A stretch of DNA of 64,000 nt from Devosia sp. XK-2 (lineage in GTDB: Bacteria; Pseudomonadota; Alphaproteobacteria; Rhizobiales; Devosiaceae). The notes below the pieces were generated by a model. That model was given only the letters and a program-made list of their open reading frames with translations, was not told the DNA's origin and did no database searches. Within the stretch, counting starts at the first letter, position 1. Each line of letters begins with the position of its first letter. The stretch is from assembly GCF_037113415.1 (NCBI RefSeq), contig NZ_CP146608.1, positions 2,252,501 through 2,316,500 on the forward strand, written 5' to 3'. Positions 1-64,000 of the stretch are shown here, in pieces. The translations under genes were made by a program, and so were the position numbers.

Positions 1-1
1 G

Positions 2-1351
2 GTAGACGCCATCTGGGCCGACCGCCCGGCCCCGCCTGTCAGCCCGATCGAATTTCTGGGCCACAATCGCGCCGGCAAGACCGCTGCCGACAAGCTTGCC
101 TATCTGCATGAGGTTCTGGAGGCGGAAAAAGCCGATGCCGTGGCCCTCACCCTGCCCGAATCCATCTGCTGGCTGTTCAATATGCGCGGCCGCGACGTGC
201 CCAATACGCCTTTCGTGCTCGGCTTTGCCATTGTACCCCTGTCCGGCCGGCCCACGCTTTATCTCGATAGGGCCAAGATCACGCCCGATCTGAAATCGGC
301 GCTTAAAGGCATTGCAGATGTGGCCGAGGCCACCGCATTCGACCAGGCGCTTGCCGGCCTGGGTAGTGACGGCAAGGCGGTGATTATCGACCCGCAGACC
401 GCGCCTGCCGCCATTGCCGACACGCTCAAAAATGCCGGTGCGACGCTGATCGAAAAGCGGGATCCGGTGCTGGGTCCGAAATCGCGCAAGAACGATGCCG
501 AACTGGCCGGAATGCGCGAGGCCCACAGGCTCGACGCGATCGCGCTGGCAAAATTCCTCGCCTGGTTCGATAGCGAGGCGCCGCGGGGCCAGCTCACCGA
601 AATCGGCATTGTCACCGCGCTGGAAAGCTTCCGCCGCGAAGAAGAGACCTGTGTCGATGCCAGTTTCGACACCATTTCCGGCGCCGGACCCAATGGCGCG
701 ATTGTCCATTATCGTGTGACCACCAAAACCGATCGCCGTCTCAATGCCGGCGAGATCATGCTGGTCGATAGCGGCGCGCAATATCTCTCGGGCACCACGG
801 ACATCACCCGAACCCTCGCAACCGGCCCTGCCACTGCCGAACAAAAGGACCGCTATACGCGCGTCCTCAAGGGCATGATCGCCATTTCCATGGCGCGTTT
901 TCCTTTAGGCACCAGCGGCGCCCAGATCGACGTCCTCGCCCGCCAGTTCCTCTGGCAGGACGGCGTCACCTATAATCACGGCACCGGCCACGGCGTTGGT
1001 GCTTTTCTAGGCGTGCATGAAGGGCCGGTCGGCATTTCCTCGCGCTACACCACGCCGCTCGAGGTCGGCAATGTCATTTCCAACGAGCCAGGATTCTACA
1101 AGGCCGGCGAGTATGGCGTCCGCATCGAAAACCTGGTGACAGTGCGCGAAGCGACCGGCTATCCCGGCTTTCTCGAATTCGAAACGCTCACCCTTGCGCC
1201 CATCGACACGCGCCTGATCGCGCTTGATCTGATGACCGAGGCCGAGCGCAACTGGCTCAATGCCTACCATGCCCGCATCTGGAACGAGATCGGACCGCTC
1301 GTTACCGGCCCGATCAAGGACTGGCTCAAAGGGGCAACCGCCGCCATCTAA
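2..1351 (+). CDS. pepP: Xaa-Pro aminopeptidase (aminopeptidase P), 5' end missing
   Basis: Metallopeptidase of family M24B that removes an N-terminal residue preceding proline. The frame is open from base 2, so the gene starts outside the window and about 449 residues of a normally ~600-residue protein are present. A GTG at 140 is in frame but is internal, because the coding continues upstream in family-like sequence. The pita-bread metal ligands are visible: an Asp in LVDSGAQY, an Asp in TDITRT, a His in NHGTGHGVG, a Glu in NEPGFY and a Glu in VRIENL. It converges on the minus-strand gene at 1371 with only 19 bases between. Family assignment is secure; exact substrate is not known. Confidence 0.93.
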   Translation, partial: VDAIWADRPAPPVSPIEFLGHNRAGKTAADKLAYLHEVLEAEKADAVALTLPESICWLFNMRGRDVPNTPFVLGFAIVPLSGRPTLYLDRAKITPDLKSALKGIADVAEATAFDQALAGLGSDGKAVIIDPQTAPAAIADTLKNAGATLIEKRDPVLGPKSRKNDAELAGMREAHRLDAIALAKFLAWFDSEAPRGQLTEIGIVTALESFRREEETCVDASFDTISGAGPNGAIVHYRVTTKTDRRLNAGEIMLVDSGAQYLSGTTDITRTLATGPATAEQKDRYTRVLKGMIAISMARFPLGTSGAQIDVLARQFLWQDGVTYNHGTGHGVGAFLGVHEGPVGISSRYTTPLEVGNVISNEPGFYKAGEYGVRIENLVTVREATGYPGFLEFETLTLAPIDTRLIALDLMTEAERNWLNAYHARIWNEIGPLVTGPIKDWLKGATAAI

Positions 1352-1370
1352 GGCGAGTCCATAGGCCCGC

Positions 1371-2624
1371 TCAATTGAACCAAAGCGCGAAATTCGGCCA
1401 ATTGTCCCCGAACACGCGATTGCCGGCGGCAAAGCTCTCGGCATCGGCTACCGGACCATCTGCCAGGAAGGGCAGCGCCCTCTGCCCGGCCAGCAGCATG
1501 ACCAGGTCTGTTTCCGTGGCGGTTTCGAAGAACAGCTTGAGACTAAAACCCTGCCGGAACCGCCAATGCGGGATCAAGAGGTCGCCGGCAAGGATGTCGT
1601 CGACCGTGTCGAGCGTCTCCATCCAGGCGGCGACGACCTCCTCGGTCACTGTCTGGCCGGGCACCAGCGATGTCTGCCGGGGCGAAGGCACCAATTCGCG
1701 ATTGTCGTCCGTTTCCGCCAGGATCGCCTCCCAATTGCGGCGCGACAGCGCGGTGACCGCCTGCAGGCGCTCCAGCACCCCCTTGAACCGGTCGCGGTCG
1801 ATAACGGGAAAATCCGATGTGTGGACAGCCGCGATCAGGTCGGCGATGAACGTGTCGGTTTCCGGGTCCATCATCAGCGTGCCGCCGCGCGCAAAATCCT
1901 GCATCGGCAGGCCCGCCTTGGGAAATAGACGATGGCCGATCGCAGCGAAAAGCTCGGAAAAATCATGTGCCAGCAGGAGATCGACCGGCGCGGCGGCCAC
2001 CTGGCTATAGCCGGCCAGCCAATAGGCATCGGCCGGATCAAAGCCGATCGTGCTGTCCACGGGGGCCGTTTTGCCGCCCTTGGCCTTGCCTTCGGGCATG
2101 GGCAGGCTGGCGCCCAACAGCGCGCCCAAGGTCTCCCCGACCGCCGCTTGGCCATCCCCGTCAATATCCATGCGCACCCGCAGAGGATCGATGGCGATGA
2201 CGAAGTCACCCCCCATGGCAGCCGTTTCGAAATTGGCGTGCGCCGCATCCATTTTCGTCACGAAGCTATCGAGAATATCGCGCAATTGCTGATAGTTCAG
2301 CGGCTCCGGATCGGGATTGGCCGGTCCTGCGCTGATGCCGCTCTCGATGCCCAGCAGCATGGCCGCCGCCGGCACACGCGGCGCAACCGCACCATGGCGA
2401 TAAAGCGCCTGCGAGAGCTCTTCAACGGCCCCCACCAGATCGATCAGTCCCAAACCGAAGCAGGCATCCATATGAAACATGGCGCATTGCTCGTCGTAAT
2501 AGGAGCGGCTTTCGACGGCCTCGCCCGTATAGAGCAGATCGGGCAGCCGCGAACCGGCCGGACTGGCCAGACCTGCGCCCGGCACCATCGTCGCGGCCAA
2601 TGCCGCTGCAACCAGTCTACGCAA
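1371..2624 (-). CDS. Exported protein of unknown function (417 aa)
   Basis: No family recognised. The N-terminus (MRRLVAAALAATM, then a small-residue stretch ending near LASPAG) is a typical Sec signal peptide, so the product is probably periplasmic. The mature part is soluble-looking, rich in Asp, Ala and Leu, without membrane segments. A stretch near residue 155, MDIDGDGQAAVGE, has the D-x-D-x-D-G spacing of an EF-hand-like calcium loop; this is a weak hint only. It lies 19 bases upstream of ligA's stop side, on the same strand, and could be the last gene of the recN-ligA run. The start is the only ATG that gives the signal peptide. Confidence 0.8.
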   Translation of the reverse strand: MRRLVAAALAATMVPGAGLASPAGSRLPDLLYTGEAVESRSYYDEQCAMFHMDACFGLGLIDLVGAVEELSQALYRHGAVAPRVPAAAMLLGIESGISAGPANPDPEPLNYQQLRDILDSFVTKMDAAHANFETAAMGGDFVIAIDPLRVRMDIDGDGQAAVGETLGALLGASLPMPEGKAKGGKTAPVDSTIGFDPADAYWLAGYSQVAAAPVDLLLAHDFSELFAAIGHRLFPKAGLPMQDFARGGTLMMDPETDTFIADLIAAVHTSDFPVIDRDRFKGVLERLQAVTALSRRNWEAILAETDDNRELVPSPRQTSLVPGQTVTEEVVAAWMETLDTVDDILAGDLLIPHWRFRQGFSLKLFFETATETDLVMLLAGQRALPFLADGPVADAESFAAGNRVFGDNWPNFALWFN

Positions 2625-2643
2625 TAGAGCCTCCCTTTTCCGC

Positions 2644-4985
<2,342 letters not shown>

Positions 4986-5013
4986 CCACAGAGGCCGGTT
5001 GCAGTGAAGGTTG

Positions 5014-6684
5014 TTATCCCACGGCCCCTAGCAATTTCTTGGCAGCAGCGCGCGCTTCCTTGGTGATTTCCGCGCCGGCCAGCATGCGCGCCACCTCCTC
5101 CTGCCGCGCATCCTTGTCGAGCGGCCGGACATGGGTGCGCACAAAGGCGCCCTCATCCACCATCTGCTTTTCAATCAGCAAATGCCGGTTGGCCCCGGCC
5201 GCGACCTGCGGGGCATGCGTGACCGTCAGCACCTGCACGGTCCTGGCCAAGCGCGCCAGCCGCCGGCCGATAGCATCGGCCACCGCGCCACCCACACCGG
5301 TGTCGATTTCGTCGAAAATCAGCACCGGCGCCGATCCACGATCGGCCAGCACCACCTTGAGCGCAAGCAGGAAACGGCTCAATTCACCGCCCGACGCGAC
5401 CTTGAGCAAAGGCCCGGCCGCTGTGCCTGGATTGGTCTGCACATGAAAGGCGATCTGGTCATAGCCAGTGGCCGCCACGCGTTCCCTGTCGGCCTGGTGG
5501 TCGACGATGAATTTGGCGGCGCCAAGCTTGAGATCGGGCAGTTCGGCCTCGACAGCCGCGCTCAACGCCTGCGCCGCCTTTTTCCGCCCCGCGCTCAGAA
5601 TATCGGCTGCTTCACGATAGCGCGCCCGCGCCGTGGCTTCCTCCGCCTCCAGCAGTTTGAGCCGGCTTTCTCCGCTCTGGAGCGTTTCGAGATCGCCCTC
5701 ATATTTGGCGAGGACCGCGGCGAGCCCGTCGCAATCGGTCTGGTGCTTGCGCGCCGCCGCCCGCAAGGCAAAAAGCCGCTCCTCGACATCTTCCAATTCA
5801 CCGGGGTCAAAGGCCATCTCGCGCTTGAGCTCCTCAAGCGCATCACCGGTGCGGTCGAGTGTGACCAGAGACGCGTCGAGCGCATCCACAATGGGCTGGA
5901 ACAGCGTGGCGCCGCCGTCTACCTTGCGCATCAACCGCCGCATGAGCGACGCCAGCGCCGGGGTCGGCGCATTGGGTCCGTTGAGAATCTCGTCGATCTC
6001 GACCACGTCCGACGCGGCCTTTTCGGCCTGCTGCAATTGCTGGCGCCGCTCGGCCAGTTCACCCTCTTCACCAGCCACGGGCTTGAGCTTGCTCAGCTCC
6101 TCCACCGTGTGGCGCGCATAATCCTCAGCCGCCAGCGCCTCGGCCACCAGCGCCCGCTGCTCCGCCACGGCCTGCTGCGCCTCGACCAAAGCCGCCCAGC
6201 AATCGCGCACCGCATTGACCTCAGCACCCAATTCGCCGAAGGCGTCGAGCGCCGCCCGATGGGTGGCCACATCCACCAGCGCCCGATCATCGTGCTGCCC
6301 GTGGATTTCAACCACCTGGCTGCCGACCTTCTGCAAGAGCGACGCCGACACCGGCTGATCATTGATGAAGGCCCGCGTCCGCCCATCGGCAAATTGCACG
6401 CGCCGCAGAATGACATCTTCATCGTCGGGAATGGCATTGTCGCGCAGCAGCGCCCGTGCGGGGTGATCGGCAGCAAGTTCCACCACGGCCACCACCTGGC
6501 CGCTTTCCTGCCCCTGGCGCACCAGCGACGCGTCGCCCCTGCCCCCAAGGGCAAGCGTCAATGCGTCGAGCAGGATCGACTTGCCCGCGCCGGTTTCACC
6601 GGTCAGCACCGTCATCCCGGCATCCAGGGCCAGATCGAGTTGATCGATAAGGACAATATTTCGGACTGAGAGCGCGTTGAGCAT
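5014..6684 (-). CDS. recN: DNA repair protein RecN
   Basis: SMC-like ATPase acting in recombinational repair of double-strand breaks. At 556 residues it is of normal length. The head domain is split between the two ends: Walker A GETGAGKS near residue 35, then ABC signature ASGGELSRF, Walker B VLIFDEIDTGVGG and the switch-region VLTVTHAPQVAA in the last 150 residues. The middle is a long Ala/Glu/Leu-rich coiled coil. The ATG start gives the expected MLNALSVRNIVLID. A hairpin terminator between bamD and recN (6783-6820) suggests that recN has its own promoter; no LexA box was recognised in the short gap. Confidence 0.96.
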   Translation of the reverse strand: MLNALSVRNIVLIDQLDLALDAGMTVLTGETGAGKSILLDALTLALGGRGDASLVRQGQESGQVVAVVELAADHPARALLRDNAIPDDEDVILRRVQFADGRTRAFINDQPVSASLLQKVGSQVVEIHGQHDDRALVDVATHRAALDAFGELGAEVNAVRDCWAALVEAQQAVAEQRALVAEALAAEDYARHTVEELSKLKPVAGEEGELAERRQQLQQAEKAASDVVEIDEILNGPNAPTPALASLMRRLMRKVDGGATLFQPIVDALDASLVTLDRTGDALEELKREMAFDPGELEDVEERLFALRAAARKHQTDCDGLAAVLAKYEGDLETLQSGESRLKLLEAEEATARARYREAADILSAGRKKAAQALSAAVEAELPDLKLGAAKFIVDHQADRERVAATGYDQIAFHVQTNPGTAAGPLLKVASGGELSRFLLALKVVLADRGSAPVLIFDEIDTGVGGAVADAIGRRLARLARTVQVLTVTHAPQVAAGANRHLLIEKQMVDEGAFVRTHVRPLDKDARQEEVARMLAGAEITKEARAAAKKLLGAVG

Positions 6685-6782
6685 GCGCGTGTCTTCCCGT
6701 GGCTACACCACCCATGATCCGCTTTTATCACCGCCGCGCCCCGAACATGCGTCCTCCCGGCGCCCATCCACAGCAAAGTCGG

Positions 6783-6820
6783 CCCAAAAACAAACCGGGA
6801 CGCATGATAGCGTCCCGGAA
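6783..6820 (-). terminator. Rho-independent terminator after bamD
   Basis: CCGGGACGC (6795-6803) pairs perfectly with GCGTCCCGG (6810-6818) around a six-base loop. Read on the minus strand the stem is followed by a T-rich tail (TTTGTTTTTGG). It lies 30 bases beyond the bamD stop. Confidence 0.85.
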
Positions 6821-6850
6821 CAAAATAGCAACATCGATTCTAAGCGGGAA

Positions 6851-7687
6851 CTAGGCCTGGTGCGCCGCCAGCCAGCTGCCGGAATTGAGCTGGGGCGCCA
6901 GGCCCTGCTTGCCGAGCAATTCAAAGGCGCGCTTGTACCAGTCGCTGGCCGGGTAATTGTGGCCCAGCACCGCCGCAGCAGACATGGCTTCCGATGTCAG
7001 GCCAAGCAGCAGATAGGTCTCGGTCAGGCGGTAAAGAGCTTCCTCGATATGGGTCGAGGTCTGCCAGCGCTCCACCACCTCGCGGAAGCGGTTGATGGCG
7101 GCCGCATATTGGCCATTGCCCTGATAATAGCGCCCCACCGACATTTCCTTGCCAGCCAGCTGGTCATAGGCCACCAGCAGCTTCTCGCGCGCATCGATAG
7201 CGTGCTCGGATTTGGGGTAATTGTTGATCAACAGGTTATAGGTGTCGATGGCGTCGCGCGAGAGCTGCTGATCGCGGGTGATGTCCTTGATCTGCGCGAA
7301 ATAGGCGGTACCCTTGAGCCAGAGCACATAGGGCACTTCCGTGCTCGAAGGATAAAGCGCCAGATAGCGGTCGGCGGCCAGAATGGCCTCGTCGAACTGG
7401 CCGATGCGGTAATTGGCATAGACCTGCATCAGCTTGCCCTTTTCCGTCAGCGGATCGCGCGGATGCTGACGCTCGAGCTTTTCAAGCTTGGTGATGGCGG
7501 TCTGGTAATACTGGCGGTCCATATCGTCCAGCGCGCCCTGATACAGGGACGCGGCCGGCACAATCGGCTCTTCCTTGACCTTGGGAGGCCCGAACATGCT
7601 GCAACCGGCCAGCACGGCGGCCACCAGGCCCATGGCAGCAAGCCGGATAGCCCGGCGGGAATACTGGCTCACAACGTCACGCTTCAC
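6851..7687 (-). CDS. bamD: Outer membrane assembly lipoprotein BamD
   Basis: Lipoprotein subunit of the BAM complex that inserts beta-barrel proteins in the outer membrane. The signal peptide ends in a lipobox, LAGC, so the mature protein begins at Cys29 and is lipid-anchored. The rest is made of TPR-like helix pairs (ALDDMDRQYYQTAITKL, VYANYRIGQFDEAI and others). Length 278 fits the family. The start is a GTG at 7687, the only one that leaves the positively charged n-region (KRD, RRAIR) in place. It follows lpxC and ends at a clear hairpin terminator. Confidence 0.93.
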   Translation of the reverse strand: MKRDVVSQYSRRAIRLAAMGLVAAVLAGCSMFGPPKVKEEPIVPAASLYQGALDDMDRQYYQTAITKLEKLERQHPRDPLTEKGKLMQVYANYRIGQFDEAILAADRYLALYPSSTEVPYVLWLKGTAYFAQIKDITRDQQLSRDAIDTYNLLINNYPKSEHAIDAREKLLVAYDQLAGKEMSVGRYYQGNGQYAAAINRFREVVERWQTSTHIEEALYRLTETYLLLGLTSEAMSAAAVLGHNYPASDWYKRAFELLGKQGLAPQLNSGSWLAAHQA

Positions 7688-7784
7688 GAACGGCCCCGTT
7701 CAAAAATCATACCGCAGAAGGTCTGCGGGCCTAGTTGGCAATTGGATCAAAACTGTGGCGCGGCTGTGGAACCAAAGGCCCCTG

Positions 7785-8741
7785 TCAGCGTACGGACCGC
7801 AAGTAATGATGAACCTCGAGACCCTCAGGCTGGTCTTCGAAACTTTCGAATTCCAGCGGCAGGTCTTCGGCATTGACTATTTCATAATTGGCCTCGCTGG
7901 AAAAGAGCGAGGCCAGAACATGGGCATTGAGCGCATGCCCGCCCTTATAGGAGCGGAACTTGCCCCAGATGGCCAGGCCGCCCAGCGACAGGTCGCCAAT
8001 GGCATCGAGCAGCTTGTGGCGCACGAACTCGTCTTCGTAGCGCAGCCCGCCCGGATTGAGGATGCGGTCCTCATGCACGGTGATGGAATTATCCAGGCTC
8101 GACCCCAGCGCATAACCGGCCTGGCGCAGAATCTTGGCATCGCGCACAAAGCCGAATGTACGCGCCTGCGAAACGTCTTCGAAATAGCGGCGCGGCGTCC
8201 AGTCGAAAATCATGCGCTGCCGCCCGATGACCTTGGAATCAAAGTCGATCTCAAGGTCCAGCGCCCGGCCATTATAGGGTTCGAGCGCGGCAAAGGCGTC
8301 ATTATTGCGCACGGTCACGGCGCGCACGATCTTGAGGAATTTCTTCTGCGCCGGCTGGACTTCCAGCCCTACCTGAAGAATGGCCTCGGCAAAGGGATGC
8401 GCAGAGCCGTCCATAATCGGGCATTCCGGGCCGTCGAGCGTAATCAGCGCATTGTCCACGCCCATACCGCTCAACGCCGAAACCACATGTTCCACCGTGG
8501 CGACGCTAATGCTGTCGCCCAGGTCGAGCGTGGTGCAAAGCGTGGTGCGCGTGACGCGCGAATGATGCACCGGAACGGGCTTGGTAAAGCTGTCATTCCC
8601 GAGATCGCGCCGGATCATATAGCCCGTATCGGGGGCGCCCGGCCCCATGGTCAGCGTCACCGGCTGCGCACCATGCACACCATATCCGGCAAAGCTGATT
8701 TCGCCGGCAAGCGTGCGCTGGCGCTGGGAAAGTTTGTTCAT
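7785..8741 (-). CDS. lpxC: UDP-3-O-acyl-N-acetylglucosamine deacetylase LpxC
   Basis: Zinc enzyme for the committed step of lipid A synthesis. Zinc and catalytic motifs are present: TVEHVVSAL near the N-terminus, RHKLLDAIGDL, and GGHALN near the end. The frame extends up to a TTG at 8777, but the ATG at 8741 gives MNKLSQRQRT and a 318-residue protein, the usual length. It lies between ftsZ and bamD. The ftsZ terminator just upstream implies a separate promoter or read-through. Confidence 0.96.
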   Translation of the reverse strand: MNKLSQRQRTLAGEISFAGYGVHGAQPVTLTMGPGAPDTGYMIRRDLGNDSFTKPVPVHHSRVTRTTLCTTLDLGDSISVATVEHVVSALSGMGVDNALITLDGPECPIMDGSAHPFAEAILQVGLEVQPAQKKFLKIVRAVTVRNNDAFAALEPYNGRALDLEIDFDSKVIGRQRMIFDWTPRRYFEDVSQARTFGFVRDAKILRQAGYALGSSLDNSITVHEDRILNPGGLRYEDEFVRHKLLDAIGDLSLGGLAIWGKFRSYKGGHALNAHVLASLFSSEANYEIVNAEDLPLEFESFEDQPEGLEVHHYLRSVR

Positions 8742-8792
8742 GCCTGAAATTGCTCCCGCCGGGACGTTCACGCTCAAATGAGACTGTTAGAC

Positions 8793-8823
8793 AAAAAAAA
8801 CTCGGTGCGGAAGCCGCACCGAG
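8793..8823 (-). terminator. Rho-independent terminator after ftsZ
   Basis: CTCGGTGCGG (8801-8810) pairs with CCGCACCGAG (8814-8823) around a three-base loop. On the minus strand it is followed by eight T residues. It sits directly behind the ftsZ stop and is among the strongest terminators in the window. Confidence 0.93.
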
Positions 8824-8852
8824 AATGCTTTTGGGCAAAGATCACCGAAGGA

Positions 8853-10514
8853 TCAACCGTGTTTGCGCAGGAAGGCCGGAATTTCCAGGTGATCCTTGGC
8901 TGCCGGAGCGGCCGCTGGACGCCCTTGATTGTCGAGCTGGCCACGGGCGCCTTCGCTTGCCGGGGCCACGCGGGAAGTCCTTGCGACGCCAGCCTCAATA
9001 GCGCTGCGGGCTGCCGCGTCGTCGGCTATCGAGGCCTGCGGTTCGGCGTGAACTTCGGCGGGCTGCTGACCCAGATTCAGACCAACATTGGATGCAAGAC
9101 GCTTGAACAGAGCTCGTGCATTGCGCGGCTCGGCATCATGACGATCCTGCATGTCCTGTGACCGGCGTGCAACAGCGGGAAGCTCTTCGGTGCGCGGCAT
9201 GCGACGCTGCCCTTCCGGGCGTGCGGCATGGGACGGCACATAGACGCTCGGGATGGGCTGTTCCTGCATGACCGGCGCCTCTTCGGCTTCAGCCACGGAC
9301 TCCGCTTCGGGCACATAGGGCTCAACCACGATGCCGTCGTCTTCTTCCGCGTAGGTGCTCTGGGGCTGGTGCGCGGCAAAGGCCTCGGCAACGGCCGCCT
9401 CCACCTGATGGCCGATTTCCTCGGCCTCAGCCTCAGCCGCCGGTTCGATGGCCTGCGGCACGACCGAACGCTCTGCCGGCACATGGCGCTTGACCGAAAG
9501 CGGCGTGCGCGAAGCATGCGGCTTGGCCGGCTCCATGGCCTGGACCATGGTCGCATCGGTGCCGGTGGCAACCACCGACACACGGATCGTGCCGTTCAGG
9601 TTCGGATCGTAAGTCGCGCCAAGAATGATATTGGCGTCGGTATCCACTTCTTCACGGATGCGGCTGGCCGCTTCGTCGACTTCATAAAGGGTCAGGTCCG
9701 GACCACCGGTGATGGAGATCAGGAGGCCACGCGCGCCCTGCATGGACACATCGTCCAGCAGCGGATTGGCAATGGCGGCTTCGGCTGCATGGCGAGCACG
9801 ATCTTCGCCCGAGGCCTCGCCCGTACCCATCATCGCCTTGCCCATGCCGCGCATCACGGCGCGCACGTCGGCGAAGTCGAGATTGATCAGGCCTTCCTTG
9901 ACCATCAGGTCGGTAATACAGGCCACGCCAGAGAACAGCACCTGGTCGGCCATCGCAAACGCGTCGGCAAAGGTGGTCTTTTCATTGGCCACCCGGAACA
10001 GGTTCTGGTTCGGAATGACAATGAGCGTATCGACATGGCGATGCAGCTCATCAATGCCGTCTTCCGCCAGACGAGCACGTCGATTGCCTTCGAAATTGAA
10101 CGGCTTGGTGACCACGCCAACCGTCAGAATGCCCTGCTCGCGAGCTGCGCGGGCAATCACCGGCGCCGCGCCGGTTCCCGTGCCGCCACCCATGCCGGCC
10201 GTGATGAACACCATATGCGAACCGGAAAGGTGATCATTGATCTCATCCCAGCTCTCTTCGGCCGCCGCACGACCCACTTCCGGATGCGAACCGGCACCCA
10301 GCCCTTCGGTCACGCCGACGCCAAGCTGGATGATCCTTTGCGCCTTGCTGAGGGCCAGCGCCTGCGCATCGGTATTGGCAACGACAAAGTCGACACCATC
10401 CAGACCGGATTCGATCATATTGTTCACGGCATTGCCGCCGGCGCCGCCCGCACCGAATACGGTGATGCGGGGCTTGAGTTCCTGAATGTCCGGGATAGTC
10501 AGATTGATGGTCAT
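8853..10514 (-). CDS. ftsZ: Cell division GTPase FtsZ
   Basis: Tubulin-like GTPase that forms the division ring. The tubulin signature [10 protein letters not shown] and the N-terminal [14 protein letters not shown] are intact. After the ~320-residue core comes a long, Glu/Ala/Pro-rich linker of about 200 residues, ending in the FtsA-binding tail ([11 protein letters not shown]). This long linker is usual in Hyphomicrobiales. The frame opens at 10526, but the ATG at 10514 (MTINLTIPD) is the more family-like start. The upstream region carries candidate CtrA sites. Unlike in most relatives, the gene is separated from ftsA by a gene on the other strand. Confidence 0.97.
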
Positions 10515-10562
10515 AAGTGGCCCCATAGTGGCGTGGTTCGTTAAGATTTACCCACCCATTCG

Positions 10563-10577
10563 TTAACTCCGCCCTAA
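10563..10577. promoter_or_regulatory. Candidate CtrA site upstream of ftsZ
   Basis: TTAA-N7-CTAA differs at one base from the CtrA consensus TTAA-N7-TTAA. More TTAA(C) half-sites lie nearby (around 10538, 10596 and 10645). CtrA control of ftsZ is established in Caulobacter; here it is inferred from position alone. Confidence 0.4.
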
Positions 10578-10750
10578 CAAGTGAGTCGGTCCGGTTAACT
10601 TTTGCGCAAATTGCGACACGCCCCGGTTACGCGTTCACGTCCGATTAACCACGCCAGACCGCCGCAGATCGGGCATTGACAAGCCGCACGCCTTTGCATA
10701 ACCATTCACGCATATAGCTTTTTGGTTATTTTAAAGTGATGGAGACACCA

Positions 10751-11209
10751 ATGACCAGCATCATGCCCTGCCTCTGGTTCGACGACCGGATCGACCAGGC
10801 TATCGAATTTTACACATCGACCTTTAAAAGCGCCAAGGTCCATGACCTCGTGCGCCACGCCCCGGACAAGCCGGCCTTCACCGCCGTTCTCGAACTGGAA
10901 AGCCAGAAATTCCTGCTGCTCAACGGCGGCCCCCGCTTCACCTTCAATGAATCGGTCAGCTTCGTCATAGAGACGGACGGCCAGGAAGAGACCGACTATT
11001 TCTGGGATCGCCTGACCAGCAATGGCGGCGAGGAAAGCATGTGCGCCTGGTGCAAGGACCGCTTCGGCCTCTCCTGGCAGGTCGTGCCCCGCCAACTGAC
11101 CAAGGCCTTGACCGGCCCGGACCGCGAAGGGGCCAATCGCGCCATGCAGGCCATGCTGCAGATGAAGAAGATCGATATTGCAGCCATCGAGAAGGCTTAT
11201 GCCGGCTAA
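10751..11209 (+). CDS. VOC-superfamily protein (PhnB/3-dmu-9_3-mt type)
   Basis: Glyoxalase-fold protein of the 3-demethylubiquinone-9 3-methyltransferase-like domain family (PF06983). Visible marks are the start SIMPCLWFDDRIDQAIEFY and the later FVIETDGQEETDYFWDRL and CAWCKDRFGLSWQVVP. The biochemical activity of these proteins is mostly unknown. The start at 10751 has GGAG six bases upstream; a GTG/ATG pair at 10736/10739 is also in frame. It lies between ftsA and ftsZ on the opposite strand, splitting two genes that are normally adjacent, and converges on ftsA. Confidence 0.88.
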   Translation: MTSIMPCLWFDDRIDQAIEFYTSTFKSAKVHDLVRHAPDKPAFTAVLELESQKFLLLNGGPRFTFNESVSFVIETDGQEETDYFWDRLTSNGGEESMCAWCKDRFGLSWQVVPRQLTKALTGPDREGANRAMQAMLQMKKIDIAAIEKAYAG

Positions 11210-11281
11210 GCCGCGCCCCCATCCACGACGACGCCCCCGGACCTGATCCGAGGGCGAGCTGGTGTAAAGGGCGCATCGCGC

Positions 11282-12595
11282 CTAAAAACTGCTTCGCAGC
11301 CAGTTCCCGACGCGGGCGATATAGCCGTCGGTGCCGGTGAGCTTCCGCGATCCGCGCGGCTCCACATATTCCTGCGCACAAACCTGCGGATAGACCAGCA
11401 TGCCGGCCATGGTCGCAAAAGCCGCGCCCTTGGCGATTTCGGGCAGGCCCGAAATACCCATGGGCCGGCCATTGCGCACATTGCGCGCCAGAATGCGTCG
11501 CGCCACTTCTGGCAGGCCGGTCATTTCGCTGGCGCCGCCGGTCAGCACGAAACGGCGTCCGCAGACGTCCATCATGCCGGTGGCCTGCATGCGGTCACGA
11601 ATGGCGGTCAGGATTTCCTCAATGCGTGGCCGCATGATGCGGGTCAAAACGGCGCGCGGAATCTGCCCCGGCGCTTCGTCATGCGATGCACCGACCGGCT
11701 GGATGGCGATCATCTCGCGCTCATCCGCCTGCCCCGGCAACACCGAGCCATGCAGGGTCTTGAGCCGTTCGGCATCGGCCACGCTCACCGAAAGCTGCCG
11801 GGCAATATCCAGGGTCAAATGGTGCCCGCCAATGGCAATGGCATCGGCATAAACCATATGCCCGTCATTAAAGACCGAGACCGTTGTCGTCGCGCCGCCG
11901 AAATCCACGCAGGCCACGCCCAGTTGCGCCTCGTCATCCACCAGCGTGGCAAGGCCGGACGCATAGGGTGTCGCCACCAGCGCCTCGATCTGCAAGTGAC
12001 AGCGATGTAGCACCAGTTCGAGATTGCGCATGGCCAGCGTCTCCGCGCTCACCACCGCAACGTCTACACCCAGCTTTTCGCCAACCATGCCCTTGGGATC
12101 GCGAATGCCCTTCTGCCCGTCCAATGCGTAACCGATCGGTAACGCATGAATGATCGAGCGCTCCGGCCGTACCGAGCGCGAATTGACCGCCTTGAGCACG
12201 CGGAAAATGTCGGCCTTCTCGACTTCCTGGCCATCGAGCGAAACGGCGGCCGAAAAGGTCTCGGAGCCCAGACGTCCAGCCGTGACATTGACCAGCACGC
12301 TTTCCAGCGTCAGGCCCGCGGCGCGTTCGGCCATGCCCACCACATTGCGGATAGCCTGTTCAGCCTTGTCGATATCGGTAACGACGCCGCTCTTGACCCC
12401 CGCCGCCGGACCATAGCCGAAGCCGATGACCTCGGCCTGGTGCGTGCGGCCCTTGAGCGCCCTGCCCTCGGCGCGCGGCACCAACCGGGCGATGACGCAA
12501 CAGATCTTGGTCGAGCCGATATCCAGCACCGCCACCAATGTCGCCTTGCCCGGCTGAACCGGCCGCAGCCGGGAGGTCATCGCATCGCTCATCAT
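11282..12595 (-). CDS. ftsA: Cell division protein FtsA
   Basis: Actin-family ATPase that tethers FtsZ to the membrane. The phosphate-1 motif VAVLDIGSTKICCVI opens the protein, GVACVDFGGATTTV is the phosphate-2 motif, and FVLTGGASEMTGL the adenosine motif. The C-terminus (GNWLRSSF) is the amphipathic membrane-binding helix. The start ATG overlaps the ftsQ stop (ATGATGA), so the two are translationally coupled. Length 437 is normal. Confidence 0.96.
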   Translation of the reverse strand: MMSDAMTSRLRPVQPGKATLVAVLDIGSTKICCVIARLVPRAEGRALKGRTHQAEVIGFGYGPAAGVKSGVVTDIDKAEQAIRNVVGMAERAAGLTLESVLVNVTAGRLGSETFSAAVSLDGQEVEKADIFRVLKAVNSRSVRPERSIIHALPIGYALDGQKGIRDPKGMVGEKLGVDVAVVSAETLAMRNLELVLHRCHLQIEALVATPYASGLATLVDDEAQLGVACVDFGGATTTVSVFNDGHMVYADAIAIGGHHLTLDIARQLSVSVADAERLKTLHGSVLPGQADEREMIAIQPVGASHDEAPGQIPRAVLTRIMRPRIEEILTAIRDRMQATGMMDVCGRRFVLTGGASEMTGLPEVARRILARNVRNGRPMGISGLPEIAKGAAFATMAGMLVYPQVCAQEYVEPRGSRKLTGTDGYIARVGNWLRSSF

Positions 12596-13473
12596 GATTT
12601 GTCGGTGTCTTCGTCGGTCTTGTTGGGGCGCACGGCGACAACGCTATCGACCCTGAGGTCGATCACGGAAACATCGCGGTCGAGAAGCTGATAGTCGTTC
12701 TGATAGGACACCAGGCGCGCCAAGGCCTGCGCCACGCCCTGCTCGGGCAATTGCACCCTGAGCCCGGTGTCGAAAATCAAATCCCAGCGCCGGTCGGCAA
12801 TGCGCGACAGCGCAACCAATCCGTCCTGCAGCATGGGAAAGCTGTTGAGTGCCCGGATCATCACCAGCGCGTCATCGGCCGCACCGTCGCCAATCACCAG
12901 CGGCAATTCGGCATAGGCCCCGGTCGTTTCGGCAATCTGCTCGCCCTTGCCATCGATCAGGAAGGTGATGCCGTCGACCGCCCAGCGCGCCACCGGCACC
13001 TTTTCGGTAATGACCACATCCACATCGCCCGGATAGGTCTTGCGCACAGTCACCGCCTCTACAGCCGGCAAATCGGCCACGCGCAGCCGCGCAGCCTCCA
13101 CGTCAAAGCCCAGGGTCGAGGTATGCGGCTGGATACCCAGTGCATCGAAAATGGCCTGCTCGCTGGTCAGGGTCTGTCCGGTAATGGAGATTTCACCAAT
13201 GGCGAGGCCCGCCTGGGCGAAATTGCCCTGCGCAACGCCGCCCAGCATATTGGCCATTTGCCCGATGGGCTCGCGCACCTGGTAGACCGCAAAACCCGCA
13301 GCGGCGACAAGCGCGATCATGGCGCAGCGACGGATCAGGCCGCCATGCAGCACCAGAGCACGATTAAGACGGTTGGCAAGCTTACGGCGCGGCGAGCGGA
13401 TCGGAACAGGCAGCGCGCGGGGGTCCACCAGCCGCGCCCCGGCGAGAAAGGCCTCGCTCTTTACCTGTTGCAA
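12592..13473 (-). CDS. ftsQ: Cell division protein FtsQ
   Basis: Bitopic inner-membrane protein linking early and late divisome components. A basic cytoplasmic tail (residues 1-45) precedes one membrane segment (about 50-70, [15 protein letters not shown]). A POTRA domain then starts at ISITGQ, with the family-typical [22 protein letters not shown]. It overlaps ddl by 13 bases upstream and ftsA by 4 bases downstream, which shows one transcription unit. Confidence 0.93.
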
Positions 13474-14381
13474 CTCGCGTCCTCCACCATCCAGGAGACC
13501 AGTTCTTCAAAGGAATGCCCGGCATAGGCAGCCTGTTCAGGCGCCAGCGACGTCGGCGTCATGCCAGGCTGGGTGTTGATTTCCAGACAGACAAGCTCGC
13601 CATCTTCGCCCGCCGCGTCGTTGTACCGGAAATCGGTCCGTGTCACGCCGCGACAGCCGAATGCCGCATGGGCCTTAAGGCTCAGTTCTTGCACTTTGTC
13701 GTAAATTTTAGGTTTCACCTGCGCCGGAATGATGTGGCGCGACCCGCCTTCGGCATATTTGGCTTCATAATTGTAGAAGGCGAGATCGGTCACGATCTCG
13801 GTCACGCCCAGCGCCACGTCCCCCATCACCGCGCAGGTCAGTTCGCGCCCGGGAATATAGCGCTCCACCATGACCTCCTCGCCCGAATTCCAGTCCTCGC
13901 GGAGGATTTCCTGTGGCGGATGGCTCTGGTCCGCCTTGACAATAAAGACGCCAAAGCTCGATCCGTCGGATATCGGCTTGATCACATAGGGCGGCGCCAT
14001 CACATGGTCTCGCCCCGCCTCGCCGCGAGACACGATCAGGTGATCGGTCACCGGAATACCGGCGGCCTTGAGCATGATCTTGGCCTGGTGCTTGTCCATG
14101 GCCAGTGCGGAAGCAAGAATACCCGAATGCGTATAGGGAATTTGCAGCAGCTCCAGCAGCCCCTGGATCATCCCGCTTTCGCCCGCCGGGCCATGCAGGG
14201 CATTGAAGGCCACATCGGGCTTGAGCGCCTTGAGCACATCAGCCAGGTCCCTTCCGACATCGACTTCGGTGACCATGTAGCCCGCGCGCCTTAGCGCTGC
14301 GGCGCACTCCTTGCCCGAGCTCAGCGAAACGGGACGCTCATTGGACCAGCCCCCCATCAGCACGGCGACGTGTTTGCTCAT
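13461..14381 (-). CDS. ddl: D-alanine--D-alanine ligase
   Basis: ATP-grasp enzyme joining two D-alanines for the peptidoglycan stem. Typical motifs are [36 protein letters not shown], the glycine-rich loop [10 protein letters not shown], and [15 protein letters not shown]. Length 306 is normal. Its start overlaps the murC stop by 4 bases. In most relatives murB lies between murC and ddl; here it does not. Confidence 0.96.
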
Positions 14382-15796
14382 TTGCTGTCCGTCCCGATCA
14401 GCGCTTCCAGTTCACCCGGAAGAGCCGCGGCCCATTGCGTAATATTGCCCGCGCCAAGACAGACGACATAGTCGCCCTCCTCGACCCGCGAGGCCAAAAG
14501 CGGCGCCAGCGCTTCGGGCCGATCGATCACCCGCGCATCGCGATGGCCGCGCGCCCGGATGCGATTGACCAGCTCTTCATGCGTCACGCCCGGCAGCGGT
14601 TGCTCGCCGGCCGCATAGATCGGCGCCACGATGACCGTGTCGGCATCGTTGAAGCAGGCCGCGAAATCGTCGAACAGATCATGGACGCGCGAATAGCGAT
14701 GCGGCTGCACCACCGCGACCACGTCGCGCCGCGCCGATTGCCGCGCCGCCTTGAGCACCGCGGAAATCTCGACAGGGTGGTGGCCGTAATCGTCGATCAC
14801 CGTCACCCCGCCCACTTCACCCGTCTTGGTGAAACGGCGCTTGACCCCGGTAAACTCGCGCAGGCCCTTGCGGATCGCTTCCGCTGGGACATGCAATTGA
14901 TCGGCAACGGCGATGGCCGCCGTGGCGTTGAGCGCATTGTGAATACCCGGCATGGGCAGTTCCAGCCCGTCAATGCGCAATTGCGTCTGGCGGATGCGAT
15001 CCCGGATTTCGACCGAGAAATGCTGCACCCCGTCGCGGTTTTCGAGATCGATCAGTCGCACATCGGCCTGCGGATTGCGGCCATAGGTGATAACCCGCCG
15101 GTCGCGGATTTCACCCACCAGCGCCTGCACTTCGGGATGATCCAGGCACATCACGGCAAAGCCGTAAAAGGGCACATTCTCCACAAATTGATGGAAGGCC
15201 TTTTTCACACCCTCGAAGCTGCCATAGTGATCCAGATGCTCGGCATCGATATTGGTCACCACGGCCACATCGGCCGGCAGCTTGACGAAAGTGCCGTCGC
15301 TTTCGTCGGCCTCGACCACCATCCATTCGCCGCCGCCCAGCCGCGCATTGGTGCCATAGGCATTGATGATGCCGCCATTGATCACCGTCGGATCAAGATT
15401 GCCCGCATCGAGCAGTGTGGCCACCAATGTTGTCGTCGTGGTCTTGCCATGCGTGCCGCCAATGGCAATGGCGGTCTTGAAGCGCATGATTTCGGCCAGC
15501 ATTTCGGCCCGGCGCACCACCGGCAGCGCGCGGGCGCGTGCCGCCATCAGCTCCGGATTGTCCTTTTTGATCGCCGAGGACACCACGACAACTTCAGCCT
15601 TGCCCAGATTGTCGCCGCTTTGGCCGATCTCGACTTTAATGCCCATGTCGCGCAAGCGCTGCACATTGGGATTGAGCGCCGCATCGGAACCCTGCACCAC
15701 ATAGCCCTGATTATGCAGGATTTCGGCAATGCCGCTCATGCCGATGCCGCCAATGCCGATGAAATGGACCGGCCCGATATTACGGGGCATCTTCAT
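14378..15796 (-). CDS. murC: UDP-N-acetylmuramate--L-alanine ligase MurC
   Basis: Adds L-alanine to UDP-MurNAc, the first stem residue. N-terminal Rossmann motif [17 protein letters not shown] loop [17 protein letters not shown], central EADESDGTF, and C-terminal [11 protein letters not shown] are all present. Length 472 is normal. It overlaps murG upstream and ddl downstream by 4 bases each. Confidence 0.97.
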
Positions 15797-16911
15797 GATG
15801 TGGGTCTCCCTTCGACCTGAATGTGTTTGCCGGCCAGCCTTTCGGCGATATCAGCCAGCTTTTCGACCGCACGCGGCTGGCCCAATGCGGCGGCCGCTGC
15901 GGCGGCGCGGCTGAGCCTGTCGGGATCGGTCAGTAATTCCTCAAGCCGAGTGGCAAGCGATTGCGGTGAAAGCGTGGCCTGCTCGGCCACCCAGCCACCG
16001 CCACCCTCTTCCATGAAAAGCGCATTGTACTTCTGGTCCGAGTCCAGCGAACCCGGCAGCGGAATAAGAATGGCCGGACGGCCGATAACGCAGAGCTCGG
16101 TGACCGTCGAGGCCCCTGCCCGCCCGATCACCAGATGCGCATCGGCGATCCGCTCGGGCAGGTCCGAAATAAAACTGGCCAACTCCACGCTGGTGCGCGA
16201 CTGCCGATAGCTCTCGGCCACGCGCTCAATGTCTTCGGCCCGTGCCTGCTGCAAAATCTGCAGCCGATGCCGCAAGGCGTCCGGCAGTAGAGCAATGGCA
16301 GCCGGCACAATGTCGGACAGCGCCCGTGCGCCCTGACTACCGCCGGTGACAACAAGACGAATGCTGCCATTCTTGGTCAAGGCGGGATAGGGCTTGCCTA
16401 CCAGTGGCCGCACCCTGTCACGCACCGGATTGCCGGTCACAATCTTTTCGAGCTTTTGCTGGTCCGCAAAGCGCGTCACCGGAAAGCTCATGGCCAGCAC
16501 ATCGGCAAAGCGCGCCAACGCCCGATTGGCCCGGCCCATCACGGCGTTCTGTTCATGCAGGACGCCCGGAATGCCCAGAAGGTTCGCCGCGATGAACGGC
16601 GGAAAGGTCGGATAGCCGCCAAACCCGATCACCGCATCGGGCCGCACTTTGCGCAAGGCATTCCAGGCCGTGCCAATACCCCGGATGATGGTCAGACCCG
16701 CGCCGAACAGCTTGATCGGATTGGCCCCGGACGGGGTCGCCGCCGGAACAATATGGATCTGCCGGGCCGGAAAATCGGCGCCGTAGCTTTCCACCCGATG
16801 ATCGGTCATCAACTCGACATTATACCCGCGCCGGATCAATTCCTGCGCCAGGGCCATGGCCGGAAACAGGTGTCCGCCTGTACCGCCCGCAATCAGAACA
16901 AAGGTTTTCAT
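15793..16911 (-). CDS. murG: Undecaprenyl-PP-MurNAc-pentapeptide-GlcNAc transferase MurG
   Basis: GT28 glycosyltransferase that makes lipid II from lipid I at the inner face of the membrane. Motifs: [14 protein letters not shown] at the N-terminus, [34 protein letters not shown] and [24 protein letters not shown]. Length 372. It overlaps the ftsW stop by 4 bases and the murC start by 4 bases. Confidence 0.97.
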
Positions 16912-18071
16912 TCGGCGGGGGCTACCACGGCGCTGCGGTAGCTGGGAAGGCCGGTGACCATGCGCTCCTCAGGCTTAGTGCGCGTCAGGGCCAGCATCAG
17001 TCCCATGCCGAACGCCACCGCGATCATCGAGGTGCCGCCATAGGACACGAAAGGCAGCGTCATGCCCTTTGCCGGGATGAGATTGAGATTCACCGCCAGA
17101 TTGATACCCGACTGCATGGCGAACTGCGCCGCCAGCGTCGATGCGCCCAGCCGGGCGAAGAGGCTCGTTTGACGCTGCGCGGCCAGCATGGCGCGAATGG
17201 CAATGAACCCGATCAGCGCCACCAGCCCCATGCAGAACACAATGCCGAATTCACCGGCGGCAGCCGAAAAGACAAAGTCGGCATGCGCATCCGGGATCAG
17301 CCTATTGGCCAGGGACTCGCCCGGCCCCCGCCCGAACCAACCACCCTCCATCAGGGACTGCAGCGCCCTGTCGACCTGATAGGTATTGCCATCCTCGGGA
17401 TTGACGAAACTGTCGATACGCCGGGCAAAGTGCGGAAAGAACGCATAGGCGCCGATCAGGAGACCGCCGGCCGCACCGCCCATCCCGATAATGATCCACC
17501 AGGAAATGCCTGAGAAAAACAACAGCACCGCCCAGGTCGCCATGACCAGCGCCGTCTGCCCCAGATCCGGCTGCAGCAAGAGCGCCCCAACCAGGCTGAG
17601 CATGATCAGCGTGGCAATGGCCCGGCCCGGCACATTGCGATGGATCATGAATTCGGAGAACAGCCAGGCGCCGATCACGGCAAAGGCCGGCTTGACGAAT
17701 TCGGTCGGCTGGATGGTCTGCCCGCCCAGCGAAATCCAGCGCCGCGCGCCCTTGACCTCGGTGCCGAAATGCAGCGTCGCCCAGAGCAGCAGCGTCATCA
17801 CGATCAGCGTGCCCAGGGCCACAAAACGCGCCTGGCGATGGCTCAGAAGCGAGGTCGCCAGCATCACCGGCACCGCCACCACGCTGAACATGGCGTGGCG
17901 GATCACGAAATGCCATTCATCGAGCCCGATGCGCTCGGCCACGGCCGGACTGGCGCCGAAACTGAGCACCACGCCGCAGACCAGCAGCATGATGAGCGCC
18001 CCCAGCAATTCGCGGTCAATCGACCACCACCACTCGGCAAGAGGCGTTTTTTCGGCGCGGGAAAACATCAT
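16908..18071 (-). CDS. ftsW: Lipid II glycosyltransferase FtsW
   Basis: SEDS-family polytopic protein that polymerises lipid II at the septum together with FtsI. About ten membrane segments are seen, with GARRWISLGGQTIQPTEF and the C-terminal PFVSYGGTSM motifs. The frame extends to a TTG at 18116, but the ATG pair at 18071/18068 (MMFSRAEKTPLAEWW) is a more usual start and gives 387 residues. Upstream there are 103 bases before the channel-like gene's stop, so the continuous overlap pattern of the cluster is broken here. Confidence 0.95.
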   Translation of the reverse strand: MMFSRAEKTPLAEWWWSIDRELLGALIMLLVCGVVLSFGASPAVAERIGLDEWHFVIRHAMFSVVAVPVMLATSLLSHRQARFVALGTLIVMTLLLWATLHFGTEVKGARRWISLGGQTIQPTEFVKPAFAVIGAWLFSEFMIHRNVPGRAIATLIMLSLVGALLLQPDLGQTALVMATWAVLLFFSGISWWIIIGMGGAAGGLLIGAYAFFPHFARRIDSFVNPEDGNTYQVDRALQSLMEGGWFGRGPGESLANRLIPDAHADFVFSAAAGEFGIVFCMGLVALIGFIAIRAMLAAQRQTSLFARLGASTLAAQFAMQSGINLAVNLNLIPAKGMTLPFVSYGGTSMIAVAFGMGLMLALTRTKPEERMVTGLPSYRSAVVAPAE

Positions 18072-18174
18072 GGGGAAGGACCGGATACGCGATACAAACT
18101 GTATCGAGTGTATCAATCACTTGGTTACCGATTTGCCAAAGCCTTTGCGTTTTGCGAATCCCGCCCGCAAACAG

Positions 18175-19263
18175 CTACTCGGCAAAATAGCGCCCATAAA
18201 TCTCGTCGATCCGGCCGGCCTCGTGGGCGCCGATCAGGGCAATGGTGAGCGGACGCGCCAATGGGCTGCCGCTGGGCAGGCCGAAGCCATATTTATCCGG
18301 CTCGAAAATGGCGCCGACCACGCTGATGGCCTGTTCGGGATGGCTATGGGCGTAATATTCCAGCACCGGTGCATCGGCAACGATGGCGTCGATCCGCCCC
18401 GCGGTCAGCGCAGCAACGGCGCCTTCGACATCGGCGTAGCGGCGCGGCCGCATTCCCGCATTCTGCAAATAGGTCTCGGCTACGCTCCCCTCGAACGCGC
18501 CCACGGCCTTGCCCGGCAGGTCCGAAACACCATCGATCTCGGTGGTCAGTGCCAGCGTCGTCATCACGCTCGTCACCGAGGAGGTCACATAGGCCAGCAC
18601 AGCCACGCCGCAGACAAGCCACAGCGCCTGCCAGATGCGTCCCAGCCAGCCGAACAGGTTCTTGCGCGACGGTGAGCGCCCCGAGGTCGCCACCGACATC
18701 ACCGTATAAAAACTCTCCGCCACCCCATCGCGCCAGCCCTTGGGGAAATTCTTGTCGAAGCGCCGGTCGAACAGGGTCAGCAGCAGCGTCGCCAAAAGGA
18801 TCACCCCGCCAATCCAGGCATAGGCGCGCAAATGGCCTGATGTGGCCAGGCCCTGCACGATGCTCCAGAAGCTTGCGCCGGCATCGTCATGCACCATCAC
18901 CCGCAGCCCCGCATCGAACCAGGGATGGGTAAACTCGATCCGCTCGGCCCGGTCCCGGGTGATCGTGAGATTAGTGACTGCGACATCGACGGCGGACGTC
19001 TCGGTGGCGGTCACCAGCGCCGACAGCGTCGGGAAAACCTCGTAATTATAGGCAAGGCCAAGCTCGTCGGCCAAAAGCGTCCACAGATCGATGGCCATGC
19101 CGGTATAGGCGCCATCCTGTTCCATGACGAAAGGCGGGCTGAGATAGAGCCCGACCGCCAGCCGCTCGTCCCCGTCCGGCCCCGCCTCCAGCTCCTGCGC
19201 CGCAATGGGGCCGTAGAGCGCCAACAAGGCAAGCAGCACAATGGAGCGAAAAAGGGCGATCAT
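18175..19263 (-). CDS. Ionotropic glutamate receptor-like channel / substrate-binding-domain protein
   Basis: 362 residues with the layout of bacterial GluR0-type receptors. In order: a signal peptide (1-22), the first half of a periplasmic binding lobe (about 33-130, with TRDRAERIEFTHPW), a membrane helix (148-166), a pore-loop-like stretch (183-197), a second membrane helix (207-235), and the second binding lobe (245-360, with AIVADAPVLEYY). The pore loop reads TVMSVATSGRSP where potassium-type relatives have TVGYGD, so the selectivity filter is not conserved. The post-pore helix ends YVTSSVTSVMTT, the position of the SYTANLAAF motif in animal receptors. Ligand and ion are unknown. It could instead be a solute-binding protein with membrane segments and no channel activity. 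It occupies the place where murD usually lies. Confidence 0.82.
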   Translation of the reverse strand: MIALFRSIVLLALLALYGPIAAQELEAGPDGDERLAVGLYLSPPFVMEQDGAYTGMAIDLWTLLADELGLAYNYEVFPTLSALVTATETSAVDVAVTNLTITRDRAERIEFTHPWFDAGLRVMVHDDAGASFWSIVQGLATSGHLRAYAWIGGVILLATLLLTLFDRRFDKNFPKGWRDGVAESFYTVMSVATSGRSPSRKNLFGWLGRIWQALWLVCGVAVLAYVTSSVTSVMTTLALTTEIDGVSDLPGKAVGAFEGSVAETYLQNAGMRPRRYADVEGAVAALTAGRIDAIVADAPVLEYYAHSHPEQAISVVGAIFEPDKYGFGLPSGSPLARPLTIALIGAHEAGRIDEIYGRYFAE

Positions 19264-19353
19264 GGGCAGGCGATAACGTCCCCGGCGCGGCTGGCATTAT
19301 GGTGGTGCCATCAGCCTAGCAACTCACTCCCGGCACGGCCACCCTTGCCACAA

Positions 19354-19441
19354 AGCGTTTCCAGCAAAAGTGGTCACGGTTTTGCGGTTCGGAAACGCAA
19401 CAAACAAGCGCTTAGAGCAATTTCGACGTTTCAACGAAACG
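19354..19441. repeat. Hyphomicrobiales-type intergenic palindrome
   Basis: GCGTTTCC (19355-19362) pairs with GGAAACGC (19391-19398), followed by a CAAACAAGCGCTTAGAGC-like tail and a second small hairpin, CGTTTC-AAC-GAAACG (19427-19441). From memory, very similar sequence is widespread between genes in this order. It fills the gap between mraY and the channel-like gene. Confidence 0.6.
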
Positions 19442-19451
19442 GTGAAATGCC

Positions 19452-20537
19452 CTAACGCAATTTCAGGCTCGACAGACCGATCAGCGCCAAAACGAAGGAA
19501 ATGATCCAGAACCGGATCACCACCTGGCTTTCGGTCCAGCCCAGATGCTCGAAATGGTGGTGGATCGGCGCCATGCGGAAGACCCGCTTACCCGTCAGCC
19601 GGAACGAGGTCACCTGCACGATCACCGACACGGTCTCGAGCACAAAGAGCCCGCCGATAATGGCCAGCACGATTTCATGCTTGGTCGCCACGGCAATGGT
19701 GCCCAGGGCGCCGCCCAGGGCCAACGAGCCGGTATCGCCCATGAAAATCTGCGCCGGCGGCGCGTTGAACCACAAAAAGCCAAGCCCGGCCCCGATCAGC
19801 GCCCCACAGACCACGGAGAGTTCCGCCGTACCGGGGACGGCATTGAGCAGCAGATAGTCGGCATAGTTCTGCGAACCCACGAGATAAGCGATCAGCCCGA
19901 AACAGGCCGCCGCTACCATCACCGGCACGATAGCCAGACCATCGAGCCCGTCGGTCAGGTTCACCGAATTGCCCGCCGCCACGACTACAAAGCCGCCGAA
20001 CAGAATGTAGAAATAGCCCAGATTGACCGCCAGATCCTTGACGAAGGGGAATAGCAGCGAGGTGCCATAGGAGCCCGAGGCCAGTTGCGAGATGAAGAAG
20101 GCCGCAATGCCGCCGATCAGCGCTTCCAGGATCAACCTTTGTTTCGAGCCGAAACCGGCATGGCTCATGCGCTTGACCTTGAGATAGTCGTCGTAAAAGC
20201 CAATGGCGCCAAAGCCGACCGTGACGAACAGCACCACCCAGACATAGCCATTGGTCAGGTTCGACCAGAGCAGCGTCGAGATCACCGCACCCGAAAGGAT
20301 CATCAACCCGCCCATGGTGGGCGTGCCCTTCTTGGTCAGCAGGTGCCCGGCCGGCCCGTCCTCGCGGATCGGCTGCCCCCGGCCCTGCTTGACGCGCAAC
20401 AGCGCGATCATGCCCGGCCCGAACAGGAACACGAAGAATAGCGCCGTCACCACCGCGCCGGCGGTGCGAAACGTGATGTACCGGAACACATTGAAGGCGG
20501 CGAGCTGCTCACCCAATTGGCCAAGGAAATAGAGCAT
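19452..20537 (-). CDS. mraY: Phospho-MurNAc-pentapeptide translocase MraY
   Basis: Transfers phospho-MurNAc-pentapeptide to undecaprenyl phosphate, making lipid I. Ten membrane segments are apparent. The active-site motifs [35 protein letters not shown] and the histidine cluster [14 protein letters not shown] are intact. Length 361 is normal. It follows murF after 26 bases. Downstream comes an intergenic repeat and then the channel-like gene, where murD would be expected. Confidence 0.97.
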
Positions 20538-20563
20538 TCTTGTCTGCTACGCTTTCGGGTGTG

Positions 20564-21955
20564 TCAGCTCTGCGCAAAACGCGCTTTGATTTCGGAGACG
20601 AGGCGCGACAGGCCCACGCCATTGGACCCTTTGATCATAACTGCATCGCCATAAGCAAGATCGCCCACGATCACCTCGAGCGCTTCTCCAATGGCGTTAT
20701 GGTGGCTGGTCAGCAAGTCTGGCGGCAATGTCGCGGCAAGTGCCGCCATGGCCCTGCCGACCAGATGCACCCGTTCGGCGCCGCTGTTTCTGACCGCGTC
20801 GGCCAGCCCGGCATGCATGGTCTGGGCAGCCTCGCCCAGTTCCAGCATATCGCCCAGAACGATCACCTTGCGTCCCCCGGGTGCCACAATCGACGCCAAT
20901 ACATCCAGCGCTGCCCCCATAGAGGCGGTATTGGCATTATAGCTTTCATCGATCAGCAGCAGCGGCCTGTCATCCGGGCCGAGAATGACGCGCTCGCCCC
21001 GGCCCGGCTGGGCGCCGAAGCCACGAAGCGCTCTAAGCGCGGTCTCCGGCTCGATACCCGCCAGATGCGCGACCACCAGCGCCGCCGTGGCATTGGACAG
21101 CATGTGCCGCCCCGGCACGTCCAGGGCCAGCGCATAGCGCTCCTCGCCCCGCACGATCACAGCCGCGCTTCGCTCCGCGGCGGTTTCCTCTTCGGTGATC
21201 TGCCAGTCGACGCCGCGCGCAAAGCCATAGGTTACGACCCTGCCGACCCCGGCCGCCGCTGCCAGTTCGAGCAGGAGATTGATCTGCGGATGATCGGCAT
21301 TGAGCACCGCCGTACCGCCCGGCTCCAACCCCTCGAAAATTTCGGCCTTGGCCCGCGCGATATTGTCCAGGCTCCCCAGCCTTTCCAGATGCGCGGCAGC
21401 AATGCTCGTGATCACCGCCACATGCGGGCGCACCAATTGGCTCAACGGCCGGATTTCGTCGGGGGCATTCATGCCCATCTCGAAAACGCCGAACTGCGCC
21501 GTTTCGGGCATTCGCGCCAGCATCAGCGGCACGCCCCAATGGTTGTTGAAGCTCTTGATCGAGGCATGGGTCTCCCCTGCCGCCTCGAAGACCACGCGCA
21601 GGGCTTCCTTGGTCGTGGTCTTGCCCACGCTGCCGGTAACGCCGACGATAAAACCCCGGCTCCGCTCCCGCGCGGCGCGCGCCAGGTCGCGCAATCCGCC
21701 CAGGGCGTTGGGCACGACGATGCGCCCATCGCCTTCCCCTCGGCTCACCAGCGCAGCTACGGCCCCATTGGCCAGCGCCGTATCGACGAAATCATGCCCA
21801 TCGAACCGGTCGCCCTTAATGGCGACGAACAGCGCCTCCGGCCCCAGCTCGCGGCTGTCGATGGAAATTGAATTGATCTCGGTGGCTGAGACGCCCGACG
21901 CATGACCACCGGTGGCCGCGAGGATGGCGTGGAGGGTGAAGAGAGGCGGGCTCAT
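20564..21955 (-). CDS. murF: UDP-MurNAc-tripeptide--D-Ala-D-Ala ligase MurF
   Basis: Adds the D-Ala-D-Ala dipeptide made by Ddl to the UDP-MurNAc-tripeptide. ATP loop GVTGSVGKTTTKEAL, the central INSISIDSRELGPEALFVAIKG-type N-domain and LLIDESYNANTASMGAAL are visible. The frame opens with a TTG at 21958 followed at once by the ATG used here. It is separated from murE by 186 bases that hold a long palindromic repeat. Confidence 0.96.
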   Translation of the reverse strand: MSPPLFTLHAILAATGGHASGVSATEINSISIDSRELGPEALFVAIKGDRFDGHDFVDTALANGAVAALVSRGEGDGRIVVPNALGGLRDLARAARERSRGFIVGVTGSVGKTTTKEALRVVFEAAGETHASIKSFNNHWGVPLMLARMPETAQFGVFEMGMNAPDEIRPLSQLVRPHVAVITSIAAAHLERLGSLDNIARAKAEIFEGLEPGGTAVLNADHPQINLLLELAAAAGVGRVVTYGFARGVDWQITEEETAAERSAAVIVRGEERYALALDVPGRHMLSNATAALVVAHLAGIEPETALRALRGFGAQPGRGERVILGPDDRPLLLIDESYNANTASMGAALDVLASIVAPGGRKVIVLGDMLELGEAAQTMHAGLADAVRNSGAERVHLVGRAMAALAATLPPDLLTSHHNAIGEALEVIVGDLAYGDAVMIKGSNGVGLSRLVSEIKARFAQS

Positions 21956-22008
21956 CAAGACAGCCTTCGGTCAGAGTTTTCAGTCGATCCAGGAAGTATC
22001 GGTTCCAG

Positions 22009-22115
22009 CACCTCCCTCCCCCTTGAGGGGAGGGAACGAGGGTGGGGGTCCATCGGTGGACCACAAAACCACCCCCTCCCCGACCCTCCCCTCAGGGGGG
22101 AGGGGGCGCAATCCA
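22009..22115. repeat. Long palindromic repeat between murE and murF
   Basis: The left arm (CCCTCCCCCTTGAGGGGAGG, GAGGGTGGGGGT) is mirrored by the right arm (ACCACCCCCTCCCCGACC, CTCCCCTCAGGGGGGAGG) around a small centre, CCATCGGTGG. Each arm also contains its own hairpin. It is shaped like a small miniature repeat and shares vocabulary with the blocks at 4850, 31660 and 39780. Confidence 0.65.
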
Positions 22116-22141
22116 TTGACATCCCAACGCTCGCCAGAGCT

Positions 22142-23584
22142 CTACCCTTTGACCGCAGCCTCGACCACTTCATGGTCCGAAAAATGCGTCTTGGTGGTGC
22201 CGATGATCTGATAGGTCTCATGCCCCTTGCCCGCCACCAGCAGCACGTCGCCCGGCTTGAGCGACTTAACGGCCTTCTCGATAGCGTCCTTGCGGTCAGC
22301 AATTTCGGTTGCCCCCTTGGCACCCGCGAGCACCTCGGCGCGGATCGCGGCCGGGTCCTCGGTGCGTGGATTGTCGTCGGTGACAATCACCACATCGGCA
22401 AGCTCGCTGGCAATTTCGCCCATTTGAGGGCGCTTGCCCTTGTCCCGGTCGCCACCGCAGCCGAACACCACCGATAGCTTGTTCTTGGCATAGGGCCTGA
22501 GGGTTTGAAGCGCCACGCGCAGGGCTTCCGGCTTGTGCGAATAATCAACAAAGATGGCCGCGCCATTGTGTTCGGCCACCAGTTCGAGCCGCCCGCGTGC
22601 GCCTACCAGTTCGGGCAGCGCCGCAAAGGCGTCCGCCTTGTCCACACCGGCCGACATGGCCAGGGCCGCTGCGATCAGCGCATTGGACACCTGGAACTCG
22701 CCCGGGATCTTGAGATGAAAGCTGACCTTCTCCCCGATATGGCGCACTTCCACGCGCTGCCCATAGCCTTCCGGCTTGATCGAGAGGATTTCGATATAGG
22801 CGCCTTCGCGTCCGACCGTCAGCAGCGTGGCGCTGGCCGACAGGGCCGCGAACATGAACTGCTCATGCTCGGGATCGTCGACATTGACAATGGCCGCGCC
22901 GCCATCGACCAGGAGGTCCGTGAACAGCCGCAATTTGGCATTGCGGTATTCGTCCATATCCTTGTGATAGTCGAGGTGATCACGGCTGAGATTGGTGAAG
23001 GCCACCGCCTCGAAATGGATGCCGTCGAGCCGGTGCTGGTCCAGCCCATGGCTAGAGGCTTCCAGCGCTACGTGATCGATGCCCTGCGCCTTGAGCGCCC
23101 GCATGGCCTGGTGCAGCGTGCGCGAATCCGGCGTCGTCAGCGCGCCTTCGATACGGCGCTTGGATGTCTCGATGCCTAGTGTGCCGATGCTGGCCCCGGG
23201 CACACCGGCATGGTCCCAGATCTGGCGCACAAACGAGGCGACCGAGGTCTTGCCATTGGTGCCCGTCACCGCCACCAGGATTTCCGGCTGCGGCTCGAAC
23301 ACGCGGCTTGCCGCGCGGGCATAGGCGGCGCGCACATCCTTGACGATGATCACAGGCACACCCGGATCGCCCGGCGGCGCGGTATCGGTCACAACCGCCA
23401 GGGCGCCGCGCCCGACCGCATCGGCCACGAATTGATTGCCATGCACTTTGGCCCCGGGTAGCGCGAAGAAAATATCGCCCGGCTCGATCCGGCGGCTGTC
23501 CGAATTCAACCCGAAAACAGCTCCCAACCCCTTCTTGGGACGGGCGCCGGAACCTTCGAGCAACTGGGTTACGCTAAGAGACAC
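22142..23584 (-). CDS. murE: UDP-MurNAc-L-Ala-D-Glu--meso-diaminopimelate ligase MurE
   Basis: Adds the third stem residue. The specificity motif DNPR (TDDNPRTEDP) marks meso-diaminopimelate rather than lysine as substrate. ATP loop TGTNGKTSVASFV, the carbamylated-lysine region near LEASSHGLDQ, and HKPEALRVAL are present. Length 480 is usual. The start is a GTG at 23584, three bases after the ftsI stop. Confidence 0.96.
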   Translation of the reverse strand: MSLSVTQLLEGSGARPKKGLGAVFGLNSDSRRIEPGDIFFALPGAKVHGNQFVADAVGRGALAVVTDTAPPGDPGVPVIIVKDVRAAYARAASRVFEPQPEILVAVTGTNGKTSVASFVRQIWDHAGVPGASIGTLGIETSKRRIEGALTTPDSRTLHQAMRALKAQGIDHVALEASSHGLDQHRLDGIHFEAVAFTNLSRDHLDYHKDMDEYRNAKLRLFTDLLVDGGAAIVNVDDPEHEQFMFAALSASATLLTVGREGAYIEILSIKPEGYGQRVEVRHIGEKVSFHLKIPGEFQVSNALIAAALAMSAGVDKADAFAALPELVGARGRLELVAEHNGAAIFVDYSHKPEALRVALQTLRPYAKNKLSVVFGCGGDRDKGKRPQMGEIASELADVVIVTDDNPRTEDPAAIRAEVLAGAKGATEIADRKDAIEKAVKSLKPGDVLLVAGKGHETYQIIGTTKTHFSDHEVVEAAVKG

Positions 23585-23587
23585 CGA

Positions 23588-25324
23588 TCAGAATCCTTCT
23601 GGATAGAGTTGTCTGACTTCCGCGGGCACAATCTGCTGGTCGACCATTTCGCTGAAGTCGGGGGCGATTCCGAGCATGGGAGCCACCCGTTGAATGACAC
23701 GGCCTGTCAGCGTGCCGGCATTCCAGCCCGCCGTCGTGCCCGATTGGGCGTTTTCCGCCTTGGGCTCGTCCACCATGACCACCATGGCATAGCGCGGATT
23801 ATCGAGCGGAAAGGCCGAAGCAAAAAAGTTCGTGACCTTGTTGGACGAGTACCGGCCATCGACCACCTTTTCGGCCGTGCCGGTCTTGCCGCCCACCCGA
23901 TAGCCCTGCGCCGCCTTGTTCATCTGCGAGCCCGACCCGCCGGTCGAAATGGCATTGAGGCGCATAAGATAGCGGATATAGGCGCTGGTCTGGGGCTGCA
24001 ACACGCGCTCATAAAGCGGCTCGGCGTCGGCAATGTCGCGCTTGTAGAGCGTGGGGGCGATATAATTGCCGCCATTCACGAAGGCCGCATAGGCCGTGAC
24101 CATATGCAATGGCGACACCGACAGCCCGTGGCCGAACGAGGCCGTCGCCGCGGCCACCTCCGAAAAACTGTCCGGCACGGTGGGCACGCGCATTTCGGGC
24201 AATTCGAACTCGACGCGCTTGTCGAACTTCATGCGGCTCAAAAAGGCACGGTAATTCTCCTTGCCCATGGCCTGCATGATCCGGATCGTGCCGATATTGG
24301 ACGAGTACTTATACACTTCGGGCAGCGCCAGAATGCGGTGCTTGCCATGGAAATCGTCGATCGTATAGCGGCCGAAGCGAATGCCATAGCGCGCGTCGAA
24401 CTGGTCGGTAATCCGCACCGCGCCGCTGTCGAGCGCACCGGCCATGGTCACCGTCTTGAAAATCGAGCCCGGCTCGAAAATACCCGATGTGATGCGGTTG
24501 AACGTGTCCTTGACCAGCGCCGTGGCCGGCTCATTGGGATTGAAATCCGGCACCGAGGCCAGCGCAACGATCTCGCCGGTGTAAATATCCATCATCACGC
24601 CGGCCGCCGCGACGGCCTGATAGCGCGTCATGGCATCCATCAATTGCTCGTGCAGCACATGCTGCACCCGCATATCGACGCTGAGCTCAACCGGCGTCAG
24701 CGCATTGCCGCGCGCCAATCCCAGCTCCTGCAATAGGGCAACGGACTCGCTGTCCATATGCCGCTCGATCCCGGCAATGCCCTGATTGTCCACATTGGTG
24801 GACCCAAGGATATGCGCGGCTTCGTTCATCGCCGGATAGAAGCGCTTGGATTCGGTGATGAAGTCGATGCCCGGAATGCCCAGCCGCATCACCGCTTCCT
24901 CAATGGCCGGGGTCAATTCGCGCTTAACCCAGACAAAGCCCTGATCGCCGGTCAGCCGGTTGCGCAGCCAGTCCTCTTCAATATCGGGCAGCACTGTACG
25001 CAGCTTGCGCACGGCCTCTTCAACATCGATGATCCGGCGCGGCTCCGCATAGAGCGAAGGCACGCGGATATCGACGGCCATTTCCAGCCCATTGCGATCC
25101 AGGATCGGTGGGCGCGTCGCGGTGATGGCGTCGCGCGTCTGCCCCTCAATGGTCTGATCGGTCTCGGTCATGCCCAATTGCACAAGCCGCCCGCCGACCA
25201 GGCCCAACCCGAGCACCACGGCCAGCACCATCCAGCGGATACGGGCCTGCGTCAGGTTCCCGCGCTGCTTGCGCGCGCCCTCAAGGGCAATGGTCGGAGC
25301 GAAGTCTTCGGTCACGACGGCCAT
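23588..25324 (-). CDS. ftsI: Division-specific transpeptidase FtsI (PBP3)
   Basis: Class B penicillin-binding protein cross-linking septal peptidoglycan. A cytoplasmic tail and one membrane segment (about residues 29-50) precede the dimerisation domain and the transpeptidase domain. The latter has SxxK as GSIFKTVT, SxN as YSSNIGT and KTG as GGKTGTAEK. Length 578. Its ATG shares one base with the ftsL stop (TAATG). Confidence 0.96.
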   Translation of the reverse strand: MAVVTEDFAPTIALEGARKQRGNLTQARIRWMVLAVVLGLGLVGGRLVQLGMTETDQTIEGQTRDAITATRPPILDRNGLEMAVDIRVPSLYAEPRRIIDVEEAVRKLRTVLPDIEEDWLRNRLTGDQGFVWVKRELTPAIEEAVMRLGIPGIDFITESKRFYPAMNEAAHILGSTNVDNQGIAGIERHMDSESVALLQELGLARGNALTPVELSVDMRVQHVLHEQLMDAMTRYQAVAAAGVMMDIYTGEIVALASVPDFNPNEPATALVKDTFNRITSGIFEPGSIFKTVTMAGALDSGAVRITDQFDARYGIRFGRYTIDDFHGKHRILALPEVYKYSSNIGTIRIMQAMGKENYRAFLSRMKFDKRVEFELPEMRVPTVPDSFSEVAAATASFGHGLSVSPLHMVTAYAAFVNGGNYIAPTLYKRDIADAEPLYERVLQPQTSAYIRYLMRLNAISTGGSGSQMNKAAQGYRVGGKTGTAEKVVDGRYSSNKVTNFFASAFPLDNPRYAMVVMVDEPKAENAQSGTTAGWNAGTLTGRVIQRVAPMLGIAPDFSEMVDQQIVPAEVRQLYPEGF

Positions 25325-25707
25325 TATTCAATGCCCTCCATTTCCAGAATGGCATCGATAGGGTCGATCCCCTCGGAAATCGCGGCAAACAGCGCGTCCA
25401 TGGCCGCCGTATCGGGTTTGGCCGGGCGCATCGGCAGCGCCGTGAACGAGCCGAACTGCTCCTGCTGCACCGGCCCGATAGCCAGTTCGGCCTGATGCCG
25501 CTTGACGATAGGATCTATATGGCCCGGCTGGTTCAGCACCGCCCAATCGGCCTTGAGCAGAGACAATTGCCCCTCCTGATCCTCGATCCGCGCCGCCAGC
25601 GCCGTCCGCTCCGACGCCGTGCCCTCGATGGAGAATTTCAGCGCATAGACGCCGGCCAGCATCGCCACCGACACAAAGATCAGGAAAATATTGAGGTTCC
25701 GGATCAT
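25324..25707 (-). CDS. ftsL: Cell division protein FtsL-like
   Basis: Small bitopic protein: short cytoplasmic start, one membrane segment (residues 7-24, IFLIFVSVAMLAGVYAL), then a heptad-like coiled coil (about 32-65, ERTALAARIEDQEGQLSLLK). The C-terminal half is acidic and unusual. FtsL sequences diverge quickly, so the call rests mainly on topology and on the invariant place between rsmH and ftsI. It overlaps rsmH by 4 bases and ftsI by 1. Confidence 0.85.
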   Translation of the reverse strand: MIRNLNIFLIFVSVAMLAGVYALKFSIEGTASERTALAARIEDQEGQLSLLKADWAVLNQPGHIDPIVKRHQAELAIGPVQQEQFGSFTALPMRPAKPDTAAMDALFAAISEGIDPIDAILEMEGIE

Positions 25708-26705
25708 GCCGCCCCCCGGATCTGCGGCACGCTGAGGCCGGAAAGATCGACCGCCCGCGCCGGCTCAGCCGTCCGCACACCGCTGCGCAGCACAGCCGAG
25801 CGCGCGCGCGGATTGCGGGCCAGTTCCGCCTTGCCCGATTTGACCGCCTTGGAAACCGGATGCCAGCGCCGCGGCGCCAATTCCACCTGCGGCAGATGCC
25901 GCGATGTGGCCGGCCCACCCTTGTCCGGATCGAAGAAGCGTTTAACGATCCGGTCTTCCAGCGAATGGAAGCTCACAACCGCCAGCTGCCCGCCCGCGGG
26001 CAGCAGCCTTTCGGCGGCAAACAGTCCCTCGACCAATTGGTCGAATTCGCCATTAACCGCAATGCGCAGCGCCTGGAAAGACCGCGTTGCCGGATGCGTG
26101 TCCCCCGGCTTGCGCCCGATGGCCTTTTCAATGATCCGCGCCAGCTCCAGCGTCGTGGTAATCGGCGCCTCCTGCCGAGCCGCCACGATAAACTGCGCAA
26201 TCCGGCGCGATTTCCGCTCCTCGCCAAAGGCATAGAGCAGATTGGCCAGCGGTTCGGCATCCAGCTCATTGACCAGATCTGCCGCGCTCGTCCCCTCCCG
26301 GCTCATGCGCATATCGAGCGGCCCCTCACGCATGAACGAAAAGCCGCGCTCGGCCTGGTCGAGCTGCATGGAGGAAACGCCGATATCGAGCACCACCGCA
26401 TCCACGCGCCCGAAATCGGCCGCCAGCATGTCGAGCTCGGAAAATGTGCCCGCCACAAAGCGAAAACGGTCCGGAAAATCCGCCTCGAGCGCGGCGACAT
26501 GAGGCGCAACCGATGGATCGCGGTCAATGCCGATCACCTCGGCCCCCGCCTCCAGCAGCGCACGCGAATAGCCGCCGGCGCCGAACGTGCCATCGACAAT
26601 GCGACGGCCCGCCACCGGTTCCAGGGCCGCCAGCACTTCGGCAAGCAGCACGGGCACATGCGGACCGCCCGGCTCATCGGTTTCGGGCAGCAAAGACTTG
26701 CCCAT
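25704..26705 (-). CDS. rsmH: 16S rRNA (cytosine1402-N4)-methyltransferase RsmH
   Basis: SAM-dependent methyltransferase (formerly MraW). Motifs: HVPVLLAEVL, the SAM loop IVDGTFGAGGYSRALL, AVVLDIGVSSMQLD, ERGFSFMREGPLDMRM, and VSFHSLEDRIVKRFF. The frame opens at a GTG (26717), but the ATG at 26705 gives the usual length (333). It is the first gene of the dcw run here; mraZ, normally just upstream, is not found in the following kilobases. Confidence 0.96.
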   Translation of the reverse strand: MGKSLLPETDEPGGPHVPVLLAEVLAALEPVAGRRIVDGTFGAGGYSRALLEAGAEVIGIDRDPSVAPHVAALEADFPDRFRFVAGTFSELDMLAADFGRVDAVVLDIGVSSMQLDQAERGFSFMREGPLDMRMSREGTSAADLVNELDAEPLANLLYAFGEERKSRRIAQFIVAARQEAPITTTLELARIIEKAIGRKPGDTHPATRSFQALRIAVNGEFDQLVEGLFAAERLLPAGGQLAVVSFHSLEDRIVKRFFDPDKGGPATSRHLPQVELAPRRWHPVSKAVKSGKAELARNPRARSAVLRSGVRTAEPARAVDLSGLSVPQIRGAA

Positions 26706-26777
26706 ATCCGCTAACACTCCACTCCGGCCGGCTGGAACCGGTTACTTAAACTGAGCGCCGATCTTGCATAGTGACGC

Positions 26778-27803
26778 TTAAGATTCTGTTTCCCATTCGC
26801 GCGCGCTCAGCATCAATGGCGCCTGCGCCACCGGCATGGTCACCACCACATCCCCGGCCTTGGTTTCGCGCTCCACATAGCGATGCGCCTCCACAATCTG
26901 ATTGAGCGGAAAAATCCGGTCCGTCACCGCCCGCACCACACCCTGCTCCAGCAGCGTGTTCAGAATATGCAAGTCCTTGAGCTTGTCGGCCTCGCCCCGC
27001 AGACCGGTCGTTGCCAGCTTGCCGCGCTTTCCACCGCGCTTACCGCCCGTCAGCATCAGCCCGAAAATACCCCAGCTCGGCACCGTCGTCAGATAAATCC
27101 CACCCGGCTTCAACGCCGGCGCACTGGCCGCGAAACTGGATTTGCCCACGGCGTCGAACACCACGTCATAGGCCTCCCGCGCATCGGTAAAATCGTTCGC
27201 CTGCCGGTCGATGAAATGGTCCGCGCCCAGCTTTTCCATAAGCGCGCGATGCCGCCCCGACGCCACCGCCGTTACCTCGGCCCCGAAATGCTTGGCCAAT
27301 TGCACCGCCATGGCACCAACGCTGCTGGCCGCGCCATTGATCAGCACATGGTCGCCCGGCTTCACCTGCCCCTCGTCGCGGATAAACGGCATGGCCGTGA
27401 GATAGGCATAGCTCAGCCCGCCCAGTGGAATAAGCGCGACCCCATCGGGCACCTTGACCAGGGGAGCAGTTTCCTTGAGGCAAACATATTCGGCCATGGC
27501 ACCCAGGCTCGCGCCCGTGCAACCATGCACCCGGTCGCCCACCGCAAAGCGGGTTACGCCCGGCCCCACCGCCACCACGACGCCGGCAATATCATCACCC
27601 AGCACGTCGAGCTTGGGCCGGAACAATCCGCCGAACAGCCGCACGATAAATGGGTCGGCCTTGCGGAAGGCACAATCGGCCAGCGTCACGGTGCTCGCAT
27701 GCACTTCCACCAGCACCTCCCCCGGCCCCGGGACCGGCTTTGCCCGCTCGACGATTTCAATCACCTCGGGCCCGCCATAGCGATTTTGCGCAGCAACTTT
27801 CAT
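26778..27803 (-). CDS. MDR-family NAD(P)-dependent alcohol dehydrogenase / quinone oxidoreductase
   Basis: Medium-chain reductase of the quinone-oxidoreductase branch. GroES-like domain (VLVEVHASTVTLADC, LGDDIAGVVVAVGPGVTRFAVGDRVHG), then a Rossmann domain with INGAASSVGAMAVQLAKHFG. The structural-zinc cysteine cluster of classical alcohol dehydrogenases is missing, so zinc-free quinone or enone reduction is likelier. Substrate is unknown. The chosen start (27803, MKVAAQ) has GGAG about nine bases upstream; another ATG is at 27818. It sits where mraZ would normally be. Confidence 0.88.
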   Translation of the reverse strand: MKVAAQNRYGGPEVIEIVERAKPVPGPGEVLVEVHASTVTLADCAFRKADPFIVRLFGGLFRPKLDVLGDDIAGVVVAVGPGVTRFAVGDRVHGCTGASLGAMAEYVCLKETAPLVKVPDGVALIPLGGLSYAYLTAMPFIRDEGQVKPGDHVLINGAASSVGAMAVQLAKHFGAEVTAVASGRHRALMEKLGADHFIDRQANDFTDAREAYDVVFDAVGKSSFAASAPALKPGGIYLTTVPSWGIFGLMLTGGKRGGKRGKLATTGLRGEADKLKDLHILNTLLEQGVVRAVTDRIFPLNQIVEAHRYVERETKAGDVVVTMPVAQAPLMLSAREWETES

Positions 27804-27889
27804 CTTTCCATTCTCCATGTTTCATCGATCACGCTGGGCCACGGCCCGCGCGTCGCGCGTTTCAAAAGCGTCGTTCAGTTCAGTTCAGA

Positions 27890-28123
27890 TCAGGCGTCCG
27901 GTTCCGGCGGCGCCCATTGGAACACCTGGTCCAGCGGCACGCGGAACACATGGGCAATCCGGAACGCCACTTCCAGCGAGGGCGAATAGCGCCCCTGCTC
28001 AATGGCCACGATCGTCTGCCGGGTCACCCCGACCTGCTCGGCCAGCGCCGCCTGGGTCATTTCCCCGGCATGAAAGCGCAAGGTGCGGATAGAATTGCTG
28101 ACATTGGCCTGTCCCTTGCCCAT
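27890..28123 (-). CDS. XRE-family helix-turn-helix regulator (77 aa)
   Basis: A short protein that is nearly all helix-turn-helix: MTQAALAEQVGVTRQTIVAIEQGRYSP with the typical Q-x3-A-x3-G-V-x-R-x-T-I pattern, then FRVPLDQVFQW. The frame is open to 28216, but the ATG at 28123 gives the family's usual size. It follows the membrane protein gene by five bases, in the pairing commonly seen for this regulator type with small four-helix membrane proteins. It probably binds the palindrome at 28604-28614 and represses its own operon (inference). Confidence 0.85.
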   Translation of the reverse strand: MGKGQANVSNSIRTLRFHAGEMTQAALAEQVGVTRQTIVAIEQGRYSPSLEVAFRIAHVFRVPLDQVFQWAPPEPDA

Positions 28124-28128
28124 GGCGG

Positions 28129-28557
28129 TCACATCGTCCGGTAATAATAGAGTTCGGACGCCGCATTGATTGTCCCGCCGATCACCGGCGCCACGAACAG
28201 CGCATAAACGGCCCAATTGGCATCGGCCCCAAAAGCCAGCGGGATCAGCGCCAGCGCCGCCACAATCGAGGTGGCAATCCCGCTATTGCGCAGGCTCCTG
28301 GCGGCCACCGCATGGTCCCGCTCATCGGCCGGTTCATCCTTGAGTTCCTCGCGCTGGGCAATCGACACCAGAATGGTCCCGAGGATTGCGCCAATAATAT
28401 TGAACCCGATCATCGCCCCAACGGCCCAAAGCAGCTTCTGCGCAATCTCGGCAATCGTGCCCGCCGCACCCCCATTCACCGCGTCCCAGCCCAGCCAGCC
28501 ACCAATCACCACCACGCCCAGCAATTGCACCCAGGCCATCATTTCCTTCGACGTCAT
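28129..28557 (-). CDS. Small membrane protein, partner of XRE regulator
   Basis: 142 residues with four predicted membrane helices: about 9-27 (LLGVVVIGGWLGW), 41-65 (LLWAVGAMIGFNIIGAIL), 93-112 and 116-134. A charged loop (REELKDEPADERDHAVAARS) lies between helices 2 and 3. It resembles DUF2178-type proteins, which are often encoded just before an XRE regulator as here. Function is unknown. Confidence 0.82.
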   Translation of the reverse strand: MTSKEMMAWVQLLGVVVIGGWLGWDAVNGGAAGTIAEIAQKLLWAVGAMIGFNIIGAILGTILVSIAQREELKDEPADERDHAVAARSLRNSGIATSIVAALALIPLAFGADANWAVYALFVAPVIGGTINAASELYYYRTM

Positions 28558-28587
28558 TTCTCGTTCCGTGTCTCGTTATCTGGACAT

Positions 28588-28616
28588 AAGGTATGCGAAA
28601 CAAGACATAATGTCAA
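28588..28616 (-). promoter_or_regulatory. Promoter with overlapping palindrome for the XRE operon
   Basis: On the minus strand TTGACA (28611-28616) is followed after 17 bases by TACCTT (28588-28593). The 11-base palindrome GACATAATGTC (28604-28614) covers part of the -35 box. A second GACATAAGG and an ACATAGTGTC lie on each side, like repeated operator half-sites. Confidence 0.55.
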
Positions 28617-28756
28617 TTATTTCTTACATAGTGTCGAGCATAAGGGACACCGAAGAGGCGTATGACGTTCTGATCAGGAACCAGCATTGCATTGACCTTG
28701 ACCGATCAAGGGCTGCAAACTGGCTCTGAGTACAGAATTTCTAGTTTGGTAATTGA

Positions 28757-29062
28757 ATGGCCGGGGCAGTTCGGAAAATCAAAGCTTTGGATCGCTCCGT
28801 GCTGATCACGGCGCTCATTCTCGCGGTCGCCGCACCGAATTTTCTGTCCGCTTTTGGGGCACACAACCTTGTCACCGCATATATCTGCCTTGCCATAAAC
28901 CTCGCGATCTCCCTCGCCGGCTACATGACAGGGCGTGGCCGTCCGTTTTGGCTCGCCTGGGCCGTTTTATGCGTGGCGTCTCTATTCCTCCTCGGTTTTC
29001 CCGACCCGCTGACCGCGACCATCACACTGCTGCCGCCAGTTCTGGCATCCGTGCTCGGATAG
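28757..29062 (+). CDS. Possible small membrane protein (101 aa)
   Basis: No family recognised. The frame encodes about four hydrophobic stretches (SVLITALILAVAAPNFL, VTAYICLAINLAISLAGYM, FWLAWAVLCVASLFLL, TITLLPPVLASVLG) with basic residues between. This is a sensible membrane-protein pattern and unlike an antisense shadow. No strong ribosome-binding site precedes the ATG. It stands alone on the plus strand in the accessory stretch. Confidence 0.45.
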   Translation: MAGAVRKIKALDRSVLITALILAVAAPNFLSAFGAHNLVTAYICLAINLAISLAGYMTGRGRPFWLAWAVLCVASLFLLGFPDPLTATITLLPPVLASVLG

Positions 29063-29261
29063 GCTTCCAACTGCCATGGCCCGCCGCGTCGCCCCCCGGG
29101 GGGTGCGCCCTGAGGGCCTCGTGTTTCATTGGCGTTTTTGGGGTGGGAAGGAGACGGCCGGCTTTCGGAAAGTGCCTGCGAAATACAGACTCTTTTGGTA
29201 CCTCTCCAAAGTTCTTCGCCTTCGCTGGACGGCGGCACTTTTTTTTGCAGAGAGAATCGGA

Positions 29262-29299
29262 TTGACTCCCTATAATTCCCAAAATATGATCTATAGGGA
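29262..29299 (+). promoter_or_regulatory. Promoter and inverted repeat upstream of the excisionase-like gene
   Basis: TTGACT (29262-29267), 17 bases, then TATGAT (29285-29290): close to the sigma-70 consensus and in an AT-rich patch unlike the surroundings. A perfect inverted repeat, TCCCTATA (29267-29274) and TATAGGGA (29292-29299), brackets the -10 box and could be an operator for the encoded DNA-binding protein. AGAGGA precedes the GTG start at 29326. Confidence 0.7.
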
Positions 29300-29325
29300 C
29301 TTATGGGGAATAAAAGAGGACGTTT

Positions 29326-29733
29326 GTGTCGAGCGACTTTTTGACGGTTGAGGCCGCCGCCGCCATCCTGCAAATGCATCCCAAGACGGTACTGCGCTAC
29401 ATCCGCGAGGGGCGACTTCGGGCCACCAAGCTGGGAAAGCAGTACCGTCTCCTTCGGTCCGACCTGAATGCGTTTGCCGGCGCCAGCGCGCCAGGTGACG
29501 GCCAGGCCAGGGTCACGAGCATCGTTGACGTCCAGAACGTGGATAGCTTGACGCTGCAGCGGCTGACTGCGGTTCTGCTCGGTGCAGCACACGGCAAGGA
29601 TACGGCAACCACCTCGCTGTCCGTCGATATCGCGCATGATGCCGCGCGGGACAGCGCCAAGGTCATCATAGTCGGCTCGCCGGACGACGCGGCAACGCTG
29701 CTTAAGCTTGTCAGCGCATGTCTGGAGGGCTGA
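29326..29733 (+). CDS. Excisionase/MerR-type helix-turn-helix DNA-binding protein
   Basis: N-terminal winged helix-turn-helix of the excisionase family (FLTVEAAAAILQMHPKTVLRYIREGRLRATKLGKQYR, residues 5-41), here followed by an unrecognised ~75-residue alpha/beta-looking domain (SIVDVQNVDSLTLQRL ... VIIVGSPDDAATLLKLV). The extra domain means it is unlikely to be a phage excisionase; a local transcription regulator sensing something through its C-terminus is more likely (inference). GTG start with AGAGGA spaced normally. The next gene starts one base after its stop. Confidence 0.85.
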   Translation: MSSDFLTVEAAAAILQMHPKTVLRYIREGRLRATKLGKQYRLLRSDLNAFAGASAPGDGQARVTSIVDVQNVDSLTLQRLTAVLLGAAHGKDTATTSLSVDIAHDAARDSAKVIIVGSPDDAATLLKLVSACLEG

Positions 29734-29734
29734 C

Positions 29735-30577
29735 ATGATCTACAAGACCGATGAGGGCCGGGCTTTTGTCCTGCGACACTATCGGGCAGTTCTTGATGCC
29801 TGGCCGGTTCAAAGCCGCGAGACATCCATATCAACGCGCCAAGGCGAAACATTCATTCTGACGAGCGGGCCCGACAAAGGGCCGCCGCTGATCCTGCTGC
29901 ACGGCTCGGCGACGAACTCGGCTAGCTGGGTTGGTGACATCGGGACCTGGAGCCAGCACTTCCGCGTGCACGCGATCGATTTGATCGGAGAACCTGGCCT
30001 GAGCGCCCCTTCCCGGCCGCCCCTCGGGTCCGGCGCTTATCAAGAATGGCTTGATGATGTTCTGGATGGCTTGGGCCTGCAACAGGCGGCGGTGATCGGA
30101 CTGTCCCTTGGTGGATGGGTCGCCATGGACTACGCAATCCGGCGACCTGATCGTGTCGGCAAGCTTGTCCTGATCAGCCCCGGCGGCATTGGACGTAATC
30201 GGAATATTCTGCTCTGGGCGCTCCCGCTGCTTCTCCTCGGCGCATGGGGTCGGCGCAAGATGCAGGCGCGCATCGGCGGCAAGGCACTCCTCGATCCCGC
30301 CTTCGCCACCAGCCCGCTTGGGGTGATGAGCGACACCATCTTCGCGCACTTCAATCCCCGCACCGAAAGGCTACCAACGCCAAGTGACGCGGAATTGCAG
30401 GCGCTGCCTATGCCGGTCATGGCGTTGCTGGGCGGCAAGGACGTCTTCATAGATGCGGCCGAAACCCGAATGCGCCTCGAACGAAACGTGCGGAACCTCA
30501 CCATGCGTTACCTGCCGGAGGGCCTGCACTTCATGCCTGAGCAAACTGCCGCGGTGGACGCATTCCTGCTGGCCTAG
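29735..30577 (+). CDS. Alpha/beta hydrolase
   Basis: Alpha/beta-hydrolase fold: oxyanion motif ILLHGSATNSASW, nucleophile elbow GLSLGGW (serine), acid region LLGGKDVF and a C-terminal His in PEGLHFMPEQ. A hydrophobic cap stretch (NILLWALPLLLLGAW) lies in the middle. Substrate unknown. The start ATG at 29735 comes one base after the stop of the DNA-binding protein, so the two are coupled; an earlier in-frame start at 29708 would overlap. Confidence 0.9.
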   Translation: MIYKTDEGRAFVLRHYRAVLDAWPVQSRETSISTRQGETFILTSGPDKGPPLILLHGSATNSASWVGDIGTWSQHFRVHAIDLIGEPGLSAPSRPPLGSGAYQEWLDDVLDGLGLQQAAVIGLSLGGWVAMDYAIRRPDRVGKLVLISPGGIGRNRNILLWALPLLLLGAWGRRKMQARIGGKALLDPAFATSPLGVMSDTIFAHFNPRTERLPTPSDAELQALPMPVMALLGGKDVFIDAAETRMRLERNVRNLTMRYLPEGLHFMPEQTAAVDAFLLA

Positions 30578-30660
30578 ATCGACGTCAAATGCGGTCGAGC
30601 CAAGCGGTCGAACGCACCGCTGGATCTGCATTGCCCCCTTCATTCCCCGACCATGGTGAT

Positions 30661-31305
30661 ATGAGCACACTCGACCAAGCCTTTGCCCATCCGGATCCTT
30701 CGGCCCGGCTCAATGCTGTCCTTCTGGCAGGCATAAAGCCCTCGCTACTCGATCTCGACGCCCTGCTGAACCGCTGCGCTGTCGAGCCTGACTTTCAGGT
30801 GCGTGAAATGCTGACCTGGGCCCTGATCCGCCTGCCTGCAGCTGCGGTCGTGCCTAGACTGATTGGCGAGCTTTCGCGCGAAGAGGCGCAGGCTCGCAGT
30901 CAGGCCCTGCACACGCTGTCCAAGTTTCGGGATGCCTCGGCATGGAAGGCAGTTGCTGCGCGGCTTGATGACGAGGATCAGGGAGTCGTTCGCACCGCAT
31001 GGTATGCAGCCGTTGCGATTGTTCCTGAGGACCAGCGCCACTGGCTGGCGGAGAAACTGGCGTTGAGCCTCGGACGCGGAGACCGAGACACTCAGCTCAG
31101 TTTGAGTCGCGCCCTTGTTGGCTTGGGATGTGACATCATCGAGCCGATGCTGACGGCCGCCAAGGGGCGTGACGACGAGGCAGTTCGGCTCCACGCGGCA
31201 GCAACGCAGCGGCTGTTGCACGATGCGGATGCGGGGTTTGCTTCCTCGCTCAAGGTTGCCCGCAGAGAAGTTGCCCTTGGTAAAACCAGATCAACGAAAG
31301 GATGA
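30661..31305 (+). CDS. HEAT-repeat protein
   Basis: 214 residues built of helix pairs with the HEAT/PBS-lyase pattern: DPSARLNAVLLAG, DFQVREMLTWALIRL, EEAQARSQALHTLSKF, DEDQGVVRTAWYAAVAI, DRDTQLSLSRALVGLG, DDEAVRLHAAATQRLL. Such proteins are scaffolds; partner unknown. It is the third gene on the plus strand, 83 bases after the hydrolase, and may belong to the same operon. A longer frame from 30589 has no HEAT-like start. Codon use here is less GCC/GGC-biased than in the dcw cluster. Confidence 0.8.
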   Translation: MSTLDQAFAHPDPSARLNAVLLAGIKPSLLDLDALLNRCAVEPDFQVREMLTWALIRLPAAAVVPRLIGELSREEAQARSQALHTLSKFRDASAWKAVAARLDDEDQGVVRTAWYAAVAIVPEDQRHWLAEKLALSLGRGDRDTQLSLSRALVGLGCDIIEPMLTAAKGRDDEAVRLHAAATQRLLHDADAGFASSLKVARREVALGKTRSTKG

Positions 31306-31860
31306 GAACGAGTGCGGCCATATGGCGAAGAGCGGCTGCTTTGCGGGCGAAAATTATCCTGTGAACGGCAGAAATGGGGTCGAAACCTGCCGTCCCGATT
31401 TGCCTCTTTGTCGGCATGCCCCACCGACCGTCACCCTCGGCCTTGAGCCGAGGGCTCTGTACTTTGGGATTGTTACCGGGCCGTTATGGAACGACACAAT
31501 CCCCAAAGACTTGGTCCCGGGCGACATCGTCAAGTGAAGAACCCTCGGCTCAAGGCCGAGCGTGACGCGCGGTGGGTGGGGAGAGACCTGTTGCAGCGGC
31601 AAGTTCCAGCAAACTCCTCCGATGGCCAGAATGTCCCCCATGGGGTCGGCTCCTGCCGCCCCACCCCCCCCCCCTTGGTCCCCCCCCCCACAAGGGGGAG
31701 GGAGGCGAGATAGGACTTAGCTTCAGCTAAGTCCGTTGAATCGAGCAGGGTGGGGGTGTCGGCCTCTCAACGCTTTGAGACGACAGGCAATTCACAAAGT
31801 AATCCCCGCCCCTCCGTCCTCCGCCATAATCCCCCCGTCCTCACCGACAACACGCGGTAC
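31306..31860. repeat. Composite palindromic repeat, copy 1
   Basis: Non-coding. Block A (31376-31590) has two hairpin arms, CCTCGGCCTTGAGCCGAGG near 31436 and CCTCGGCTCAAGGCCGAG near 31543, mirrored around a variable centre. Block B (31700-31812) contains the hairpin GGACTTAGC-TTCA-GCTAAGTCC (31713-31734). Between them is a run of C tracts with a CTCCCCC-type block. Both blocks recur in reverse order and orientation at 40110-39485. Confidence 0.85.
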
Positions 31861-31916
31861 CGACGAAGTGCCGGGTGAGGAGGCAGGCCGCACGGTGTCG
31901 ATCGGGCGGAGGCGTG

Positions 31917-32118
31917 TATGCTGACCACCGGTCGCTCAACTGAAGCGAGCGGCGACAGGCGGCGATGGATGTTTCGGCATCCGGGCCAAAGGTCTGCGCC
32001 GGTCGTGGATGGGATGAGCAACCCGCAAGGGGGCCGCTCGATGCATGCGTCCGAAATCCTGTTCGTGGGAAGCGGCTTTCGCCTCTTCTTTAATTTAACC
32101 GAGGCGAAAGCCGCTTTT
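31917..32118 (+). ncRNA. Candidate structured RNA ending in a strong terminator
   Basis: A non-coding plus-strand stretch with dense pairing. GTCGC (31931) pairs with GCGAC (31952), enclosing GCTC/GAGC; GGATG-TTTCGG-CATCC follows (about 31966-31981); then GGGCC (31983) can pair with a later GGCCG-side arm. It ends in a 15-base perfect stem (32071-32085 with 32101-32115) followed by TTT. TATGCT at 31917-31922 could be a -10 box. No gene follows on the plus strand. It resembles, from memory and unverified, the alphaproteobacterial speF leader family; it lies beside the polyamine genes. Confidence 0.45.
32071..32118 (+). terminator. Strong rho-independent terminator (plus strand)
   Basis: AGCGGCTTTCGCCTC (32071-32085) and GAGGCGAAAGCCGCT (32101-32115) form a perfect 15-base stem with a 15-base AT-rich loop and a short T run. 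It ends the candidate RNA at 31917. Confidence 0.8.
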
Positions 32119-32202
32119 CACCGTGCAAACCCGGAGACGCCAGCGTCGTTCGGACCTTCGGCATGCGCTCAGCATCGCGGAACGCTCTTTGAACTCATGC
32201 AG

Positions 32203-32231
32203 AAAACAAAACGGCCGGGAAAACCCGGCCG
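32203..32231 (-). terminator. Rho-independent terminator after the carboxynorspermidine dehydrogenase gene
   Basis: CGGCCGGG (32212-32219) and CCCGGCCG (32224-32231) flank a four-base loop; on the minus strand TTTTGTTTT follows. It lies nine bases past the stop codon. Confidence 0.9.
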
Positions 32232-32239
32232 CCTCAATC

Positions 32240-33526
32240 TTACGCCTCGCGGGCCTTGGGCCGCGCCTGTCGGGTTTCCCCGAATTCAGCGGCGTCGAAT
32301 GCCCTGTCGCCCCTTTCGTCCCGCACGCGGGTCGGCAAGCCAATCTTGCCCAAAAGGTCCAGGAACGGCACGGGCGGCAATTCCTCGATATTGGCCATAC
32401 GGTGGCAATCCCAATCGCCCTTGGCGATCAGCATGGCCGCGGCAATGGCGGGCACGCCGGCCGTATAGGAAATCGCCTGGCTATTGGTCTCGGCAAAGGC
32501 CTCTTCATGGTCCGAAATATTATAGACCAGCAATTCGGTCTCGACCCCGTTGCGCTCGCCCTTGATCAGGTCGCCGATAAAGGTCTTGCCCGAATAATCC
32601 GGCGCCAGCGACATCGGATCGGGCAAAACCGCCTTGACCACTTTAAGCGGCACCACTTCAAGCCCTTCGGCTGTCGTCACCGGCTGCTCGGACAGAAGCC
32701 CCAGCTTGTTCAGCACCGTAAAGACATTGATGTAATGCTCGCCAAAGCCCATCCAGAAGCGGATATCGGGCACGCCGAGATTGGCCGAGAGCGAATGGAT
32801 TTCATCGTGGCCGGTGAGATAGGTCGTGTGTTCGCCCACCACCGGCAGATCGTCCGTGCGCTTGACCTCGAACATCTTGTTGGCTGTCCACTGGCTTTGC
32901 TGCCAGCTCCAGACCGTGCCGGTAAATTCGCGGAAATTGATCTCGGGATCGAAATTGGTGGCGAAATAGCGCCCATGGCTGCCGGCATTGACGTCGATAA
33001 TGTCGATGCTGTCGATCCGGTCGAAATAGGCATTGGCGGCCAGCGCGGCATAGGCATTGACCACACCGGGGTCGAACCCGGCGCCCAGAATGGCGGTCAC
33101 GCCCTTGCGCTCGCATTCCTCGCGGCGCTTCCACTCGTAATTGCCGTACCAGGGCGGCGTCTCGCAGATCTTTTTCGGGTCCTCGTGAATGGCCGTGTCG
33201 ATATAGGCCACGCCCATGTCGATACAGGCGCTGAGCACGCTCATATTGAGGAAAGCCGATCCTGCATTGAGAACGATCTGGCTCTTGGTCTGCCGGATCA
33301 GGGCCTTTGTAGCTTCGACATCCATGGCGTCGAGCTGGTGGGCGGCCAGAATACCCGGGCGCTTGAGCGCCTTTCTCTCGAGAATGCCGGCGACCAGCGC
33401 CTCGCATTTCGAAACCGTGCGGGAGGCAATGTGGATGTCTCCGAGCACATCATTGTGCATTGCTGCCTTATAGGCAGCGACTTGCGCGACACCTCCGGCG
33501 CCGATGATCAACAGGTTCTTTTTCAA
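32240..33526 (-). CDS. Carboxynorspermidine/carboxyspermidine dehydrogenase (saccharopine dehydrogenase family)
   Basis: Reductively condenses aspartate semialdehyde with a diamine to give carboxy(nor)spermidine, the alternative polyamine route. N-terminal Rossmann loop LLIIGAGGVAQVAA, then AGSAFLNMSVLSACIDMGVAYIDT and GAGFDPGVVNAY, typical of the LYS1-like branch. The 428-residue length fits. The start is a TTG at 33526; no in-frame ATG or GTG lies nearby upstream. The next gene upstream is the matching decarboxylase, 45 bases away, which makes the assignment firmer than the fold alone would. Confidence 0.9.
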   Translation of the reverse strand: MKKNLLIIGAGGVAQVAAYKAAMHNDVLGDIHIASRTVSKCEALVAGILERKALKRPGILAAHQLDAMDVEATKALIRQTKSQIVLNAGSAFLNMSVLSACIDMGVAYIDTAIHEDPKKICETPPWYGNYEWKRREECERKGVTAILGAGFDPGVVNAYAALAANAYFDRIDSIDIIDVNAGSHGRYFATNFDPEINFREFTGTVWSWQQSQWTANKMFEVKRTDDLPVVGEHTTYLTGHDEIHSLSANLGVPDIRFWMGFGEHYINVFTVLNKLGLLSEQPVTTAEGLEVVPLKVVKAVLPDPMSLAPDYSGKTFIGDLIKGERNGVETELLVYNISDHEEAFAETNSQAISYTAGVPAIAAAMLIAKGDWDCHRMANIEELPPVPFLDLLGKIGLPTRVRDERGDRAFDAAEFGETRQARPKAREA

Positions 33527-33571
33527 TTGGCACGAAACACCTTTTTCGAGGGGTAACGGATCAGCCCGTCA

Positions 33572-34672
33572 TTATGACAGGCTGGCGACATAGTCGGCAT
33601 AATCGAAACTTTTCACAAGGTCGACTGCGCCGTTTTTTCTGCGGATGGCTATAGCGGGCATTGCCACGCCGTTGAACCAGTTTTTCTTCACCATGGTGTA
33701 TCCCCCTGCATTCAGAAGGGAAATCCGGTCGCCCACAGCCAGCTTCCAGGGGAAATCGAAGGTGCCGAAAACATCGCCCGCAAGGCAGGACTTGCCGGCG
33801 ATCTGGTAATGATATGGCCCCTCGTTGGGCGCCACCGATGCACTTTCGCGATAGACCAGCAGGTCCAGCATATGCGCCTCAACCGCGCTATCCACGATCG
33901 CTACGGACATTTCGTTTTCGACAATGTCGAGCACCGAAACCTCGAGCGTGGTGGTACCGGTCACGATGGCGTCGCCGGGCTCGAGATAGACCTGCAGGCT
34001 GTACTTTTCGGCAAAGGCCTTCAACCGCGCCGCCAGCGCATCGAGGGCATAATTCTCGCCGGTAAAGTGAATGCCGCCGCCAAAGCTGACCCAGTCGATC
34101 CGCTCAAAAAAACTCCCGAGCTTGGCTTCGAAGGCATCGAGCAGCGCTGCAAAGGAGTCGAAGGAATCGTTTTCGCAATTGCAGTGGATCATGAAGCCGC
34201 TGACGCGATCCATCGCCTGCTCGACCCGCTCGAGATTCCACTCGCCCAACCGGCTGAATTTGCGCGCCGGATCGGCAATGTCGAAATGTGAGTGGCTGAC
34301 ACCCGGATTGACCCGCAACCCAACCGGCAAATGCCGCGCCTTGTCGCCGAAGCGGTCGAGCTGGTTGAGCGAATTGAAGATCACCTTGTCCGCATGGGTA
34401 ATGGCCTCATCGATCTCATGATCGGCCCAGGCAACCGAATAGGCATGCGTTTCCCCGCCGAACTTCTCGCGGCCCAGCCGCACCTCATTGAGCGACGAAG
34501 ATGTCGATCCGTCCATATGCGGTGCAATCTGCTCGAAGGTGGACCAGGTGGCGAAGGCCTTGAGCGCCATCACGCATTTGGCCCCCGACAACGCCCGCAG
34601 GCGGTCCACCTTGGCCAGGTTCCGGTCAAGCGCGGTCTCGTCGATCAGGTAGTAAGGGGTATCGATGGGCAT
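33572..34672 (-). CDS. nspC: Carboxynorspermidine decarboxylase
   Basis: PLP enzyme of the alanine-racemase fold (type III) that removes the carboxyl group from carboxy(nor)spermidine, giving (nor)spermidine. The PLP lysine is in CVMALKAFATW. HCNCENDSF, SFGGGIHFTGENYALD and the C-terminal CLAGDVFGTFDFP carry active-site residues. The frame opens at 34738, but ATG 34672 (MPIDTPYYLIDE) is the family start, with GAAG upstream. It is the first gene of a two-gene operon with the dehydrogenase. Confidence 0.94.
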   Translation of the reverse strand: MPIDTPYYLIDETALDRNLAKVDRLRALSGAKCVMALKAFATWSTFEQIAPHMDGSTSSSLNEVRLGREKFGGETHAYSVAWADHEIDEAITHADKVIFNSLNQLDRFGDKARHLPVGLRVNPGVSHSHFDIADPARKFSRLGEWNLERVEQAMDRVSGFMIHCNCENDSFDSFAALLDAFEAKLGSFFERIDWVSFGGGIHFTGENYALDALAARLKAFAEKYSLQVYLEPGDAIVTGTTTLEVSVLDIVENEMSVAIVDSAVEAHMLDLLVYRESASVAPNEGPYHYQIAGKSCLAGDVFGTFDFPWKLAVGDRISLLNAGGYTMVKKNWFNGVAMPAIAIRRKNGAVDLVKSFDYADYVASLS

Positions 34673-34778
34673 CGCGCTTACTTCAACTCTCCATAGGCGT
34701 GTGCCCGCCAGTTCAAGAACGGCGGAGGAAAGCCGCACGATGTAGCGACCCGAACCGTCATGATCAAGGGTACAAAAC

Positions 34779-34813
34779 GACCCTGCCCCGAAGCCAGGCT
34801 CCGGGGCAGGGTC
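34779..34813 (-). terminator. Rho-independent terminator after the 51-aa peptide gene
   Basis: GACCCTGCCCCG (34779-34790) and CGGGGCAGGGTC (34802-34813) make a perfect 12-base stem. On the minus strand GTTTTGTA follows. It isolates the small gene from nspC. Confidence 0.88.
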
Positions 34814-34845
34814 GCGCTGGCGATCCGTCGCGGATCAGTTGCCGC

Positions 34846-35001
34846 TCAATCGTCATCGCCATAGTTCACCGACGACAGCGACTCGGTGACGCACAGCGAC
34901 TTGTCTTTGAAGGGGCAAGTGTCGCCCGTCCAGGCGAGAGCAGGGGCCGCGGCTCCGGCAACAATGGTCAGCGCGAGGATGGCAGAGAGGATATTTTTCA
35001 T
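34846..35001 (-). CDS. Small secreted peptide (51 aa)
   Basis: Signal peptide with a clear Ala-x-Ala cleavage site (MKNILSAILALTIV... APALA), leaving a mature peptide of about 27 residues. The mature part has two cysteines seven residues apart (CPFKDKSLC) and an acidic end (NYGDDD). AAGGAG sits seven bases before the ATG, and a strong terminator follows the stop, so this is a real, separately transcribed gene despite its size. No family recognised. The two cysteines could form a disulfide in the periplasm (inference). Confidence 0.72.
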   Translation of the reverse strand: MKNILSAILALTIVAGAAAPALAWTGDTCPFKDKSLCVTESLSSVNYGDDD

Positions 35002-35137
35002 GTTGGGGCTCCTTGTGTTTGAAGACACCAAGGAACCTGCCATTGCCCACATTGCGGCAGCATTGCCGGCGGATAACCATTGCTTTCCGGTGCATTAAAC
35101 TACTGTCATCAAACAGAAAGCCGACCTGAGAAGCAAT

Positions 35138-35517
35138 GCCAGTTGACCTGTAAGCCGGGTTCTGTAAGGCCGCGTTGCCGCGACGTGGTGACCATTCATC
35201 TGAGGCCGCTGTTGCCAGCGCGCTCGTGCAACCAACCCGGACGACATGGCCTCGAAACAGGCTGGGTTGCCCCGCGTCATCCCTATTTGGTCTTGCTCCC
35301 GGTGGGGTTTACCGTGCGGCCTCTGTCGCCAGACGCCCGGTGCGCTCTTACCGCACCCTTTCATCCTTACCCCGGCACGCCGGGGCGGTTTGCTTTCTGT
35401 GGCACTTTCCCTGGGGTCGCCCCCGGCGGCTTTTAGCCGTCACCGTGTTTCGATGGAGCCCGGACTTTCCTCCAGCGGACAGTTACCCGTCCGCCAGCGG
35501 TCACCCGGTCAACTGGC
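35138..35517 (-). ncRNA. rnpB: RNase P RNA (bacterial type A)
   Basis: Catalytic RNA that matures the 5' end of tRNAs. On the minus strand the universal P4 5' segment GAGGAAAGTCCGGGCTCC is at 35472-35455 and the 3' counterpart AGAACCCGGCTTACAGG at 35163-35147. The P1 helix closes the molecule: GGTCAACTGGC (35507-35517, plus strand) is perfectly complementary to GCCAGTTGACC (35138-35148). The ~380-base length fits. It lies 31 bases behind the djlA-like gene's stop. True ends may differ by a few bases. Confidence 0.96.
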
Positions 35518-35548
35518 GGGGCCTATGTGCGGTTTTGGCGCGACGCCG

Positions 35549-36295
35549 TCAAGTCAGCAACGGCTGCGGCCTGGGCCGGGTTATAGCCTGATAGGCCAGA
35601 TTGATTGCCGACATGCGCGCCGTAGCCACATCGATCAGCTCTTCGGGCACGCCCTTGGCGATCAGTCGGTCGGGATGATGTTCGGCCACCAACAGCCGAT
35701 AGACGCGCCTGACCTCCTCCGGCGGCGCCTCGCTGGTCAGGCCCAGCACTCTATAGGGATCGACGCCCTCCTCCAGCATCACATGCTGGGACGCGATCTG
35801 CTCGAAACGCGCCTCGTCGAACCCGAATATCGTGCTGACATCGCGGAGGTAATCCAGCTCAGCCTCATGGACGAGCCCATCAGCCGTAGCGATAAAAAAC
35901 AGACTATCGAGCACATGCTCGAGCGTATCAGGCGCGTCCGCGAAAAAGCGGGCGACCTTGCGGGCATAGGTGTCGTAACCCGCCACGTCCTGCTTGGCGA
36001 GATTGAACAACCGCTCTACCTGCGGCTCACTGCCCTTGGCGATCTCCACCGTCGCGTTGAAGGCACGCACCTCGGAGGCCGTCACTGCGCCATCGGCCAC
36101 AGCCATTTTGGCTGACAGGGCAATCAAGGCCAGCGTGAAGGCCGCGTCGCGCCCGCCGGGCAGCCAAGTATCCGGATCGAGAATATTGGCGACATGCCCG
36201 GCAATGCCGGTTCTTTGGGTGAACGAGCCCAGAAAGGCAGAAAATTTCTGCCACACATCACGATTGTCTTCGGCCTTGCGCACGCAACAGAGCAT
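35549..36295 (-). CDS. DjlA-like protein (TerB domain plus J domain)
   Basis: Co-chaperone of the kind found beside rnpB in this order. Residues about 45-165 form a TerB/DjlA-type helical domain (LIALSAKMAVADGAVTASEVRAF, FIATADGLVHEAELDYL). The last 70 residues are a J domain (DPYRVLGLTSEAPPEEV, HHPDRLIAKG), whose HPD motif would stimulate DnaK. No N-terminal membrane segment is seen, unlike E. coli DjlA. Start is ATG 36295; a GTG at 36256 is a possible alternative closer to relatives' starts. Confidence 0.88.
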   Translation of the reverse strand: MLCCVRKAEDNRDVWQKFSAFLGSFTQRTGIAGHVANILDPDTWLPGGRDAAFTLALIALSAKMAVADGAVTASEVRAFNATVEIAKGSEPQVERLFNLAKQDVAGYDTYARKVARFFADAPDTLEHVLDSLFFIATADGLVHEAELDYLRDVSTIFGFDEARFEQIASQHVMLEEGVDPYRVLGLTSEAPPEEVRRVYRLLVAEHHPDRLIAKGVPEELIDVATARMSAINLAYQAITRPRPQPLLT

Positions 36296-36385
36296 TTTTC
36301 CGGGCTTCCCTTCCCGTTGGGCCAACACGCTTACCGCCTATCGCCGCCCGGGTCCATGTCCCTCAGGGCATGGCCGCCTTGCCGC

Positions 36386-37174
36386 TCACTCAAACGAATA
36401 GGCGTCATAGCCGTAAGTACGCGGAAAGCGCGTGACCCGTGCCCGAGAATTTGGGCCTTGGTCGAGAAAGAAACCATCCGGATCGTAATCCCCCATATCC
36501 GCCGGTGCCCCGCCCGACTGCCGGCGGGCCAGGAATTCGGAGAGCGGCCCGCTCTCCCAGTCTTCCAGGTCCTGGGCGGTAACAACGATATCGGGCGTTT
36601 CGACAATCAGTGGTGCGGATGCGGCTACAACGCTGCGCGGCACCGAAACAGGCCGCTCCGACACCGGTGTCGGGAAGGTGACGAAGCGTGTCCGCGATAC
36701 GGTCGCAACACTGTCCGCCGCTGGTTCAGGCGCGGACGCCGCCACGGGTTCGGTCTGTTCAGGGCTCGCGATTTCGGCAGGTTCGGTCGAACCGCGATCG
36801 CTGATATAGCTGGGTAGCTCCCGGCCCGATTGCAGGAAACTATCGACGGCATCGTTTCCCAAAACCCGCGCGTTAACCGCTGCCGTGGTCACCGGATCGG
36901 GTGCCGGCGCGAGCGCTGGTTTCGCCTCGGCGATCGGGGCGACGGCGGCTTCTGCCGGCCGCGCATCGGCTTCGGCAATCGCGACCGACTGCGGACGCTC
37001 GGTCGCCGGTGTTGGCATGCTTGCCGCCGGCAATGCCTGCTCATCGAGAACGGCAATCGTCGGCGCGCGCGGCCCGCTGAACTGACGCAAGGTTCCATCG
37101 GCAGCCGGAATGGCGACGACCAACAGGGCGCCGGCCCAGGCCAGGCCATTGGTAATGCGGCGATCAATCTGCAT
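36386..37174 (-). CDS. Membrane-anchored Pro/Ala-rich protein of unknown function
   Basis: One N-terminal membrane segment or uncleaved signal (residues 9-25, NGLAWAGALLVVAIPAA) followed by a low-complexity periplasmic region rich in Ala, Pro, Glu and Thr. The last ~80 residues look more ordered (IVVTAQDLEDWESGPLSEFLARRQ, FPRTYGYDAYSFE). No family recognised. Start ATG 37174 (MQIDRRITN) puts the basic residues just before the membrane segment; the frame opens earlier at 37216. Confidence 0.72.
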   Translation of the reverse strand: MQIDRRITNGLAWAGALLVVAIPAADGTLRQFSGPRAPTIAVLDEQALPAASMPTPATERPQSVAIAEADARPAEAAVAPIAEAKPALAPAPDPVTTAAVNARVLGNDAVDSFLQSGRELPSYISDRGSTEPAEIASPEQTEPVAASAPEPAADSVATVSRTRFVTFPTPVSERPVSVPRSVVAASAPLIVETPDIVVTAQDLEDWESGPLSEFLARRQSGGAPADMGDYDPDGFFLDQGPNSRARVTRFPRTYGYDAYSFE

Positions 37175-37302
37175 AGAAAAAGACTTCCAATATGCTCCGC
37201 CCGAGCGCGCGGACATGCCCGCTTTTCATGGCCACAATATGAAGGCCACTTTGCCGCGAATTTGAACCGAGTCGCCTGAACGCAAGCTGAACGGGTCGGG
37301 AC

Positions 37303-38196
37303 CTAGGGCCGGCGCCCAAGCAGCCGCGCCAGCGCCAGGACCAGATTGGACCGGTTGAGCGTATAGAAGTGGAACTCTGTCACTCCTTCGTCGAGCAATT
37401 CGGTCACCTGTTCTGCGGCCACCGCGGCCGCCATCAGCGCATGGGTTTCCGGATCCTCGTCCAGCCCATCGAACCGCTCAGCCAGCCAATCGGGGATCGA
37501 GGCGCCACAGCGCGCGGCAAAGCCGGAAATCTGCTTGAACGAATGGATCGGCTGAATGCCGGGCACGATCGGCGCGGTAATGCCGGCCTTTCGCGCGCGT
37601 TCGAGATAGCGCAGATAATCGGCATTGGAGAAGAACATCTGGGTGATGGCGCGGTCGGCACCGGCATCGATCTTGCGCTTGAGATTGTCGATATCGGCAT
37701 CCCAATCCACGCTTTGCGGATGCTTTTCGGGATAGGCCGCGACCGAAATATCGAAGTCGCCAATGCGGCGAATGCCGGCGACGAGATCGGCGGCATTCTG
37801 ATAACCTTCAGGGTGCGGGGTGAAGGGTTGCCCCACCCCTTCCGGCGGATCGCCGCGCAAGGCCACGATCTTGGAGACACCGGCCTCGGCATAGCCGCGC
37901 ACCACCTCGTCCACCTCGTCTCGCGTCGCCCCGACACAGGTCAGATGCGCCGCCGCCGGCACACCTTTATCGCCGGTGATGCGGCGCACCATGCGCAAGG
38001 TGCGCTCGCGCGTCGAACCGCCAGCACCATAGGTGACGGAGACGAAGCGCGGGCTGAGAGGGGCCAGCTTGGTAATGCTGTCCCAGAAGCGCTCTTCCAT
38101 CGCATCGGTCTTGGGCGGGAAGAATTCGAAGGAGAGCTGCAGGTCCGGGCGCTGGGCTGCCGTCTTGCGGCTGGCGCGCAGATTGTCGTCAATCAT
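37303..38196 (-). CDS. metF: 5,10-methylenetetrahydrofolate reductase MetF
   Basis: FAD enzyme making 5-methyltetrahydrofolate for methionine synthesis. SFEFFPPKT at the start, FVSVTYGAGGSTRERTL, AHLTCVGATRDEV, RGDPPEG and TQMFFSNADYLRYLERAR are family signatures. Length 297. It starts four bases after the stop of the ArsR-methyltransferase gene and shares its promoter and palindrome, which fits control by S-adenosyl-compound levels. Confidence 0.96.
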   Translation of the reverse strand: MIDDNLRASRKTAAQRPDLQLSFEFFPPKTDAMEERFWDSITKLAPLSPRFVSVTYGAGGSTRERTLRMVRRITGDKGVPAAAHLTCVGATRDEVDEVVRGYAEAGVSKIVALRGDPPEGVGQPFTPHPEGYQNAADLVAGIRRIGDFDISVAAYPEKHPQSVDWDADIDNLKRKIDAGADRAITQMFFSNADYLRYLERARKAGITAPIVPGIQPIHSFKQISGFAARCGASIPDWLAERFDGLDEDPETHALMAAAVAAEQVTELLDEGVTEFHFYTLNRSNLVLALARLLGRRP

Positions 38197-38200
38197 CTTT

Positions 38201-39160
38201 CTAGTCCACTTTGCTGCGGTCGCCGAGGTGCCAAAGGCACACAGTCAGCCCGCGATCCTTACTGTCACTGGGAAATTCACGCGCCGCAAGCACGTCGAGC
38301 CCGGCAAGCGCCGCCCAGTCATTCATCTGCTCCCGCGACAGACCCAGTCGCCTATGGGCATGATCGGTGCGCAGGAATTCGAGGTCATGCGGGGCGAAAT
38401 CCACGATGAGGATTTCCCCGCCCGGTTTGAGCAGGCGCCTGGCCTGCGCCAGCATTCGGCCCGGATCGTCGAAATAGTGCAGCACCTGATGAATGACGAC
38501 CACATCGGCCGGGCCGATGGATGGATCGAGCGCGCCGATATCGCCCAAGCGAACCTGCGCATGGCTGAGGCCCGAGGCGACCAGGCGCGAGCGGGCCACG
38601 GCCAGCATTTCCCGGCTGGAATCAAGGCCAATGCCCTGCTTATAGGCCGGCGCCAGAACTTCGAGCATGCGGCCCGTGCCCGTGCCCAGATCGACCAGGA
38701 GATCGACCTTGCGTCCGCCCAGCTCGGCCAGTACCGCGGCCTCGACCGCCGCTTCGGGAACATGGAGGGTCTTAAGCAGGTCCCAGCTTTCCGCGACCTT
38801 GGCGAAATAATCGGCGGCCACGGCCTGTTGTTCGGCCCGCGCCTCGGCCTGCCGTGCCTTATCGCGCTTACGCTCAGGCGCATTGGGATCGACGCGCGCA
38901 GTCAGCCAGCGGGCAAGCTCTGCACCCTGCCCTTCGGGCGCCAGCCGGTAATAGGCCCAGGCCCCTTCGGCATGGCGCTGCACCAGGCCTGCATCGGCCA
39001 GCAATTTGAGATGCCGGGACACGCGCGGCTGGCTCTGGTCGAGAATTTCGGTGAGATCCTTGACCGAATGATCGCCATCGGCCAGAAGCGCGAGCAGGCG
39101 CAACCGTGTGCTTTCGCCCGCCGCCTTTAATACCCCGACCAGTTTGCCCAATCCGCTCAT
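38201..39160 (-). CDS. ArsR-type regulator fused to a SAM-dependent methyltransferase domain
   Basis: N-terminal winged helix-turn-helix of ArsR type (ESTRLRLLALLADGDHSVKDL, QSQPRVSRHLKLLADAGLVQ) and, after a charged linker, a class I methyltransferase fold (LLVDLGTGTGRMLEVLA, VIHQVLHYFDDP). The metal-binding cysteines of metal-sensing ArsR members are absent. The methyltransferase-like part may serve as a SAM/SAH sensor (inference). ATG 39160 is preceded by GAGGA; the frame runs on to 39220 but would then cover the operator palindrome. Transcribed with metF. Confidence 0.92.
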   Translation of the reverse strand: MSGLGKLVGVLKAAGESTRLRLLALLADGDHSVKDLTEILDQSQPRVSRHLKLLADAGLVQRHAEGAWAYYRLAPEGQGAELARWLTARVDPNAPERKRDKARQAEARAEQQAVAADYFAKVAESWDLLKTLHVPEAAVEAAVLAELGGRKVDLLVDLGTGTGRMLEVLAPAYKQGIGLDSSREMLAVARSRLVASGLSHAQVRLGDIGALDPSIGPADVVVIHQVLHYFDDPGRMLAQARRLLKPGGEILIVDFAPHDLEFLRTDHAHRRLGLSREQMNDWAALAGLDVLAAREFPSDSKDRGLTVCLWHLGDRSKVD

Positions 39161-39170
39161 CGCGTCCTCA

Positions 39171-39194
39171 AGATATAAAGATATCTTTATATCT
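39171..39194. promoter_or_regulatory. 24-base perfect palindrome, likely operator of the ArsR-metF operon
   Basis: AGATATAAAGAT (39171-39182) is the exact reverse complement of ATCTTTATATCT (39183-39194). It lies 11-34 bases before the ATG of the ArsR-type gene in an AT-rich island, the expected place for an autoregulatory ArsR-family operator. It also contains TATAAAG, a possible -10 box. Confidence 0.75.
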
Positions 39195-39220
39195 AGTTCG
39201 ACGACGAGGTCCAGCATCAA

Positions 39221-40154
39221 TTTTCGGCCATGGTGATGCGCCGCCCGGCCATTTGGCTTCGCGGTTATAGGAAAAGAGCGGAGTCCCGAGACGGCTGCCG
39301 TCCCTGAAACAAAAAAACTGAAACGAAAGCCGTCTCGGGAACGCTTGCCATTCGCGCGCAGCGCTCATGGCCTTCTTGCTTAAAATCTCCCCACCGGGGA
39401 GATTTTGCCTGCGGCACAGCACGAAGCTGGTCGCTGCAGGCCGCCCTGTCGCGAGAGGAATGAGGGGAGTATGGGGCAGGTTTTTGGGGGCGGGGATTAC
39501 TTGTGAATATTCTGTCGTCTCAATGCGTTGATAGTCCGACACCCCCACCCTGCTCGATTTAACGGACTTAGCTGATGCTAAGTCCTATCTCGCCTCCAGC
39601 CATTCGAGCCTGGCTCTCTTAGCCTTCTTGACTTATGCGGCTCCACTGGAGCCGCACATCCGCTTTGCGGACCGTCTGCGAAGTCACCTAATTTCGCTCC
39701 ACCGGAGCGAAATTGCCTCCGGCCGGTTCGAAGCCCACAAGGGGAGGGAAGCGCAGGGCCGCAGCGCTTGTACTCATCGTCTCCCGTCCCCCTTGTGGGG
39801 AGGGACCAAGGGTGGGGGTGCTGTCCGTAGACCCAGATGGCAGCTATCGATCCCCAATTTTGCCGCTGAGGCGATACAATGAGATGACCAAAACCTGCTA
39901 TCTCCCCATCCACCGCGCGTCACCCTCGGCCTTGAGCCGAGGGTTCTTCACTCGACGATATCGTCCCCGGGATCGTGCCATTCAGGGTGTGTCGCAATAT
40001 GGGGCCCCTGCCGAAATCCCAAAGTACAGAGCCCTCGGCTCAAGGCCGAGGGTGACGGCCGGTGGGGGATGCCGACAAAGAGGCAAATCGGGACGGCGGG
40101 TTAGACCCCAAATCGGCCAACGAGCGAGCGTGTTGCGATTGCCAAAACCGGCCG
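39221..40154. repeat. Composite palindromic repeat, copy 2, and tandem hairpins
   Basis: Non-coding. Contents: an inverted repeat TCCCGAGACGGCT/AGCCGTCTCGGGA (39284-39340). Block B' (39485-39602) has the hairpin GGACTTAGC-TGAT-GCTAAGTCC. Two short perfect hairpins are GCGGCTCC-ACT-GGAGCCGC (39637-39655) and AATTTCGCTCC-ACC-GGAGCGAAATT (39690-39714). C-rich blocks lie at 39730-39830. Block A' (39900-40110) has arms at 39920 and 40032. A' and B' are the reverse complement of copy 1 at 31376-31812. Confidence 0.85.
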
Positions 40155-40595
40155 TCAGGTGGACGGTTTCTGAACGAAGAGCTGCTTGCCGGTCAGCCGC
40201 AAGCAGAGTGCAACGTTTAATATAGGAAGCATCAGATAGCTCAAAAGGACAAGGGCCCGGTTTGGCGCTTCGAGTGCATAGAACTCGAAGTTCGCACCAC
40301 ACGGTGTGCCGTATACTATCGTCCCGAGCCAGATAGCATAGGTGAATGCAAGGGTTCCGATCAGCAAAATAGCTGTGACTATTAGCGAAATGGCGGCCCG
40401 TTCATTTGACGCCCCTTTGCTTAGCAAAAGAGCTGCCATAGCGAACAAGAGCAGGCCCGAGATGACGGAACTCGCCAAAGCACTGCCGCTATCGCCTTGC
40501 GTACAAGTGGTGGCATACCCGAACATCTGGATGGGAATAGTCAGAAGCGCCAGAATTACCAGTGTCACAGGCCGGCGTCCCCCAAAGATTGACAA
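40155..40595 (-). CDS. Small membrane protein of unknown function
   Basis: About 146 residues with four membrane helices (VTLVILALLTIPIQMFG, ISGLLLFAMAALLL, ISLIVTAILLIGTLAFTYAIWL, ALVLLSYLMLPILNVALCL) and no recognised family. The full frame uses a TTG at 40595, which keeps a basic RR before the first helix. A GTG at 40568 has GGGGGA upstream and is an alternative. It lies between the repeat copy 2 and the iron transporter, with codon use less biased than its neighbours, so it may be accessory. Confidence 0.7.
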   Translation of the reverse strand: MSIFGGRRPVTLVILALLTIPIQMFGYATTCTQGDSGSALASSVISGLLLFAMAALLLSKGASNERAAISLIVTAILLIGTLAFTYAIWLGTIVYGTPCGANFEFYALEAPNRALVLLSYLMLPILNVALCLRLTGKQLFVQKPST

Positions 40596-40684
40596 GGCAT
40601 TGTCTGCTTAACGCGCAAATCTGCCAATAGCCGCCCGCTCCCACCCCATCCCTACCACCGCATCGGCCCACCCAGCTCCGCCCC

Positions 40685-42352
40685 CTACCGGATAGCCCGG
40701 GCCGTTCGCGCCAGCAGGATAACCGGCAAAATGCCAATGGCCACGATGAGCAGGGCTGCCAGCGCTGCGTCTTCATAGGTGCCGCGGGCGGCTTCGCCAT
40801 AGAGCAGGGTCGCCAGGCTCTCGAAATTGAGGGGGCGCAGGAGGAGGGTTGCCGGCAATTCCTTCATGCAATCGACAAAGACCAGCAGGCCGGCCGCCGT
40901 GAGCGCGGGACGTGAGAGCGGCAGGTGGACGCGCCAGAAGGTGCCGCTGGCGCCCTGCCCCAATGTGCGCGCCGCGTTGTCATAGGCCGGCGGGATGCGG
41001 CTGAGGCCGGCATCGATGCCGCCGGCGGAAATGGCGATGAAGCGCGCGGCGTAGGCATAGATGAGCGCCGCGCCGGAGCCGAGCAGCAACAGCCCGGCGG
41101 ACAGACCCGTCCAGGCATGCCAGAGACCGCCCAGGGTGCGATCGAGCGCCGCGACGGGAATGAGAATGCCGATGGCGAGGACCGTGCCCGGCACCGCATA
41201 GCCCAGAGAAGCGACCCGCATGGCACTGGCGGACCATTGGCCGGCATGCAGGCGCGCCGCATAGGCCACGGCAAAGCCGAGCGAGAGCACGACCAGCGTC
41301 GCCAGCGCCGAAACGCTGACCGTGTTCAGCGTGGCCCGGATCAGAGCCTGCGAAAGCCCGGCAAATTCGAAGCGCCGGATCGCCGCCACCATGAGATAAA
41401 GGGCAGGCCCCGCAAACCCGATCAGCACCGGTGCGGCGCCAAGCAAGAATGCGATCAAGGCTGGCAGGCCGCGGAGTTTTTCGCGCTGCATCTGCCGCGC
41501 ATTCTGCGCCGTTGAGGCAAAGCGCTGGCGGCGGCGGGCCCAACGCTCCAGCACCAGCAGGGCAAGGACGATGGCCAGCATGCCCAGGGCAATCTGGGTG
41601 GCGCCGGGTAGGTCGGTGCGAACAATCCAGGTGGTATAGACCGATGCGGTCAGCGTCCGGACCCCCAAAAACTGGGAGGCGCCGACATCGTTGAGCACTT
41701 CCATCAGCGCCAGGGAAACGCCCACGGCAATGGCCGGGCGCGCCAGCGGCAGGGCGACGCGCCAGAAGATGCCCGAGCGCGACACGCCAAGCGTGCGCGC
41801 CGCTTCGGTGACATTGGCCGCCTGGGTCAGGAACATGGCCCGGGTCGAGAGATAGACGTAAGGATAAAGCACAAAGCCAAAGACCACGATGGCGCCCCAC
41901 ATCGTGCGCATATCAGGCAAGCGGAACTGTCGCGGGCTCGAATAGCCCAGAACCCAGCGCAGCGCCCCCTGCACCGGCCCCAGCGGGTTGAGAATATCGA
42001 GATAGGCATAGGCCATGATGTAGGTCGGCACGGCCAAAGGCAGCAGCAGCGCCCATTCCAGAACGCCGCGCCCGCGGAAATCATAGGCCGAGACAATCCA
42101 GGCCGCACCCGTTCCCACCATGGTGGCGATGAGGCCACTGCCGGCCAGGAGGACAAGCGTGTTCCACGTCGATTGCGGCAGGACGTAGCGCACCACATGG
42201 TTCCACAGCGATCCGGTATCGGCCATGGCTGTGGTCGCAATGGCCGCAATGGGCACAAGCGCCAGAGCCGCCGTGACCAAAGTCACGACGGCCCAAGGGC
42301 TCAACGCATGAGTCGCGCGCCACCGGGGGCGCTCTGCGGCGCGTTCTGTCAT
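40685..42352 (-). CDS. Ferric iron ABC transporter permease (FbpB type)
   Basis: Inner-membrane channel of a Fe3+ importer. 555 residues with about twelve membrane segments in two repeated permease halves. Each half has the EAA-type loop that contacts the ATPase (EAARTLGVSRSGIFWRVALPL; YDNAARTLGQGASGTFWRVHLPL). The fused double length is typical of FbpB/AfuB. It follows the binding-protein gene by 37 bases. Confidence 0.93.
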   Translation of the reverse strand: MTERAAERPRWRATHALSPWAVVTLVTAALALVPIAAIATTAMADTGSLWNHVVRYVLPQSTWNTLVLLAGSGLIATMVGTGAAWIVSAYDFRGRGVLEWALLLPLAVPTYIMAYAYLDILNPLGPVQGALRWVLGYSSPRQFRLPDMRTMWGAIVVFGFVLYPYVYLSTRAMFLTQAANVTEAARTLGVSRSGIFWRVALPLARPAIAVGVSLALMEVLNDVGASQFLGVRTLTASVYTTWIVRTDLPGATQIALGMLAIVLALLVLERWARRRQRFASTAQNARQMQREKLRGLPALIAFLLGAAPVLIGFAGPALYLMVAAIRRFEFAGLSQALIRATLNTVSVSALATLVVLSLGFAVAYAARLHAGQWSASAMRVASLGYAVPGTVLAIGILIPVAALDRTLGGLWHAWTGLSAGLLLLGSGAALIYAYAARFIAISAGGIDAGLSRIPPAYDNAARTLGQGASGTFWRVHLPLSRPALTAAGLLVFVDCMKELPATLLLRPLNFESLATLLYGEAARGTYEDAALAALLIVAIGILPVILLARTARAIR

Positions 42353-42389
42353 GGTTCAGAACGCGGACCGCATGGGTTCGACCTGGTCA

Positions 42390-43418
42390 TCAATTACCGA
42401 AAGTGTCGAAATTGACCTCGTCCACCAGCTCGCTGGCACGCGCCCGGAAGGGCAGAATGTCCGAGAGCGAAAGGCTGTCCGGGTTCAGCTTGCCGAACTC
42501 GGCAATGATCGGATTGACCTCGGCGGTGGGCGACACCGGATACTCGAAATTGGCATCGGCATAGAGCTTCTGGGCTTCATCGGAGACCAGATATTCGAGC
42601 AGTTGCACCGCTTCGTCGCGATTGGGCGCATGCGCCGCAACGGCTGCGCCGCTGACATTGACCAGAGTGCCGCCACCTTCAAAGGTCGGCAGGATCACCT
42701 TGACGGCATCGGACCAGGCCTTCTGTTCATCGCCACCGGCGCCGCTGGCCATCAGGCCGTAATAATAGGAATTGGCCACGGCAATGTCGCAGACGCCGGC
42801 CGCGATATCGCGGGCGCCATCACGGTCACCACCGGCAGCAGCGCGGGCCTGGTTGGCCTTGATGCCTTCGAGCCAGGACTTGGTGGCGTCCTCGCCATAT
42901 TTGGCCATATAGGCGGCGAACATGGCGGTGTTATAGGGGTGCTGCCCCGAGCGGATGCAGAGCTTGCCGCGCCATTCTTCATCGTCGAGCTGCTCATAGG
43001 TGATGCTGTCGAGATCGAGCTCCTTGGCGGCATAGACCACGCGGGCGCGGCCCGACAGCGCAAACCAGTTGCCATCAGCGTCGCGCAGCGCCTCGGGCAC
43101 GGCCGCTTCGAGCACGTCCGACTGAACCGGCTGGGTCACGCCGGCATCGACCAGGTCCACCAGCGCGCCGAAATCCACGGTCATCAGAATATCGGCCGGG
43201 GAGCTATCGCCCTCGGCCTTGACGCGTTCGATCAGCCCGCTTTCGAGAAACACGGTATTGACCGCAATGCCGGTCTCGCTGGTGAAGGCGTCCAGAATGG
43301 GCTGGATGAGGCCCGGCTCCCGGGTGGTGTAGATATTGACCTCATTGGCCAGCGCCGGCATGGCTGCGCCCAAGGCGAGAAGGCTAGTGAGGCAAATTGT
43401 CTTGAACGTGCTTCGCAT
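42390..43418 (-). CDS. Ferric iron-binding periplasmic protein (FbpA/FutA type)
   Basis: Periplasmic Fe3+ receptor of the importer. Cleavable signal ending ALA-NE (about residue 24), then VNIYTTREPGLIQPILDAF, the iron-binding-protein start. A paired-tyrosine segment, NSYYYGLM, supplies Fe ligands, as in the family. Start ATG 43418 has AAGGAAA just upstream; the open frame reaches 43499 without a signal peptide. Confidence 0.94.
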   Translation of the reverse strand: MRSTFKTICLTSLLALGAAMPALANEVNIYTTREPGLIQPILDAFTSETGIAVNTVFLESGLIERVKAEGDSSPADILMTVDFGALVDLVDAGVTQPVQSDVLEAAVPEALRDADGNWFALSGRARVVYAAKELDLDSITYEQLDDEEWRGKLCIRSGQHPYNTAMFAAYMAKYGEDATKSWLEGIKANQARAAAGGDRDGARDIAAGVCDIAVANSYYYGLMASGAGGDEQKAWSDAVKVILPTFEGGGTLVNVSGAAVAAHAPNRDEAVQLLEYLVSDEAQKLYADANFEYPVSPTAEVNPIIAEFGKLNPDSLSLSDILPFRARASELVDEVNFDTFGN

Positions 43419-43524
43419 GAACTTTTCCTTGCAGATTTGGTCGCGGGGCGCGGGAGGCCGGGCCGCGCCCGACACCGGCGCAAAAGCCATAGTGGACAAC
43501 GCAAGTCAATTTAAATCGGCAAAG

Positions 43525-43541
43525 CTTGGATTCGTTCTAAA
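43525..43541. promoter_or_regulatory. Candidate Irr (ICE) box upstream of the iron-binding protein gene
   Basis: CTTGGATTCGTTCTAAA matches the palindromic ICE pattern TTTAGAA-N3-TTCTAAA at 11 of 14 fixed positions, with the right half exact. It lies about 107 bases before the start codon, between the ATPase and binding-protein genes. Irr control of iron uptake is established in the order; this site is only a partial match. Confidence 0.35.
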
Positions 43542-43579
43542 CTGTTGGCCGAGCGCGATAATTCGAGAAAGCAGCGCGC

Positions 43580-44626
43580 CTATTCGCCCTTTTCGGGGAA
43601 TATCATGACCTGAGAGGCATTTATGCTGAGATGGACGCTTTGGCCGGGTGCGACATCATGGCGGGCCGTGCCCCGCATGATGAGCGGCGCGGAAAGACCG
43701 CTCACCTTGAGCTCGATCTGCTCAATCTCACCCAGAATCGCCCGGTCCAATACCTCTGCTGCAATCCCTTGCCCGGCAATGGAAATGGATTGCGGCCGCA
43801 CCAGGACGCGCGGCGCGCCGCCGCGGAAATCGGGCGAAGGGAAACGTCCCAATGGCGTTTCCAACCCATCGGGCGAGAAGCGCGCCGGGATCACATTGAC
43901 CTGCGAGAAGAAGGAGGCGGCATAGGCCGTCCATGGCGCATCATAGATGCGCTCGCCGGTTCCCGCCTCGACCAGCCGCCCCGACTGCATTAGGGCGACC
44001 ATATCGCCAATCGCCAAGGCCTCTTCGGGATCGTGGGTCACCACGACCGCCGTCATAGCCAGATCGCGCACAATGGCCAGCGTTTCGTGGCGCACCTTGT
44101 CACGCAAACCGCGATCCAGATTGGAAAAGGGTTCGTCCATGAGCAATAGGCGCGGTTGCGGCGCCAGGGCACGGGCCAGCGCCACGCGCTGCTGCTCGCC
44201 GCCCGAGAGCATATGCGGAAAGCGGTCGGCCAGGGCGCCGATGCCAATGCGCTCGATAATATCGGCAACGCGCCGGGCGCGGTCGGATCGGGGCAGTTTC
44301 GACAAGCCGAAAGCGATGTTCTGGCGCACACTCAGATGCGGAAACAGCGCATAATCCTGAAACATGAAGCCGACGCGGCGATGCTCGGGCTCGACAAAGG
44401 CATCGTCGCCCGAAACGGTAATGCCATCGATCAGGATCTTCCCGCCATCGATGGTCTCGATCCCCGCCACAGTGCGCAACAGGGTAGACTTGCCGCAACC
44501 CGAATGGCCCACGAGACACGCGATCTGCCCGGCACCGATCTCGAGCGACACCCCATCAAGGGCGGCAACAGAGCCGAAACGGCGCGACACATTGTCAAGA
44601 ACAAGCATGGAGCGGGTGGACGTCAT
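43580..44626 (-). CDS. Ferric iron ABC transporter ATP-binding protein (FbpC type)
   Basis: ATPase of the iron importer. Walker A GHSGCGKST, Q-loop in FMFQDYALFPHLSV, signature LSGGEQQRVALARAL, Walker B LLLMDEPFSNLD, switch His in VVVTHDPEEAL, and a C-terminal TOBE-like regulatory domain (RVLVRPQSISI). Length 348. It is the upstream-most gene of the cluster; 161 bases separate it from the binding-protein gene, enough for a second promoter. Confidence 0.93.
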   Translation of the reverse strand: MTSTRSMLVLDNVSRRFGSVAALDGVSLEIGAGQIACLVGHSGCGKSTLLRTVAGIETIDGGKILIDGITVSGDDAFVEPEHRRVGFMFQDYALFPHLSVRQNIAFGLSKLPRSDRARRVADIIERIGIGALADRFPHMLSGGEQQRVALARALAPQPRLLLMDEPFSNLDRGLRDKVRHETLAIVRDLAMTAVVVTHDPEEALAIGDMVALMQSGRLVEAGTGERIYDAPWTAYAASFFSQVNVIPARFSPDGLETPLGRFPSPDFRGGAPRVLVRPQSISIAGQGIAAEVLDRAILGEIEQIELKVSGLSAPLIMRGTARHDVAPGQSVHLSINASQVMIFPEKGE

Positions 44627-44726
44627 GGCTTGCTAGTGGCCGTGAGCCCACGCGCTTGTCAAGGGAGCGCAATGTAGCGGCTCCATTGAAACGCGAATTG
44701 CACGCAAGCTGAAGCCTGCTGGCCGC

Positions 44727-45851
44727 CTAAGCCGTCTGGCGATCTTCGCTCATGGCGCGCTTGCGGAAGGAATGGGCCCGCCACAGCTCGAAAATGTGCT
44801 TGGCATCTTCGCCCTCCAGCGCCTCGAAGCGGGAGAGGACCATCTTCTTGTCCGCTTCGGTCGGCAGGTCGCGCCAGGGCAGCGTCGCCACAATGGCTTC
44901 GAACAGGTCCGGCGCCATGCCCGACGCGCGCAGCGCCACGATAACGGCGACATAATCCTGGCCGGCCAGCCATTTCACCACGATTTCGGGCGCAACATGC
45001 AGCATCACCGCCATGGCGGCGGCGGCGTGGTGGCCATAGCCGAAGCGGGCAAATCGGGCCAGCGCCCGGTCATCGAGCTGCTTGCGGTCGGCAAGGCCCT
45101 TGACCTGATTATAGGCAACCTTCCACTCCTGCGCGTTAAACCCGGCGCGGTTGCGGATGCGGTTATAGACCACGGTATTGATCTTGCCGGCGGCCACGGG
45201 GTCGACCTGGCGATCCAGATTCCCCAGGGTCTGCAGAACCTTGCCCGCGACCTGGTCGATTTCACCGCGCAGCGATTTCCAGTCGATATCGGTGCGGCCG
45301 CGCAGATCTGCGGCGATCTCGGCATCCTGCGTCGCGCGGTGCACCAGCTTTTCCAAAGTCGCGCGATCGAAGTCCGCCTTGGGATTGCGTACCAGGCGCA
45401 CCACCGATGCAGTCTGGCCATGATCGACCAGGGCATCGCCAACCCGCTCGGTCACATTTGCCCGGCTGGCAATGGCGACGCGATGGTCCTCGGTCTGGCG
45501 GGTAATGATGTCGATCAGATCGTCGTCGCTGAGCACATTGGAGAATTCGAGGAGCGGACGGGCAACCTCGATAACGTCATTGGCCAGTTTGACAACCACG
45601 GTTCCGGGCGCCCGCTCGAGCGGCGCGAGCAGTTTGGCGACATGCACGCGCGCCTCGACCTCGACCAGTTCGGCGAGTTGGCACAGAACTTCATCATATT
45701 GGGCGACCTGATCGTCGTCACAGCGATCGGACACATAGCTGAAGAGCTGCGCCGTGGTGCGGAACAACTGCTCGCGTTCTGCCTGGTTATCCTCACCGTT
45801 CAGCACGCGGAAATTCGCGAACGCCCTATGGCCTTCATCGAGTTCTGACAT
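44727..45851 (-). CDS. DUF2336 domain protein
   Basis: 374 residues, almost all helical, with the DUF2336 pattern (FRTTAQLFSYVSDRCDD, PLLEFSNVLSDDDLIDII, HRVAIASRANVTERVGDALVDHG). The repeat-like helix pairs in the first half resemble HEAT-type scaffolds. Function is unknown; such proteins are common and multi-copy in alphaproteobacteria. The frame opens at 46007, but ATG 45851 has GGGAG eight bases upstream and a family-like start. It is divergent from the small exported protein gene. Confidence 0.85.
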   Translation of the reverse strand: MSELDEGHRAFANFRVLNGEDNQAEREQLFRTTAQLFSYVSDRCDDDQVAQYDEVLCQLAELVEVEARVHVAKLLAPLERAPGTVVVKLANDVIEVARPLLEFSNVLSDDDLIDIITRQTEDHRVAIASRANVTERVGDALVDHGQTASVVRLVRNPKADFDRATLEKLVHRATQDAEIAADLRGRTDIDWKSLRGEIDQVAGKVLQTLGNLDRQVDPVAAGKINTVVYNRIRNRAGFNAQEWKVAYNQVKGLADRKQLDDRALARFARFGYGHHAAAAMAVMLHVAPEIVVKWLAGQDYVAVIVALRASGMAPDLFEAIVATLPWRDLPTEADKKMVLSRFEALEGEDAKHIFELWRAHSFRKRAMSEDRQTA

Positions 45852-46055
45852 GGTCGTTTTCTCCCGGCTTCTGCCGCTCAGTTCAGGCCAGACTGGCCTT
45901 CCACATGCTTGCGTGGACTGAAGGCTCATGGCGGGATTTGATTCAAATTTTATCCATGGCAGCTCCGGCGGAGTCCTGGAGCCCATCGGCGGGACCGGTC
46001 TTGTCAATATTGGCCCGCAGTAGGATCATCACCCAATTGTTCGGAGGATTTTCAC

Positions 46056-46403
46056 ATGCGCGCATTTGTAACTGTTCTGGCCATTTCCACCCTCGCAATC
46101 ACCCCCGCCCTGGCAAACGACATGCCCGAAGAGCTGGTGGGCACCTGGGCTGTCGAGGGTCAATGTGACCAGGAGGACAACGTCATCCACATCACCGCCG
46201 ATAGCCTGGCCATGGGCGCGGGCGAGGCCATGGCTATCGACTATTTCGAAGCCGATAGCCCGGCCGGCAACGGCGCCATTCACTGGGCCGAAGAGGGCAA
46301 TGTCGACAATTTCGAATATGCATCGGAAACCGACCAATTGCTCTATAACGCTGAGGGCTATGGCATGGGCATCGACCCGGTGGTCTATGACCGCTGCCCC
46401 TAG
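46056..46403 (+). CDS. Small exported protein of unknown function (115 aa)
   Basis: Signal peptide with AxA cleavage (LAISTLAITPALA-ND), then an acidic mature domain of about 93 residues starting PEELVGTWAVEGQCDQ and ending with a second cysteine (YDRCP). The GTW opening and overall pattern recall small lipocalin-like or copper-resistance-type beta-barrel domains, but no family is claimed. GGAGG precedes the ATG at good distance. It ends before the strong terminator at 46465. Confidence 0.8.
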   Translation: MRAFVTVLAISTLAITPALANDMPEELVGTWAVEGQCDQEDNVIHITADSLAMGAGEAMAIDYFEADSPAGNGAIHWAEEGNVDNFEYASETDQLLYNAEGYGMGIDPVVYDRCP

Positions 46404-46464
46404 TTCGTTCACGTTGAGTTTAATGCGGTTTTGTCCCCCTCCCCTTGAGTGGAGGGAGGCAATG

Positions 46465-46505
46465 GACAATGAAAAGGGCACCCCATGGGTGCCCTTTTCA
46501 TTGTC
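46465..46505. terminator. Bidirectional terminator between the 115-aa protein gene and katG
   Basis: GACAATGAAAAGGGCACCC (46465-46483) and GGGTGCCCTTTTCATTGTC (46487-46505) form a 19-base perfect stem with a three-base loop. A/T runs inside the stem act as the U tract for both directions. It serves two convergent genes. Confidence 0.9.
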
Positions 46506-46520
46506 GTATCGGCGGTGCGA

Positions 46521-48737
<2,217 letters not shown>

Positions 48738-48752
48738 TTATAGGGGGGTGAC

Positions 48753-48771
48753 ATCGATTAGACCAATCGAT
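48753..48771. promoter_or_regulatory. Inverted repeat in the katG-oxyR gap (likely OxyR site)
   Basis: ATCGATT (48753-48759) and AATCGAT (48765-48771) are separated by five bases, giving the T-N11-A layout of LysR-family operators. It lies in the only region shared by the divergent genes. Confidence 0.6.
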
Positions 48772-48803
48772 AATTCTTCCTAATTCGATAGGAAAAACTA
48801 ATT

Positions 48804-49706
48804 GTGACGATCACCCTGAAACAGATGCGCTATGCCGTTGCCGTGGCGGAAACCGGGCATTTCGGCCGCGCCGCAGAAGCATCGTCGGTCACCCAACCAG
48901 CTCTTTCCCAGCAAATCCTGAGCCTGGAGAGCCTATGCGGCACGCCTCTTTTTGACCGGCTCAAAGCCGGAGTGCGGCTCACCCCTTTCGGGCGCGAATT
49001 CGTCACCATGGCCCGTGATACGATCAAAAGCGCCGAGGCGCTGGACGCCTTCGCCACTGGCCGGGCAGGCAAGCCCGCACGCGCCCTGCGCTTTGGCCTG
49101 ATACCGACCGTCGCACCCTATCTTCTGCCCGAGATTTTCCCCGCACTGACCCGCGAGCTGCCCGACCTTAAATTCGCCGTCAGCGAAAGCCGGACCGACG
49201 CCCTGCTCGACGGACTGCGCGAGGGCAGCCTCGACATCGCCCTGATCGCGACCGAACCGGATGGCCCCGGCCCGCGCCTGGTGGACATGTCGCTTTTCGA
49301 CGACAATTTCGTGCTGGCAACGCCCAGCGGCGAAAGAACAAGCGAGCCGGTCTCGCTTGCGGCCCTGCCCCAGGACCGCATTCTGCTGCTGGACGAAGGG
49401 CATTGCTTCCGCGACCAGACCATATCGGCCTGCCGGCTCGATACGGAGCGAGGAACCAAGACCTTTGCGGCCACATCCCTGTCCACCATTGTCGAATTTG
49501 TCGCCAATGGGCAGGGCGTGACGCTGCTCCCACAAATCGCGCTGCGCAAGGAGGCGAGCGACCCCCGCATTGCCGTGCACCCACTCGACGATCCGGCGGC
49601 CGGACGGCAATTGCGGCTGGTCTGGCGCGAGGCGACCCCCTTTGCCGACACGTTCACACAGATCGCCGAGGTTATACGCAAAACGCGGCCGGCCTCGGCT
49701 GGTTAA
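48804..49706 (+). CDS. oxyR: Hydrogen peroxide-sensing LysR regulator OxyR
   Basis: LysR-type activator: N-terminal helix-turn-helix (ITLKQMRYAVAVAETGHFGRAAE, TQPALSQQILSLE) and effector domain. The redox pair is present: Cys201 and Cys210 in EGHCFRDQTISAC, nine residues apart exactly as Cys199-Cys208 of E. coli OxyR, with the preceding GH. Length 300. It is divergent from katG and ends overlapping the stop of rarD (4 bases, convergent). Confidence 0.95.
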   Translation: MTITLKQMRYAVAVAETGHFGRAAEASSVTQPALSQQILSLESLCGTPLFDRLKAGVRLTPFGREFVTMARDTIKSAEALDAFATGRAGKPARALRFGLIPTVAPYLLPEIFPALTRELPDLKFAVSESRTDALLDGLREGSLDIALIATEPDGPGPRLVDMSLFDDNFVLATPSGERTSEPVSLAALPQDRILLLDEGHCFRDQTISACRLDTERGTKTFAATSLSTIVEFVANGQGVTLLPQIALRKEASDPRIAVHPLDDPAAGRQLRLVWREATPFADTFTQIAEVIRKTRPASAG

Positions 49707-50647
49707 ACGGCCATGCGGCGCCGTTGGCTGAAACTGTCCCAGGAAAATACCGCCAGCGACAACCAGATCAGCGCAAAGCTCAACAAGCGCATCGGATTGA
49801 GTTCTTCGCCAAACAGCATAATGGCCAGGAGGAACTGAATGGACGGCGCGAGATATTGGAACATGCCGATCGTGGTCAGGCGTAGCCGCCGAACACCGTA
49901 GGCAAAGAGCAGGAGCGGCACAGCCGTCGCCGGTCCGGTGGCGATCAGCAGGAGCATAAGGGTGGGATCGGCATGAACGCCCACGCCATTGTGCACAATG
50001 TCGAAGATGACATAGCCCATGGCCAGTGGCGCGGCCACCAGCGTTTCGGCAAACAGGCCGGTAGCCGGGCCTGTCTGCGCGGTTTTGCGAATGAAGCCGT
50101 AAAACCCGAAAGAAAAGGCCAGGCCCAGCGCGATGAGCGGCACGCGGCCAATGCCGGCCGCCTGGATGAGAATGGCCACCGCCGCAATGGCAATCGCCAC
50201 GGACTGCATGCGGTTCTGCCGTTCGCCTAGAAGCACCATGCCGATGGCCACATTGACCAGCGGATTGATGAAATAGCCGAAACTGGCCTCAAGCACCTGG
50301 CCCGTTTCCACCGCCCAGACATAGAGCAGCCAATTGCACACCAGCAGCAGGGCTGACATGGCGATCACCCGCATGCGGCGGAAATCGGCCAGCACCGACC
50401 GGATTTCGCTAAAACCGCCGGTGAAGGCGATGAACAGGGTCAGCAGAACCAGCGACCAGAGCGTGCGCTCGGCCACGATCAGCACCGAACCGGCCTGATC
50501 GAGCAGATGGAACAGGATCGGCAGGAAGCCCCAGAACAGATAGGCGGACAGCGCCGCGACGACGCCTTTTCGCGTCTCGCCAGCATCGGCCCCGCGCGTC
50601 GTCACGCTCTCGGCGGCCAGTTCGGGGGCTTGTTCGGGAAGGGTCAT
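49703..50647 (-). CDS. rarD: EamA-family transporter RarD
   Basis: Inner-membrane protein of the drug/metabolite transporter superfamily with about ten membrane helices. Family marks are VVAALSAYLFWGFLPILFHLL, CNWLLYVWAVETGQVLEASFGYFINPLVNV and LTTIGMFQYLAPSIQFLLAI. Substrate is not established for the family. Length 314. Its 3' end overlaps that of oxyR. Confidence 0.92.
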   Translation of the reverse strand: MTLPEQAPELAAESVTTRGADAGETRKGVVAALSAYLFWGFLPILFHLLDQAGSVLIVAERTLWSLVLLTLFIAFTGGFSEIRSVLADFRRMRVIAMSALLLVCNWLLYVWAVETGQVLEASFGYFINPLVNVAIGMVLLGERQNRMQSVAIAIAAVAILIQAAGIGRVPLIALGLAFSFGFYGFIRKTAQTGPATGLFAETLVAAPLAMGYVIFDIVHNGVGVHADPTLMLLLIATGPATAVPLLLFAYGVRRLRLTTIGMFQYLAPSIQFLLAIMLFGEELNPMRLLSFALIWLSLAVFSWDSFSQRRRMAV

Positions 50648-50846
50648 GCTGGGGGCTCCGCACCAGGACGCGGGTGCGTATCCATGTACCAGCCCGATTA
50701 CCGCCGCGCCAATCAGAGTTTGTGATCGTCAACCCTTGCAAAGGTGATGGCTTCGTCCCAACCTTTATCGGTGTGGGACGTTTGGCCTTGAGAAGCGCCG
50801 GCCCTGCTCATGCGCTTCGGACCCGTCCAAATACGAGGAGTCGCAT

Positions 50847-51296
50847 ATGAAAAAGACAGTGACCTGGATTCTGATCGTCGACGGCACCCAGGCCCGCGTG
50901 GTGGAACATGCTGGTCCCGGCAAGGGTCTCACCACAGTCAAAGGCCTCGACTGGTCCATTCCGCCGCTCCAGACCCAGGACATCAATGCCGACCGTCCCG
51001 GCCGCAGCCATTCTTCGGTAGGGCATGGCCGCAGCGCCATGGAGCCCAAGACCGACCCCGCCCAGCACCGGGAGGCCGAATTCGTCCGCTCGGTCGCCAG
51101 TGTGATGGAGGGCAAGGCCAAGTCCGGCGTCTATGACCGCCTGGTCATCGCCGCCGCTCCGATTGCCCTGGGCAATCTACGCAAGGTGCTGTCCGACCAC
51201 GTGAAGAAAACGGTGGTGGCAGAGCTCGACAAGGACCTCACCAATGTCCCCACCTCGCAACTGGACCGGCATCTGGACGGGATTATCGCCGTCTGA
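50847..51296 (+). CDS. Host attachment protein family (PF10116, archaeal release factor-like fold)
   Basis: 149 residues: WILIVDGTQARVVEHAG, EFVRSVASVMEGKAKSG and DRLVIAAAPIALGNLRKVL match the 'protein required for attachment to host cells' family. The name comes from a plant-associated relative; the fold is related to eRF1 domain 2 and the molecular role is unclear. AGGAG precedes the ATG. Single gene; the 199-base gap before it holds no recognised element. Confidence 0.88.
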   Translation: MKKTVTWILIVDGTQARVVEHAGPGKGLTTVKGLDWSIPPLQTQDINADRPGRSHSSVGHGRSAMEPKTDPAQHREAEFVRSVASVMEGKAKSGVYDRLVIAAAPIALGNLRKVLSDHVKKTVVAELDKDLTNVPTSQLDRHLDGIIAV

Positions 51297-51457
51297 CCTG
51301 ACGCGAAATCAGAACCCGTTCAATTTCAAAGGCTTATGACAGAACCCAGACTCAATCCCAAAGCCGGTTGAATCAATCTGCGAAGAGCCGGAATCAAAGT
51401 CTGAACCTGTTGAATCCAGAACTGAACCGAGCGGCGCGACGCCTCACATCGCGCCGC
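51297..51457. other. Degenerate AT-richer repeats and a hairpin
   Basis: The stretch repeats words such as CAGAACCC, AATCCCAAAG, CCGGTTGAATC and CCTGTTGAATCC, like decayed tandem units. It ends in a perfect hairpin, GCGGCGCGA (51431-51439) with TCGCGCCGC (51449-51457), that touches the hydrolase stop codon and may end that transcript although no T run follows. Confidence 0.4.
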
Positions 51458-52299
51458 TATTGGTCTGAATCTTCGTCGCTTTCCGCGCCCGCAAAAGCGT
51501 CGAGAAACTGCAGGAGCAACGAATTGACGAGCTCAGGCTTCTCGATGCTGGGAATATGGGCCGCGCCCTCCAGCACCACCGCAAAAGCATTGGGCATGGT
51601 CTCGGAAAGCGTGTCATGGCGGTCGATCAGGGCGGTAAAATCCTCATCCCCCACGATCAGCAGGGTTGGCGCCGCCACATCTTCGACCCGGGTCCAGGCA
51701 TCGGGCAGAGCCTCTTCCTGCGTCAGGGCCGGCTTGTTGAGCGCCAGGGCATTCATATCGAAAAACAATTCGCGCGTCGCCCCGCCGACACGCCCGCTCC
51801 GGCCGCGCGGACCATCGAGCCATTCATGCGCCTGCACGCGATTGAGCAGTTCGATCTCGCCGCGCTCCCAGGCGTCTTCCTCGGCCATTTCAATGGCCCG
51901 TTCTTCCGCCGTAGCGCTCCAGGGCGCGCCGGTGATCGAAGTGCCGATCAGCACCAGACCCATCACCCTTCCAGGATGGGTGAGCGCAAAATCGACAGCC
52001 AGGCCGCCACCCATGGAACAACCGACAAATATGGCGGCGTGAATCTCCATCTCGTCGAGCAGAGCCTCGAGGTCGTCGAGATGGCTGAACGGCTCGTCCG
52101 GGCTCGTGGTTTCGCCATAGCCACGCCGGTCATAGGCGATGGCATGCCAGCCCGCATCGGCGACGGCGGACATCTGCGCGCCCCACATGCGTTTGTCGCA
52201 GACACCGGCATGCAGGAAAATAACGGGCAGCCCCTCCCCCTGTTCGAGACCGCTCAGCGTCGCGCCGCCAATCTCAAAGGTGAAGGGGTCCGCGCTCAT
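51457..52299 (-). CDS. Alpha/beta hydrolase
   Basis: Hydrolase of the BioH/3-oxoadipate enol-lactonase-like type. VIFLHAGVCDKRMWGAQ (oxyanion), AYDRRGYGETTSP, nucleophile elbow FVGCSMGGGLAVD (serine), acid region LLIVGDEDFTALID and catalytic His in EGAAHIPSIEKP are all visible. Length 280. Substrate unknown. Its ATG overlaps the stop of the small exported-protein gene upstream by 4 bases, so the two are one operon. Confidence 0.92.
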   Translation of the reverse strand: MSADPFTFEIGGATLSGLEQGEGLPVIFLHAGVCDKRMWGAQMSAVADAGWHAIAYDRRGYGETTSPDEPFSHLDDLEALLDEMEIHAAIFVGCSMGGGLAVDFALTHPGRVMGLVLIGTSITGAPWSATAEERAIEMAEEDAWERGEIELLNRVQAHEWLDGPRGRSGRVGGATRELFFDMNALALNKPALTQEEALPDAWTRVEDVAAPTLLIVGDEDFTALIDRHDTLSETMPNAFAVVLEGAAHIPSIEKPELVNSLLLQFLDAFAGAESDEDSDQ

Positions 52300-52634
52300 T
52301 GCACCAGCGCCGCGCAGAACTTAGTGCCGTCCTTTTCACCCAGCCAGCAGCCGGCCTCGCCCTCGACTGGGGCGAAATGGCCCAGTTCCTCGGGATAGCG
52401 GCCCGGCTGTGCGTCAGCCGGAATGAGATAGGCCAGACCTTCGCCATCGGCCTCATGCGCAAACACGAAGGTTTCTCCGCTCGGCAGGACAAAGGTGATA
52501 CCACCACCATCGACAGTCACGTCGCAGTCAAACGGGTCCAGACCCGTGATCGAACATTGCCCCGGCGCAGCCATGGCCGGAAGGGCGAGGGCAAGGCCAG
52601 CCAGCAGCGCCGCCCCCGTCGCGAGTTTCTTCAT
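52296..52634 (-). CDS. Small exported Cys-containing protein (112 aa)
   Basis: Signal peptide (MKKLATGAALLAGLALALP, cleavage after AMA) followed by about 90 residues with four cysteines (APGQCSI, PFDCDV, EAGCWLG, KFCAAL), which suggests two disulfides. No family recognised. ATG 52634 is preceded by GGGGGA; the frame opens earlier at 52679 without a signal peptide. Coupled to the hydrolase gene downstream. Confidence 0.8.
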   Translation of the reverse strand: MKKLATGAALLAGLALALPAMAAPGQCSITGLDPFDCDVTVDGGGITFVLPSGETFVFAHEADGEGLAYLIPADAQPGRYPEELGHFAPVEGEAGCWLGEKDGTKFCAALVQ

Positions 52635-52905
52635 ACAGTCCCCCAAGAACCGAACTTTTCGGAGCAAGGCTCCGTCCACCGCAGTCTATTGCAGAAAGCC
52701 CAACAAACCCAATGCTTTTCGCAAGTCGGTGGAGGTTTGGTAAAAGCCGGAGCGCAAGCTTATGCGAGTTGTACCGGGAGGCGATCCGAGGCCTACGGAC
52801 CCTGGGCCGCATGCCGTCGGGGCCAAAGAACACTGATGCGCGCAGAGCCGCTCTCGCTTGGCTCGGCGCGCCCAGTCCGGTTCTTCCAGCGGCCTCGGCG
52901 CCGGT

Positions 52906-54561
52906 CTACCGCGTCAGCGGCTTATACGTTGCCCGCTTCGGATTGACCGCGTCGGCACCAAGCCTGCGGACTTTGTCCGCCTCATAGTCCTGGAAATTGC
53001 CTTCGAACCATTCGACATGGCTATCGCCCTCGAAGGCCAGCATGTGCGTGGCCAGGCGGTCGAGGAACATGCGGTCGTGGCTGATGATCACGGCGCAGCC
53101 GGCGAATTCCTCCAGCGCTTCTTCGAGGGCGGCCAGGGTTTCGGTGTCCAGATCGTTGGTCGGTTCGTCGAGGAGCAGGACATTGGCGCCGGATTTGAGC
53201 ATTTTGGCCAGGTGCACGCGGTTGCGCTGCCCGCCCGAGAGATTGCCCACTTTCTGCTGCTGGTCGCCGCCCTTGAAGTTGAAGGCCGAGGTGTAGGCGC
53301 GCGAGTTCATCTCCCGCTTGCCCAGCATCAGCACGTCGTCGCCCTCGGAGATTTCCTCCCAGACGGTCTTATTGGGATTGAGGGCGTCGCGACTCTGGTC
53401 GACATAGCCCAGATGCACATTTTCGGCGACGGTGATGGAGCCGCTATCGGGCTTTTCCTGGCCGGTCAGCATCTTGAACAGGGTGGTCTTGCCCGCGCCA
53501 TTGGGGCCGATAATGCCGACAATGCCGCCCGGCGGCAGCTTGAAGCTGAGATCGTCAATGAGAAGTCGGTCGCCGAAGGATTTCGAGAGGTTTTCGACGG
53601 TAATGACATTCTGACCCAGGCGTTCGCCGGGCGGAATGATGATCTGGGCGGTATGGGACTGGGTGCGGGCCTCGTTGAGCTTGACCAGCTCGTCATAGGC
53701 CTTGATACGCGCCTTGGACTTGGCCTGCCGCGCCTGCGGGGACTGGCCCATCCATTCTTTTTCACGCTCCAACACTTTAGCGCGGGCCGCGTCTTCGCTC
53801 TTTTCCTGGGCGAAGCGCTTGGCCTTGGCATCGAGGTAAGCGGAATAATTGCCCTCATAGGGCACGCCGCGGCCGCGATCGAGTTCGAGAATCCAGCCCG
53901 TGACATTGTCGAGGAAGTAGCGGTCGTGGGTGATGATCAGCACCGCGCCTTCAAATTCGCGCAGGTGCCGTTCGAGCCAGGCCGTGGTCTCGGCATCGAG
54001 ATGGTTGGTCGGTTCGTCGAGCAGCAAGAGGTCAGGTTTGGAAAGCAGCAGCGCGCAAAGCGCCACACGGCGCTTTTCACCACCCGAGAGGTTGGTGACA
54101 TCGGCATCGCCCGGCGGGCAGCCAAGGGCTTCCATGGCCACCTCGACCTGCGATTCCAGGTCCCACAGGTTCTGCGCGTCGATAATGTCCTGGAGCTTGG
54201 TCGCCTCATCGGCGGTCTCGTCGGAATAGTTCATCATCAACTCGTTATAGCGGTCGACGATGTCCTTCTTTTCCTTGACGCCCATCATGACATTGCCCAG
54301 CACATTGAGCGCCGGATCAAGCTGCGGCTCCTGGGCCAGATAGCCGATCCGGGCGCCCTCGGCGGCCCAGGCCTCGCCGGTAAATTCGGTATCAATGCCG
54401 GCCATGATCTTGAGCAGCGTCGACTTGCCCGAGCCATTGGGCCCGAGAATGCCGATCTTGGCATCGGGGTAGAAGGAGAGATGGATATTATCCAGCACCT
54501 TCTTGCCGCCGGCATAGGCCTTACTCATTCCGTGCATGTGATAGATGAACTGGCGCGCCAT
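52906..54561 (-). CDS. ettA: Energy-dependent translational throttle protein EttA
   Basis: Cytoplasmic ABC-F ATPase that binds the ribosomal E site and gates elongation by ATP level. Two ABC domains: Walker A GPNGSGKST and GPNGAGKTT; signatures LSGGEKRRVALC and LSGGQRNRVHLAK; Walker B LLLLDEPTNHLD and VLLLDEPTNDLD. A charged linker (KSEDAARAKVLEREKEWMGQ) joins them. ATG 54561 (MARQFIYHM) gives 551 residues, close to the E. coli length; the frame opens at 54633. It is divergent from the GH13 gene. Confidence 0.95.
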   Translation of the reverse strand: MARQFIYHMHGMSKAYAGGKKVLDNIHLSFYPDAKIGILGPNGSGKSTLLKIMAGIDTEFTGEAWAAEGARIGYLAQEPQLDPALNVLGNVMMGVKEKKDIVDRYNELMMNYSDETADEATKLQDIIDAQNLWDLESQVEVAMEALGCPPGDADVTNLSGGEKRRVALCALLLSKPDLLLLDEPTNHLDAETTAWLERHLREFEGAVLIITHDRYFLDNVTGWILELDRGRGVPYEGNYSAYLDAKAKRFAQEKSEDAARAKVLEREKEWMGQSPQARQAKSKARIKAYDELVKLNEARTQSHTAQIIIPPGERLGQNVITVENLSKSFGDRLLIDDLSFKLPPGGIVGIIGPNGAGKTTLFKMLTGQEKPDSGSITVAENVHLGYVDQSRDALNPNKTVWEEISEGDDVLMLGKREMNSRAYTSAFNFKGGDQQQKVGNLSGGQRNRVHLAKMLKSGANVLLLDEPTNDLDTETLAALEEALEEFAGCAVIISHDRMFLDRLATHMLAFEGDSHVEWFEGNFQDYEADKVRRLGADAVNPKRATYKPLTR

Positions 54562-54651
54562 GCGTCGGGACCTCATAGGGAGTGTTCGAAGATTGGCGCC
54601 TATGTAGGGCATGCATGGGGACGACGCAATCACCGCGGGGACGCGCCCCAG

Positions 54652-54676
54652 GGAACGTTTCTCCGCCCGGACGGTT
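54652..54676 (+). promoter_or_regulatory. Candidate general-stress (EcfG-type) promoter for the GH13 gene
   Basis: GGAAC (54652-54656), 16 bases, then GGTT (54673-54676) resembles the alphaproteobacterial general-stress sigma pattern GGAAC-N16/17-CGTT with one mismatch. It ends 27 bases before the ATG at 54704. Trehalose synthesis is often under this sigma factor. Confidence 0.35.
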
Positions 54677-54703
54677 TTGCTGACAAAGCGTCAGGACAAT
54701 CCC

Positions 54704-56335
54704 ATGGCCAATCTCTGGTACAAGAACGCAATCGTCTATTGCGTTGATGTCAAAAGCTTCATGGACTCCAATGGCGATGGCACGGGCGATTTCATCGGCC
54801 TGGCCGACCGGCTCGACCATCTCGAGCGCCTGGGCGTCACCTGCATCTGGCTCAACCCCTTCTATCCCTCGCCGCGCCGCGACAATGGCTATGATATTTC
54901 CGACTATTACGGCATCGATCCGGCGCTCGGCACGCTGGGCGATTTTGTGGAGTTCATCCAGGCAGCCGAAGACCGGGGCATGCGGGTGATCGTGGATCTG
55001 GTGGTCAACCACACATCGGACCAGCACCACTGGTTTCAATCGGCGCGGGCGGATCGGGCCTCGCCCTATCGCGACTGGTATGTCTGGCGGGACGAAAAGC
55101 CCGACAGCATCACCGACGGCATCGTCTTTCCCGGTGTCCAGAAGGCAACATGGACCTATGACCAGACCGCCAAGGCCTGGTATATGCACCGCTTCTACAA
55201 ATTCCAGCCCGATCTCAATACGACCAACCCGGCCGTACGGCAGGAAATCCTCAAGATCATGGGGTTCTGGCTGGCCCTGGGCGTCTCGGGTTTCCGGGTC
55301 GATGCGGTGCCGTTCCTCATCGAGCCACGTGGGGTGCTGACCGACAAGCCGGTGGCCGACCCGCACGCGCTGCTGACCGAAATTCACGACTTCCTCTCCT
55401 GGCGCAAGGCCGAGGCGATCCTGCTCGCGGAGGCCAATATCAACTACGAGGAGGCGCCGAGCTATTTTGCCGCCGGCGACCGCATGACCATGGTCTTCGA
55501 CTTCTCCGGCAATGAACAATTGTTCCTCTCGCTGGCGCGCGAAACGGCCGCGCCTTTGCGGCACGCTCTCGCGGTAAGGCCGGAACCGGGCGGCATGGGC
55601 CAGTGGGCCGTGTTCCTGCGCAATCACGACGAGCTCAATCTGGGTGGCCTGACCGAGCAGGAGCGCCAAGAATGTTTTGCGCGCTTCGGTCCGGAGCCGG
55701 ACATGCAGATCTATGAGCGCGGGCTGCGCCGCCGCCTGGCGCCCATGCTGGATGGCGATCCGGCGCGGCTGAAAATGGCGTTCTCGCTGCTGCTGGCCCT
55801 GCCGGGAACGCCGGTCATCTGGTACGGCGACGAAATCGGCATGGGCGAAGACCTGTCCCTGCATGAACGCGAGGCGGTGCGCACGCCCATGCAATGGTCA
55901 CCCCATCCCAATGGCGGTTTTTCCACCGCGCCCAAAAAGCACCTGGTGCGCCCGGTGGTCGATAGCGGCGAATTCGGATATCACAAGGTCAATGCGGCCA
56001 TGGAAACGCAACACCGCAATTCCTTCTTCCATGCCATTGCCGACATGGTCTCGGCCCGCCGCTCGGCGCCGGAAATCGGCTGGGGCGGTGTACACATCAT
56101 CGATATCGGCGATGACGAAGTGCTGGTTCTCTCCAGCAGCTGGCGCGGCGCCAGGATTATTACCGCCCACAATTTCTCCAGCAAACCCAAGGTCTTCCAC
56201 CTGGCAGAGGAAGGGATAGACGAGCTCATGCCGATGTTGACGGAATCCCCGTCGGGCCCGCTCAGGGGCGATAGCGAGATATCGCTTTCCCCCCATGGCT
56301 ATTGCTGGCTGCGCTGCAATGGCGAGCGGCGCTAA
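54704..56335 (+). CDS. GH13 alpha-amylase family enzyme, trehalose synthase-like
   Basis: Family 13 glycoside hydrolase resembling maltose alpha-D-glucosyltransferase (trehalose synthase). The start LWYKNAIVYCVDVKSFMDS, then NGYDISDYY, VVNHTSDQH, nucleophile Asp in GFRVDAVPF, acid/base Glu in ILLAEANIN and third carboxylate in FLRNHDELN are present. Length 543 fits TreS without a maltokinase fusion. It could also act as a sucrose- or maltose-specific hydrolase; the exact substrate cannot be read from sequence. The start ATG follows an AGGA; the frame opens at 54611. Confidence 0.88.
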   Translation: MANLWYKNAIVYCVDVKSFMDSNGDGTGDFIGLADRLDHLERLGVTCIWLNPFYPSPRRDNGYDISDYYGIDPALGTLGDFVEFIQAAEDRGMRVIVDLVVNHTSDQHHWFQSARADRASPYRDWYVWRDEKPDSITDGIVFPGVQKATWTYDQTAKAWYMHRFYKFQPDLNTTNPAVRQEILKIMGFWLALGVSGFRVDAVPFLIEPRGVLTDKPVADPHALLTEIHDFLSWRKAEAILLAEANINYEEAPSYFAAGDRMTMVFDFSGNEQLFLSLARETAAPLRHALAVRPEPGGMGQWAVFLRNHDELNLGGLTEQERQECFARFGPEPDMQIYERGLRRRLAPMLDGDPARLKMAFSLLLALPGTPVIWYGDEIGMGEDLSLHEREAVRTPMQWSPHPNGGFSTAPKKHLVRPVVDSGEFGYHKVNAAMETQHRNSFFHAIADMVSARRSAPEIGWGGVHIIDIGDDEVLVLSSSWRGARIITAHNFSSKPKVFHLAEEGIDELMPMLTESPSGPLRGDSEISLSPHGYCWLRCNGERR

Positions 56336-57015
56336 AGTTCAGTGAGCAGCCATTGTCCAACCGGCCAGGTGGCCGCGAAATGCCTGGCGCAGAGATCGAC
56401 AAAGCCGGGGGTATAGGCCGCGGTGCCCGGCAGAGTGATCGTTGCGGTCAGGCCCTCGAAAAGCAGGAATTCAGCACGGTCGGGACCGACCTCGAAGCCG
56501 CGTGGCGGCTTTTTGCGGGTCTTTTCCCCTATGGCGTAATCACCCGCGGCCTGCACGGACGCAATGGCGGCCTGCAGGGCCTTGCCGGAGCGCGGCAACA
56601 CTACCGCATGGCGGAAACTATCCAGCGTCTCCTTGTCGAAACCATGCATGCCGGTACCCAAAAAGACCTGATCGGGCGTGATGCGGAGATAGAAGCCGGG
56701 CGTATTCCAACCCTTCTTGTCGCCATGCCAGAACCAGAAATCGAGATGCGTCTTGTAGGGCCGCTTGTCCTTGGAGAAGCGCACATCGCGATTGACCCGC
56801 ATGATTGAACCGTTGACGCGGGGCTCAGCGTGGACCTCTGGCGAAATGGCAGCCAGCCTTGGCGCCATCTGCGCGACGAAGGCCTTGCCCGCTTCGACAT
56901 AACCGGCCTCGTAGAGATCGCGATTGGCGTCAAACCAGGCCTTTTCATTGTTCTGGGTTATGCCAGCCAGAAAATGCAGCGTCAGTTCGGGGAAATGATC
57001 GAACGTATCGCTCAT
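56332..57015 (-). CDS. DUF2461 family protein
   Basis: 227 residues of the DUF2461 (TIGR02453) family: LHFLAGITQNNEKAWFDANRDLYEAG, NGSIMRVNRDVRFSKDKRPYKTHLDFWFWHG and FYLRITPDQVFLGTGMHGFDKE. Function is unknown. Its ATG overlaps the stop of the molybdopterin oxidoreductase-gene neighbour by four bases (57012-57015), and its end overlaps the GH13 gene by four bases convergently. Confidence 0.9.
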   Translation of the reverse strand: MSDTFDHFPELTLHFLAGITQNNEKAWFDANRDLYEAGYVEAGKAFVAQMAPRLAAISPEVHAEPRVNGSIMRVNRDVRFSKDKRPYKTHLDFWFWHGDKKGWNTPGFYLRITPDQVFLGTGMHGFDKETLDSFRHAVVLPRSGKALQAAIASVQAAGDYAIGEKTRKKPPRGFEVGPDRAEFLLFEGLTATITLPGTAAYTPGFVDLCARHFAATWPVGQWLLTEL

Positions 57016-59180
57016 CGGGCCGCAACCTCCACGGGCACGGATTTAAAGGCCGGGGTCTTGCTGCGCGGGTCGACCGCCTGGCCGGTAAGCACATTGGCCT
57101 CCGGATAATAGGCCAAAACGGAGCCGCGCGGCAGGTCGAACCCGGTGGCCAATCCTTCCATGTGCCCGCTCTGCGAGGTCACCATTACCTTCTGGCCTTC
57201 GGTCAGGCCGCGCTCGGCCATGTCCTGGGGATTGAGGAATATTGCCCGACGCCCGGCCCCGCCACGATAGCTGTCGGTCTCCTCATAGATGATGGAATTG
57301 AACTGCCCCTCGCTGCGGACCGTGGCCAGCATGAGCCTGTCCGGCGCGGCGGGGATCGGTGTCACTGCGAAATGGGCCTTCCCATCCACCGTGCCGAATT
57401 GGGGTGCGTGCAATACCCGGTTGCGAATGTGAAATTCGCGTTTGGCCACATCGATATCGGCCAACTCCTCCATACCAGGGACAATGGCCGCGATGGCATC
57501 ACGCAGCCGCGCATGACCGGAAAAGGCGGCAAAGTCGATGGGTGAATGGGGCAATATCCGCTTACCCAGTTCGCCCAATATCCAGCTTTCGGGGCGAACT
57601 GTCTCGATACGGCGAATGCCGCCATCGGACAGGCGCACGAAATTGAACATGGATTCCTGCGTGGTCGGCTCCCATTCCTCATCGCGTGCCGTCACCGGTA
57701 AAATCAGCATTTCGCCGTCGCCCAATCCCCGCACATGGCCCTGATTGAGCGTAGTAGTCAGAAAGAGCTTGAAGCCGATTTGCGCCATGGCGCGGGAAGA
57801 AAAGGCGGTATCGGGCGTCGCCGCCCAGAGATTACCGCCCATGATCACGGCCGCGTCGATCTCCCCTTCCGCCGCGTGCTGCATGCAGGCCATGGTATCG
57901 AGCCCCTTTTCTTCCGGGAACGTCACCCCGAAAGCCTCTTCCATGCGCTCAAGCACGTCCCGCGCCAGCACCGGCTTGACCCCGATCGTGCCGATGCCCT
58001 GCACATTGGAATGACCGCGCAGCGGCAAGAGGCCGGCAAAGCGCTTGCCGATCATGCCCCGCAACAGCGCCAGATTGGCAATGGCCTCGACATTGGCAAC
58101 GCCGTGGACATGGTGCGTCATGCCCATGCCCCAGGCGAAGACGACATTTTCCGAGCGGCCATAGGCCGCCGCGACGCGATCGATCTCCGCGCGGGTGAGG
58201 CCGCAGGTGGTTGTGATCTCCTCCCAGGTCAGAGCATCAATATCCGCTCGGAAGGCGTCGAAGCCGGCCCCGTGGCGCTCGATGAAAGCCATGTCGGCGG
58301 CGCCCTGCTCGAGCACCGCCTTGCAGAGCCCTTTGAAGAGGGCGATATCGGAACCAATACGCGGCTGCAGATAATCCGAAGCGATCTCGCTGCCGCCCTT
58401 GAGCATTGAGCTGGGCGATTTCGGCACTGCGAACTTGACCAATCCCGGTTCCCGCGCCGGATTGATGACGATCACCTGTCCGCCCCGCTCCCGGCAATTC
58501 TTCAGCATATGAATGAAACGGGGATGGTTGGACGAGGGGTTGGCGCCGATGACGAAGATCAGGTCGGCCCCGGTCAGATCCTCCAGTTCAATGGTCGCGG
58601 TGCCCTTGCCGATGGTCGTGGCCAGCCCTTCGCTGGTGGCCTGATGGCAATAATAGGAGCAATTGTTGACATTGTTGGTGCCATAGGCGCGCGCCAGGAG
58701 CTGAAACAGGAAGCCAGCCTCGTTGGACGAGCGGCCTGAGGAATAAAAGAAACTGCGCTGCGGATTGGCTGCGGCCAGCCGTCGCGCCGCGTGATCGAGC
58801 GCATCGTCCCAGGATAAAGGTTCGAACCGGGCGCCGCCGGCGGGGCGGAACAGCGGCGTGCCCAGGCGCCCCAGCGACTCCATTTCCTTGCCGGTCAGTT
58901 CAGCCAGATCGTCGATCGTATGCTCGAAGACCGCATGGGGAATGGCCGGCTGAATATCGGTGGATTGCGCCTGTACGCTTTTGTTGCAGACCGAGGGAAA
59001 TTCACCCAGCTCATTGGTCATGCCGCCCTGCTGACCGCCCATGCCATAGGCGCAGGCCTTGCAGGTGTTCTTGCCGGTCAATGCCTTGGCGGCCTTGCCC
59101 ACGCCGATGCGATTGATGGTGGCAAGAGTGTAAAGGACCTTTTTGGGGCCGCCGCCCACAATCTGGCTGATGTCGGTCAA
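57012..59180 (-). CDS. FdhF/YdeP-family molybdopterin oxidoreductase
   Basis: Member of the DMSO reductase superfamily related to formate dehydrogenase H and E. coli YdeP. A cysteine pair near the start (NTCKACAYGMGG) replaces the full four-cysteine cluster site. SSGRSSNEAGFLFQLLARAYGTNN and LIFVIGANPSSNHPRF bind the pterin, and the C-terminal domain has LPRGSVLAYYPEANVL. No Cys or Sec is obvious at the usual Mo-ligand position (SYYCHQATSEG has a Cys that may serve). Reaction unknown. fdhD, often adjacent, is not nearby. Confidence 0.9.
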   Translation of the reverse strand: MTDISQIVGGGPKKVLYTLATINRIGVGKAAKALTGKNTCKACAYGMGGQQGGMTNELGEFPSVCNKSVQAQSTDIQPAIPHAVFEHTIDDLAELTGKEMESLGRLGTPLFRPAGGARFEPLSWDDALDHAARRLAAANPQRSFFYSSGRSSNEAGFLFQLLARAYGTNNVNNCSYYCHQATSEGLATTIGKGTATIELEDLTGADLIFVIGANPSSNHPRFIHMLKNCRERGGQVIVINPAREPGLVKFAVPKSPSSMLKGGSEIASDYLQPRIGSDIALFKGLCKAVLEQGAADMAFIERHGAGFDAFRADIDALTWEEITTTCGLTRAEIDRVAAAYGRSENVVFAWGMGMTHHVHGVANVEAIANLALLRGMIGKRFAGLLPLRGHSNVQGIGTIGVKPVLARDVLERMEEAFGVTFPEEKGLDTMACMQHAAEGEIDAAVIMGGNLWAATPDTAFSSRAMAQIGFKLFLTTTLNQGHVRGLGDGEMLILPVTARDEEWEPTTQESMFNFVRLSDGGIRRIETVRPESWILGELGKRILPHSPIDFAAFSGHARLRDAIAAIVPGMEELADIDVAKREFHIRNRVLHAPQFGTVDGKAHFAVTPIPAAPDRLMLATVRSEGQFNSIIYEETDSYRGGAGRRAIFLNPQDMAERGLTEGQKVMVTSQSGHMEGLATGFDLPRGSVLAYYPEANVLTGQAVDPRSKTPAFKSVPVEVAAR

Positions 59181-59241
59181 AGCAAATCTCCTCAGGCCTA
59201 GATTGCCGCTATCGGCTCCGGGAGCAAGGAGAATTGACAGG

Positions 59242-60057
59242 CTAGTTTGCCATGGTCGAGCGATGCGCCCAGCCGGTCATGCGTTTTTCCACCCAGGCCA
59301 TGAGCGCGTACATGGCGATGCCTTCCACCGCGAGCATGAGCAGGCCGGCAAAAACCAGCGGCACGTTAAAGTTCGATTGTGCCGAAGCCATCATGTTTCC
59401 GAGCCCTGAATTGGAAGCCACGGTCTCGCTGACCACGGAGCCAACAAAGGCGAGGGTAATCGCCACTTTCAGCGACCCGAAGAAATAGGGCATGGAGCGC
59501 GGAATGCCGACCTTGAGCATGATGTCGAGCTTCTTGGCGCCAAGCGCGCGCAGCACGTCCTCAGTTTCCGGCTCAATGGTGGCAAGGCCCGTGGCCACAT
59601 TGACCACGATGGGAAAGAACGAGATCAGGAAGGCCGTCAGCACCGCCGGCACCGTGCCGATGCCGAACCAGATGACGAGGATAGGCACCAGCGCCACCTT
59701 GGGAATGGCGTTGAACCCCACCATGATCGGATAGAGCCCGGCATAGATGGTCTTGGACCAGCCGATGAACAGACCAATGCCGAGCCCCGCGACGATGGCG
59801 ATGATGAAGCCAAGCACGGTGGTGTAGAGCGTTTGCAGCGAGTTCTTCCAGATGGGCGACCAATATTGGAATATCGCCTCGAACACGCGCGTGGGTGTGG
59901 GCAAAATCGTGTGGGGCAGCCCGGAAATGCGAGCGCCCAGCTCCCACAAAACGAAGAGTCCGACGGTGTAGAGCACTGGCGAAAGCCTGACCCAATTCAC
60001 CTTCATCTTGGCTTTGGGGGGCGCAGCGACAGGGGCTGCCGTTTCACTCGCACTCAT
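59242..60057 (-). CDS. ABC transporter permease (SsuC/ThiX/TauC type)
   Basis: Inner-membrane subunit with about six helices and the EAA loop (DVLRALGAKKLDIMLKVGIPRSMPYFFGSLK). Length 271. It overlaps the ATPase gene by 4 bases. Substrate class is aromatic or sulfonate-like small organics, as for the whole NMT1/THI5 importer group; it cannot be narrowed from sequence. Confidence 0.93.
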   Translation of the reverse strand: MSASETAAPVAAPPKAKMKVNWVRLSPVLYTVGLFVLWELGARISGLPHTILPTPTRVFEAIFQYWSPIWKNSLQTLYTTVLGFIIAIVAGLGIGLFIGWSKTIYAGLYPIMVGFNAIPKVALVPILVIWFGIGTVPAVLTAFLISFFPIVVNVATGLATIEPETEDVLRALGAKKLDIMLKVGIPRSMPYFFGSLKVAITLAFVGSVVSETVASNSGLGNMMASAQSNFNVPLVFAGLLMLAVEGIAMYALMAWVEKRMTGWAHRSTMAN

Positions 60058-60845
60058 GCGGCGGCCCTCGCAGTGGCAATTTCCCCGTGCAGCTTCTGCA
60101 CCATGTCGTTGAAGTCCGGCTCATAGAGCAGGTCGAGCTGGCGAGGGCGGGCAAAGGGCACGACATGTTCCGAAATGACCCGGCCCGGCCGGGCACTCAT
60201 CACCACGACCTTGTCTGCCAGGAACACGCTTTCTCTGAGGTCATGGGTGACCAGCACGATGGTGACGTCCTGGCTCGCATGCAGGTCGCGAATGACGCAC
60301 CAGAGCTCCTCGCGGGTAAAGGCGTCGAGCGCGCCGAAGGGTTCGTCCAGCATCAGTAATTCGGGCTCGTGGATGAGCGCGCGGCAGAGATTGGCGCGCT
60401 GCTGCATGCCGCCCGACAATTGCCAGGGAAATTTCTCGCCAAACCCTTTGAGGCCCACGGTCTCAAGCAGTTTTTCCGCCTTGGCCACATATTCGGCCTT
60501 ATGGGCCCGCAGACGATGGCGGTGCTTCTCGACGATTTCGAGCGGCAGGAGAATATTGTCCAGCGTCGTCCGCCAAGGCAGCATGGTCGGGTTCTGGAAG
60601 GCCATGCCTACGATAGAGACCGGCTTGGTCACCTGGCTATTGGCAACGATAACGGTGCCCGATTGCGGAATATGCAGCCCGGTGGTCAGCTTCATCAACG
60701 TGGACTTGCCACAGCCTGACGGACCCACCACCGCGACGAATTCCCCGCGGTCGATCTTGAGATTAAGACCGCTCACCGCCAGCGTGCCATCGGGCCCGCC
60801 ATAGCGCATGTCGACATTTTCGATGGATACCAGAGGCGAGGCCAT
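60054..60845 (-). CDS. ABC transporter ATP-binding protein (SsuB/ThiZ/TauB type)
   Basis: ATPase with Walker A GPSGCGKSTL, Q-loop MAFQNPTMLPW, signature LSGGMQQRANLCRAL, Walker B LLMLDEPFGALD and His switch VLVTHDLRESVFLAD. Length 263. It follows the binding-protein gene after 122 bases that hold a large hairpin, and overlaps the permease gene. Confidence 0.94.
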   Translation of the reverse strand: MASPLVSIENVDMRYGGPDGTLAVSGLNLKIDRGEFVAVVGPSGCGKSTLMKLTTGLHIPQSGTVIVANSQVTKPVSIVGMAFQNPTMLPWRTTLDNILLPLEIVEKHRHRLRAHKAEYVAKAEKLLETVGLKGFGEKFPWQLSGGMQQRANLCRALIHEPELLMLDEPFGALDAFTREELWCVIRDLHASQDVTIVLVTHDLRESVFLADKVVVMSARPGRVISEHVVPFARPRQLDLLYEPDFNDMVQKLHGEIATARAAA

Positions 60846-60874
60846 GGACCGCTCCCGTCAGCGCCGAAAAGGAC

Positions 60875-60921
60875 CCGCCCCGAAACCATTCCCGTTCCCT
60901 CGGAAGAATGGCTCGGGGCGG
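60875..60921 (-). terminator. Large hairpin between binding-protein and ATPase genes
   Basis: CCGCCCCGA (60875-60883) and TCGGGGCGG (60913-60921) form the outer stem; CCATTC (60886-60891) and GAATGG (60906-60911) the inner one. No long T run follows, so it may act as a partial terminator or 3'-end stabiliser that gives more binding protein than ATPase. Confidence 0.55.
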
Positions 60922-60967
60922 ATGAACCCGGGCGTCCCTTATCGCCCAGGAAGAAACGCTGCCCGTG

Positions 60968-61999
60968 TCAGGGCAGCATGCGCTCTTCTGCCGGCGGCAG
61001 GTATTGCGCATCGAACACGTCGGGGGCGGTCACATTGCCCTTGAGGCCCATGGAAATCTTGAGCGTCTCTATGGACGCAGCCAGCCGCGCCTCATCGATG
61101 CCGCCAAAGCCGTTCTCGATCACATAGGGGGTCTTGATGTTCATCTCATTGGCCATGGTCAGACGCTCCGTCTCAGTGTCGATATTGAGCGTTTCATTGC
61201 GGGCGAGCACAGCCGCAGCCCCGGCAGCAGGATCGGCCACCGCGTCGGCAAAGCCCTTGGCCAGCGCACGCAGGAAACCCTTGACGGCCTCGGGATTTTC
61301 TTCGGCAAAGGCCTCGTTGACCAGAACCGCATTGCCATAAAGATTAAGACCGTGATCGGCGAACAGGATCGGCACGATGTCGTCGTCGGGCACGCCATTG
61401 GCCTTGAGGTTGAGTATTACCGAAAAGGCGAAACCGAACACGCCATCGACATCGCCCGAAGCCAGCATGGGTTCGCGCACCGGAAAGCCAATGGATTCAA
61501 GGGTAATGGCGCTATCGTCGATCCCCGCAACTTCCTTGAAGGCCGCCCATTGCGCAAAGGCCCCGTCCGGCGGCGGCGCACCGAGCTTCTTGCCCTCGAG
61601 CGATTTGGGGTCGTCGGTAATGCCGAGCGACTTGCGGCCGATGACTGAGAAAACCGGCTTGTCATAAACCATCATGATGGCCTTGACCGGCTGGGCCGGG
61701 TCTTCGTCGAGGAACTTGATCAACGAATTGATGTCGCCAAAGCCAAGCTGGTAAGCACCGGTGGCCACGCGCGGGATCGCCTCGACCGAACCATTGCCGG
61801 TATCGATGGTGACATTGAGCCCCTCCTCGGCAAAATAGCCCTTGTCCTGCGCTAGAAGGAAACCGGCCGCGGGGCCCTCGAAACGCCAGTCCAGTGTCAG
61901 TTTGACATCGGTCTGGGCCAGGGCCGGCAGTGCAAGTCCAGCGACCGACATGCCCGTTGCCAGGGCCAGCGCGGCGGTGAAATGGCGGCGAGAAAGCAT
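60968..61999 (-). CDS. NMT1/THI5-type ABC transporter substrate-binding protein
   Basis: Periplasmic receptor of the importer. The signal peptide starts MLSRRHFTAALALATG (an RR pair, but without a full Tat consensus) and is cleaved near ALA-QT. The mature protein has the NMT1/THI5 pattern: VKLTLDWRFEGPAAGFLLAQDKGYFAEEGL, GFGDINSLIKFL and KGFLRALAKGF. Length 343. Relatives carry pyrimidine precursors, sulfonates or nitriles. First gene of a three-gene operon. Confidence 0.92.
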   Translation of the reverse strand: MLSRRHFTAALALATGMSVAGLALPALAQTDVKLTLDWRFEGPAAGFLLAQDKGYFAEEGLNVTIDTGNGSVEAIPRVATGAYQLGFGDINSLIKFLDEDPAQPVKAIMMVYDKPVFSVIGRKSLGITDDPKSLEGKKLGAPPPDGAFAQWAAFKEVAGIDDSAITLESIGFPVREPMLASGDVDGVFGFAFSVILNLKANGVPDDDIVPILFADHGLNLYGNAVLVNEAFAEENPEAVKGFLRALAKGFADAVADPAAGAAAVLARNETLNIDTETERLTMANEMNIKTPYVIENGFGGIDEARLAASIETLKISMGLKGNVTAPDVFDAQYLPPAEERMLP

Positions 62000-62133
62000 G
62001 ATTTTGACGTCCCAATTTGTTATCGGGAGAAATCAAGCGCAGCTTTTTCGGGCATGCAAGCAATTTTCGATCATTAAGGCATCAGTTCTCGCACCTGCAC
62101 AAAAATAAGGCAGGTCGCTATCTCTATATCCCG

Positions 62134-62598
62134 TCAAATGGGCAAACCGGAACGCGCCTTGACGAGCCTGATGCTCATATTGGAGTGGATGCGGGCCACG
62201 CCCGGCAGTCGGGCGCTAAGGCGGCGATGCAGGTGCTCGAAATCTTCATGGTCCCGGCAGACCACTCGCAGGATGTAATCAGACTGCCCGGCCATCAGAT
62301 GGCATTCGAGAACTTCTGGAATGTCCTGCACGGCGGCCTCGAAGGCATCGAGCGCCGCCTCGCTCTGGCTGGTCAGCCCAACCTCGATGAAAAACTGCAT
62401 CGTAAAGCCGAGGCTCGCCGCATCGAGATCTGCATGGTAACCGCGAACATAGCCCGCTTCCTCGAGCGCCTTGATACGCCGGTGGCAGGCCGATGGGGAC
62501 AGGCCCACAGTATCTCCCAGCACCTGCACGCTACGGTGGGAATCGCGCTGCAACTCGCGCAGCAACTTCCGGTCGGTGGAGTCTGGCAATTGCGGCAC
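62134..62598 (-). CDS. Lrp/AsnC-family transcription regulator
   Basis: N-terminal helix-turn-helix (LPDSTDRKLLRELQRDSHRS, LSPSACHRRIKALEEAGYVRGYHADLD) and C-terminal RAM amino-acid-sensing domain (FIEVGLTSQSEAALDAF, CHLMAGQSDYILRVVCRDHEDFE). A longer frame starts at 62661, but GTG 62598 has GGAGG six bases upstream and gives 154 residues, the family norm. Same strand as the importer operon, 134 bases away; it may regulate it (inference). Confidence 0.92.
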   Translation of the reverse strand: MPQLPDSTDRKLLRELQRDSHRSVQVLGDTVGLSPSACHRRIKALEEAGYVRGYHADLDAASLGFTMQFFIEVGLTSQSEAALDAFEAAVQDIPEVLECHLMAGQSDYILRVVCRDHEDFEHLHRRLSARLPGVARIHSNMSIRLVKARSGLPI

Positions 62599-63127
62599 GT
62601 GCGGCCTCCATGCTGGATCAGCGACGGGCCGAACATGTGATCCAGCGGGACAAAATGACAAGCACCGCGCGCGTTATCCCCACTCGCACGCACGAAACGG
62701 TGCGGACTTAGTAAACAAATACTGTAGGATCACGGCTGCTTTTTCGCACCGCAAAGAATCTGCCGGGGCCCTATATGTAGGATGATCGCCCAGCGTCTCT
62801 TTTTGCGCACAAAACAGGGCGCGAAGCCGAAGCTTCGCGCCCCTTCGGGGCGACCTGCAAAGGAGCGTCAACCTTTGCGGCCGGCCGCCGATCAAACAGC
62901 GGAGGCTCTGTTGGCACACCGCCATAGGCATTCCAGACACTCGACACGTCCGGTTCGCCCACTCAACGATGCAATTGGCGGGGAGTTCCCGCCATTTTTG
63001 GACGGGGCGGAATTGTGATCGCCTGCGGGTGCAATGACGGCCAGGGCAGGTTACCACGAGCCGGGTTCGCGGCGTCCTGGCCAATTTCGAGAGGCCGAAG
63101 AACCGCGCTGGTCCAGCGGGAAACGAT
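62599..63127. other. Gene-free stretch with overlapping hairpins
   Basis: No supported gene in 529 bases. GGGCGCGAAGC-CGAA-GCTTCGCGCCC (62817-62842) is a perfect 11-base hairpin. Its right arm overlaps the left arm of CGCCCC-TTC-GGGGCG (62838-62852), so only one can form. GCAAAGG...CCTTTGC (about 62857-62880) follows. Read on the minus strand these lie behind the response regulator gene and may end its transcript. Confidence 0.5.
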
Positions 63128-64000
63128 TTAGAGGTCGAACGACGCCTGCAGCGCCTGAATGGCCTTGATTGCTGCCGAAGCGCGGTTCTCGACCCCGAGT
63201 TTGGTATAGACCTGCTCGAGATGCTTGTTCACCGTGCGTGGGCTGAGGCCCAGAATATCGCCGATATCCTTGTTCGACTTGCCTCGCCCGATCCAAAGCA
63301 GCACTTCGCTCTCTCTTTGGGTAAGGCCGAATTGCTGGCGCAACGCATCTTCCTGCCCCTCCTCCTGCGCCCGAGCGATACGGAACAGATACTCATCGCC
63401 GCCCACCACGCCGAGATAGGCAAACTGCAAGCCGGAGGCGGCGCCTGTCTGCAGCTCAAAACCACCGCCAGGGGCCAATTGCTCGCCCTCCGCGACGCGC
63501 CATTGCATGAAGTTCTGCGACATGACCGACTGCGTCGCCGCGCCAATACCCGAGCGCTCCAGCAGCCGGTTCGCCTGCGGCGTAGACCAGAGCACCGCGC
63601 CATCGGCGCCAAAGGCCACCAGATGCCGGCCGGCAGCATCAAGGGCGATGCGGGCGCTCTGGGCGCGGCGCGCATTGGCCAGATGCACGCGGATGCGGGC
63701 GCGCAACTCGTCCACATTGATCGGCTTGCTGAGATAATCGACCCCGCCGCTTTCCAGCGCATGGACCACGTGTTCGGTCTCGGTAAGACCGGTCATGAAG
63801 ATGATCGGCACATGCACCAGCGGCGGCAGCGCCTTCATGCGCTGGCAGGTCTCAAAACCATCCAGGCCCGGCATGACCGCGTCCATCAGCACCACATCGG
63901 GCGTGACGCGTTCGACGATCTTGAGCGCCGCCTCGCCGCTGCGCGCCACCAGCACGGTAACGCCCGCCTGCTCCAGCGCCGTGGTCAAAAAGCCGAGCGA
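63128..64000 (-). CDS. LuxR-type response regulator, 5' end missing
   Basis: Two-component regulator cut by the window end: the frame is open to base 64000 (…SLGFLTTALEQAG), so the first ~10-15 residues, with the acidic pocket, lie outside. The receiver domain has the phosphate-accepting Asp in VVLMDAVMPGLDG and the Lys in YLSKPI. A PAS-like middle (FGADGAVLWSTPQANRLLERSGIG) follows, and a C-terminal LuxR helix-turn-helix (LTQRESEVLLWIGRGKSNKDIGDILGLSPRTVNKHL). The partner kinase is not in the window. Confidence 0.92.
   Translation of the reverse strand, partial: SLGFLTTALEQAGVTVLVARSGEAALKIVERVTPDVVLMDAVMPGLDGFETCQRMKALPPLVHVPIIFMTGLTETEHVVHALESGGVDYLSKPINVDELRARIRVHLANARRAQSARIALDAAGRHLVAFGADGAVLWSTPQANRLLERSGIGAATQSVMSQNFMQWRVAEGEQLAPGGGFELQTGAASGLQFAYLGVVGGDEYLFRIARAQEEGQEDALRQQFGLTQRESEVLLWIGRGKSNKDIGDILGLSPRTVNKHLEQVYTKLGVENRASAAIKAIQALQASFDL

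Follow-up and report, generated by a model that had tools for sequence, protein, structure and literature searches.

The window, that is, the whole stretch of 64,000 nucleotides analysed here, covers positions 2252501-2316500 of a 3.80-Mb single-contig genome and contains a division cluster. Its division genes lie on the minus strand in the order ftsI, murE, murF, mraY, the channel gene described below, ftsW, murG, murC, ddl, ftsQ, ftsA and ftsZ, where mraY and ftsW were identified by family models and the other names were read from translations. The open reading frame between mraY and ftsW is the one that the sequence-only reading had pointed out; it is read on the minus strand, in the same direction as the division genes, and encodes a protein similar to ionotropic glutamate receptors (iGluRs). 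The gene, its parts and its two neighbours are as follows:

18175 to 19263, minus strand: iGluR-like channel gene, 362 aa, ATG start, TAG stop (open reading frame, Pfam and PDB matches).
19198 to 19263, minus strand: probable signal peptide, residues 1-22 (called by hydropathy from the hydrophobic segment 1-26).
18883 to 19167, minus strand: S1, first half of the ligand-binding domain, residues 33-127, with T100 and R105 (Pfam and PDB alignment).
18757 to 18834, minus strand: M1 helix, residues 144-169 (hydropathy).
18661 to 18717, minus strand: pore helix and filter, residues 183-201, with T-S-G-R at 193-196 (alignment columns and pore-only profile; loop shape putative).
18553 to 18648, minus strand: M3 helix, residues 206-237, with YVTSSVTSVMTT (alignment, pore-only profile and hydropathy).
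18181 to 18546, minus strand: S2, second half of the ligand-binding domain, residues 240-361, with S260, V261 and D297 (Pfam and PDB alignment).
19452 to 20537, minus strand: mraY, upstream neighbour (family model).
16908 to 18116, minus strand: ftsW, downstream neighbour, with a TTG start as listed (family model; most relatives' matches start at most 17 residues from it).

Elsewhere in the cluster, the interval between ftsZ and ftsA holds an antisense 3-dmu-9_3-mt (PhnB-like) gene (10736-11209). The usual place of murB is between murC and ddl; in the window these two genes overlap by 4 bp (14378-14381), leaving no space for it, and about 1 kb lies between them in genomes G044 and G123.

The order of signal peptide, half lobe, M1 helix, pore segment, M3 helix and half lobe proposed by the sequence-only reading is borne out, at the level of sequence, by Pfam, PDB and hydropathy. 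Kyte-Doolittle hydropathy of the protein gave segments 1-26, 144-169 and 206-239. Pfam SBP_bac_3 matched residues 41-361 (1.8e-19), spanning around a membrane insert at 144-239, and further matches were found to Lig_chan-Glu_bd (3.9e-10) and Lig_chan (4.2e-5, or 23.8 bits, under the curated cut-off of 30.8). When the family members were scanned singly at E<=0.001, SBP_bac_3 and Lig_chan-Glu_bd were each found in 62 of 62 and Lig_chan in 61 of 62. The Pfam and NCBIfam matches of the window's protein included no Mur ligase family. In the PDB search, plant GLR3.4 aligned over a single unbroken stretch (residues 78-359, 6.5e-21), and the alignment of the family profile ran uninterrupted from lobe through pore to lobe in GLR3.4 and in eukaryotic GluN3A and GluA2. 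The Pfam, NCBIfam and PDB searches are concordant in describing a type-3 solute-binding protein split by an iGluR-like membrane block. By sequence, the protein has the split type-3 solute-binding lobes, the S1 Arg and S2 Asp, and the M1/pore/M3 homology of the iGluR superfamily, the pore match being weak. The gene is real, and its prokaryotic iGluR layout is confirmed.

The segment SVATSGRSP occupies residues 190-198, and YVTSSVTSVMTT occupies residues 225-236. A TVGYGD-like potassium filter is absent, T-S-G-R standing in the window's protein, and the filter columns of the 54 core rows of the alignment rule out, as far as sequence goes, a K+ filter of the GluR0 type. G195 is invariant in these rows, as are Arg200 and, at the end of M3, Thr235; at position 196, 38 rows have K, 14 have R and 2 have T. 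Since the invariant glycine is followed by K or R in 52 of 54 rows, the filter is no peculiarity of the window's gene. The earlier reading was right that the filter is unlike that of a potassium channel, but wrong to call it altered, because T-S-G-K/R is the norm of the clade.

This normal filter brings the protein nearer to the 'Group 2' of Ger et al. 2010 (PMC2950845) than to GluR0. In the portion of that paper available, 'Group 2' has the same S1-M1-P-M-S2 order, an invariant S1 Arg and S2 Asp, a non-K+ P region and signs of horizontal transfer, whereas neither a T-S-G-K/R filter nor a location in a division cluster is mentioned in that portion. By these features, rather than by placement with the 10 published sequences, the window's protein would come under the 'Group 2' definition as the available text gives it, and on its sequence it stands as a further member of the published prokaryotic iGluR kind. 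GluR0 of Synechocystis (Slr1257; 1II5, 1IIT) shares the domain order, the S1 Arg and S2 Asp and a ligand-binding domain match of 4.5e-16, but its filter is of the K+ type according to the same portion of PMC2950845. The 'GluR0 design' of the earlier reading is thus upheld for the domain order and not for the filter. The best PDB match was 2PYY (9.2e-33), a bacterial iGluR homologue that we take to be from Nostoc. Its ligand-binding columns align, R and D included, but it is a 228-residue chain without the pore block and has G-S-T, with Thr at V261, where the channel family mostly has G-S-V. Beside the unbroken alignment, plant GLR3.4 has the M3 T-x-S-x-T-S pattern in common with the window's protein, which differs from eukaryotic iGluRs in having neither an amino-terminal domain nor M4 and in its low pore similarity.

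The ligand pocket is conserved as well. All 54 core rows carry R105 and 53 of them D297, and both residues align with 2PYY; one S1 Arg and one S2 Asp are the binding residues of prokaryotic iGluRs in the available part of Ger et al. (PMC2950845). Position 261 is Val in 45 rows, Thr in 5, Ser in 2, Ile in 1 and Met in 1, and the full T/S-R-S-V-D set is present in 36 of 54. Going by the GluN1 sequence rather than by an alignment with it, T100, R105, S260, V261 and D297 appear to match T518, R523, S688, V689 and D732 of GluN1. These GluN1 residues contact glycine or D-serine, as given in the part of PMC7596085 available. The pocket, so read, weakly suggests a likeness to the GluN1 glycine/D-serine site and a small neutral amino acid as ligand.

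Matches at E<=1e-10 were found in 30 of 136 family genomes, the window's included, of which 21 are close (the window and 20 at 45-65% identity) and the other 9 more remote (25-30%). In the order-level sample, 42 of 397 genomes reached E<=1e-50; in the class-level sample, 5 of 385 reached E<=1e-30, again with the window's included. The scan of named genomes, which can pick up only close relatives, yielded 36 loci; their titles point mostly to Hyphomicrobiales and also to Luteimonas, Microbulbifer, Mesopusillimonas and Synechococcus. At E<=1e-30 the gene is found on 20 plasmid records, of which 9 are typed as conjugative, and no match to it was found in the phage collection. In a quick gene tree of 62 rows the Devosiaceae copies are spread over more than one group and intermingle with those of Phyllobacteriaceae, Stappiaceae and Lysobacteraceae; no starred placement was obtained for the window's copy, which lies outside the starred six-row clade that holds the copy of G123. 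Left out of the tree were L037, which is partial, and L132, the copy of G011, which has an in-frame TGA and therefore may be decaying. The seven close pairs tried gave dN/dS of 0.08-0.27, so the protein is constrained by purifying selection. The family is a conserved, mobile and mainly alphaproteobacterial clade. Among the papers listed by a literature search that covered subscription journals thinly, none dealt with this clade in division clusters, judging by titles and abstract openings, a weak negative. Separately, members on large Salmonella enterica plasmids (records H15-H18, about 44% identity) are annotated only as substrate-binding protein.

The gene and its flanks show three features that bear on how it came to lie in the cluster:

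18161 to 19455, minus strand: inserted stretch, edges +/- about 10 bp; blastn (E<=1e-3) showed nothing homologous to it in the corresponding interval of 8 genus relatives.
19350 to 19455, minus strand: dispersed palindromic repeat of about 105 bp with two hairpins, starting from the mraY stop codon (39 genome matches including itself, E<=1e-3).
18147 to 18160, minus strand: conserved, near-palindromic leader GAYTCGCAAAACGC upstream of ftsW, found in 8 of the 8 relatives compared and intact after the insertion.

In the 8 relatives aligned, homology stops at the mraY stop and restarts about 14 bp beyond the stop of the channel gene, just before the leader, which is possibly an ftsW promoter or regulator site. 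A 126-base stretch with the repeat has a folding z-score of -3.1 as DNA, and about half of the repeat is found no more than about 10 bp from the channel gene end in L122, L123 and L124, which belong to one clade. The repeat resembles, we presume, the Brucella-type repeats; a literature search on Bru-RS repeats found nothing useful. No Rfam match was found in 17800-19800 at E<=0.1, and a promoter and terminator scan gave one promoter-like site, inside the gene (0.4 in shuffles), and two terminator-like sites (2.3 in shuffles). The channel gene resembles its neighbours in GC3 (0.796) and GC (0.639), and its composition thus shows no trace of recent arrival.

The gap between mraY and ftsW is larger than 600 bp in 47 of the 117 genomes with the two genes as neighbours on one contig, a count that excludes genomes with the two on different contigs as well as G046 and G124, where they are far apart. 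Of these 47 large gaps, two hold the channel (the window and G123, from different genera), 39 hold other identified cargo and six matched no query. Besides the window's gap, 46 occupied gaps were examined (L074-L119). A DUF4394 gene is present in 27 of the 46, accompanied in 13 of the 27 by an ECF sigma/anti-sigma (RskA-type) pair and in one of these 13 also by VapBC; further cargo comprises VapBC or VapC in 5, two unnamed genes in 3 and 2, and mfd- and recG-type genes in 2. The gap of G123 holds an LprI-type gene together with the channel. Among the closest relatives by FtsW (91-94%), the slot is empty in G079 and holds DUF4394 and sigma genes in G077, G029 and G024. Since the gap hosts unrelated genes in relatives, the gap position by itself does not tie the channel to cell division. 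The earlier reading had weighed against itself a random insertion in this strain only, and the synteny survey came close to that: the gene is present in 12 of the 75 genomes of the genus and lies in the gap only in the window's genome. The gap of G123, from another genus, also holds a channel. We consider it likely that the locus holds a prokaryotic channel of the iGluR type with a non-potassium filter, which spreads horizontally as a single gene and was here inserted in a permissive mraY-ftsW gap.

A different explanation is that the channel was selected for its place with division and envelope genes, where it would sense an amino acid from wall turnover and its ion flux would inform septum or lipid II synthesis. 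In support of this, the recurrence extends beyond the gap: in G022 and G044 the gene is found in antisense orientation in the ftsZ-ftsA interval, and in Bauldia litoralis it lies between recN and ligA, downstream of ftsZ-lpxC (names read from translations). When 91 homologue loci were searched with division and envelope proteins, 5 were positive, 2 of them the same Bauldia locus. After clustering of 85 loci and the window at 75-80% identity, 4 of 48-52 clusters fell in the extended ftsZ-dcw / lpxC-ligA supercluster of about 24 kb, compared with 0.26-0.28 expected for uniform insertion over an assumed 4.5 Mb. L138 and L139, duplicates of L041 and L039, are retained in the 91-locus and clustering counts. 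Without the index case, P was 0.002-0.003 at 75-80%, 0.02 at 70% and 0.0004-0.0008 at 90-99%, under a criterion that is post hoc and with clusters as a rough proxy for events. The recurrence in the extended division/envelope cluster is above the uniform expectation, so purely random insertion would not explain it, and we regard it as a lead. On the other hand, 86 of the 91 homologue loci have no division or envelope genes in flanks of up to about 6 kb, Devosiaceae are over-sampled, the region is permissive to other cargo, the antisense copies of G022 and G044 run against their neighbours, and within the genus the gap position is confined to the window's genome. Selection for this place therefore seems unlikely to us. 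As a separate observation, the ftsZ-ftsA interval of G022 and G044 holds other genes beside the channel, including a CorA-type gene in G022.

An LprI-type gene abutting the channel gene in G123 and Mesopusillimonas could also favour a role in the envelope, since the LprI family is named after a lysozyme inhibitor. LprI-type (PF07007) genes were found in 6 of 63 homologue loci (L058, L060, L061, L062, L069 and L126; none in the window) and in 2 of 6 plasmid loci. A protein of about 198 aa (p198) also recurs near the channel in L058, L060, L129, L158, L159 and L160, Agrobacterium plasmids included; it is hydrophobic, with several helices by eye, and the three members scanned gave no Pfam match. 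The genes are located as follows:

L126 5807-6223, L061 7065-7529, L058 490-972, L060 1566-1967, L159 2964-3377 and L160 2833-3342: LprI-type genes next to the channel or not far from it, from several orders and also from Agrobacterium plasmids.
L060 3215-3808, L058 2143-2730, L129 5274-5870 and in L158-L160: p198 genes.

LprI looked promising as a partner, but any LprI gene is present in only 12 of 21 carrier genomes at E<=1e-5 and missing from the other 9. For p198, 58 of 397 order-level genomes match at E<=1e-20 and 12 have both genes; the two are adjacent only in G121 and mostly on different contigs in the others, and p198 is therefore no general partner.

It is quite improbable, in our estimate, that the protein is no channel and instead a membrane-anchored solute-binding protein that serves an ABC permease or a sensor, with its helices as mere anchors. 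SBP_bac_3 is indeed its strongest Pfam match, and annotated plasmid records say transporter substrate-binding domain protein. GlnH-type periplasmic binding proteins share the ligand-binding lobes (NCBIfam GlnH, 2.5e-32, yet 112.6 bits against a cut-off of 303), but in the window's protein the lobes are broken by the membrane pore block, so that the helices lie between the half lobes rather than at a terminus. Unlike a mere anchor, the membrane block (144-239) is the most conserved part of the protein, with a mean majority-residue fraction of 0.80 over the 54 core rows compared with 0.66 for S1 and 0.65 for S2. The pore-only profile searched against the PDB (E<=10) had iGluR pores as its best matches, ranked first and making up 7 of the 10 matches listed, with a weak best E of 0.012; Lmo2059, presumably a K+ channel, was also among these ten. 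Moreover, no permease is consistently adjacent. Over 54 loci no conserved neighbour was found, the commonest neighbour cluster occurring in 7, with one member an ABC ATPase by Pfam. Of 53 loci, 3 have a co-directional gene within 60 nt on the upstream side and 9 on the downstream side, by a rough count that missed at least one small upstream gene (L058).

The usual place of murD is between mraY and ftsW, and murD is missing from the cluster in the window, yet a replacement of murD by the channel gene, with the MurD step lost or rebuilt, is refuted by an intact distant copy (full-length, 314 kb away at G000:C1:2586236-2587492, the sole MurD over the curated cut-off in the genome) and by a distance of at least 49.6 kb between murD and mraY in each of the 57 family genomes where the two share a contig. 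These 57 come from the 123 family genomes in which murD was found at E<=1e-60; 4 of the 123 rows had no mraY match and were not entered. The family-wide distance means that the channel gene did not displace murD and that the absence of murD from the cluster predates the insertion. What is left of the 'murD place' of the earlier reading is a location between mraY and ftsW, and the link to lipid II synthesis that it drew from position is not supported, with murD far off wherever the distance could be measured in the family and the gap cargo changing.

For the horizontally spread channel that we favour, four subunits would assemble in the inner membrane into a channel of the inverted pore-loop type. 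A periplasmic amino acid would bind in the clamshell, where Arg105 would hold its carboxylate and Asp297 its amine. The ligand would close the lobes, the linkers would then pull M3, and a pore that is not K+-selective would open. We infer the tetramer, gating and ion conduction from homology, and the ligand class and physiological role are to be read in the same conditional way. In this strain, the gene and about 190 bp of upstream DNA starting with the dispersed repeat would have been placed in the mraY-ftsW gap.

A more far-reaching version of this channel, which we regard as a long shot, is that the widespread clade comprises NMDA-receptor-like channels gated by glycine or D-amino acids, with a basic ring at the filter exit, possibly weakly cation-selective or even anion-permeable, which read free Gly or D-Ala from wall remodelling and are for that reason repeatedly kept in the division/envelope cluster. 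If this were true, L-glutamate would not be the main agonist. For the family, the slot without murD accepts foreign genes within a cluster that is otherwise essential, so inference from neighbouring genes fails at this place. To our knowledge, what is known of the function of bacterial iGluRs rests largely on the K+-selective GluR0. A conserved, partly plasmid-borne clade with a non-K+ filter and a putatively GluN1-like pocket would offer a compact model for the origin of iGluR selectivity.
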